Shown piece after piece: positions 1 to 33,819 of a stretch of 33,819 nucleotides of DNA. Below the pieces are notes generated by a model, which ran no database searches, was not told the DNA's origin, and saw only the letters and a list, made by a program, of their open reading frames with translations. Position 1 is the stretch's first letter. Every line of letters starts with the position of its first letter. Source of the stretch: an uncultured Bacteroidia bacterium (GTDB lineage: Bacteria; Bacteroidota; Bacteroidia; Bacteroidales; Prolixibacteraceae); assembly GCA_903854235.1 (NCBI GenBank), contig CAINVV010000250.1, positions 1-33,819 of the forward strand. Reading direction: 5' to 3'. A program made the position numbers and the translations under genes.

Positions 1-1
1 A

Positions 2-229
2 AAACATTATCCAATAGAGTCTCCGGATCCTATAGAGGCGATTAAGATTAGGATGGAAGAGATGCAGCTAAAACAGATTGATTTAATTGATGCTATTGGC
101 GGCAAAAGCAGAGTCTCGGAAATTTTGAACCGCAAACGAAAATTGACTGTTGAAATGATACGAAAATTGACGCCAAGATTAAATCTCTCCCCGGGATTGC
201 TTATAAACGATTATCAACTAACAAGATAA
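2..229 (+). CDS. HigA-like antitoxin, HTH domain (C-terminal part, cut by window edge)
   Basis: An open frame runs in from the left edge to a TAA at 227-229 and encodes 75 residues. It begins with the linker HYPIESPDPIEAIK, followed by an HTH_3/Cro-C1-type helix-turn-helix (MQLKQIDLIDAIGGKSRVSE, then LNRKRKLTVEMIRKL). This linker-plus-HTH arrangement is the signature of the long HigA antitoxins (COG5499) of type II toxin-antitoxin systems, which bind their own promoter and neutralise an mRNA-interferase toxin. The N-terminal part and any higB toxin gene would lie upstream, outside the window. The family call is by recognition of the motif pattern. Whether a functional toxin partner exists cannot be seen. 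Confidence 0.8.
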   Translation, partial: KHYPIESPDPIEAIKIRMEEMQLKQIDLIDAIGGKSRVSEILNRKRKLTVEMIRKLTPRLNLSPGLLINDYQLTR

Positions 230-302
230 AATTTGTGCACGTTTGCTAACAAAAGCCAAATGCCATGCGGGGCAAAAAAGCCATCAACTCCTAATTTAAT
301 AA

Positions 303-310
303 TACATTTG
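303..310 (+). promoter_or_regulatory. Candidate -7 element (TACATTTG) for the membrane protein at 411
   Basis: TACATTTG matches the Bacteroidota -7 consensus TAnnTTTG. The predicted transcript would start near 317 and have a leader of about 90 nt. That leader contains a short GCCGG/CCGGC hairpin (354-358 with 370-374). No convincing -33 TTG is seen at the usual distance, so this rests on the -7 box alone. Confidence 0.4.
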
Positions 311-410
311 AAATCAAAAATTGCAGATAGTCGTCAAAAAAATAATTATCTGTGCCGGGATAGTCTGATCCGGCTGAAATAGAATAGCAACCATTCAATT
401 CTAAACTGCC

Positions 411-1037
411 ATGCTTAAAAAATATTCCGTCCTATTGGGGATTTCGATTTCGCTCTGCTTGATTCTGGTGGCGACAATGGTTTATCCGGGAGGCTCTTTT
501 TTCGACAGCAATTCGGTCGGATTCGACTGGTCAAAAAACTTCATCAGCAATCTTTTCGCACCAAAAGCCCTGAATGGTGCTGAGAACCCATCCGTTATCT
601 GGGCAGATGCGGGGATGATCCTCCTCTCTGCAAGCATTGCCCTGTTTTTCATTCATTTTTCAGCCAAAATACCCGCTGGCAGTGCGTCCAAAATCATCAA
701 GTACCTGGGAGCCGGGGGGATGCTGTTTACTTTTTTAATCGTGACACCGATGCACGATTTGATGGTTACGGTGGCAAGTACCTTGTTTCTGATGTGCATC
801 TTCTACATCACCGTATTCATACTGAAGTCAAGGCTCCATCTGTTTAAGTTCCTCTGCGTCTTAGCTATGTTGGTTTTTTACTATACCTTGTGGCTCTATG
901 GCTCAGGCAATTATGACGACCTCCCGATCATGCAAAAAATAAACTTTGCTTCCATGCTGAGTTTGATTCTGGTGGTGGAGTACTTTACGGCAAAGAGCGA
1001 TTTCGAACCTCTGGTCAAGAGCAGTCCAGACAAATAA
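411..1037 (+). CDS. Unknown multi-spanning membrane protein (DUF998-like)
   Basis: This 208-residue protein has about six predicted membrane segments: residues 7-27, 65-85, 98-112, 116-138, 143-163 and 178-192. A loop after the first segment carries GFDWSKNFISNLF and a short NG..NPS motif, and the third segment is followed by TPMHDLM. The layout resembles DUF998-type small membrane proteins, but I do not recognise it with certainty and assign no function. The start ATG lies about 100 bases downstream of a plausible -7 box. It stands alone, with 310 bases before the next translated gene, so it is probably monocistronic. It is not obviously linked to the antitoxin upstream. Confidence 0.7.
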   Translation: MLKKYSVLLGISISLCLILVATMVYPGGSFFDSNSVGFDWSKNFISNLFAPKALNGAENPSVIWADAGMILLSASIALFFIHFSAKIPAGSASKIIKYLGAGGMLFTFLIVTPMHDLMVTVASTLFLMCIFYITVFILKSRLHLFKFLCVLAMLVFYYTLWLYGSGNYDDLPIMQKINFASMLSLILVVEYFTAKSDFEPLVKSSPDK

Positions 1038-1298
1038 GGTCTGACAGAAATTACAGGTCTTGCCTATCTTACAGAAAAGTCACACTCCATACAGGAGCCT
1101 GTCACCTGGGTCCAAAGGCTGATAAGCGGACTTCCAACGCTTGTAAGCGCCCATAAATCGCTTGTCACCATGCGTTCATTCTCTTTACCGCATTATTTTG
1201 GCAAGATTTCTCTTCAATTCATCCTTGTGCGGGTGGTGATTGCTGAATTATTCAGATGAATCAAGAATTATTTTTTATCTTTTATTGATAATATTTTA
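1038..1298. other. Intergenic region without a recognisable gene
   Basis: Between the membrane protein and the DUF2975 promoter I find no convincing reading frame, RNA gene or repeat. The last 60 bases are very AT-rich. They could be read as a TTG-initiated extension of the next gene (from 1240), but this extension is better explained as promoter DNA. Confidence 0.6.
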
Positions 1299-1329
1299 TT
1301 GTTTATTAATAAATATTTATCGATATTTG
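1299..1329 (+). promoter_or_regulatory. Candidate promoter of the DUF2975-HTH pair
   Basis: TTG (1299-1301), a 20-base spacer and GATATTTG (1322-1329) match the Bacteroidota TTG-N19/20-TAnnTTTG layout with one mismatch in the -7 box. The predicted start of transcription, near 1336, lies 12 bases before the ATG at 1348. This argues that the upstream in-frame TTG at 1240 is not the translation start. Confidence 0.5.
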
Positions 1330-1347
1330 TTCCATCATCTAAATAAA

Positions 1348-1884
1348 ATGCAAATGAAATCAAAAACAGAAAAAATATTGATGGTCTTGAGGGTGTTTGC
1401 CTGGCTGGCCATGATAGGGTATGCCATCAATGCGGGCAGTCAGTTGATTTGCCTGGGTGTTAGCTTCTCCCATCCCGAAGCCGCAAGAAAGATTCCTGGT
1501 ATCGCCCAGGATCTGCTCAACCTGCTTCAGAAGGATTTTCAGAACTATGCCCTTTTGCTTTCCGCAGTGATCCTACATTCGGCCTTGTCTGTGTATCTTT
1601 GGCATACCGTCATTCAGTTGCTATCGAAACTCAACCTCAAGGCTCCGTTTACCTTCGAAGTAACCACTAACCTCGAAAAAATAGCCTACTGGTTGTTTGC
1701 CATCTGGGTCGTAGGATATACGTGCGGAAAATATGCAGAATGGATCTCCCAAAGTTTGGGTGAACCCTTGAACCTCTCCACCACCGGAGGCGAATTTCTA
1801 TTCATCGCAGGCATCGTCTACATCATCTCCCAGATTTTCAGGCTGGGCATCGAGATGCAGGAAGAAAACCAACAAACCATCTAA
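1348..1884 (+). CDS. DUF2975 family membrane protein
   Basis: With the ATG at 1348 this is a 178-residue protein with four hydrophobic segments in the DUF2975 arrangement. An N-terminal basic stretch (KSKTEKILMVLRV) leads into the first segment. The second and third segments flank a polar loop containing LNLKAPFT, and the last segment ends in a charged tail (GIEMQEENQ). The frame stays open upstream to a TTG at 1240, but that extension is AT-rich, overlaps the candidate promoter and is not typical of the family. A second in-frame ATG lies at 1354. The family's biochemical role is unknown. The stop is two bases before the start of a small HTH regulator, a pairing typical of DUF2975, so the two are almost certainly co-transcribed and probably act together in sensing or autoregulation. 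Confidence 0.85.
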   Translation: MQMKSKTEKILMVLRVFAWLAMIGYAINAGSQLICLGVSFSHPEAARKIPGIAQDLLNLLQKDFQNYALLLSAVILHSALSVYLWHTVIQLLSKLNLKAPFTFEVTTNLEKIAYWLFAIWVVGYTCGKYAEWISQSLGEPLNLSTTGGEFLFIAGIVYIISQIFRLGIEMQEENQQTI

Positions 1885-1886
1885 TT

Positions 1887-2090
1887 ATGCCGATTGTCGT
1901 AAACCTCGATGTGATGCTGGCCCGCAGGAAGATGCAACTTCAGGAGCTTGCCGAAAAAGTGGACATCACCATGGCCAATCTCTCCATACTCAAAACCGGC
2001 AAGGCAAAGGCCATCCGATTCAGCACATTGGATGCCATTTGTAAAGCGCTGGACTGCCAGCCGGGAGATATTCTGGAGTTTGCAGAGTGA
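1887..2090 (+). CDS. Small Cro/C1-type HTH regulator (YozG-like), partner of DUF2975
   Basis: This 67-residue protein is essentially a single helix-turn-helix domain. LDVMLARRKMQLQELAEKVD gives the first helices, and MANLSILKTGKAKAIRF contains the recognition helix. It ends with LDAICKALDCQPGDILEF, the standard Cro/C1 C-terminal block. Its length and sequence match the YozG-like regulators found beside DUF2975 genes. It starts two bases after the DUF2975 stop, so the two are translated from one message. The role is inferred: a DNA-binding regulator, possibly controlled by, or controlling, its membrane-protein partner. No operator was identified. Confidence 0.9.
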   Translation: MPIVVNLDVMLARRKMQLQELAEKVDITMANLSILKTGKAKAIRFSTLDAICKALDCQPGDILEFAE

Positions 2091-2113
2091 TCAGGAAAAT
2101 GGTATTACCTTTG
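2079..2113 (+). promoter_or_regulatory. Candidate promoter of the marC-family gene
   Basis: TTTG (2079-2082) and a perfect -7 box TACCTTTG (2106-2113) are separated by 23 bases, slightly longer than the usual spacing. Transcription would begin near 2120, about 40 bases before the ATG at 2161, just downstream of the HTH regulator stop. The MarC-family gene therefore probably has its own promoter. Confidence 0.5.
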
Positions 2114-2160
2114 TACGGCTTTCCCGGCAGGAAAAGAGAACCTTCAAACTTCCATGGAAA

Positions 2161-2793
2161 ATGAATGAACTAACCACCTTTGCCCTTCTTTGCTTCACCT
2201 CTTTCTTCACCCTGATCAATCCGATCGGGACGATGCCGATCTTTATGACGATGACCTCAGAACTGGATGTCAACAACCGGAACCATACGGCACGAAAAGC
2301 TTCGCTGGTGGCATTTGTCACCATCCTCACATTTGCCTTCTCCGGGCAACTGTTGTTCAAATTCTTCGGTATCTCTGTCAACAGCTTCAAAATCGTAGGC
2401 GGTGTGATCTTTTTCATCATGGGGATGGATATGTTGCAGGCGCGTCTGAGTCAGGTGAAGATCAAGGATTCGGAGATCAGAAGCTACGTGAACGACATCT
2501 CCATCACGCCACTGGCCATCCCAATGATTTGCGGTCCGGGGGCCATCACCAACTCCATCGTGCTGATGGAAAAGGCCACTACCCTGGAAATGAAGCTCAT
2601 CCTGATAGCGGTCATTTCGGTGGTGATGTTGCTCACCTACATCATTCTGCTCAGTTCATCCAAGATCATCAAATTGCTGGGTGAAACCGGCAACAACGTA
2701 TTGATGCGTCTGATGGGGCTGATCGTGATGGTGATTGCAGTGGAGTTCTTCTTCAGCGGACTGAAGCCCATCCTGGCAGATATGCTGCATTAA
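2161..2793 (+). CDS. MarC family integral membrane protein
   Basis: This 210-residue protein has six membrane segments in the MarC/NAAT arrangement. The N-terminal FFTLINPIGTMPIF contains the conserved NP(I/L)G motif. After segment three comes FIMGMDMLQA, and the central block TPLAIPMICGPGAIT is diagnostic of the family. MarC proteins were once linked to multiple antibiotic resistance, but that link was withdrawn, and substrates of most members are unknown; some relatives are amino-acid transporters. The ATG at 2161 is chosen because it begins the family's N-terminal membrane segment. An open frame extends upstream to 1948, but it overlaps the HTH gene in another frame and the promoter. No partner genes are evident. 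Confidence 0.9.
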   Translation: MNELTTFALLCFTSFFTLINPIGTMPIFMTMTSELDVNNRNHTARKASLVAFVTILTFAFSGQLLFKFFGISVNSFKIVGGVIFFIMGMDMLQARLSQVKIKDSEIRSYVNDISITPLAIPMICGPGAITNSIVLMEKATTLEMKLILIAVISVVMLLTYIILLSSSKIIKLLGETGNNVLMRLMGLIVMVIAVEFFFSGLKPILADMLH

Positions 2794-2812
2794 CCGATTC
2801 CAGTTGAACAAG

Positions 2813-4141
2813 TCAGTTCAGGTGGTGCAAAGTTTCCAGAATTGCATTTCGCTGCGCTGCCAAAACGCCGAATAGCCGCCTGTCAAAAATCTTCAGCCGG
2901 ATCAGTTGGAGGAGATTCTTCCCAAACTGAAGTAAGTTGTATGCCAACTTTCCGGCAAAAGGCAAGGTAACTAATAAAGCCCCTGCCATGGAAAGGGAAT
3001 GAGTAGCCCAAGCCAGCAGGGCCGATTCTGCCAGGTAGAAAAGTGGAAAAATGAGCAATCCGGGTACGAAAAAGAAAGTACTCAGGAAGGCCGGGTCCTT
3101 CACCTTCCTGCGAAGCAGAATTCTAGGCAGGTAATAGGGAAGAAAACTGAAAAGCAATCCAAAAGCGAGTAACGGCAATGTAACAAGAGCAAACAACACC
3201 TTCAAAATCAGAATCGTACCAGTCGTGTGGCAGGCTTCTGCCAATTTCTCCCCTGTCAATCCTGCATTTTTACAATTCCCCGCAAAAGCGGTTGTTGCGG
3301 TAATCAAAGCTTCAAATTTTACTGAATCCTTTTGCTCCAACAGCTCTACACGTTCCATTAGCCATTGTTCATATTTAAAGATTTCCAAAACAGCCTGCCT
3401 GCCGGGAGTTAGGGATTGGGTCCTCTCCTCCCCTGCCAACATCCGGATTTGTTCATAAACCACATAATGTTCCACACTGTTGATCTGCATCGTCAAGGGC
3501 AAAAGGCCTTCGCGAATCTCATCGCGAAGGGAAAGCATTGCATTCTGACCATTCTCGGCATATCTTTCCCGATAGCCATCGATGCCAATTGGTTTGCCGT
3601 ATTGAACCACCAGGGTGCGGTTGAAATTCCAGTAGTGGTCGTAATAGATTCCTACCGGGACGATCTGCAATTCCAAGGTGAAATCGTTCTTTGCCTCTGC
3701 TTCCAGGGCAATGCGCGGGATCGCCTTTCTGTGAACAAGCATCTGGCGTTTCCCTGAATGGGCTGCTTCAGGGAACAAGGCGATCGATTGCCTGTTTTCC
3801 AGCACCTGAGTTACCTGATTGAACACCTCCTCATTGTTTGAAAGGTTTTCCTTTCCGTCACGAATGCGGTAGATCGGGAGCATCTTCATAAACTTCAGGG
3901 CAGGACGGGCCAGCTTGTTCTTGAAAATATCGGCTCTTGCCAACCACAGGGTCTGGAGTGGGTTGGTGCAGGAGAGAGCCAATGGGTCCATCAGGGCATT
4001 CTGGTGGTTGGCCGCAAAAATAATGGGTTTCCCTACCGGGATGTTTTCGCGGCCGTTGATGACGATCCGCTTGTGGGTCAGCCAAAAGGCGAACCGCACA
4101 TATTGCCTCAGGATTTCGTATCCGGTTGATCTATCTCTCAT
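2813..4141 (-). CDS. Membrane-associated glycerolipid acyltransferase (PlsC/GPAT superfamily)
   Basis: This 442-residue protein probably transfers an acyl chain to glycerol-3-phosphate or a lysophospholipid at the inner membrane. The acyltransferase domain occupies about residues 25-240. The catalytic motif NHQNALMDP has His46 and Asp52, an H-x5-D spacing rather than the classical H-x4-D. The substrate-binding block FPEAAHSGKRQM lies near residue 124, and VPVGIYYD follows further on. The C-terminal third has two or three hydrophobic stretches (about 307-340 and 350-400) that should anchor it. The order fits the LPLAT group of large bacterial GPAT-like enzymes. Its ATG begins one base after the stop of the upstream SBF-like carrier gene, so the two form an operon. 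The exact acceptor cannot be told from sequence. Confidence 0.85.
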   Translation of the reverse strand: MRDRSTGYEILRQYVRFAFWLTHKRIVINGRENIPVGKPIIFAANHQNALMDPLALSCTNPLQTLWLARADIFKNKLARPALKFMKMLPIYRIRDGKENLSNNEEVFNQVTQVLENRQSIALFPEAAHSGKRQMLVHRKAIPRIALEAEAKNDFTLELQIVPVGIYYDHYWNFNRTLVVQYGKPIGIDGYRERYAENGQNAMLSLRDEIREGLLPLTMQINSVEHYVVYEQIRMLAGEERTQSLTPGRQAVLEIFKYEQWLMERVELLEQKDSVKFEALITATTAFAGNCKNAGLTGEKLAEACHTTGTILILKVLFALVTLPLLAFGLLFSFLPYYLPRILLRRKVKDPAFLSTFFFVPGLLIFPLFYLAESALLAWATHSLSMAGALLVTLPFAGKLAYNLLQFGKNLLQLIRLKIFDRRLFGVLAAQRNAILETLHHLN

Positions 4142-4142
4142 A

Positions 4143-5090
4143 TCAGGCTATGACAGGTTTTCTGGACCAGAACCAGGCCAGCGAGAGTCCACTGATGATG
4201 TGCCAGATGCCCCACCAGGCGGCAATGATGGCCATGCCACCCAGCTCCATCTCTGGAGGAAATATCTTTGGATTAAACATCAGGGCCAGGGCGAGTCCGG
4301 AATTGTGGATCCCCGTTTCAATGGCAATGGTGCGCCGATCCTGTTGGGTACATCTAAATAAGGAACTGAAAAAGTATCCCGTCGACATCGCAATCCCGTT
4401 CTGCAACAGGACGAAGAAGAACACCAGGTGGATGTAGGAGAGAAACTGGGCAAAATTGGCGGCAAGCATGGTAACCACCATCAGCACGAAAAAGATGAGC
4501 GATCCCTGGTTGATGGGCTTTTTGATTTTTTCTGTCAGTGAAGGAAATTTCTTGGCGATTGTCAGGCCGAGAATAACCGGAATTCCGAGTAAAATGAATA
4601 CCGTCTGAAACATCTGAAAGTTGTCTATCTCCAGCGGACGCACCAGTCCGGCGGCACCGTGTGCATTGTAAAAATGGATGTAGAGGTTTCCCCAGAAGGC
4701 AAAGTTGAAAGGCGTAAAGAAGATGGCTGCCATAGTAGAGATACCCGTCAGACTTACCGCAAGCGCGACATTTCCCTTAGCCATCGAACTGATGAAATTG
4801 GAGATGTTGCCCCCGGGACAGGCAGCGACCATGATCATGCCAAGTGCAATGGTGGGCGTCGGATTGAGCAATATCACCAGGAAAAAGGTAAAGGCAGGCA
4901 GCAGGAAAGTCTGGCTGATGAAGCCCACGATCGCCGGCTTCGGTCGCTTAATCAGGTTGGTAAAGTGCTCCACCCGGATATCCAGGGCCACCCCAAACAT
5001 CACAAACGCCAGGGCAATGTTGAGAAAAAGCAGTCCTGCCGGCGAGAAATTAAGTCTGACGTGATCGAGTACCTGGAGGGAGTTGTTCAT
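4143..5090 (-). CDS. Bile acid:sodium symporter (BASS/SBF) family transporter
   Basis: This 315-residue inner-membrane carrier has about nine or ten hydrophobic segments. Conserved BASS blocks are visible: LALVMFGVALDIR-like sequence early on, then ACPGGNISNFISSMAKGN (the crossover motif with PGG and a Ser/Asn-rich stretch), and ETGIHNSGLALAL near the C-terminus, matching the family's E-x-G-x-x-N-S/A signature. Members take up organic acids or bile-acid-like anions with sodium, and the substrate here is unknown. It is the first gene of an operon with the acyltransferase downstream. Its 5' leader contains an 8-bp tandem repeat and lies next to a long hairpin, and no clear TAnnTTTG box is seen. 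Confidence 0.9.
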   Translation of the reverse strand: MNNSLQVLDHVRLNFSPAGLLFLNIALAFVMFGVALDIRVEHFTNLIKRPKPAIVGFISQTFLLPAFTFFLVILLNPTPTIALGMIMVAACPGGNISNFISSMAKGNVALAVSLTGISTMAAIFFTPFNFAFWGNLYIHFYNAHGAAGLVRPLEIDNFQMFQTVFILLGIPVILGLTIAKKFPSLTEKIKKPINQGSLIFFVLMVVTMLAANFAQFLSYIHLVFFFVLLQNGIAMSTGYFFSSLFRCTQQDRRTIAIETGIHNSGLALALMFNPKIFPPEMELGGMAIIAAWWGIWHIISGLSLAWFWSRKPVIA

Positions 5091-5104
5091 GGTTTTAGGA
5101 AGAT

Positions 5105-5142
5105 GTGAGGGTGAGAGGGTGAGAGGGTGAGAGGGTGAGAAG
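5105..5142. repeat. 8-bp tandem repeat (GTGAGAGG)n
   Basis: There are three exact copies of GTGAGAGG at 5111-5134, a partial copy before them (5105-5110) and a one-mismatch copy after them (5135-5142). The tract lies 15 bases upstream of the ATG of the SBF-like transporter gene on the minus strand, where it reads as CCTCTCAC repeats. Confidence 0.9.
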
Positions 5143-5178
5143 ATGGAAAGAGGTAGTTTTTGCCTCTTTCCATCTTCT
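5138..5178 (-). terminator. Long perfect hairpin, probable terminator of the Gfo/Idh/MocA gene
   Basis: Bases 5138-5153 and 5163-5178 form a perfect 16-bp stem with a 9-base loop. It begins eight bases past the stop codon of the minus-strand oxidoreductase gene (5186). On that strand it is not followed by a T-run but by the CCTCTCAC repeats, so it is an atypical terminator. It could equally act as an RNA-stability element or as a leader structure for the SBF gene. Confidence 0.6.
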
Positions 5179-5185
5179 ACTGAAA

Positions 5186-6637
5186 TTAAAACTTCAAGGA
5201 CCAGCCTTCACGGTAGTTGGTTTTAACCAGTTCGGCCGCGAATTGTTTGGCGTTGAGTTCTATTTTTTTGGGTTCGGCTCCCGGAATTCCGTTCACCACA
5301 CTGATTTTGTCGTCGTCTGCAAGGTTGGTGAAGGTCATGTTTTCGCCATCCCATTTCAGTTTCTTCTTCAGTCCCTGCATCCGGACGGCCAGGTTGCCCA
5401 TCACCACCATTTCGTTGAGCGGACAGGCGTATTCAAAGTTGGAAGCGGGCAAGATCCGGTTTTCTGGCGATTCCTTGCAGGCCCTCACGAAATCCATCTC
5501 GTGCTTGACTGACACCCTGCGGACTGTTTTCGGTGGTTTGACCAATTTGGAAAATTTATCTTCCGGTAACAGTCGGTATTTCTCGCCATAGTTTCCGCAG
5601 ATGAGCTTTCCCTTGGTACCGTGAAAGACGACGCCGTTCTTGCCCTGTCCCAGCTCGATGCCATCGGGCAAACTGCCTGGTCTGGAGGGGAGCAATCCTC
5701 CGTCGTACCAGGTCACCTTCACGGCCGGCATCTTTTGTTTGCCCACCCTCTCCCTTTCGGGGAATTTGTAGCGGATCATGGAGGTATTGGGGGCGCTTTC
5801 GTTGTTGAAGGCAGAGGAGGAGGCTTCGACGGAGCTGGGATGACCCAGTTTCAGCGAGGCGAAGACCACATCCAGTACATGGCAGGCCATATCGCCGAGT
5901 GCGCCGGTGCCAAAATCCCACCAGCCACGCCAGTTCCAGGGATGATAGGTCGAATGGTAGGGACGCATCGGTGCAGGACCTATGAACAGATCCCAATTGA
6001 TGGTATCCGGCACCCACATTCCCTTTTCGGGTCGGGTAAGTCCCTGCGGCCAGATGGGGCGGTCGGTAAAGGCATCTACCCTTTTGACCTCTCCGATGGC
6101 ACCGCTCCAGATCAGCTCACACACGTCGGCGACCGAATCGCTGCTGTGTCCTTCGTTGCCCATCTGGGTAACTATTTTGTATTTACGGGAGGCCTCGAGG
6201 AGGACCCTTGATTCATATACGGTATGGGTAAGCGGTTTTTGGACGTAAACGTGTTTGCCCAGCTGCATGGCGGCCAAGGCACAAACGGCATGGGTATGGT
6301 CAGGAGTAGCAATCACTACGGCATCAATCTCCTTGTTCATCTGTTCCAGCATGATCCGGAAATCCATAAACCTTTTGGCCGTGGGATAGGTCTCAAAGGT
6401 TTTCGCGGCATAAGTCCAGTCGATGTCGCAAAGGGCAACGATGTTTTCTGAATTCATGTTGCGAAGGTTGACTTGCCCTTTGCTGCCGACTCCGATACCG
6501 GCAATGTTGAGCTTGTCGCTGGGAGCCTTGTGCCCCAGACCACCAATAACCTGACTGGGCAAAATGGTAAATCCTGCTGCCGAAACAGCCGATACCCCGA
6601 TAAAATCCCTGCGGGAGAAGTTGTTGCCTTTTTCCAT
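5186..6637 (-). CDS. Tat-exported Gfo/Idh/MocA family oxidoreductase
   Basis: This is a 483-residue NAD(P)-dependent oxidoreductase of the glucose-fructose oxidoreductase/inositol dehydrogenase/MocA family. Residues 1-28 form a twin-arginine signal (NFSRRDFIG followed by a hydrophobic stretch), so the protein is predicted to be exported folded with its cofactor. The Rossmann fold starts near residue 45 (IAGIGVGSKG). It is followed by CDID, ATPDHTHA and the loop YVQKPLTHT, in which Gln133 replaces the Glu of the usual EKP motif. The C-terminal half has the WDFGTGALGDMACH block typical of the larger Bacteroidota members. The likely role is oxidation or rearrangement of a sugar or glycoside in the envelope. 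The substrate is unknown, and no carbohydrate genes adjoin it. Confidence 0.9.
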   Translation of the reverse strand: MEKGNNFSRRDFIGVSAVSAAGFTILPSQVIGGLGHKAPSDKLNIAGIGVGSKGQVNLRNMNSENIVALCDIDWTYAAKTFETYPTAKRFMDFRIMLEQMNKEIDAVVIATPDHTHAVCALAAMQLGKHVYVQKPLTHTVYESRVLLEASRKYKIVTQMGNEGHSSDSVADVCELIWSGAIGEVKRVDAFTDRPIWPQGLTRPEKGMWVPDTINWDLFIGPAPMRPYHSTYHPWNWRGWWDFGTGALGDMACHVLDVVFASLKLGHPSSVEASSSAFNNESAPNTSMIRYKFPERERVGKQKMPAVKVTWYDGGLLPSRPGSLPDGIELGQGKNGVVFHGTKGKLICGNYGEKYRLLPEDKFSKLVKPPKTVRRVSVKHEMDFVRACKESPENRILPASNFEYACPLNEMVVMGNLAVRMQGLKKKLKWDGENMTFTNLADDDKISVVNGIPGAEPKKIELNAKQFAAELVKTNYREGWSLKF

Positions 6638-6671
6638 GGTAGATGCGTAGTTGTGGTTGTTGAAAAGCAGT

Positions 6672-6694
6672 GGGTGGATGGTATCCTTCCACCC
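6672..6694 (-). other. Hairpin in the 5' leader of the Gfo/Idh/MocA gene
   Basis: GGGTGGA (6672-6678) and TCCACCC (6688-6694) form a 7-bp stem that can be extended inward by two GC pairs across a mismatch. It lies 35 bases upstream of the minus-strand ATG at 6637. On that strand the T-rich tract precedes the hairpin, so it is not a terminator for folC. It is probably part of the untranslated leader. Confidence 0.45.
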
Positions 6695-6743
6695 TGTGAA
6701 AATAAAAAAATATTACCAAACTATCTTCATGGTGAAAAATGGA

Positions 6744-8042
6744 CTACGGCAGTACCTCAGCTACCACAAAGGTACTGCCTCCAACAAAGATCAAATCCTC
6801 CCTGTCGGCATACATCCTGGCATCCTTCAAGGCGGAAGGAACATCCTCATAAGCAGCGCCGTTCAATCCGAAGAAGGCAGCCATCTGCATCAGTTGATGC
6901 TCAGGCAGCGCACGCGGAATGGAGGCCTTGGTAAAATAATAGATGGCCTCTTTGGGCAGCAAAGCCAATACCCCCGCAATGTCCTTGTCGTTGACCATTC
7001 CCATCACAATGTGTAATTTTTTAAAGGGTGTGCGTCTCAATTGAGCTACCACTTCCCGGATACCCCCTTCGTTGTGTGCGGTATCACAGATGATGCGCGG
7101 ATTTGCGCCAATCGTCTGCCAGCGGCCTTCCAGTCCGGTCGAGGTAGTGACATTTTCCAATCCTGCGCGAATGTTAGCTTCAGTGATCTTCCATTTCACC
7201 TTTTGCAGGACTCCCAAGGCGCATAAAAGGGTACAAACATTTTTGGACTGGTAGTTGCCCAACAGGTCGAGACGCAGGTTTTCATACAGGATTCCTGTTT
7301 CATTTTTGATATTAAAAATTTGCCTGTTGTCGATGGAAACTGTCGAGTAATCTGCCCTGAGTAGTTGGTCAGCAAACAGAACAGGAGCCCGATATTCGGC
7401 AGCCTTTCCTTCGAAGATGACAGAGGTCTGCGGATGGGTCTCGCCTATGACGACAGGCACGGCGTTCTTGATGATACCCGCTTTCTCCAATGCAATCCGG
7501 CCAAGGGAATCGCCAAGCAATGCAGTATGATCCAGACTGATGTTGGTAATGATAGAGAGTTCAGGCAAGACGATGTTGGTCGAGTCCAGTCTGCCGCCCA
7601 GGCCCACTTCTACAACGGCTACCTCTACCTCCTGTGAAGCAAAATAATCAAAAGCCATCAGCACGGTCAATTCAAAGAAGGAGGGTTCGAGACCCGCCGT
7701 CTTGTTAAGTTCCAAAAAGCGGTTCACAAAATCGATCACAAACGGTTTCGGGACCATCTCGCCATTGACCCTGATTCGTTCCCTGAAATCTTTGAGGTGA
7801 GGCGAAGTATAGAGGGCTGTTTTGTAACCAGCCGCTTGCAAAACAGCGGCAAGCATGTGAGAGACCGAGCCTTTGCCATTGGTTCCGGCGACGTGCACCG
7901 TGCGGAATTTGCGGTGGGGATGGCCAAATAGCCTGTCCAACGCCTGGGTATTATCAAGGCTGCCTTTGTAGGCTGCCGGCCCTTTTCGTTGATAATAAGG
8001 CAATTTCTCGTAGAGATAATCCAGCACTTCGTCGTAATTCAT
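6744..8042 (-). CDS. folC: Bifunctional folylpolyglutamate synthase/dihydrofolate synthase
   Basis: This 432-residue cytosolic Mur-ligase-family enzyme adds glutamate to dihydropteroate and then to folates, using ATP. The glycine-rich P-loop AGTNGKGSVSHML lies at residues 53-65. It is followed by LYTSPHLKDFRERI (omega-loop region), VEVGLGGRLDSTN (conserved Glu and metal region), NISLDHTALLGDSLGRIALEKAGI, and the C-terminal CDTAHNEGG and VMGMVNDKD blocks. All hallmarks are present and the length is normal. The ATG at 8042 is preferred. An in-frame TTG 33 bases further upstream (8075) would add a non-conserved extension. It lies between unrelated genes, and the gap of about 100 bases to the oxidoreductase suggests separate transcription. 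Confidence 0.95.
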   Translation of the reverse strand: MNYDEVLDYLYEKLPYYQRKGPAAYKGSLDNTQALDRLFGHPHRKFRTVHVAGTNGKGSVSHMLAAVLQAAGYKTALYTSPHLKDFRERIRVNGEMVPKPFVIDFVNRFLELNKTAGLEPSFFELTVLMAFDYFASQEVEVAVVEVGLGGRLDSTNIVLPELSIITNISLDHTALLGDSLGRIALEKAGIIKNAVPVVIGETHPQTSVIFEGKAAEYRAPVLFADQLLRADYSTVSIDNRQIFNIKNETGILYENLRLDLLGNYQSKNVCTLLCALGVLQKVKWKITEANIRAGLENVTTSTGLEGRWQTIGANPRIICDTAHNEGGIREVVAQLRRTPFKKLHIVMGMVNDKDIAGVLALLPKEAIYYFTKASIPRALPEHQLMQMAAFFGLNGAAYEDVPSALKDARMYADREDLIFVGGSTFVVAEVLP

Positions 8043-8159
8043 CTGGCAAATTTTATAAACAAATTGTAGATACAAAGATGTAAAAAACCTTTGGCCAAAA
8101 CTATCACCGCATTGTTTTAGTATTATCTTTAAGCGTTACCACTCATGTACCTATGACAT

Positions 8160-8200
8160 CCTTCCGGAAGATTAACCGGAGAGAATTTTTATTCTCCTGG
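8160..8200 (+). other. Palindrome and hairpin in the leader region of phoH
   Basis: The 204-base gap between folC and phoH contains a perfect 10-base palindrome CTTCCGGAAG (8161-8170). It is followed by a hairpin GAGAAT-TTTT-ATTCTC (8181-8196). A weak -7 candidate (TATCTTTA, 8124-8131) lies upstream. No gene is seen in this gap. The structures could be a leader fold or a regulatory site, but nothing decides between these. Confidence 0.35.
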
Positions 8201-8246
8201 CAAGCGTATGGGTGCTGACCCAGTTTGATTTAACAATATTCATTTT

Positions 8247-9569
8247 ATGAAGCGACCAAAGACCTTTGTTCTGGATACCAATGTCATCTTGCACGACAGT
8301 GAATGCATTTACAACTTCGAAGACAACGATGTTGTCATTCCGATCACGGTATTGGAAGAGCTGGATAAATTTAAGAGAGGCGATGATCAGATCAATTTCC
8401 AGGCCAGGCAGTTTGTCAGAATACTGGATGAACTGGTAGGCAAGACTCCCATCGAAAAGGGCATACCCTTGGGACAGGGGAAAGGAAAACTCACCATAGA
8501 ACTCGGAAAACCCTACTCTGAACAGCTGAAGGCCTCCTTCCGGGAAGACATTCCGGATCATCGTATTCTGGCTATCGCCGAATTTCTCCGCGACAAGCAT
8601 CCCACCCGAAAGGTCATCCTGGTAAGCAAGGATGTCAACCTGAGGATTAAGGCAAAGTCCCTGCACATCGATGCCGAGGATTACAAGAACGACAAGGTAG
8701 AGGACATCGAAGTCCTTTACCAGGGCATCCGGGAGATGAAGGAATTTGACGATACACTGATCGCCAAATTGTACGAAAACAACTTTTTGTCCATCGAGGA
8801 GTCAGGCATAGAGAAGAAGCCCTTCCCCAACGAATTTTTCATTCTGAAGAGTTCGCACGCCAGTGTACTGGCTCATTACAACACTTTTCGCCAGCGTCTG
8901 GAGCGGGTAGACAAGAAGATTGCCTTTGGAATCAAACCCCGAAATGCAGAGCAAACCTTTTCGTTGCAGGCATTGCTCGACCCGGAGATTAAGCTGGTGA
9001 GCCTAACAGGCAAAGCCGGAACTGGAAAAACTCTGCTGGCACTTGCTGCTGCCATTGCCCAGCATGGTATTTACGACCAGATTATGCTTGCACGGCCTAT
9101 CGTTGCACTGAGCAACCGTGACATCGGTTTCCTTCCGGGAGATGCGGAGGAGAAGGTATCTCCCTATATGCAGCCCTTGTTCGACAATCTGGCCGTCATC
9201 AAAAGATGTTTCGACATTCATACCCACGAGCACCACGTGATCGAAGACCTGCAAAAAGACGACAGACTGGTGATTTGTCCGCTGGCATTTATTCGGGGAA
9301 GAAGTCTTTCCAACTGCTATTTCATCATCGATGAGGCCCAGAATCTTACGCCACACGAGGTGAAAACGATCATCACCCGTGCAGGAGAAGGCACCAAAAT
9401 GATCTTCACCGGAGATATCCAGCAGATTGACTCACCCTACCTGGACATGCAGTCGAACGGATTGGCCTACCTCACCGACCGCATGAAAGGACAGGATATT
9501 TTCGCCCACATCAACCTGCTCAAGGGTGAACGAAGCTACCTGGCAGAACTGGCAAGTGACCTGCTGTAG
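8247..9569 (+). CDS. PhoH family ATPase with N-terminal PIN domain
   Basis: This 440-residue protein matches PhoH2-type proteins, which couple a PIN ribonuclease domain to a PhoH helicase-like ATPase. The PIN domain spans about residues 5-150, with FVLDTNVILHD supplying the first acidic residue, VLEELDKFK the second, and DVNLRIKA further on. A Lys/Glu-rich linker leads to the PhoH domain from about residue 230, with Walker A GKAGTGKT (255-262), ARPIVALSNRDIGFLPG, Walker B FIIDEAQ (near 360) and FTGDIQQID. Family members are reported to unwind and cleave RNA. The usual upstream antitoxin-like partner of PhoH2 systems is not visible here, so it is probably a stand-alone gene. Length and motifs are complete. 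Confidence 0.93.
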   Translation: MKRPKTFVLDTNVILHDSECIYNFEDNDVVIPITVLEELDKFKRGDDQINFQARQFVRILDELVGKTPIEKGIPLGQGKGKLTIELGKPYSEQLKASFREDIPDHRILAIAEFLRDKHPTRKVILVSKDVNLRIKAKSLHIDAEDYKNDKVEDIEVLYQGIREMKEFDDTLIAKLYENNFLSIEESGIEKKPFPNEFFILKSSHASVLAHYNTFRQRLERVDKKIAFGIKPRNAEQTFSLQALLDPEIKLVSLTGKAGTGKTLLALAAAIAQHGIYDQIMLARPIVALSNRDIGFLPGDAEEKVSPYMQPLFDNLAVIKRCFDIHTHEHHVIEDLQKDDRLVICPLAFIRGRSLSNCYFIIDEAQNLTPHEVKTIITRAGEGTKMIFTGDIQQIDSPYLDMQSNGLAYLTDRMKGQDIFAHINLLKGERSYLAELASDLL

Positions 9570-9570
9570 G

Positions 9571-9597
9571 AATTTTCGAATTTCAATTTTCGAATTT
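9571..9597. repeat. Direct repeat of a 13-mer (AATTTTCGAATTT)
   Basis: Two exact copies, at 9571-9583 and 9585-9597, are separated by one base immediately after the phoH stop codon. No function is evident. Short tandem duplications of this kind recur in other intergenic regions of this window. Confidence 0.9.
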
Positions 9598-9619
9598 GGA
9601 TTATTCAGAATAATTCCAA
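9596..9619 (+). terminator. Extended inverted repeat between phoH and mtaB
   Basis: A perfect palindrome with a one-base centre, ATTATTC-A-GAATAAT (9600-9614), is extended by TTGG/CCAA arms with one bulged T. It lies 27 bases after the phoH stop and ends 10 bases before the -7 box of mtaB. It may terminate phoH transcription, although no T-run follows directly, or serve as an operator at the -33 region of the mtaB promoter. Confidence 0.4.
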
Positions 9620-9628
9620 ACAATTCCC

Positions 9629-9636
9629 TATTTTTG
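9629..9636 (+). promoter_or_regulatory. -7 element (TATTTTTG) for mtaB
   Basis: This is a perfect TAnnTTTG match 19 bases before the ATG at 9656, giving a short leader. The position supports the ATG at 9656 over the in-frame TTG at 9647, which would sit about four bases from the predicted transcription start. No TTG is seen at the -33 position, where a palindrome lies instead. Confidence 0.55.
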
Positions 9637-9655
9637 CAGGCTTGAATTGATCTTC

Positions 9656-10957
9656 ATGCGATTTACGAATAAAAAAGTGGCCTTTGGCACCCTCGGGTGC
9701 AAACTGAATTTCTCTGAAACCTCTACCATAGCCCGATCCTTCCAGGAGCAGGGGTTTGCCAGAGTGAATTTCAAGGAGGTCGCCGATGTTTATGTCATCA
9801 ACACTTGCTCTGTCACCGATTCGGCCGACAAGAAAAGCAGGGCGATGATCCGTCAGGCCACCCGGCAAAATCCTGCCGCCTTTGTGGTGGTAATTGGTTG
9901 CTATGCGCAATTAAAGCCGGAAGAGGCCGCTACCATCGAAGGCGTCGACCTGATCCTCGGAGCCAACGACAAGTTCAACATCACCAGATACCTGGAAAAT
10001 CTTGAAAAGCACACCAGCAGCGAAATGCACGGCTGCACATTCAAGGAGATGATTGATTTTCAGCCAGCCTCCTCTTTCGGCGACCGGACGCGCAGTTTTT
10101 TAAAGGTCCAGGATGGCTGCAACTATTTCTGCACCTACTGCACCATTCCGCTGGCGAGGGGAAAAAGCAGAAATCCCTCCATCGCCAGTCTGGCGGAGGA
10201 GGCCAAAAGACTGACAGTCCAGGGGATCAAGGAGATCAACCTGACCGGGGTCAACATCGGCGATTTCGGCAAAAGTACCGGGGAGAGCTTCCTGGATCTG
10301 CTGAAACGATTGGACCAGATGGAGGAACTTGTCAGAATCAGGATGGGATCCGTTGAGCCCAACCTGATGAGTGATGAGATCATCGCTTTTGTAGCCGGGT
10401 CCCAAAGAGTTGCCCCCCATTTTCACATTCCCCTGCAATCTGGAACCGACGAAGTGCTGGATCTGATGAAGAGAAGATACACCACCGACCTGTTCCTTCA
10501 GCGGGTGGAAGCCATCAAAAAACAGATTCCACACGCCTTCATTGGGGTCGATGTGATTGCCGGGATGAACGGCGAGACACCCGACCTCTTTGAAAAAGCC
10601 TATCAATTTATAGCCAACCTGGATGTCTCTCAGCTGCACGCCTTCCCCTATTCAGAAAGGGCCAACACCAAGGCTTTGTCCATTGCCGGCGCAGTGCCTG
10701 TCGCAGAACGAAAGCAACGTACCCAGCGGTTAATTGCACTTTCTGAGGATAAACTTCATCAGTTCTACAAACACAATTTGGGTCGGGAGGCAACTGTCCT
10801 GTTTGAGAATCAACCTATCAAAAAAATAGCCGTTGGCTGGACGGAAAATTACATCAAGGTAGAAGTTCCATTTCAGGCAGAACTGATGAACACGACCCGG
10901 CTTGTGAGGTTGATGCAGATCGGTGAGAACGGTCAGGTCACGGCAGAGATCCTTTGA
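9656..10957 (+). CDS. mtaB: tRNA (N6-L-threonylcarbamoyladenosine(37)-C2)-methylthiotransferase
   Basis: This 433-residue radical-SAM enzyme converts t6A37 to ms2t6A37 in tRNAs reading ANN codons. The N-terminal UPF0004 domain supplies Cys15 (TLGCKLNFSE), Cys51 (NTCSVT) and Cys82 (IGCYAQ) for one Fe-S cluster. The radical-SAM motif GCNYFCTYCTIP supplies Cys155, Cys159 and Cys162 for the second. RIGSxEP-like RMGSVEPN, HFHIPLQSG and FPYSER(A/P)NT follow in the order typical of MtaB. The C-terminus resembles a TRAM-type RNA-binding domain. The combination LGCKLN and NTCSVT favours MtaB over MiaB or RimO. The 3' end overlaps the promoter region of the next gene. Confidence 0.95.
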   Translation: MRFTNKKVAFGTLGCKLNFSETSTIARSFQEQGFARVNFKEVADVYVINTCSVTDSADKKSRAMIRQATRQNPAAFVVVIGCYAQLKPEEAATIEGVDLILGANDKFNITRYLENLEKHTSSEMHGCTFKEMIDFQPASSFGDRTRSFLKVQDGCNYFCTYCTIPLARGKSRNPSIASLAEEAKRLTVQGIKEINLTGVNIGDFGKSTGESFLDLLKRLDQMEELVRIRMGSVEPNLMSDEIIAFVAGSQRVAPHFHIPLQSGTDEVLDLMKRRYTTDLFLQRVEAIKKQIPHAFIGVDVIAGMNGETPDLFEKAYQFIANLDVSQLHAFPYSERANTKALSIAGAVPVAERKQRTQRLIALSEDKLHQFYKHNLGREATVLFENQPIKKIAVGWTENYIKVEVPFQAELMNTTRLVRLMQIGENGQVTAEIL

Positions 10958-10965
10958 TTTAGACA

Positions 10966-10995
10966 TTGCACTCCCCACGATAATCATTACTTTTG
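10966..10995 (+). promoter_or_regulatory. Promoter of the inositol-monophosphatase-like gene
   Basis: TTG (10966-10968), an exact 19-base spacer and TACTTTTG (10988-10995) reproduce the Bacteroidota TTG-N19-TAnnTTTG promoter. It lies just after the mtaB stop and 11 bases before the ATG at 11007, predicting an almost leaderless transcript. It supports that ATG rather than the upstream in-frame ATG at 10923, which lies within mtaB. Confidence 0.65.
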
Positions 10996-11006
10996 CACCA
11001 AAAAAT

Positions 11007-11801
11007 ATGGGTTTGGAAAAGATCTGTCAGGAGGTCATTGAAATAGCCAAAGCAGCCGGGGCATTCATCGCCGGAGAGCGGACCAGTTTTGACCTCAAAC
11101 TCGTTGAAATAAAAGGGAAAGCCAACTTCGTATCCTACGTCGACAAAAAGGCGGAGGAGATGATCGTGGATCGGCTCAGAAAGCTGTTGCCGGACTCAGG
11201 TTTCATCACAGAGGAAGGAACCGCTTTTGATTCAGGAGAAAAATTTCGGTGGGTAATTGATCCACTGGATGGTACGACCAATTTCATTCACGGTGCACCC
11301 CCCTATGCCGTCAGCATTGGACTAATGGAAGCGGACGAAATTGTGTTGGGCGTTGTCTATGAGATCACCAAAGACGAATGTTTCTATGCCTGGAAGGGTG
11401 GGAAATCAATGCTCAACGGTCGGGAAATCAAGGTGTCAGAGGCTTCAACAACTGAAGAATCCTTGATTGTTACAGGCTTCCCGTATGGTGAAGTAAAAAA
11501 TTCGGATGCCTTTATCGATACCATCAAACATCTCATGGTTCATTCGCACGGTATCAGGAGGCTTGGTTCTGCCGCAACCGATCTCTCCTACGTAGCAGCC
11601 GGAAGATTTGAGGCTTTTTGGGAAACCGGATTGAGTCCCTGGGATGTGGCTGCCGGCATCCTTATCCTTCAGCTAGCTGGTGGCAAGGTCTCAGACTTTC
11701 ACGGGGGCGACAATTTCCTGTTTGGTGGTCAGATCGTCGCTACCAACAAAAACTATTTCAACGAATTTCAATCCCTGATAGAAAATAATTACTGCAAATA
11801 G
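11007..11801 (+). CDS. Inositol-1-monophosphatase family phosphatase
   Basis: This 264-residue protein is a Mg-dependent, lithium-sensitive-type phosphatase of the IMPase (SuhB/CysQ/HisN) superfamily. Metal-binding motif one is ITEEGT near residue 70. Motif two is WVIDPLDGTTNFIHG, with Asp85 and Asp88. Motif three is WDVAAGILILQLAGG near residue 213. The sequence order and GAPPYAVSIGL following motif two are closest to the inositol-monophosphatase branch rather than CysQ. The substrate (inositol phosphate or another sugar or nucleotide phosphate) is not certain. It is followed after two bases by an LpxL-like acyltransferase, so it may belong to an envelope-lipid operon, possibly providing inositol for inositol lipids. 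That last point is inference. Confidence 0.9.
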   Translation: MGLEKICQEVIEIAKAAGAFIAGERTSFDLKLVEIKGKANFVSYVDKKAEEMIVDRLRKLLPDSGFITEEGTAFDSGEKFRWVIDPLDGTTNFIHGAPPYAVSIGLMEADEIVLGVVYEITKDECFYAWKGGKSMLNGREIKVSEASTTEESLIVTGFPYGEVKNSDAFIDTIKHLMVHSHGIRRLGSAATDLSYVAAGRFEAFWETGLSPWDVAAGILILQLAGGKVSDFHGGDNFLFGGQIVATNKNYFNEFQSLIENNYCK

Positions 11802-11803
11802 GA

Positions 11804-12706
11804 ATGGATACTAAACCGAATTTGGGATACTACTTTCTACGGGTATTAACGTGGTTCATCCAACTCTTTCCGCTCAGGTTTCATTACATGATGTCCGACC
11901 TGATTTTTCTACTGATCTGTTACGTGATTCGATACCGACGCACTGTGGTCTATGCCAATTTAACCAATTCGTTTCCTGAAAAATCCAAAAAGGAGATCCG
12001 TACCATTGCACGCAAATTCTACCATCATTTCTGCGACAGCTTTATAGAAACCTTGTATTTTGACCGGATTTCGGAGAAAGAGATCAAAAAACGGCTCATC
12101 CTCCTTGATCAGGTAATTCTCGAAAAATATTTGGCCGAAGGTCGGCCAGTCATTCTGGCATTGGGACATTACAACAACTGGGAATGGAACTGCAGCTGGC
12201 CACTTAATTCAGATTACAAAGGGTATGTGATTTACAAACGGCTTACGAACAAGAGTTTCAATCTGTTTTATTACAACATGAGGGCGCGGTTTGGCATCAA
12301 ACCACTTGAAAGGGCTGATACTTACCGGCAGTTGATTGCCGACCAGAACAATGGCCACGCATCAGCCTCTGCCTTTTTGATGGACCAGACTCCGCGCAAG
12401 TACGAGATTCAATATTGGACCTCTTTCCTGAACCAGGATACCGCTATATTGACAGGAACTGAAAAGGTGGCCAGAAAGCTGGATGCCGCCGTACTTTTCT
12501 GTCACGTCCGTAAACTGAAGCGGGGTTACAACCGGCTCGAATTCTCTGTCATAGCGGAACACGCCAAGGAGACCGCCCCGTTCGAAATTACGGAAAAGGC
12601 CACCCGCAAGATTGAAGAGATGATCATCGGTCGCCCTGAACTATGGCTTTGGTCGCACAAAAGATGGAAACACAAGCGGGAGGTTGCTACAGAAGAGTTG
12701 AATTGA
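11804..12706 (+). CDS. LpxL/HtrB-like lysophospholipid or lipid A acyltransferase
   Basis: This 300-residue inner-membrane enzyme belongs to the LpxL/LpxM family, which adds secondary acyl chains to lipid A or related lipids. It has an N-terminal hydrophobic anchor (about residues 10-45). The catalytic H-x4-E motif is ALGHYNNWEW, with His122 and Glu127. The MDQTPRK block matches the family's conserved D-Q region, and the C-terminal RPELWLWSHKRWKHKRE is the standard ending. All key features are present and the length is typical. It starts two bases after the IMPase gene and precedes a GT2 glycosyltransferase, consistent with an envelope glycolipid operon. Which acyl donor and acceptor it uses cannot be read from the sequence. 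Confidence 0.9.
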   Translation: MDTKPNLGYYFLRVLTWFIQLFPLRFHYMMSDLIFLLICYVIRYRRTVVYANLTNSFPEKSKKEIRTIARKFYHHFCDSFIETLYFDRISEKEIKKRLILLDQVILEKYLAEGRPVILALGHYNNWEWNCSWPLNSDYKGYVIYKRLTNKSFNLFYYNMRARFGIKPLERADTYRQLIADQNNGHASASAFLMDQTPRKYEIQYWTSFLNQDTAILTGTEKVARKLDAAVLFCHVRKLKRGYNRLEFSVIAEHAKETAPFEITEKATRKIEEMIIGRPELWLWSHKRWKHKREVATEELN

Positions 12707-12826
12707 ATCCTGATTCAGGTATTCTTCTGGCAAAAACCAAACGCCACTTTGCGATCAAAAAACCTGTTTTCAAATTCTAATGCCGTCATTGACCAATAAA
12801 TTTTAAGATTAAGTTCAATCACCAGC

Positions 12827-13855
12827 ATGAGTAGCAAAATAAAGATCTCCATCGTTATCCTCAATTGGAACGGAAGCAGTTTTCTGCAGCGGTTCCTGCC
12901 TTCCGTCGTGGCCTGTTCGGATGAAAATTCGGAGATCATTGTGGCCGACAACGGTTCGACTGACGACAGCAAAAAAGTGGTCAAAGTTGATTTTCCAACG
13001 GTGAAGTACCTTCAACTGGATCAAAATTATGGCTTTGCTGAAGGATATAACAGGGCACTTGCCTCGATTTCAGCCGATTATATTGTTTTGCTCAATTCTG
13101 ATGTCCAGGTAACACCGGGATGGCTGAGACCCATGGCACAATTGTTGGATAAAGATCCATCCATCGGCATCTGTCAGCCAAAAATATTGAGCCTCGATCG
13201 GCCCGATGAGTTTGAATATGCAGGAGCAGCAGGCGGCTTCATCGATCGTTTCGGTTATCCCTATTGCAGGGGACGGATCCTGCAAGAGGTGGAAAAGGAT
13301 CTCCGACAATACGACGACACCCTTCCCGTTTCCTGGGCTTCCGGAGCCTGCATGATGGTGAGGGCAGATCTATGGAAATCTTGCAACGGTTTTGATGCCG
13401 ATTTCTGGGCCCATATGGAGGAGATTGATCTTTGCTGGCGGGCCCAGCATCTGGGATACCGCGTTTTCATCTGTCCTGAATCGGTAATTTACCACCTTGG
13501 CGGCGGAACTCTTCATTACAACAGTCCACTGAAGATATACCTCAATTTCAGGAACAACCTCTATCTGCTTTTTAAAAACCTGCCGGGAATTCAACTGGCC
13601 ACCAAACTACCGGTCCGAATGATTTTGGACGGCGTTGCAGCCTTGGTCTTTCTGTTAAAAGGAGAGCCGAAATCCTTCGGGAAAGTCTTCTCTGCACACC
13701 TGAAATTTTACCGTAGCCTTCCGTCCCTTGCCAGGAAACGCAAAGCCATCTTCAAAACCGGGAAAGGGAACAGGGTCAGGTTGACCACTCGCCAAGTCAT
13801 CCTTTGGAACTATTTCATTCGCAAACGAAGAAAATATTCTGAAATAAATCACTAA
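12827..13855 (+). CDS. Family 2 glycosyltransferase
   Basis: This 342-residue inverting glycosyltransferase has a GT-A fold. The N-terminal ISIVILNWNGSSFL, the nucleotide-sugar block ADNGSTDDSK and the metal motif LLNSDVQV appear in order. ASGACMMVRADLW and the acceptor/base motif AHMEEIDLCWR follow, as in rhamnosyltransferase-like (WbbL) members. A weak hydrophobic or amphipathic region near residues 255-285 may bind the membrane, where it would glycosylate a lipid-linked or surface polysaccharide. It follows the LpxL-like gene after 120 bases, a spacing that leaves room for its own promoter, though no clean -7 box is seen. The stop is two bases from the next gene. Donor and acceptor are unknown. 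Confidence 0.9.
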   Translation: MSSKIKISIVILNWNGSSFLQRFLPSVVACSDENSEIIVADNGSTDDSKKVVKVDFPTVKYLQLDQNYGFAEGYNRALASISADYIVLLNSDVQVTPGWLRPMAQLLDKDPSIGICQPKILSLDRPDEFEYAGAAGGFIDRFGYPYCRGRILQEVEKDLRQYDDTLPVSWASGACMMVRADLWKSCNGFDADFWAHMEEIDLCWRAQHLGYRVFICPESVIYHLGGGTLHYNSPLKIYLNFRNNLYLLFKNLPGIQLATKLPVRMILDGVAALVFLLKGEPKSFGKVFSAHLKFYRSLPSLARKRKAIFKTGKGNRVRLTTRQVILWNYFIRKRRKYSEINH

Positions 13856-13857
13856 AA

Positions 13858-14400
13858 ATGCGCATCCTCAGAGAAAATTGTACAGGACTGGTCATCGACA
13901 TCCAGGAAAAATTATGGCCGGTGATGGCAGGCAAGGATATCTTGGTATCCAACTGCAAAAAACTAGTTGAAGGACTTCAGCTGTTGAATGTGCCACTGGT
14001 TGTTACCCAGCAATACTCCAAAGGTCTTGGTGCTACCATTGAGGAGATCAGTTGCCATTTCAGTAACTTCAGTTACCTGGAAAAAAGTAGCTTCAGTTGT
14101 CTGGACGAGCCAACCTATGCTGCTTACCTGCAGCATTCTGGAAAAAAAAACGTATTGATTTGTGGCATCGAATCACATGTGTGTGTGCTGCAAACCGCCA
14201 TCGATTTGCAGGAACAGGGCTACGTGCCCATTGTAGTGGCTGATTGTGTAGAATCCAGAAATCCGGAAGAAAAGAAGATAGCACTGCAGCGCCTCGCACT
14301 GGAAGGAATTCGTGTTTCTACTGCTGAATCACTGCTTTTTGAGTTGACCCGTTCCTCGCAAGCTTCCGAGTTTAGGGCTATATCGAAGATAGTCAAATAG
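13858..14400 (+). CDS. Isochorismatase-family cysteine hydrolase
   Basis: This 180-residue alpha/beta hydrolase belongs to the isochorismatase/nicotinamidase superfamily and is closest in look to the YcaC-like branch. The catalytic triad is visible: Asp14 in LVIDIQEK, Lys76 in YLEKSSF and Cys109 in GIESHVCVLQTA. The typical cis-peptide region ICGIESHVC is intact. Superfamily members hydrolyse isochorismate, nicotinamide, N-carbamoylsarcosine or similar compounds. The sequence lacks a clear nicotinamidase metal motif, so the substrate is unassigned. The gene starts two bases after the glycosyltransferase stop, implying co-transcription but no obvious shared pathway. It is followed by a 17-base palindrome. 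Confidence 0.9.
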   Translation: MRILRENCTGLVIDIQEKLWPVMAGKDILVSNCKKLVEGLQLLNVPLVVTQQYSKGLGATIEEISCHFSNFSYLEKSSFSCLDEPTYAAYLQHSGKKNVLICGIESHVCVLQTAIDLQEQGYVPIVVADCVESRNPEEKKIALQRLALEGIRVSTAESLLFELTRSSQASEFRAISKIVK

Positions 14401-14417
14401 TTGATTGCGTTTTTTCT

Positions 14418-14434
14418 ACTTACGATTCGTAAGT
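14418..14434. promoter_or_regulatory. 17-base palindrome (ACTTACGA-T-TCGTAAGT), possible operator or terminator
   Basis: A perfect inverted repeat with a one-base centre lies 17 bases after the isochorismatase-like stop and about 50 bases upstream of the lysC -7 box. No T-run follows, so it is a poor intrinsic terminator. Its symmetry fits a dimeric regulator's binding site. No regulator is identified. Confidence 0.4.
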
Positions 14435-14485
14435 TCAAAAATTGATGAAAAATATAATCTAAAGAACAATCCCTCATATTATTCG

Positions 14486-14493
14486 TATTTTTG
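14486..14493 (+). promoter_or_regulatory. -7 element (TATTTTTG) for aspartate kinase
   Basis: This is a perfect TAnnTTTG box followed by GCAACC. Transcription would start near 14500, giving a leader of about 27 bases to the ATG at 14527. No clear TTG is seen at -33. Confidence 0.55.
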
Positions 14494-14526
14494 CAACCTC
14501 TTGATCTTGAATGTAAAGTAATAGCT

Positions 14527-15843
14527 ATGGAAGTATTTAAATTTGGCGGAACCTCTGTAGGTTCCATTGAAAACATGAGATCGGTGGTTCAGTTGATCAC
14601 CGATGGAAAACAGAAGATGGTGGTACTTTCTGCCATGTCAGGCACGACCAACAGTTTGGTCGAGATCTCTGATTACCTCGCCAAAAAAAACAAGGAATCG
14701 GCCTTGACACAAATCAGCATCCTTGAAAAAAAATATTACAACGTGGTCTTCGATCTGTTCAAAAGCATTGAGATGAAAGACCGTGGAAAAAAGGTTCTGG
14801 AAGAGCACTTTGATTTCATCAAAGCTTTCACCACAGGCAGCTTTACAGAAGTTGGAGAAAGGGCCATTCTTGCCCAGGGAGAGCTAATTTCCACTGCACT
14901 CTTTACCCTTTTGATGCAGGAGGAGGGATTCAATGCCATCTTACTTCCGGCACTCGAATTCATGAAGATTGATGCGGACAAGATGCCCGACAGCAGGTTT
15001 ATCAAGCAAAAACTGAATGAAATCATCACAGCACAACCAAAGGCAGATTATTACATCACCCAGGGATTCATTTGCAGAAATGAACTGGGTGAGATCGACA
15101 ACCTGCAACGTGGCGGTTCGGATTATACCGCCACCCTGATCGGTGCAGCCATTCACAGCAACGAAGTTCAAATCTGGACGGATATCGACGGATTTCACAA
15201 CAATGACCCAAGGTTTGTCCCAAATACGAAAAGGGTGGATGTGCTCTCCTTCAACGAAGCGGCCGAGCTGGCCTATTTTGGTGCAAAAATCCTGCACCCG
15301 CAAACGGTGCTTCCAGCCAAGAACAACAACATCCCAGTCAGGTTGAAGAACACCATGAATCCGCCTGATCCGGGAACCCTGATCACGGCAGAGAGCAAGG
15401 GAGCTGGCATTAAGGCCGTTGCTGCGAAGGACGGAATCACCGCCATCAAGATACGCTCTGGCAGGATGTTAAATGCCTATGGTTTCATGAAAAACATCTT
15501 CGAAATTTTTGAATATTTCAAGACCTCGGTGGATATGGTAACAACCTCAGAAGTAGCTGTTTCCGTGACCATTGACAACCCGAAACATCTCGAGGAAATT
15601 GTCAATGAGCTGAAAGAGTATGGGGATGTGGAGGTCGACAAGAACCAAACCATCGTCTGCATTGTCGGAAATATGATTGCCGAAGAGAAGGGATTTGCAG
15701 CCAAGGTTTTTATTGCCCTGGAAAATATTCCCGTCCGAATGATCTCCTATGGTGGAAGCCGGCACAACATTTCTGTTCTTGTCAATACCAACGACAAAAA
15801 AGAGACGCTTATGGCCCTCAGCGAAAAATTGCTCAACGTATAA
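14527..15843 (+). CDS. lysC: Aspartate kinase
   Basis: This 438-residue monofunctional aspartate kinase catalyses the first step of the lysine, threonine, methionine and diaminopimelate pathways (aspartate to aspartyl-4-phosphate). The amino-acid-kinase domain covers about residues 1-285, with KFGGTSVGS (4-12), TTGSFTEVGERAILAQGE, QGFICRNELGEI, RGGSDYTATLIGAAI and WTDIDGFHNNDPR. Two ACT domains follow (about 300-438; IKIRSGRMLNAYGFMKNIF and IVCIVGNM), as in allosterically regulated enzymes. The ATG at 14527 is chosen because the family begins a few residues before KFGGTS and a promoter lies just upstream. An in-frame ATG-like extension to 14491 overlaps that promoter. A small DUF5808 gene follows after nine bases. 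Confidence 0.95.
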   Translation: MEVFKFGGTSVGSIENMRSVVQLITDGKQKMVVLSAMSGTTNSLVEISDYLAKKNKESALTQISILEKKYYNVVFDLFKSIEMKDRGKKVLEEHFDFIKAFTTGSFTEVGERAILAQGELISTALFTLLMQEEGFNAILLPALEFMKIDADKMPDSRFIKQKLNEIITAQPKADYYITQGFICRNELGEIDNLQRGGSDYTATLIGAAIHSNEVQIWTDIDGFHNNDPRFVPNTKRVDVLSFNEAAELAYFGAKILHPQTVLPAKNNNIPVRLKNTMNPPDPGTLITAESKGAGIKAVAAKDGITAIKIRSGRMLNAYGFMKNIFEIFEYFKTSVDMVTTSEVAVSVTIDNPKHLEEIVNELKEYGDVEVDKNQTIVCIVGNMIAEEKGFAAKVFIALENIPVRMISYGGSRHNISVLVNTNDKKETLMALSEKLLNV

Positions 15844-15852
15844 CCCTTTATA

Positions 15853-16050
15853 ATGGAAGATTTTAATGATCCGATCAGGGATCCACTCAATTACAAACTG
15901 GGATTTTTGTACGTCAACAAGGCTGATTCACGGGTCTTCGTACCAAAAAGATACGGGATAGGCTATACCCTGAACTTTGGCAAGCCATATGTGGTAGTGG
16001 GATTTTTACTGATTCTGGCTGCAATTCTTTATACGGCCATATTCCGTTAG
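15853..16050 (+). CDS. Small DUF5808 membrane protein
   Basis: This 65-residue protein has a conserved soluble part, DPLNYKLGFLYVNKADSRVFVPKR then GIGYTLNFGKP, the pattern of DUF5808 (a short domain with Tyr-Asn, Asp-x-Arg and a V-P-K-R block). A single C-terminal membrane segment (about residues 46-64) follows. The function of the family is unknown. It lies nine bases after the lysC stop on the same strand, so it is probably on the same message. Its TAG stop overlaps the TAA of the convergent acyltransferase gene in the tetranucleotide TTAG. It is easily overlooked because of its size, but the codon pattern and recognisable domain support a real gene. Confidence 0.8.
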   Translation: MEDFNDPIRDPLNYKLGFLYVNKADSRVFVPKRYGIGYTLNFGKPYVVVGFLLILAAILYTAIFR

Positions 16051-17219
16051 ATGGCTGTCGCAGAAATCTCACTGCTTACGCAGTTTTCAAAGTTGCAAAC
16101 CGGTGTGGCATACATTTTTAGCCAGAGAACCATGGAGTCCTCAATGTCTTCGTTTACCAACTGAAGTCTTTTGTGCGTCAATTCCACGAAGGAATCTTTT
16201 TCTTCCTGTGAATATCTGTTCGCATATTTGGCAGTCTTGAAATACAAGTCGTAGGCGATATAGTTGTTGGGAAAAAGCCGGTAATTTTTATAAATCTCCT
16301 TGTCAATGTGTTCCGCCAGCAATCTCAGCCGTTCGTTCATCCCAGGCTCATTGGCAATGCAATGGAGCACATTCTCGTCTATTTGATTCCCAAACTGAAT
16401 GTGAATCCTTCCCTTTTGGTTGCTTAATCCGCTCACCATGCTCAAGAGATCGTCTTTCTCCGTTTTCTGGAAATTGGGATCATTTTGGCGTTTCTTCAAC
16501 TCGGCAACTTTTTCATTCCCGCAAGGCTCAATCTCATAGGAGATAGCCATCGGTACTATTTTCAACTCTTCAAATCCTTGAAAGAATCCAGTAGCATTCG
16601 ACATGTTCAGCATTTTCAACAACCCGGGCTGGGTGATATCGTTACCATCCTTGGCTCTCCCTTCACGCTGGGCAATCCAAATGGAATCGTTTCCATTCGT
16701 AATCATATGCCGGATGTACTGAGATAAAATTTTGGAGGAGGTCAGCATCTGTTTGACAGGAATATTCCGATTTACGATAAAGGAGCGGTTGATGCGTACG
16801 AGGTCATTGATCCAGGGAAATATCAGCAAATTGCTTCCAATCGCAATTTCCGTCGGACTGAAGCCACTTGCGTGCATTTTAACATTCAGCAAAGCTGAAT
16901 CCAGAATGATGTCCCTGTGATTGGAGATGTAAAGATATCGCTGATTCTTATCCAATTGATCCAATCCGTTCATTGTTAGCCCATTGGAACTGGAAGCCAG
17001 GATCTGATTGATGACAGGAACCACCAGATTGGATTGAAAATCCTCTATCGATTTGGTTGCCTTAATTGCTGCCTTCATCTGCACCAACGCTTCCTCCCCT
17101 GTCTGCAATTTTTTCAACATAGCATTGAAATCAGGATCGTCCAACAATCTGGCGAGTACTGTAGCTAACTCATCGTTCCGATAGGGGCGGATATCGTCAA
17201 AGTTGTGCGTAGAATGCAT
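16047..17219 (-). CDS. Cytosolic-type phospholipid acyltransferase (PlsB/PlsC-like)
   Basis: This 390-residue protein of the glycerol-phosphate acyltransferase superfamily lacks evident membrane segments. The catalytic motif SNHRDIILDSALL has His101 and Asp107, again an H-x5-D spacing. It is followed by INRSFIVNR (PlsB-like block II) and IAQREGRAKDG, with the substrate-binding Glu186-Gly-Arg188. VPMAISYE further on corresponds to block IV. This is the arrangement of the Bacteroidota proteins annotated as 1-acyl-glycerol-3-phosphate acyltransferases. The ATG follows a TAnnTTTG promoter by 42 bases. It converges on the DUF5808 gene with overlapping stops. Acyl donor and acceptor are not determinable. 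Confidence 0.85.
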   Translation of the reverse strand: MHSTHNFDDIRPYRNDELATVLARLLDDPDFNAMLKKLQTGEEALVQMKAAIKATKSIEDFQSNLVVPVINQILASSSNGLTMNGLDQLDKNQRYLYISNHRDIILDSALLNVKMHASGFSPTEIAIGSNLLIFPWINDLVRINRSFIVNRNIPVKQMLTSSKILSQYIRHMITNGNDSIWIAQREGRAKDGNDITQPGLLKMLNMSNATGFFQGFEELKIVPMAISYEIEPCGNEKVAELKKRQNDPNFQKTEKDDLLSMVSGLSNQKGRIHIQFGNQIDENVLHCIANEPGMNERLRLLAEHIDKEIYKNYRLFPNNYIAYDLYFKTAKYANRYSQEEKDSFVELTHKRLQLVNEDIEDSMVLWLKMYATPVCNFENCVSSEISATAI

Positions 17220-17261
17220 TTTTTTCTTGTTATAATTCAGTTACCCATTCTCCGGGCAGCG

Positions 17262-17269
17262 CAAAGTTA
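17262..17269 (-). promoter_or_regulatory. -7 element (TAACTTTG, minus strand) for the acyltransferase at 16047-17219
   Basis: The plus strand reads CAAAGTTA, the complement of a perfect TAnnTTTG box. Transcription would start near 17255, about 35 bases before the ATG. The rest of the 260-base gap up to 17479 holds no gene. It contains a weak ACCTAA/TTAGGT inverted repeat (17397-17422) that may lie at the end of the transcript of the HHH/barrel pair. Confidence 0.5.
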
Positions 17270-17479
17270 CGAAATATCACTGGACTGAAGGGTTTTTTAG
17301 ACTTTTTTAACCTTTCGATACGTTTACCAATGTGACATTTCTACTGAAAAACTAGCGAAGTTAACTGAAAAAAAATCTGGCTATCAAGGAGTAAGGACCT
17401 AATAATTTTAAATTTTTTAGGTTAGAAAACTTAATACCTTAATGTTTATTCGAGTTGGAGGCAAACGAAATCTGACAGA

Positions 17480-19528
17480 TCAGAAATTGAGACAGAACTG
17501 CCCTCTCCAATCGAATCGGTGATTTCCCAATGTCGCGTCGTTTCCGGTTCCCATCGAAACAGCATTGGCTCGAAGGATGTACCCACCTTTCAGGTAAACA
17601 GAAAACAACCTGGATGGTTGCCATTTGAGATTCAGGTAGGTTCGGATCCCTTTCCCGTAAAAAGAAGGGATGGCGTAGTAATAGATCAGGTCATTTTCAT
17701 AGCTAAAAACCCGAGAATTGTAACCGTCTGTTTTGTAGGCTGCCATCCTGAACCAGGCCTTGAATTTAGGGGAAGCTCCGTAGATCAAATCCTGAAAAAA
17801 AAGGTACCCATTTTCAACTTTTGAATTATAACGATACCCGGCAACTTCCAGCCTGCTCCTTAATTCCAATCGTTCATTTACTTTCCAGTCGGCGTGTAGC
17901 CTCCATTTTGAGGTTGATTCGTCCCATTGTTCCGGAATACCCGTTGCCCCTGCTATTTTCCTAGGCTTCACGACAAATCGTGCCATCAGGTAAAAAGTCA
18001 GGTTTCGGCTGACTGAAATCTCCTCCCGGAAGGCAATGGCCTTTCCGCTGGCCGGAGTAATGGTTTGATAGGTCAGCCAGGGGAAATAAAACAGGTCTGC
18101 CTGACCACTCAGTTTAATCCTGGCAAGTGGAAAATATTCAAAAGCTGTATAGAATCCTTGCTCGTTGCGGCCTCCGCTGCCTTCGGCAAAAGCTCCGGAA
18201 TAAAAGGTCTGAAATGCCGGATCATAAAACCTGTACAACAAAGAGAACAGAAGCTGCGGATGTGCCTTCCATATCATTCCGTTTACGAAGGCAGGTTTGC
18301 CATTTTGCGAAATTCCTGCCTCTCCAAAAAAACTTAGCTGGTTTAAAATCAGATGATAATCTATCCCAAAATTATTGTTGAATCTGCCTTCAAAGGTTTG
18401 AAGCTTATAGGGAGCATCCCCTTTTTCTACAGGTAATCCAAACCGGTGATGGGAGGCAAGGAAGCCAATACGCCAGTTGCTGAAGCGTAAATCGAAATAA
18501 GCCCCCAGAAGTTGTTCTTTTGCATTCTTCTCATCCTGCAATTCAGATTCAGTTCGATGTAAGCCGTCGCTTCGGAAGGAGCTAATACTGACCTGACCGG
18601 TTGAATCCTTTGCCTGATTGGCATCCAATTGCCTAAGAGAATAGAAAATAGAAAGATTTACAACTTTCAGTTTAAGCTGAACTGCGACTCCCCGAAAAAA
18701 AGCACTTTCATTGGATGAACTATATGGACGGATCCCTTCACCCGTTCGCATCAATGAAGTCAGGTCTGAATCATAGCTCACTCCTCCACCCGACCAAAGG
18801 TTTACTCCCTGGCCGAAACGCAGGTGGTAATCGCCCAAAACGATGTGGTGCAATTTGCCATTTCCCTGCCAGGAGAGAAACCCTGAGTAAAAATCAAATC
18901 CAGTTTTGTTGGATTTACGGAAAAAGTCTTCACCGGCATCATTTTCAGCGGTCATCCCAATTTTTAACCATTTACCTACTTCCGCACGGTACCTGGAAAA
19001 GTAGGAAAATGGAGTTCCACTGTAGGCAGGAGCCTTGCCATTCCTTGCCTGATATCCAGCGGAAACTGGCAAGGTCTCCTTGATTCGAGAGAGTATATTT
19101 TGATGAACGGTCCCCTCCCTCTTTCTTTGAAGGGAGTCGCGTGGCACATCAAACCTTACGAAGGGTTCCAACTTCTGCAAAATCCGGGAATCAAATTTAC
19201 CCATCACCGCCAATTCCTTAAGGGTAAGAATCTCTCCATATTTCTGACGGTAATTCAAGATATCCTGAACCTGTTTGAAATTAAAAAGGTTCAGGTGCAT
19301 CAGCTCCTCCTCAGTAGCCAGATTGATGAAAATGGGATGAGCTGAATAGTAGTCAAGGTCTTCCAACAGCAAAGAGCCAGCTGTAGTTCCATCCTCCGTC
19401 TCGGTGAGGGATTCAACCAGTTCCTCTCGCCGCATCTCTTTACGCAAATCATGCTCCTGAGCAAAATCCGGAATGGCAAGTACTGTCAGAGCCACGACGA
19501 TCATAATTTTACGCATAAGACTTTTCAT
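17480..19528 (-). CDS. Secreted protein with ComEA-like helix-hairpin-helix region and beta-barrel-like C-terminal domain
   Basis: This 682-residue protein begins with a signal peptide (residues 1-24, ending near DFAQ). Residues about 55-125 contain a ComEA/PSSA-type helix-hairpin-helix unit: INLATEEELMHLNLF, QVQDILNYRQKYGEILTLKEL and the following helix. Residues from about 145 to the end alternate polar and aromatic or hydrophobic positions. They are rich in Tyr, Phe, Arg and Gly and end in Phe (GQFCLNF), as outer-membrane barrels do. Related proteins in Bacteroidota are annotated only by the HHH domain. The start overlaps the stop of the upstream PorV/PorQ-like gene by four bases, so the two are translationally coupled. 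A role with DNA or in surface transport is inference; the function is unknown. Confidence 0.75.
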   Translation of the reverse strand: MKSLMRKIMIVVALTVLAIPDFAQEHDLRKEMRREELVESLTETEDGTTAGSLLLEDLDYYSAHPIFINLATEEELMHLNLFNFKQVQDILNYRQKYGEILTLKELAVMGKFDSRILQKLEPFVRFDVPRDSLQRKREGTVHQNILSRIKETLPVSAGYQARNGKAPAYSGTPFSYFSRYRAEVGKWLKIGMTAENDAGEDFFRKSNKTGFDFYSGFLSWQGNGKLHHIVLGDYHLRFGQGVNLWSGGGVSYDSDLTSLMRTGEGIRPYSSSNESAFFRGVAVQLKLKVVNLSIFYSLRQLDANQAKDSTGQVSISSFRSDGLHRTESELQDEKNAKEQLLGAYFDLRFSNWRIGFLASHHRFGLPVEKGDAPYKLQTFEGRFNNNFGIDYHLILNQLSFFGEAGISQNGKPAFVNGMIWKAHPQLLFSLLYRFYDPAFQTFYSGAFAEGSGGRNEQGFYTAFEYFPLARIKLSGQADLFYFPWLTYQTITPASGKAIAFREEISVSRNLTFYLMARFVVKPRKIAGATGIPEQWDESTSKWRLHADWKVNERLELRSRLEVAGYRYNSKVENGYLFFQDLIYGASPKFKAWFRMAAYKTDGYNSRVFSYENDLIYYYAIPSFYGKGIRTYLNLKWQPSRLFSVYLKGGYILRANAVSMGTGNDATLGNHRFDWRGQFCLNF

Positions 19529-20361
19529 TTCAAATTGATATCGATTGAAAATACGGGCGAGAATCCCAATATTTCGTGGTGAACCAGTGCAAAATCCAAT
19601 TGAAAATTCTTCATCCGGTACCCAAATCCGAATGAATGTTGAAATGGGTTCGTTGCAATGCCTGCCCTGATCCAGTAGCTTTGCCGCAGATTGTACTCAG
19701 TGCCGACCCGAAATCCAATACCTGCCATTCTTTCATAAATTGATTCTCCCGCAAGGAGGATTCGTTCGGTCAGCCGGCAAGAGGCACCTCCCCTGATTAT
19801 CAATGGAAAAACCACGTGGTAATTCATTGTTTCGATGGAGGAGGATGCCAAATGGGAAAAATGCAGTCCGAATAACAAATTGCCGGAAAGCCTCAATCGC
19901 ACACCTGCATCTGCTTGAAACGAACCTTTGTGCCTACCCGCCTCAGGCAAACTGAGGTCAAAATAATTAAGATGAATGCCCGCAGCCAGCTTTCCGCTCA
20001 GATTTTTTGCCAAAGCGATCCCAATTGATGATTCACGGTAATCAGCAACGCCGGATTGGGATAAGGACATGGCAACTACCTCCGAACGCAATGGACAAAC
20101 CAGCGAAAGTGAATTTTCGTAATATCCGGAGATGAAAAAGGGGTTGGAATAACTCAATCCGATAGAAGGAAGTTTCTCCTCAGTCAATAGAGCTTGGTTG
20201 TGAAAAACCGCAAAAGCACCTGGAACCGCTACGACCGCCAGGGAGAGGGCCGAAGGCCGGGCTCCGGCACGAACCATCCTTGCCATGGAAGCTCCTCCAA
20301 ATGGAATCAGCAACACGAACAACGGAATCAACAGACCGGTTTGTAGATCTCTGTTACGCAT
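19525..20361 (-). CDS. PorV/PorQ-like outer-membrane beta-barrel protein
   Basis: With the ATG at 20361 this is a 278-residue protein with a signal peptide (hydrophobic residues about 9-22). The mature start GARPSALSLAVVAVPGAFAVFHNQALL resembles the plug-like N-terminus of PorV/PorQ/FadL-type barrels. The remainder is a run of short amphipathic strands (ISGYYENSLSLV, GIHLNYFDLSL, LLFGLHFSHLASS, IRAGIATNPFQHSFGFGYR) ending in FSIDINLK. A GTG at 20403 would add 14 residues before the signal peptide and is less likely. The stop overlaps the next gene's ATG by four bases, making an operon with the HHH/barrel protein. Barrel character is inferred from strand pattern; no gliding or type IX secretion genes are nearby. 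Confidence 0.65.
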   Translation of the reverse strand: MRNRDLQTGLLIPLFVLLIPFGGASMARMVRAGARPSALSLAVVAVPGAFAVFHNQALLTEEKLPSIGLSYSNPFFISGYYENSLSLVCPLRSEVVAMSLSQSGVADYRESSIGIALAKNLSGKLAAGIHLNYFDLSLPEAGRHKGSFQADAGVRLRLSGNLLFGLHFSHLASSSIETMNYHVVFPLIIRGGASCRLTERILLAGESIYERMAGIGFRVGTEYNLRQSYWIRAGIATNPFQHSFGFGYRMKNFQLDFALVHHEILGFSPVFSIDINLK

Positions 20362-20415
20362 TTTCCGAAAATTTGCCTGAGAAAAGAGACCGGTCAACCC
20401 CACTGCGAGGGGAGA

Positions 20416-20448
20416 TAAAAAGAGGGAGCTGCTGACCGCACTCCCTCT
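20416..20448 (-). terminator. Intrinsic terminator of purE
   Basis: On the minus strand AGAGGGAG and CTCCCTCT (plus-strand 20441-20448 and 20421-20428) form an 8-bp stem with a 12-base loop. A T-run follows (A-run at 20416-20420 on the plus strand). It lies about 30 bases past the purE stop and separates purE from the barrel/HHH operon. Confidence 0.85.
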
Positions 20449-20480
20449 AATATACTGAAAAAAAACGAGAATTCAAAAAG

Positions 20481-20999
20481 CTAATTGGTCTTGAAAGGAT
20501 ATTTGACTTTCGACAATTCGTTGTTGGCTTCGACAATTTTATTCTTCAACTCATTTTTGAAGTCAATTAACTTGGTCATCAGGATTTCATCGCCTGTGGC
20601 GATCATTTGGGCAGCCAGGATGGCAGAATTTCGAGAACCATTGAGAGCGACGGTTGCCACCGGAATTCCCGGAGGCATTTGAAGGATGGCCAGAATGGCA
20701 TCCCAACCCTCCAACGAGGCCTTAATGGGAACACCAATTACGGGAAGTGGCGTCATGGCAGCGATCACGCCCGGCAAATGTGCAGCCATACCAGCTGCTG
20801 CAATGATGACTTTGATACCTCGTGCACGTGCACCTTTGGCAAATTTTTCAACCTCCTCGGGAGTTCTGTGGGCAGACAAGGCGTACATCTCAAACGGTAT
20901 TTCCAGCTGGTTAAGCACCTCTGCGGCACCCGACATCACACCAAGGTCAGACGTGCTGCCCATGATGATACTAACTTTTGGTTTCAATCCTTGAAGCAT
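20481..20999 (-). CDS. purE: 5-(carboxyamino)imidazole ribonucleotide mutase
   Basis: This 172-residue class I PurE catalyses N5-CAIR to CAIR in purine synthesis. Diagnostic motifs are all present: IIMGSTSDLGVM (14-21), SAHRTPEEV (binding the ribonucleotide), AAGMAAHLPGVIA with the catalytic His, and the C-terminal block NGSRNSAILAAQMI. The length is normal for class I enzymes, which act together with PurK; purK is not in the window. A perfect minus-strand -7 box (TAATTTTG) precedes the gene and a good intrinsic terminator follows, so it is monocistronic. It diverges from hpt-adk, giving a purine-metabolism locus with a shared control region. Confidence 0.96.
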   Translation of the reverse strand: MLQGLKPKVSIIMGSTSDLGVMSGAAEVLNQLEIPFEMYALSAHRTPEEVEKFAKGARARGIKVIIAAAGMAAHLPGVIAAMTPLPVIGVPIKASLEGWDAILAILQMPPGIPVATVALNGSRNSAILAAQMIATGDEILMTKLIDFKNELKNKIVEANNELSKVKYPFKTN

Positions 21000-21025
21000 G
21001 GTAGATAAATCTATTTTTCTTTGCC

Positions 21026-21033
21026 CAAAATTA
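21026..21033 (-). promoter_or_regulatory. -7 element (TAATTTTG, minus strand) for purE
   Basis: The plus strand reads CAAAATTA. The box lies about 27 bases upstream of the purE ATG at 20999, so the leader would be about 20 nt. No TTG is found at the -33 position. Confidence 0.5.
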
Positions 21034-21083
21034 CAATATATTCTCCAATGTCGCCATTTATTGACTCATACCTTCATTTTTTT

Positions 21084-21114
21084 TTGCCCCCCCGAAAAGA
21101 AAACTTTATATTTG
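21084..21114 (+). promoter_or_regulatory. Promoter directed toward hpt-adk
   Basis: TTG (21084-21086), a 20-base spacer and TATATTTG (21107-21114) form a near-consensus Bacteroidota promoter. It predicts a transcript starting near 21121 and therefore a leader of about 350 nt before hpt. It lies some 50 bases from the divergent purE promoter. Confidence 0.6.
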
Positions 21115-21470
21115 TGCAACCTTTACAGCGGCAATTCTAACACCATCCTTGAACGGTCAAATCTGCATCAGGAAGAGTCATCTTTGGTATTAAAAGGTGC
21201 AAAAAGCATCTATTACCGGTGTTTTAGAAATTGTAAAATTTTGTATTATACTGAAATGCAATCAGTTATAAATTTAACATTTTTCCCAATATGGGAAAAA
21301 AAGATAATTTCAAGGGGGTTTCTCTAATTGCATCACCTGAGCCTGTCGGAGCAGGTGATTTTCAGGCGAAGCCTCCAGGAGTAAAGGCCCATTAATATTG
21401 ATTCATCAGGATGAGCTCTTTAGGAAGAATAAGAAACTTCCCAATCATCAATAAACAACCTATTTTTCTT
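21115..21470 (+). other. Long structured leader upstream of hpt
   Basis: No convincing gene is seen here apart from a possible 23-codon frame (21256-21327). Three hairpins are visible: TTTTTCCC-AATAT-GGGAAAAA (21280-21300), ATCACCTG...CAGGTGAT (21332-21359, with an alternative inner CCTG/CAGG pairing) and AGGC-GAA-GCCT (21364-21374). The GC-rich pair resembles palindromic intergenic repeats, or it may be a regulatory leader controlling the purine salvage operon. I could not match it to a known riboswitch class. Confidence 0.5.
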
Positions 21471-22010
21471 ATGAAACGGATTAAACTGTGGGACAAGGAG
21501 TTTGAGATTTCACTGCCATTTGAAGAGATCCAAAAGGCCATAAAAAAAATGGCAGTCCAGATGAATTATGATCTCCAGGGCAAAAGCGCACTCTTTGTCT
21601 GCATCCTGAACGGATCATTTATGTTTGCTGCTGATTTGATGAAGGAGCTTGAACTAAACGATGCCGAGATCTCATTTCTGAAATTAGCCTCCTATGCCGG
21701 CACCTCTTCAACAGGAGAAATAAGGGAACTGATCGGGTTAAATGAAGAGATTAAGGACAGAACGGTGGTGATTCTGGAAGATATCGTCGATTCTGGTCAT
21801 ACCATTGCTGATGTCATTTCACAAGTTTCAAAAAAGGGTGCCAGGGAGGTTAAAATAGCAACCCTGCTTTTCAAACCGGATGCACTGAAGATGAAGGTTG
21901 ATCTGGATTATGTTGGCATCGTCATTCCCAACGATTTCATCGTGGGATATGGATTGGATTATGACCGCAGGGGCCGCAATTTGAAAGACATATATACGTT
22001 AGTAAAATAA
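21471..22010 (+). CDS. hpt: Hypoxanthine phosphoribosyltransferase
   Basis: This 179-residue enzyme salvages hypoxanthine (and guanine) with PRPP to IMP or GMP. It contains the PRPP-binding motif VVILEDIVDSGHTI (acidic pair Glu103-Asp104), the flexible-loop block LASYAGTSSTGEIREL (SY pair near residues 74-75) and the C-terminal purine-binding region LDYVGIVIPNDFIVGYGLDY. The ATG at 21471 is chosen because MKRIKLWDKEFEISLP matches the family's N-terminus. An in-frame ATG at 21411 would add 20 non-conserved residues. adk follows after six bases, forming a purine-nucleotide operon. Confidence 0.95.
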   Translation: MKRIKLWDKEFEISLPFEEIQKAIKKMAVQMNYDLQGKSALFVCILNGSFMFAADLMKELELNDAEISFLKLASYAGTSSTGEIRELIGLNEEIKDRTVVILEDIVDSGHTIADVISQVSKKGAREVKIATLLFKPDALKMKVDLDYVGIVIPNDFIVGYGLDYDRRGRNLKDIYTLVK

Positions 22011-22016
22011 TATTAC

Positions 22017-22610
22017 ATGCTTAATTTGGTTTTATTTGGGCCACCTGGTGCCGGAAAAGGTACGCAGGCTACTTATCTGGCCAAAGCCTACCAGCTGATT
22101 CACCTCTCCACCGGAGAGATCCTCCGGGAGCAGATTGCCGCCGGTACGGAAATTGGCTTATTGGTTAAAGATACCATTCAGCGAGGGGAGTTGGTTCCTG
22201 ACGCGACCGTCATTGACCTGATTCAGGATAAACTCGACAAAAATCCGGAAGCGAAGGGGTTTCTTTTTGACGGGTTTCCGCGTACAGTTCCACAGGCTGA
22301 AGCACTGGATGTTTTGTTGGTTCATTACGGACGCAGTGTGAGTGCCATGCTGTCGCTGGAAGTTGAAAAAAAGGAGTTGATGGCCCGTCTGATGAGCAGG
22401 GGTACCACTTCCGGAAGAATCGACGATGCAGATCTTGCAGTTATTGAAAACAGAATCCAGGTTTACAATGACAAGACCGCCCCACTGATCCAATATTACA
22501 GTAAAGCAGGTAAATATGAGGCCATAAACGGCGTCGGAACCGTCCAGGAGATTACGGACCGGTTAAGGTTTTACATAGATAAACTTCCCTTAAACAAAAA
22601 GAGCCGTTAA
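22017..22610 (+). CDS. adk: Adenylate kinase
   Basis: This 197-residue enzyme interconverts ATP plus AMP and two ADP. It has the P-loop GPPGAGKGT (8-16), the AMP-binding block LSTGEILREQI, FDGFPRTVPQAEAL and a short lid (LMSRGTTSGRIDDAD). It is therefore the short form without a zinc-binding lid domain. It is the last gene of the hpt-adk operon. Its TAA stop (22608-22610) lies in the loop of the terminator hairpin, so the last codons form half of the stem. The predicted start, the ATG at 22017, is six bases after hpt. Confidence 0.96.
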   Translation: MLNLVLFGPPGAGKGTQATYLAKAYQLIHLSTGEILREQIAAGTEIGLLVKDTIQRGELVPDATVIDLIQDKLDKNPEAKGFLFDGFPRTVPQAEALDVLLVHYGRSVSAMLSLEVEKKELMARLMSRGTTSGRIDDADLAVIENRIQVYNDKTAPLIQYYSKAGKYEAINGVGTVQEITDRLRFYIDKLPLNKKSR

Positions 22611-22626
22611 ACGGCTTTTTTGTTTC
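22592..22626. terminator. Bidirectional terminator between adk and the DUF3109 gene
   Basis: AAACAAAAAGAGCCG and CGGCTTTTTTGTTT flank a TTAAA loop. Read on the plus strand, the GC stem is followed by a six-T run, a strong intrinsic terminator for hpt-adk. On the minus strand the A-tract likewise becomes a T-run, serving the convergent gpmI-DUF3109 transcript whose stop is at 22627. Confidence 0.9.
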
Positions 22627-23205
22627 TTATTTGGGAAGATCAGGAAGATTCTCGGTCACGAGCGTCAGCTCCCTGTACCAGACTTCTCCATATTTTCGTA
22701 TGAGGGGTTCTTTGAGGTATTTCCAAAGTGGCAAGTCACTTGATTTTCCACAAGCCCTACCGGCTTTGCAAATCTTCAACTTTTCATAGTTGACCCCATC
22801 AAATCTTTTGTATTCCGTGATTCTGATGGGGAAAAGATGGCAGGAAACCGGCTTTCTAAATCCTGTATTTTTTTCAAAATAGGCTCTTTCAATGGCACAA
22901 AGGGTAATCCCCTGCCCATCCACGAAAGTGAAAACACACTCATTTTTGCCCACAATCGGTGTAACCAAATCGCCGTCCTGGTCAATCAATGAAAAGCCTT
23001 GCTTTGCAATTTCCTGCAGATTAACCTCGGAGAGATACTCCATAAAATCAGGAAACAACTGTTCGATGATACCTGCCTCTTCTGTCGTCAGGGGAGCACC
23101 GCTGTCACCTTCAATGCAACAAGCACCCTTGCACTGGTGCAGGTCACAGCAGAATTTCGACTCCAGCACATCCAGGCTGACGATGGTTTTCCCGATCTCA
23201 ATCAT
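22627..23205 (-). CDS. DUF3109 family protein, Cys-rich (YkgJ-like cluster)
   Basis: This 192-residue protein carries conserved cysteines: Cys19, Cys20, Cys25, Cys29 and Cys30 in KFCCDLHQCKGACCIEGD, then single cysteines in KNECVF, ITLCAIERAYF, KPVSCHLFPI, LKICKAGRAC. The pattern matches DUF3109, related to the YkgJ-type putative zinc- or iron-binding cysteine cluster. No enzymatic function is known. The start ATG overlaps the gpmI stop by four bases (ATGA), so it is translationally coupled to phosphoglycerate mutase. It ends at the bidirectional terminator. Confidence 0.9.
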   Translation of the reverse strand: MIEIGKTIVSLDVLESKFCCDLHQCKGACCIEGDSGAPLTTEEAGIIEQLFPDFMEYLSEVNLQEIAKQGFSLIDQDGDLVTPIVGKNECVFTFVDGQGITLCAIERAYFEKNTGFRKPVSCHLFPIRITEYKRFDGVNYEKLKICKAGRACGKSSDLPLWKYLKEPLIRKYGEVWYRELTLVTENLPDLPK

Positions 23206-24728
23206 ATCAGTACTTTTCCCGTCATCTCTGGTGGAACTTCCAGCCCCATGATGGTAAGGATGGTTGGAGCCACATCTGCGAGTATGCCATTTTGGATGAC
23301 TGCATCCTTACGATCTGTTACCCAGATGCAAGGTACCGGATTCAAGGAATGGGCAGTATTGGCACTTCCATCATCATTAACTGCAAAATCAGCATTCCCG
23401 TGATCAGCTATCACCAGCACATCGTATCCGTTGGTGCGGGCAGCTTCCACTACCTCCTTCACGCATTGATCAACTGCCTTAACGGCTGCCTGAATGGCGG
23501 TGTAAACACCCGTGTGCCCAACCATGTCACCATTGGCAAAATTCAGACAGACAAAGTCGGCACTCTTTTGATTCAGTGCTTCTACGATGGCATCCTTTAC
23601 AATTGGCGCAGACATTTCCGGTTGTAGATCGTACGTGGCCACCTTTGGGGAAGGTACCAGAATCCTACGTTCGCCGTCAAATTCGCTCTCCCTTCCTCCG
23701 GAAAAGAAGAAAGTAACGTGGGCGTATTTTTCAGTTTCTGCAATTCTGATCTGCTTCAGTCCTGCCTTGGAGACCACTTCTCCCAGTGTATTGTAAACAT
23801 TGTCCTTGTCAAAAATAACCTCAATATTTTTGAAAGAAGATTTGTAATTGGTCATCGTATACCATTGCAGCGGCATGGTGTACATCTCCTGTTCGGGATG
23901 ATTCTCCTGTGTAAAAGCAATGGTCATTTCCCGCAAACGGTCGGTACGGTAGTTGAAACAAATTACTACATCCCCCTCCTGAATCGTGGCAATTGGCTGA
24001 TCCAGCTCATCCGTCATCACAATGGGCTGTATGAATTCATCGGTAACCCCCGCATCATACGAATCCTGAATGGTTGCGAGCAAATCTTTGCTTTTTTGGC
24101 CGACCGACTTGGTCAGCATATCGTAGGCCAGTTTGACCCGGTTCCAGTTGTTATCGCGGTCCATGCCAAAGTAACGTCCCACCAGCGTAGCAAATTTAGC
24201 CTTGGTAACGGCCAGCTGCTTCAGATCTTCCTCGACAAACCCATAACCCGAACGGGGATCCGTGTCGCGGCCATCTGTAAGTCCGTGGATGAAAATCTTG
24301 TCGAGTCCCATATCCGTGGCAATCTGTGCCAGTGCAACCATATGGAGGCTCAAGGCATGAACTCCTCCAGGGCCTATCAAGCCAATCAGATGAACAGGCT
24401 TATTGTTTTCTTTGGCGTACGTAAATGCCTTGACCAATTGCTTGTTATCCTTCAGTTTATTCTCCCGGATTGCCTTGTTGATCTTGACAAGATCCTGGTA
24501 CAATACCCGGCCGGCACCAATATTGAGGTGACCTACCTCCGAATTGCCCATCTGTCCATCGGGCAGACCAACATCTTCACCGGAGGTCAGCAACTGACTG
24601 TGCGGATAAGTATTCCAGAGGTGATCGATAAAGGCTGGATGGGTGGAGTAGATTACATCAGATTTGCTTTTGTCACCTATTCCCCAACCATCGAGGATCA
24701 TTAAAAGTGTACGTTTTACTTCGCTCAT
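23202..24728 (-). CDS. gpmI: 2,3-bisphosphoglycerate-independent phosphoglycerate mutase
   Basis: This 508-residue glycolytic enzyme interconverts 3- and 2-phosphoglycerate using two metal ions (usually Mn). The alkaline-phosphatase-like domain supplies Asp13 (MILDGWG) and the phosphorylated Ser63 (GQMGNSEVGHLNIG). HGLTDGRDTDPRS and VGRYFGMDRDNNW belong to the inserted transferase domain. The C-terminal metal site is in NFANGDMVGHTG and VIADHGNADF. Motifs and length are complete. The gene is first in a two-gene operon with the DUF3109 gene. No clear TAnnTTTG box was found in the 214-base gap upstream on this strand. Confidence 0.97.
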   Translation of the reverse strand: MSEVKRTLLMILDGWGIGDKSKSDVIYSTHPAFIDHLWNTYPHSQLLTSGEDVGLPDGQMGNSEVGHLNIGAGRVLYQDLVKINKAIRENKLKDNKQLVKAFTYAKENNKPVHLIGLIGPGGVHALSLHMVALAQIATDMGLDKIFIHGLTDGRDTDPRSGYGFVEEDLKQLAVTKAKFATLVGRYFGMDRDNNWNRVKLAYDMLTKSVGQKSKDLLATIQDSYDAGVTDEFIQPIVMTDELDQPIATIQEGDVVICFNYRTDRLREMTIAFTQENHPEQEMYTMPLQWYTMTNYKSSFKNIEVIFDKDNVYNTLGEVVSKAGLKQIRIAETEKYAHVTFFFSGGRESEFDGERRILVPSPKVATYDLQPEMSAPIVKDAIVEALNQKSADFVCLNFANGDMVGHTGVYTAIQAAVKAVDQCVKEVVEAARTNGYDVLVIADHGNADFAVNDDGSANTAHSLNPVPCIWVTDRKDAVIQNGILADVAPTILTIMGLEVPPEMTGKVLI

Positions 24729-24800
24729 AATACTATTTACAATTTTCTTTTTACCATTTTATCAGAATTCAACCAAGAGAACTTTATCTTCTGCGTTGCA

Positions 24801-24831
24801 TTGTGCTGTCAATCAGAATCGTGTACATTTG
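24801..24831 (+). promoter_or_regulatory. Orphan plus-strand promoter between gpmI and gnd
   Basis: TTG (24801-24803), a 20-base spacer and a perfect -7 box TACATTTG (24824-24831) lie on the plus strand. Both flanking genes (gpmI and gnd) are on the minus strand. No plus-strand gene follows. Confidence 0.5.
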
Positions 24832-24837
24832 TCAATT

Positions 24838-24936
24838 TCAAGTTGTCAATTGTCAACTGTTCTTCCTGTCCAAAACCGCGCGCAAAAATACCTTTTTCGG
24901 GCAACAATAAAAAATGGCCCGAAGGCCACTTTTTAA
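24838..24936 (+). ncRNA. Candidate small RNA (about 100 nt)
   Basis: A transcript from the promoter at 24801-24831 would begin near 24838. It would include a short AGTTG/CAACT hairpin early on and end at the intrinsic terminator TGGCC-CGAA-GGCCA plus CTTTTT (24915-24933). The sequence between has no meaningful reading frame. I do not recognise a known RNA family. Support is the promoter-terminator pairing on the strand opposite both flanking genes. Confidence 0.35.
24911..24936. terminator. Bidirectional intrinsic terminator downstream of gnd
   Basis: The stem TGGCC/GGCCA (24915-24919 and 24924-24928) has a CGAA tetraloop and is flanked by A-runs and T-runs. On the minus strand it is followed by TTTTTTATTG and terminates gnd about 10 bases past its stop. 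On the plus strand CTTTTT follows. Confidence 0.85.
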
Positions 24937-24942
24937 AATTTG

Positions 24943-26391
24943 CTATACCGTGTAGGTGGAAGAAGCAGTATCTCCTCCCCTGCCGGTCCAATTGGTGTGG
25001 AAGAATTCTCCACGTGGCTTGTCCAATCTTTCATACGTATGCGCTCCAAAATAGTCACGTTGAGCCTGCAATAAATTTGCAGGAAGTCTTTCACTGCGGA
25101 ATCCATCGAAATAGGTTAAAGCAGTGGCAAGACAAGGAATCGGAATACCGTTGGTGAATGAAGCTGCTGCAACCCGTCTCCATCCAGCTTGCGCCTTTTC
25201 GATGGTTTCAGTGAAATAGGCATCCAGCAACAAATGTTCCAATCCTGGATTCTTATCGAAGGCTTCTTTGATTTTGCCTAAAAATACCGAACGGATGATA
25301 CATCCGCCACGCCACATCAGGGCAATACCACCATTATTCAGGTTCCATTTGAACTCTTTCGCAGCTTCACCCATCAAGTCATAACCCTGGGCATAGGAGA
25401 TGATTTTTGCTCCGAAAAGGGCATCCTTCAAGTCACTTAAGAACTGAACACGATCGCCGGTAAATTTCTTTTCGGGTCCGTGGAGTACCTTAGAGGCTTT
25501 TACCCTCAAATCTTTTTGTGCAGAGAGGCATCTTGCAAAAACCGATTCTCCGATTAAAGTAAGTGGAATTCCAAGATCGAGTGCCGCAACGCCTGTCCAT
25601 TTGCCAGTTCCTTTTTGACCGGCAGTATCCAGGATTTTTTCAACGAGAGGTTCTCCATTTTCATCCTTGAAACCGAGGATGTCTCGGGTGATCTCAATCA
25701 GGTAACTGTCCAGATCGCCTTTGTTCCATTCGATGAAGGTATCGTGCATTTCATCGGCAGTCATGCCAAGCAACTCCTTCATGATCTGATAGGCTTCGCA
25801 GATGATCTGCATGTCACCGTATTCAATTCCGTTGTGAACCATCTTGACAAAATGACCGGCACCATTTTCACCCACCCAGTCACAGCAAGGTTCGCCATCG
25901 ACCTTGGCGGCAACCGCCTGAAAGATGGTTTTCACAGCCGGCCAGGCTGCAGGAGATCCTCCCGGCATCATGGAAGGACCTAAGAGCGCACCCTCTTCGC
26001 CTCCAGAAACGCCTGTTCCGATAAAGAGTAAGCCTTTGCTTTCAACATATTTTGTCCGGCGAATGGTATCCGGAAAATGGGAATTTCCACCATCGATGAT
26101 GATGTCTCCTGCCTCCAGGTGCGGAATAATCTGCTCTATAAAATCATCTACAGGAGCTCCCGCTTTTACCAACATCATCACTTTGCGAGGACGTTCCAGG
26201 TTCTGGCACATCTCTGCAATGCTGTGGCATCCGATAAAATTTTTACCGGCCCCACGACCAGCCATAAATTTGTCGACTTTATCCACCGATCTGTTGTATA
26301 CTGCGACGGTAAAGCCTTTGCTTTCCATGTTTAAAACGAGGTTTTCCCCCATAACGGCCAATCCGATCAGCCCAATGTCTGCCTTCTTCAT
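24943..26391 (-). CDS. gnd: 6-phosphogluconate dehydrogenase (decarboxylating)
   Basis: This 482-residue enzyme oxidises and decarboxylates 6-phosphogluconate to ribulose-5-phosphate in the oxidative pentose phosphate pathway. The Rossmann motif GLAVMGENL lies at residues 10-18 and is followed by YNRS, which is typical of NADP use. GTGVSGGEEGAL, the catalytic region GHFVKMVHNGIEYGDMQ, LDTAGQKGTGKW and the C-terminal FHTNWTGRGG confirm the classical long (dimeric) form. It lies 48 bases downstream of pdxB, probably in the same transcript, and ends at a strong terminator. zwf and pgl, its usual pathway partners, are not adjacent. Confidence 0.97.
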   Translation of the reverse strand: MKKADIGLIGLAVMGENLVLNMESKGFTVAVYNRSVDKVDKFMAGRGAGKNFIGCHSIAEMCQNLERPRKVMMLVKAGAPVDDFIEQIIPHLEAGDIIIDGGNSHFPDTIRRTKYVESKGLLFIGTGVSGGEEGALLGPSMMPGGSPAAWPAVKTIFQAVAAKVDGEPCCDWVGENGAGHFVKMVHNGIEYGDMQIICEAYQIMKELLGMTADEMHDTFIEWNKGDLDSYLIEITRDILGFKDENGEPLVEKILDTAGQKGTGKWTGVAALDLGIPLTLIGESVFARCLSAQKDLRVKASKVLHGPEKKFTGDRVQFLSDLKDALFGAKIISYAQGYDLMGEAAKEFKWNLNNGGIALMWRGGCIIRSVFLGKIKEAFDKNPGLEHLLLDAYFTETIEKAQAGWRRVAAASFTNGIPIPCLATALTYFDGFRSERLPANLLQAQRDYFGAHTYERLDKPRGEFFHTNWTGRGGDTASSTYTV

Positions 26392-26439
26392 TTTTTTGTT
26401 TTTTAAAATATTTAGTATCTGATTTTCACAATTATTTTT

Positions 26440-27561
26440 TCAAATCCGGAATCCCAGCCTTCTCAATTTGTCTATCACCTTTGGATTGCTGAATTTGCCG
26501 GTGACTGTGTAGGCCGAAAATTCTCTTCTGACAGGGTAATCACCTCTTTGTTTTTCAAAAGTTGAAATATTTTCCCTGAGTCTGGAATCATCCTCGCGAA
26601 TGTCATAAGTCGACAGAATGGCTTCGGACAGAATCTGCTCTGTTGTTTTATTCGTGCCATCGATCAATATTTCCGACTGGGAAGGTTTCTCCACATTACT
26701 GGCTTTCCAGTTCCTGGAGGACCATCCAAAGAAGCGGCTGACTGCCTGGACACTCATTTCCGTCCCCTTGGCCTTCCCATCGCGCGAATAGCCGGCGATG
26801 TGCGGAGTAGCCAGATCCACCAGTGCCAGCAATTCAAGGTCAAGATTGGGTTCATTTTCCCAACAATCTACTACGGCACCTGAAATCTGACCGGATTGGA
26901 TGGAATCTTTCAAAGCATCCGTTTTAACGACCTCACCCCTGCAACTATTAATTATTAAAGGCTTCCGTAACATCTTGGCAAAAAAATGCTCGTCCGCAAG
27001 GTGAAAAGTAGCATCTTCACCATCTGGATTGAGTGGAACGTGCAGGGTAATCACATCCGATTCTTCAAGAATTTTACCCAACTCAACAAAACCCCTGTTA
27101 CCTTCGACTCGTGCCCGTGGGGGATCGTTGAGTAGCACCCTCATACCAAAAATATCTGCAATTTTTGCCACCTTCGACCCAACGTTGCCCACACCAACCA
27201 CACCAATGGTCTTTCCTGCCAATTTCCAGTTCAACTTATCAGCCATCACCATCAGCACGGAGGCTATGTATTGTTCCACAGACCCTGCGTTGCATCCAGG
27301 CGCATTCATCCACTTGATTCCGGCTTTTTCACAGTAGTCGGTATCTATGTGATCATAGCCGATGGTAGCCGACGCAATGATCTTGACGGAAGACCCCGCC
27401 AAAATGGACGCGTTACAATTGGTTCTGGTTCGGGTAATGATGGCATCAGCATCTCTGACCACTTCTGCAGTCGTCATGGATCCCGGTAGGTAAACTACCT
27501 CGGCATAAGGTTCTAGTGCACCCTGAATATAGGGGATTTTGTCGTCGATGATGATTTTCAT
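26440..27561 (-). CDS. pdxB: 4-phosphoerythronate dehydrogenase
   Basis: This 373-residue NAD-dependent D-2-hydroxyacid dehydrogenase acts in DXP-dependent pyridoxal-phosphate (vitamin B6) synthesis, oxidising 4-phospho-D-erythronate. The nucleotide-binding motif GVVGVGNVGSKVA lies at residues 120-132. The catalytic residues are Arg208 (NSCRGE), Glu237 (CWENEP) and His254 (TPHIAGYS). The C-terminal extension from about residue 290 matches the PdxB-specific dimerisation domain (DUF3410), separating it from other hydroxyacid dehydrogenases. It is followed after 48 bases by gnd. The upstream gap to the LarA-like gene holds a heptamer tandem repeat and no clear promoter. Confidence 0.95.
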   Translation of the reverse strand: MKIIIDDKIPYIQGALEPYAEVVYLPGSMTTAEVVRDADAIITRTRTNCNASILAGSSVKIIASATIGYDHIDTDYCEKAGIKWMNAPGCNAGSVEQYIASVLMVMADKLNWKLAGKTIGVVGVGNVGSKVAKIADIFGMRVLLNDPPRARVEGNRGFVELGKILEESDVITLHVPLNPDGEDATFHLADEHFFAKMLRKPLIINSCRGEVVKTDALKDSIQSGQISGAVVDCWENEPNLDLELLALVDLATPHIAGYSRDGKAKGTEMSVQAVSRFFGWSSRNWKASNVEKPSQSEILIDGTNKTTEQILSEAILSTYDIREDDSRLRENISTFEKQRGDYPVRREFSAYTVTGKFSNPKVIDKLRRLGFRI

Positions 27562-27607
27562 TCTAGCTTTATTCGATATAAATCAAATAGTTATACTTCT
27601 TGCAACA

Positions 27608-27651
27608 AGATATGAGATATGAGATATGAGATATGAGAGATAAGACATGAG
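27608..27651. repeat. 7-bp tandem repeat (AGATATG)n
   Basis: Four exact copies of AGATATG (27608-27635) are followed by degenerate copies up to about 27651. The tract lies in the 142-base gap between the LarA-like gene and pdxB, about 45 bases upstream of the pdxB start. Confidence 0.9.
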
Positions 27652-27703
27652 AGGCTGAAAAAGTAAGCTTTGGTGGCTCATGAGCTCATCATTCAAATTC
27701 CGC

Positions 27704-28993
27704 TCAATATTTGAAGCGCTCACGGTAGGCCCACAATCCCAGTGCAGGGTTCGAGATGTAAAAAATCTCCTCGCCGTCTGGCATCACGTTAAAACCATCC
27801 TTGAGGCTGGTGTGATCGTATTTTTTCTCCATAATCTCCAGATCGGCATACTGAAAACCAACACTTTCAATCTCCTGACGGGTGAGATTTTTGGCCTCCT
27901 TACCGGGACAATAGGTGATGTTGAAGCGACCTTCCGAGGATCCGTGAATCAGATGGGCAGCAGCACTCAAATTGTTGCGCAGCTCTTCGTGTTCATCACA
28001 GGATTTCAAGGTAGCCGGCGTTCCAAAATAGCCATACTTCCGGATGAGGCGGTCAATCTCCTTGTCCTCTCCAAATTCGACCAGCGCAGGAGCCAGAATA
28101 ATCAGGTCACCTTCGTCGGCCAGGGCCATCCGGGTACGGTAAATTGATTTGTTTCCCAGCCAGGTACTCTTAAACTCGGTTGGATCGAGATAAACAACGA
28201 CCTTTTTCAACGGCTTTTCAAGCATTTCAAAATTGATCAGCAGGGAAAGCTTTGCAGCAAGATCGAAGACCTCGGCATCATCCCCGATAAAGAGTCCGCG
28301 GGTCTTAATTTTCCCATCCGTCTTATCCAGTCCGACGACCGTCTGAACATAGATAATCGGCAAATGTTGCGTAAAATTTTCCGATGCATAGTTGAACACC
28401 CTGCGTACAGGTGTATCTGCATGTCCCATCATCCGTTCCATGCCATAGGCAGCACCGATGAAGTGACTCTTGTTGATTCCTTCCACCCCTCCGGTACCTA
28501 CAAAAATGTTCTTGTTGTAGTTGGCCATGCCTACCACTTCGTGCGGAACCACTTGTCCGATGGAGAGAATAAGATCAAAATTCCCCTCGAGCAAAAGTTT
28601 GTTTACCTGGGCGGGCCAGGGAAAGCTGACGGCACCCTTGGAAACCTCCTGCACGAAACTGGCCGGAACTTCGCCAACGGTAACTACATCGTTGCGCCAA
28701 TCGTGTTCACGGATCAGCGATGGCGGCATTGAACCAAACATGTGATCGATTTGGTGGGCAGTCATCGGTGTATGCGTTCCCAAGGCTGGCAGCACATCCG
28801 TCAACGACTCGCCATAGTATTGCCAGGTCATCTCTGTCAACTCACCGGCACGACTGGGGAGTCTGGTATAATCCGGTGGAATGGCCAGCACTTTTTTGCG
28901 CTTGCCCAATTTTTCGAATGCCTCGAAGAGACCCTTTTTCAGGTCTTCGGCAGTTAATTCACTATCGATAGAACCTTTTGCGTAATAGATCAT
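27704..28993 (-). CDS. LarA-superfamily protein (nickel-pincer-type hydroxyacid racemase/epimerase)
   Basis: This 429-residue protein belongs to the lactate racemase (LarA/DUF2088) superfamily, whose nickel-pincer (NPN) cofactor interconverts epimers of 2-hydroxyacids. IPPDYTRLPS (Asp41, Arg44) corresponds to the LarA DHTRP motif and ALGTHTPMT (His74) to the next conserved block. In VVPHEVVGMANYNKNIFVG, His151 and Lys161 lie ten residues apart, and His177 follows sixteen later. From memory, this spacing equals His174-Lys184-His200 of L. plantarum LarA, where Lys bears the cofactor and His200 binds nickel. The surrounding GYSGG-type glycine motif is altered. The gene sits with hexuronate genes, so a sugar-acid 2-epimerase, such as mannonate/gluconate, is plausible but unproven. 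No larB, larC or larE is in the window. Confidence 0.85.
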   Translation of the reverse strand: MIYYAKGSIDSELTAEDLKKGLFEAFEKLGKRKKVLAIPPDYTRLPSRAGELTEMTWQYYGESLTDVLPALGTHTPMTAHQIDHMFGSMPPSLIREHDWRNDVVTVGEVPASFVQEVSKGAVSFPWPAQVNKLLLEGNFDLILSIGQVVPHEVVGMANYNKNIFVGTGGVEGINKSHFIGAAYGMERMMGHADTPVRRVFNYASENFTQHLPIIYVQTVVGLDKTDGKIKTRGLFIGDDAEVFDLAAKLSLLINFEMLEKPLKKVVVYLDPTEFKSTWLGNKSIYRTRMALADEGDLIILAPALVEFGEDKEIDRLIRKYGYFGTPATLKSCDEHEELRNNLSAAAHLIHGSSEGRFNITYCPGKEAKNLTRQEIESVGFQYADLEIMEKKYDHTSLKDGFNVMPDGEEIFYISNPALGLWAYRERFKY

Positions 28994-29022
28994 TTCAAAA
29001 ATTTACGATTTAATTAAATACT

Positions 29023-29075
29023 ATTGACTATTTTCATGCTGCAAACTTTTTATACACACCTAGTGAATAGTCAAT
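29023..29075 (-). terminator. Inverted repeat between the PfkB kinase and LarA-like genes
   Basis: ATTGACTATT (29023-29032) and AATAGTCAAT (29066-29075) are perfect 10-base complements separated by 33 bases. The element lies 15 bases past the PfkB stop and 30 bases before the LarA-like start on the minus strand. It could be a weak terminator, a processing site or a paired regulator site. No T-run follows. Confidence 0.35.
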
Positions 29076-29089
29076 GGTCTAAGTGTAAA

Positions 29090-30169
29090 CTATCGTTTCA
29101 CCCTGGCATTGCCTTTCCAGATGCTCCAAACCATCTCTTCATCTGCGGGTTGGGCATAGTCGGTCAGGAAAGTGGTGGCCAATGCACCGGAAGCCCAGCC
29201 GAACTGAATCCATTTGGCAGGTTCCCAGCCCTTCAGAATGCCATAGAGCAAGCCGCCTACAAATCCGTCTCCACCACCGATGCGGTCGAGGATGGTTATT
29301 TTGCGCGGCTCAACGACGTGCCATTCGGTCCCTTCCAATACAATCGCGCCCCAGAGGTGCTCGTTGACGCTGACAACCTGACGGAGCGTGGTGGCAAAAA
29401 CAGATGCATTCGGGAATTTTGCTTTTACCCTGTAAATCATCTCCTTGAATCCATCTATCTCTGAACTGATCTGTTTGCCGCCTGCTTCTGGTCCTTCGAT
29501 TCCCAGACAAAGCTGGAAGTCTTCCTCGTTACCGATCAAGATATCCGATACAGAAGCAATTTCTTCAAAAATGGCACTCAACTCCGCTTCCCTTCCTTTC
29601 CAGAAAGAGGCCCTGTAATTCAGGTCAAAAGCGATCCTGGTACCGTGCTTCTTGGCCATCCGTGCCAATTCGAGACAGAAGGTGCTGGTTTCGGGGGACA
29701 AGGCTCCGATTAATCCGGAAAGATGCACGATTTGCACACCTTCCTGTACAAATATCCTGTCAAGGTCAAAATCCTTCACATTCAACGTACGACCAACCTC
29801 ACCGGCACGATCGTTCTGTACCCTGGGTCCTCGGGTTCCGTAACCACTGTCGGCAATGTTAAACTGATGCCTGTAACCCCAGGGATTACCCTGCTCCACT
29901 TCAACCCCTTCGTAAGTCATGTTTCTGCTAAGTAAATTACTTTTGATCATCCGGGCAATCGGACTGTCTTTTACGAAGGTGGTCAGGACCTTCACAGGAA
30001 GGCCAAGATAGGAGGAGATGCTGGCCACATTGGTTTCGGCACTTGAGACTTCCATCTGGAAAAGGGAGCTGCTGTGGACCGGCTGTCCATTGAGTGGCGT
30101 GATCCTGACACCCATGCTGGTTGGAACCAGCAAGGAGGTTTTGCAATTTTGTTTTAATGTGAGGCTCAT
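29090..30169 (-). CDS. kdgK: PfkB family sugar kinase, probable 2-dehydro-3-deoxygluconate kinase
   Basis: This 359-residue ribokinase-fold enzyme is likely to phosphorylate 2-keto-3-deoxygluconate (KDG) to KDPG. The substrate-binding block AETNVASISSYLG (about 44-56) is the KdgK version of the PfkB N-terminal signature. FDLNYRASFW (181-190) is typical of KDG kinases. The C-terminal signature DRIGGGDGFVGGLLYG contains the catalytic Asp301. It lies 42 bases downstream of the UxuB-like gene and upstream of the LarA-like gene, probably in one operon. KDG kinase fits the hexuronate context. A related sugar-acid kinase cannot be excluded, so the symbol is tentative. Confidence 0.8.
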   Translation of the reverse strand: MSLTLKQNCKTSLLVPTSMGVRITPLNGQPVHSSSLFQMEVSSAETNVASISSYLGLPVKVLTTFVKDSPIARMIKSNLLSRNMTYEGVEVEQGNPWGYRHQFNIADSGYGTRGPRVQNDRAGEVGRTLNVKDFDLDRIFVQEGVQIVHLSGLIGALSPETSTFCLELARMAKKHGTRIAFDLNYRASFWKGREAELSAIFEEIASVSDILIGNEEDFQLCLGIEGPEAGGKQISSEIDGFKEMIYRVKAKFPNASVFATTLRQVVSVNEHLWGAIVLEGTEWHVVEPRKITILDRIGGGDGFVGGLLYGILKGWEPAKWIQFGWASGALATTFLTDYAQPADEEMVWSIWKGNARVKR

Positions 30170-30211
30170 ATGAAATGGTTTGAATTGTTTGATGAGGTAG
30201 AAATGTATTCC

Positions 30212-31063
30212 TTATACTCCGCTGTAGGCATTGAACCCCCCATCAACGGGGATGACAATTCCGGTTACGAAGGAGGAGATGTCGGACAAAAGGTAAAGGG
30301 ATCCACCTTGCAAGTCATCGGGATCACCAAATTTTCCCATCGGGGTATTGGTAACAATTTTGTGTCCACGGGGTGCATAACCGCCTGTTTTTTCATCCAA
30401 AACCAGAAAACGGTTCTGACTGGTAATGAAGAATCCCGGAGCAATGGCGTTGACACGGATACCCATTTTTGCCAAATGGACTGCCAGCCATTCGGTGAAA
30501 TTGTTGACGGAAGCCTTTGCCGCCGAATAGGCAGGAATCTTGGTAAGGGGGTGATAAGAATTCATTGAAGAGATGTTCAGTACCGAACCCTTCCTTTTCA
30601 GGAGCATATCGCGGGTAAATACCATCGTAGGGAGGATAGTGCCCTTAAAATTCAAGGCAAAGACCTTGTCAAAACCCTCCATCTGAAGTCCATAAAAAGT
30701 CTTTTCGAGGTTGTCGAGGTCTGCTTCTTCCATCTGTTCCACCTGTGTCGTTGCCTGGGGAGAGTTGCCTCCCGCACCGTTGATCAGGAGTTCGATCGGA
30801 CCCAGTTTCTCGTTGATAACCAGTTTAGCCGCTTCGAGCGACTCCTTGTCCAAAACATTTGCTTTTACGCCGATGCAGGTTGCATCGAATTCCTTGCTGA
30901 TGTCAGCAGCCACTTGCTGGGCCAGTTCTTCGTTGATGTCAACAATGGCTACCTTGGTTCCCACTGAAACCAGTGCCTTCACCAGGGAGATTCCAATCAC
31001 ACCTGCACCACCTGTGATGACACATACTTTTCCATTCAGGTCATCGAAAGAAATTTTCTTCAT
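30212..31063 (-). CDS. uxuB: SDR-type D-mannonate oxidoreductase (fructuronate reductase)
   Basis: This 283-residue short-chain dehydrogenase has the cofactor motif TGGAGVIG (17-24) and the NGAGGNSPQAT block characteristic of YjmF/UxuB-type mannonate oxidoreductases. The catalytic residues are Ser near 166, Tyr179 and Lys183 (YSAAK), and the C-terminus VTGIVIPVDGGFNAYSG is typical. It would reduce D-fructuronate to D-mannonate with NAD(P)H in the isomerase pathway of hexuronate degradation. It is a different family from E. coli UxuB but the same activity. It lies 32 bases downstream of the LacI regulator and upstream of the KdgK-like kinase. The specific assignment rests on sequence resemblance and context. 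Confidence 0.8.
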   Translation of the reverse strand: MKKISFDDLNGKVCVITGGAGVIGISLVKALVSVGTKVAIVDINEELAQQVAADISKEFDATCIGVKANVLDKESLEAAKLVINEKLGPIELLINGAGGNSPQATTQVEQMEEADLDNLEKTFYGLQMEGFDKVFALNFKGTILPTMVFTRDMLLKRKGSVLNISSMNSYHPLTKIPAYSAAKASVNNFTEWLAVHLAKMGIRVNAIAPGFFITSQNRFLVLDEKTGGYAPRGHKIVTNTPMGKFGDPDDLQGGSLYLLSDISSFVTGIVIPVDGGFNAYSGV

Positions 31064-31095
31064 TTTTTTAGTCTATTTAAGTTGAAATAATTGAA

Positions 31096-32151
31096 TTAAT
31101 AGGAATTGTAAAAATTTATGTTCTCCCTGGTTATCAAATCGATGGAGGTGAAATTCTCTTTCTTGATTTTATCCTTCTTGACAAGATGGTCAAAAAGCAG
31201 GTTAATTGCCTGAAAAGCCTGCATTTCAGGTTTTTGACAAATCAGAAAATCAATTTTCCCCTCTTTCAGCAAGGCAATGTTGATGGGGATGAGATCATAT
31301 CCGATGATCTTGGGTGTAACACACAAATTTTTAAAACAGATGGCCGCCTGGTTCACTTTGGAATTGGTTACAAATACAGCATTGACTTCACAGGGATTAA
31401 TTCCCAGATCTGCCAAATGCCGTACAATTTCTTCCTCGCCGTTTCCTGAGACTTCCATCTTCAGAAGCCGGTGCCGGTTGGAGCTTTTCTTTTCAAAATA
31501 TTGAAGGAACCCTTTCTCCCTCAAAAGCAAATGATTGGCGTTGTCAAGTTCTCTGGCAATGTGAATCAACAGGATGACTCCTTCTTCCCCAAGCCCCCAG
31601 TCGATCAGTTTGGCGGCCAAAAAGCCGCTGTCGTACGAACTTTGGGCTACAAACCCGATTGGATGGGTATTCGGCAGGATGGAGTCGATAAAAATATAGG
31701 GGATCTTTCGCTCATCCAGTTTTTGCGTAAAGCGAATGGCTTCCCGCTTTGCACAAGGAGCCAACATTACCGCATCTGGCTCGGAAAGCAGTATTTTCTC
31801 TGCCTCAGCGGAAAAAGAGGAGGAGTCCTCCATTTCAAAATAGAATTGTTTGATCCTGACTCCATATTCGCGGAGCTGGTTCTTTGCCTTTTCGACGCCG
31901 TGCTGAGGTTTCGACCAATAGTTGTCCTGATTGGCTGCTTTTGGCATGAAGGTGGCAAATACAATGTTCTTCTTGGAGGCAAGACTGCTCGCCAGCAGAT
32001 TGGGACGATAATCCAGCTCATCTATGATCTGCTGTATCTTCTCCCGTGTGGCAAGGGAAACTTCTCCCCTGTCGTGTAAAACACGATCAACAGTTCCAAT
32101 CGATACACCTGCCCGAATGGCAATGTCCTTGATTCTTGTATTTTTTACCAC
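31096..32151 (-). CDS. LacI-family transcriptional regulator of the sugar-acid cluster
   Basis: This 351-residue regulator has an N-terminal LacI helix-turn-helix (TRIKDIAIRAGVSIGTVDRVLHD) and hinge helix (PNLLASSLASKK). They are followed by a periplasmic-binding-protein-like sensor domain to the end. It diverges from the UxaE-like gene and heads the uxuB-kdgK-larA-like genes on its own strand. Two nearly identical palindromes lie in the intergenic region, one over its own promoter's -33 area and one at the epimerase start region. This suggests autorepression and repression of the epimerase gene, relieved by a pathway intermediate. The effector is unknown. Confidence 0.92.
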   Translation of the reverse strand: MVKNTRIKDIAIRAGVSIGTVDRVLHDRGEVSLATREKIQQIIDELDYRPNLLASSLASKKNIVFATFMPKAANQDNYWSKPQHGVEKAKNQLREYGVRIKQFYFEMEDSSSFSAEAEKILLSEPDAVMLAPCAKREAIRFTQKLDERKIPYIFIDSILPNTHPIGFVAQSSYDSGFLAAKLIDWGLGEEGVILLIHIARELDNANHLLLREKGFLQYFEKKSSNRHRLLKMEVSGNGEEEIVRHLADLGINPCEVNAVFVTNSKVNQAAICFKNLCVTPKIIGYDLIPINIALLKEGKIDFLICQKPEMQAFQAINLLFDHLVKKDKIKKENFTSIDLITRENINFYNSY

Positions 32152-32170
32152 TTTAAGAAATAATATTGGA

Positions 32171-32178
32171 CAAATTTA
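32171..32178 (-). promoter_or_regulatory. -7 element (TAAATTTG, minus strand) for the LacI regulator gene
   Basis: The plus strand reads CAAATTTA, a perfect TAnnTTTG complement 20 bases from the ATG at 32151. The predicted -33 region falls on operator 1 (32194-32207). Confidence 0.55.
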
Positions 32179-32193
32179 AACATAATTTCAATT

Positions 32194-32207
32194 CGTGTAC
32201 GAACACG
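32194..32207. promoter_or_regulatory. Operator 1 for the LacI-family regulator (predicted)
   Basis: CGTGT-ACGA-ACACG is a perfect inverted repeat with a four-base centre. It shares 16 consecutive bases (ACGAACACGGAAAAAA) with operator 2, exactly 88 bases away. Its position over the -33 region of the regulator's own promoter suggests autoregulation. Confidence 0.65.
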
Positions 32208-32275
32208 GAAAAAAATATTTTCATTTTTTTTGTCAAAAATACCATTTTAATTATCCACACGTCAAAAAAATATTT

Positions 32276-32283
32276 TACTTTCG
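32276..32283 (+). promoter_or_regulatory. Candidate -7 element (TACTTTCG) for the UxaE-like gene
   Basis: One mismatch from TAnnTTTG. Its last bases overlap operator 2, so a bound repressor would block initiation. The implied leader is about 125 nt and contains a stable ACCCGC-TCAA-GCGGGT hairpin (32373-32388) 26 bases before the ATG. Confidence 0.4.
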
Positions 32284-32295
32284 TGAACGAACACG
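32282..32295. promoter_or_regulatory. Operator 2 for the LacI-family regulator (predicted)
   Basis: CGTGA-ACGA-ACACG differs by one base from operator 1. It overlaps the end of the candidate -7 box and the expected transcription start of the UxaE-like gene, the classic position for repression. Confidence 0.65.
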
Positions 32296-32414
32296 GAAAA
32301 AATCGAAACCGGAATAACGAACTAAAAACCGGAGGTTAAAACCAGATTAAGGCAGACATCAGAAATTAACTTACCCGCTCAAGCGGGTTCCATAAATAAA
32401 CAAACATATATCAC

Positions 32415-33665
32415 ATGAAGAAGATTGGTAAATATAGTTTTGGCATTGGGGACAGGTTTGTCCACCAGGGAAATGCACAACTGAGGGCATTGGTGAAAGC
32501 ACAGGTTTCTGGGATTGAAGTGACGCCGGTTTGGAACAAGTCCAACAGGGAGCACATGTATGTACATTCGAATCCTGCAGATACCCGCGTCGAAGCCGAT
32601 CAGGCCGTGAAGGCATTGGGTTACAAAGGCGACTATTGTGTGGATGCGGATCATATCAACCTCAGCAATGTGGCAGGCTTTGTTGACTCTTCCGACTTCT
32701 TTACGATTGACGTTGCCTCAAAAATCGGAATTCCGGCTACGCCGGATGAAATTGCTGCATTTGTAGCCTCTTGCAAGCGTTATACCGGACAATTGAACAT
32801 TCCCAACATCGCTCATCCTTTTCTGGTTGACGAGGCGCTGCTTAAAACAGTTGCCGATAAATTTCTGACCGCCATCACGGAGGCAGGAAAAATATACCGG
32901 TTTATTGCCGAAAATAAAGGATCCGATGATTTTGTCACCGAGATCTCGATGGACGAGGTGGAGTCGCCACAGTCGCCCGTTGAATTGTTCTTTATCCTGA
33001 AAATGATCGCCAACGAGAAAATTCCTGCACAGACCATTGCCCCGAAATTTACGGGCAGATTCAACAAGGGGGTTGATTACGTCGGAGATGTAACCAAGTT
33101 TGCCCAGGAATTTGAAGAAGACATTTTGGTCATCGACTTCGCGGTAAAAGAGTTCAATTTGATGGATAACCTGAAACTGAGCGTGCATTCGGGATCAGAC
33201 AAGTTCTCCATCTACCCGGAAATACAGCGGATCATCACGAAATATGACAAGGGAATACACGTCAAGACTGCTGGGACAACCTGGCTCGAAGAGGTGATTG
33301 GACTGGCAGTGTCAGATGGGGAGGCACTCAAGGCTGCAAAATCGATTTACACACAAGCTCTGGCCCGTCAGGAAGAGCTTTGCGCTCCCTATGCAGATGT
33401 CATTGACATCAAGGGAGATCAACTTCCTTCTGCCGTAGAGGTGGCCGGTTGGAGCAGCGAGAAATTTGCCAACACCCTGAGGCACATCCCGGGTCACCCG
33501 GATTACAATCCAAATTTGCGGCAACTGATTCACGTTGGCTATAAAATTGCGGCGGAGATGGGTACCTATTACACCGATCTGCTGAAAGCTAACAACAACG
33601 TGATAGGTCAGTGTGTCGAAGAAAACTTGTACGACAGGCACCTGAAACGTCTCTTTCAATTGTAA
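32415..33665 (+). CDS. UxaE-like tagaturonate/fructuronate epimerase
   Basis: This 416-residue protein resembles UxaE, the tagaturonate-fructuronate epimerase first described in Thermotoga maritima. The N-terminal KYSFGIGDRFVHQGNAQL and the block YCVDADHINLSNV with potential metal ligands (about residues 77-81) are the most recognisable parts. VHSGSDKFSIYPEI, KTAGTTWLEEVIGL, and LRHIPGHPDYNP follow. It would connect galacturonate-derived tagaturonate to the glucuronate branch at fructuronate, which the UxuB-like enzyme next door can reduce. It is cytosolic, with no signal or membrane segment, and is transcribed divergently from the LacI regulator under a predicted operator. Family recognition is from memory of the motif pattern, so a related epimerase specificity is possible. 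Confidence 0.75.
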   Translation: MKKIGKYSFGIGDRFVHQGNAQLRALVKAQVSGIEVTPVWNKSNREHMYVHSNPADTRVEADQAVKALGYKGDYCVDADHINLSNVAGFVDSSDFFTIDVASKIGIPATPDEIAAFVASCKRYTGQLNIPNIAHPFLVDEALLKTVADKFLTAITEAGKIYRFIAENKGSDDFVTEISMDEVESPQSPVELFFILKMIANEKIPAQTIAPKFTGRFNKGVDYVGDVTKFAQEFEEDILVIDFAVKEFNLMDNLKLSVHSGSDKFSIYPEIQRIITKYDKGIHVKTAGTTWLEEVIGLAVSDGEALKAAKSIYTQALARQEELCAPYADVIDIKGDQLPSAVEVAGWSSEKFANTLRHIPGHPDYNPNLRQLIHVGYKIAAEMGTYYTDLLKANNNVIGQCVEENLYDRHLKRLFQL

Positions 33666-33819
33666 TGACTAAAATAACTGGTGCGAACTAAAGTGACTAA
33701 AGTAATTAAGCTACTGTCCAGTCATTCATTTTTCATCACTAGCGTTGCGTCTTTTTTAGAATAATTTTAACTGTATATATTTCTGTTCTTTGACATCTTG
33801 ATATTCTGCATTTTCAAAG
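33666..33819. other. Right-end region without a recognisable gene
   Basis: The last 154 bases hold no reading frame of note. Short imperfect repeats of GACTAAAGT occur just after the epimerase stop (33666-33703). A CTTTGA...TCAAAG inverted repeat sits at the very edge (33788-33793 and 33814-33819). What lies beyond cannot be judged. Confidence 0.5.

Follow-up and report, generated by a model that had tools for sequence, protein, structure and literature searches.

The occurrence of a LarA-type gene among genes for hexuronate metabolism raises two questions: on which substrate its product acts, and from where it obtains its nickel cofactor, nickel-pincer nucleotide (NPN). We analyzed such a gene, here named larAH18, within a 33,819-nucleotide stretch of an uncultured Bacteroidia bacterium of the Prolixibacteraceae (contig CAINVV010000250.1 of assembly GCA_903854235.1), the whole of which is called the window below (Table 1). 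A preliminary description of this DNA had placed the product in the LarA superfamily and proposed that it epimerizes mannonate to gluconate, opening a route to 6-phosphogluconate and Gnd that would bypass or supplement UxuA. The open reading frame was recovered with the ends described, and the superfamily assignment is borne out by matches to the Pfam model Lar_N (30.3 bits, cut-off 23.3) and to the NCBIfam model NF052594, "nickel-dependent putative hexonate epimerase" (cut-off 500). NF052594 (NPN_18_hexonate) was equated by its name with LarAH group 18 of Desguin 2020, and by sequence larAH18 is a further member of this known, uncharacterized group, with no sequence-level difference from it. 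Loop features (EV/S) of group 18 recur in groups 19 and 20, whose members epimerize D-mannonate to D-gluconate, and a hexonate substrate has been hypothesized for group 18 (PMC7583248); the portions of PMC7583248 and PMC11770544 considered here report no assay of a group 18 protein.

Table 1. Features of the larAH18 gene and its neighbors, in window coordinates
Feature	Coordinates	Strand	Evidence or role
larAH18	27704..28993	(-)	429 aa; NF052594 652.4 bits; fold Z 40.0 to 4nar
Codons His151 to His177	28463..28543	(-)	His151 catalytic, Glu152/Val153 selectivity pair, Lys161 and His177 cofactor-binding, by alignment to 2yjg and 4nar
His74 codon	28772..28774	(-)	equivalent of LarA His108, second catalytic His
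Arg44 codon	28862..28864	(-)	equivalent of LarA Arg75, NPN binding
PfkB-family kinase	29090..30169	(-)	PF00294 69.9 bits; passes no NCBIfam cut-off
uxuB, D-mannonate oxidoreductase, SDR family	30212..31063	(-)	PRK08277 370.8 bits, cut-off 281
LacI-family regulator	31096..32151	(-)	PF00356 and PF13407
uxaE, tagaturonate epimerase, divergent	32415..33665	(+)	PF16257 177.2 bits
gnd, decarboxylating NADP-dependent 6-phosphogluconate dehydrogenase	24943..26391	(-)	TIGR00873 760.8 bits
pdxB, 4-phosphoerythronate dehydrogenase	26440..27561	(-)	PRK00257 452.9 bits, cut-off 434

The residues expected of an NPN-dependent enzyme are in place. LarA residue numbers were taken from PMC7583248 and PMC11770544, and their positions in the lactate racemase structure 2yjg were assigned via motif. 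His151, Lys161 and His177 align without gaps with the His, Lys and His of 2yjg, at the spacing of 10 and 16 indicated in the preliminary description, and the glycine-rich motif ahead of the lysine differs as it had noted (GMANYNK in larAH18, GFSGGRK in 2yjg). A profile alignment to 2yjg pairs R44, H74, H151, K161 and H177 with LarA R75, H108, H174, K184 and H200, providing counterparts for both catalytic histidines (H108, H174) and for the NPN-binding Arg, Lys and His. The signature E, V, A, H of GntE enzymes (PMC11770544), which occupies the positions of LarA F175, F176, W358 and T359, is found as E152, V153, A346 and H347, the first two, in the loop, placed by alignment to 2yjg and the latter two, toward the C-terminus, solely through profile alignment to 4nar. 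All 77 larAH18 proteins, which come from 73 genomes, have R44, H74, H151, E152, K161 and H177, and 76 of them keep V153.

The predicted larAH18 model (pLDDT 92.8) superimposes best on 4nar, the D-gluconate 2-epimerase GntE2 of Thermotoga maritima (PMC7583248), with an rmsd of 3.1 over 392 residues, and 4nar is the best solved relative by both sequence and fold. Structures of LarA and Mar2 follow at Z 26.6-28.9 (28.0 and 28.6 for the lactate racemase LarA structures 5huq and 2yjg), then two single-His LarA-like enzymes at Z 24.5 and 21.7, and the next, unrelated fold at Z 5.5. Chance similarity to the LarA family is ruled out by the NF052594 score, the residue alignment and the fold match. LarA shares the fold and the catalytic and NPN-binding residues with larAH18 but is only 14-18% identical to it and has two Phe in place of Glu/Val. 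GntE2 shares the fold, the catalytic residues and the selectivity-loop Glu, yet is 24-26% identical and belongs to a separate LarAH group (20 rather than 18). Group 18 has extra basic residues relative to GntE2 (R288 and K319, located by alignment), which would hint at a phosphorylated substrate only if they lay in the pocket.

The gene neighborhood agrees with a role in sugar-acid metabolism. UxuB and, as the second gene downstream, gnd were both confirmed as neighbors, and profile matches further identified PdxB and UxaE. The product of UxuB is D-mannonate. Across 119 genomes (the source genome of the window, seven genus mates, and the remainder from the family and order), NF052594 was matched over cut-off in 73, and the larAH18 loci, with the window counted in, number 77. 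Genes at these loci were called with a purpose-made ORF picker and then clustered, one of the 77 loci falling outside the main larAH18 cluster. The neighbor counts, which take in loci cut by contig ends, are lacI 57, uxuB 64, pfkB 61, a Gfo/Idh oxidoreductase 42, pdxB 58 and gnd 63; the genes are almost always co-directional and mostly in the order lacI-uxuB-pfkB-larAH18-pdxB-gnd, while uxaE and uxaC, each at 37 of 77 loci, are mostly divergent. One genome (G014) contributes two locus copies with equal scores (contigs C4 and C12), possibly through assembly duplication.

The six-gene block recurs throughout the Prolixibacteraceae, and the combination uxuB-larAH18-gnd extends to Ignavibacteriota and Planctomycetota. 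A GTDB-wide scan with patterns including GQVVPHEV provided 80 named loci, of which at least five overlap the 119 genomes (L111 = G003, L115 = G009, L125 = G052, L130 = G071, L137 = G014); conservation of H151, E152 and V153 in this set is partly by construction, because the search patterns included that loop. The group 18 enzyme spans Bacteroidota, Ignavibacteriota, Planctomycetota, Verrucomicrobiota and Lentisphaerota. Of the 80 named loci, 52 have gnd within 6 kb of larAH18 on the same strand (each at 65% identity or more), 39 have uxuB at 50% identity or more, and 29 have both, comprising 24 Bacteroidota, 3 Ignavibacteriota and 2 Planctomycetota. Counting matches down to 33% identity raises uxuB to 61 of 80, a looser figure that does not show orthology, this identity being too low for a short-chain dehydrogenase. 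Among Verrucomicrobiota, gnd is near larAH18 at one of eight named loci.

Other genes of these neighborhoods were also recorded. The Gfo/Idh/MocA oxidoreductase (PF01408; e.g. L102:7938-8942) is the next gene downstream of larAH18 at 41 of the 42 loci having it, and the window cluster is without it. PdxB belongs to vitamin B6 synthesis starting from erythrose 4-phosphate; its gene keeps its place between larAH18 and gnd at 58 of 77 loci, and the pentose phosphate pathway offers its one evident connection with uronates. Five loci have, downstream of gnd, a 498-aa gene that was considered as zwf and rejected, being an IMP dehydrogenase.

In T. maritima, gnd-uxaRED-gntEK form one operon (PMC3750489) and GntE2 is active on free mannonate (PMC7583248). 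Both that operon and the window cluster contain gnd, uxaE and a mannonate-forming SDR; the operon kinase is GntK in T. maritima and PfkB in the window. The cluster matches the logic of the T. maritima operon and is best read as a path from mannonate over gluconate and 6-phosphogluconate to Gnd. UxaE and UxuB would supply D-mannonate from galacturonate or glucuronate, larAH18 would epimerize D-mannonate to gluconate (or the 6-phospho forms), the adjacent PfkB kinase would convert gluconate to 6-phosphogluconate, and Gnd would yield ribulose 5-phosphate, the whole bypassing or supplementing UxuA and the KDPG route. We consider it moderately probable that larAH18 is a group 18 aldonate C2 epimerase interconverting mannonate and gluconate and feeding Gnd. 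The substrate call rests on the subfamily, the selectivity residues and a neighborhood conserved across phyla. Going beyond the family, residues, predicted fold and conserved operon documented above, we infer the substrate, kinase specificity and direction of this route, and its mechanism is taken from LarA. The mannonate/gluconate proposal of the preliminary description thus gains from the hexonate-epimerase subfamily, from GntE2 as closest solved relative, from E152/V153 (and A346/H347) and from the uxuB/gnd neighborhood across phyla, and loses from a genome lacking LarB, LarC and LarE. Counted against it, besides this lack, are loci without a kinase and the scarcity of gnd in Verrucomicrobiota.

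Sequence does not fix the substrate strictly, since LarAH10, which lies outside the GntE groups, also epimerizes gluconate (PMC11770544). Another hexonate, or an aldarate, could be the compound epimerized by larAH18, with gnd nearby as a sign of general sugar-acid metabolism. The KM of Corynebacterium GntE1 on mannonate is very high, its authors suspecting another native substrate (PMC7583248), and two diverged group 18 copies (L106:8905-10155 in G027 and L108:8877-10148 in G003; 45-47% identical, 574-589 bits to NF052594) sit in unrelated gene neighborhoods. As these copies pass NF052594, group 18 need not share one substrate and the NCBIfam equivalog may not correspond to a single function. 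For larAH18 itself we regard a different substrate as quite unlikely, because UxuB, with its D-mannonate product, and Gnd flank it across phyla.

The identity of the neighboring kinase bears directly on the proposed route. The preliminary description had called it a KDG kinase; it belongs to the PfkB family, but the KDG kinase identity is probably wrong, since contig C64 of the source genome carries a kduI-kduD-kdgK-eda locus of its own. Against the KDG kinase model NF041332 (cut-off 440) the window PfkB scores 101.4 bits, and KdgK, the canonical KDG kinase encoded by the source genome, likewise falls below, at 204.4. The two kinases are 29% identical, and the T. maritima KDG kinase 2afb is matched with 319.9 bits by KdgK and with 119.6 bits by the profile of the window-kinase family. 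A pfkB gene and a canonical KDG kinase gene share a neighborhood at 22 of 77 loci. We infer for the window PfkB a candidate role in phosphorylating gluconate or mannonate, although in the source genome it could still act on KDG; its predicted model is poor (pLDDT 64.6). No FGGY gluconokinase passed the strict TIGR01314 cut-off of 648.55 in any of the 119 genomes (best in the source genome, 161.6 bits). That search covered TIGR01314, and a divergent FGGY gluconokinase, or one of the TIGR01313 type outside that model, may be present. A PfkB-type gluconokinase was not recognized in the titles and abstract openings of open-licence papers.

PfkB is not a constant of the cluster. Three loci (L092, L096, L104) carry a PfkA-family kinase and a HAD protein in its place, and at six more where it is missing (L158, L167, L168, L169, L181, L188) larAH18 has a PfkA-family kinase (PF00365), a HAD-family protein or both beside or near it, possibly as a non-orthologous replacement. 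At L036, L068 and L105, gnd and larAH18 occur with no adjacent kinase.

The order of the two steps could also be reversed, PfkB acting first as a mannonate kinase and larAH18 then serving as a 6-phosphomannonate 2-epimerase that gives 6-phosphogluconate directly. Extracts of Lactobacillus suebicus offer a precedent: in its galacturonate pathway, which likewise joins mannonate to 6-phosphogluconate and Gnd, mannonate is phosphorylated before 6-phosphomannonate is epimerized to 6-phosphogluconate, by genes not identified (PMC6978723). The operon logic would be equal, with gnd adjacent, and the sequence evidence gathered here does not separate kinase-first from epimerase-first. The characterized relative GntE2, however, uses free mannonate (PMC7583248), and we hold the kinase-first order to be unlikely.

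The preliminary description saw no mannonate dehydratase, and this stands for the part of the window examined, from about 14.5 kb to its end; in the source genome the best match to TIGR00695 is 36.9 bits, below cut-off, yet a truncated, divergent UxuA-family protein is encoded at the edge of contig C164 (L205:8261-9073; PF03786 95.3 bits; PRK03906 73.3 bits, cut-off 191). This protein may be a divergent dehydratase; weak matches related to it occur in several relatives. TIGR00695 is matched over cut-off in 50 of 119 genomes, and of the 73 larAH18 genomes 39 have uxuA and 34 do not. Six of the seven genus mates have no such match, and the other (G005) has two. uxuA lies inside the larAH18 cluster at 4 of 77 loci and at 8 of the 80 named loci. 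Where uxuA is in the genome or the cluster the epimerase bypass is not needed, and an in-cluster epimerase would run beside UxuA.

The second question, that of the cofactor, arises from what the source genome lacks. LarC, LarE and LarB were searched for with TIGR00299, TIGR00268 and NF033503, and none gave a match over cut-off in this genome (298 contigs, 95% complete); T. maritima, the search control, has LarC. The preliminary description had named absence of larB, larC and larE as grounds for rejecting its epimerase, and they are indeed missing from this assembly; the finding does not read as a refutation, as it recurs widely among carriers whose NPN site is invariant. Among the 119 genomes LarC is found over cut-off in 38, LarE in 39 and LarB in 37, with all three together in 37, LarB alone missing from G022, and a LarE fragment alone in G005. 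Of the 73 larAH18 genomes, 34 have LarC, 38, including the source genome, have none of the three, and one has the LarE fragment.

The absence could conceivably be an artefact, with assemblies incomplete or genes so divergent that they evade the models, given the state of the source assembly, the LarC-like matches of 83-90 bits, just below cut-off, in 3 of 50 named genomes, and the wider phylum sample described below, which was searched for LarC alone. Fragmentary assembly as the sole cause is ruled out by near-complete, low-contig and single-contig genomes. At 97% completeness or more and 100 contigs or fewer (figures that are rounded for the relatives), 14 of 30 larAH18 genomes are without all three genes; at 10 contigs or fewer, three of six lack them, G035 and G044 being single contigs. 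Presence is nearly all-or-none, G022 and G005 being the exceptions, and LarC matches across the 119 genomes either exceed 210 bits or are absent. We therefore consider an artefact of either kind very unlikely.

Where the LarBCE genes are present, they appear to serve group 18. LarC is associated with larAH18 (34 of 73 genomes with the gene, 4 of 46 without; Fisher p 1.4e-5, a test that ignores phylogeny). In 30 of the 34 larAH18 genomes with LarC there is no Lar_N match above 100 bits, so the group 18 protein is the likely LarBCE client in those 30. Among 18 LarC loci the order is larE-larC-larB in 11. A 133-aa gene of one cluster lies near LarC in 8 of the 18 and is NikR, the nickel-responsive regulator, in the one examined; the other recurrent neighbor (8 of 18 loci) matches only DsbD_2 and is at most a candidate nickel transporter.

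A further explanation is that larAH18 dispenses with NPN wherever LarBCE is missing, being inactive, structural or reliant on another cofactor. The 38 of 73 genomes without these genes fit this idea, as do canonical LarA-like proteins with intact loops that occur without LarB, LarC and LarE in G004, G007, G009 and G012. Against it stands the conservation of the protein: all 39 of the proteins encoded by LarC-negative genomes retain every NPN-site residue, and dN/dS is equally low there, with medians of 0.031 for LarC-negative pairs (8), 0.035 for LarC-positive pairs (15) and 0.039 for mixed pairs (25), in a sample of 48 of 129 pairs from which 81 saturated or undefined pairs were dropped. The larAH18 proteins of G044, without LarBCE, and G013, with LarBCE, are 98% identical. 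The invariant NPN site and purifying selection argue that larAH18 is functional in LarBCE-less genomes, and a protein that has abandoned NPN seems to us improbable.

The distribution of LarC over relatives is patchy. A quick larAH18 tree, which contains long branches and has 30 weak forks, requires 20 changes of the LarC label, and well-supported branches force at least 12 of these. Shuffled labels average 26 changes, and as few shuffles (4-5 of 500) are as low as observed, the label is somewhat clustered on the tree. None of 13 neighbor gene families shows a significant excess in LarBCE-negative genomes; the lowest uncorrected p values are 0.019 for uxaC and 0.062 for uxaE, both commoner in LarBCE-positive genomes, and 0.088 for a second Gfo/Idh, commoner in negatives. 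No candidate NPN transporter or alternative cofactor enzyme emerged from the larAH18 neighborhoods.

LarBCE absence is not special to group 18, but it is uneven; a restriction to that group is ruled out by LarA-like proteins with intact loops elsewhere. In a sample of 392 Bacteroidota genomes of at least 90% completeness, with LarC as the only LarBCE member searched, Lar_N was found over cut-off in 45, LarC in 26 and both in 17, leaving 28 with Lar_N and no LarC and 9 with LarC and no Lar_N (hand count). LarC accompanies 3 of 14 Lar_N matches above 100 bits, with 9 of the 11 lacking it from one family (f86), and 7 of 24 in the group 18 range of 22-51 bits, with 12 of the 17 lacking it from another (f65); the LarC-negative genomes, being concentrated in these families, are not independent. 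Genomes whose best Lar_N match is 60-90 bits act as a control running the opposite way, with LarC in 8 of 9. Eight loci taken from the 22-51-bit range all carry the GQVVPHEV loop. Three single-contig genomes (G292, G356, G470) have group 18 proteins (660-683 bits) and no LarC, and gnd adjoins the group 18 gene in G292, the one examined. A fourth (G551) encodes two LarA-like proteins with intact loops, its best LarC match being 20.9 bits. Nine genomes of family f86 each encode a pair of LarA-family proteins while LarC stays below cut-off, with loops intact in L224-L227 (L224 and L225 from G551). Among named genomes with the enzyme (50 of 80 searched), LarC is over cut-off in 22 and just below it in the three already mentioned; Verrucomicrobiota have it in 7 of 7.

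As the source genome is without LarB, LarC and LarE, the most likely source of its NPN is uptake or an unrecognized biosynthetic route. Salvage or such a route accounts for the missing genes better than an enzyme that is dead or re-purposed. Extended to the phylum, the proposal that LarA-type enzymes of Bacteroidota commonly run on NPN not made by their own LarBCE, but salvaged or produced by an undiscovered route, is one we put forward tentatively, at slightly less than even weight. It draws on the coexistence of users without LarC (28 of 45) and LarC genomes without LarA (9 of 26), on three genomes (G018, G026, G087; L212, L213, L220) that have LarB, LarC and LarE over cut-off and no Lar_N match, and are thus makers without a known client, and on the 20 changes of maker status on the tree. 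Genomes encoding LarBCE and lacking LarA (about 15%) have been reported (PMC11796402). LarA users without LarBCE, or NPN salvage, were not recognized in the titles, abstract openings and passages of open-licence papers.

The LarA subfamily itself was already known; new here are the proposed pathway assignment for group 18 and the cofactor paradox. The analysis proposes a concrete substrate for an uncharacterized LarA subfamily of Bacteroidota and four further phyla, and indicates a PfkB-type protein as candidate kinase for gluconate or mannonate. Plant-derived uronic acid carbon probably enters the pentose phosphate pathway via the sugar-acid inversion of larAH18. About half of the genomes with an intact, selected larAH18 show no known cofactor genes. 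Corrinoids are salvaged from neighboring cells and are a shared cofactor. If NPN passes between cells it would join them; if it does not, there would be an unrecognized NPN pathway or novel chemistry in LarA proteins. Should salvage or another route prove true, a shared nickel cofactor would be required for breaking down uronates by way of 6-phosphogluconate.
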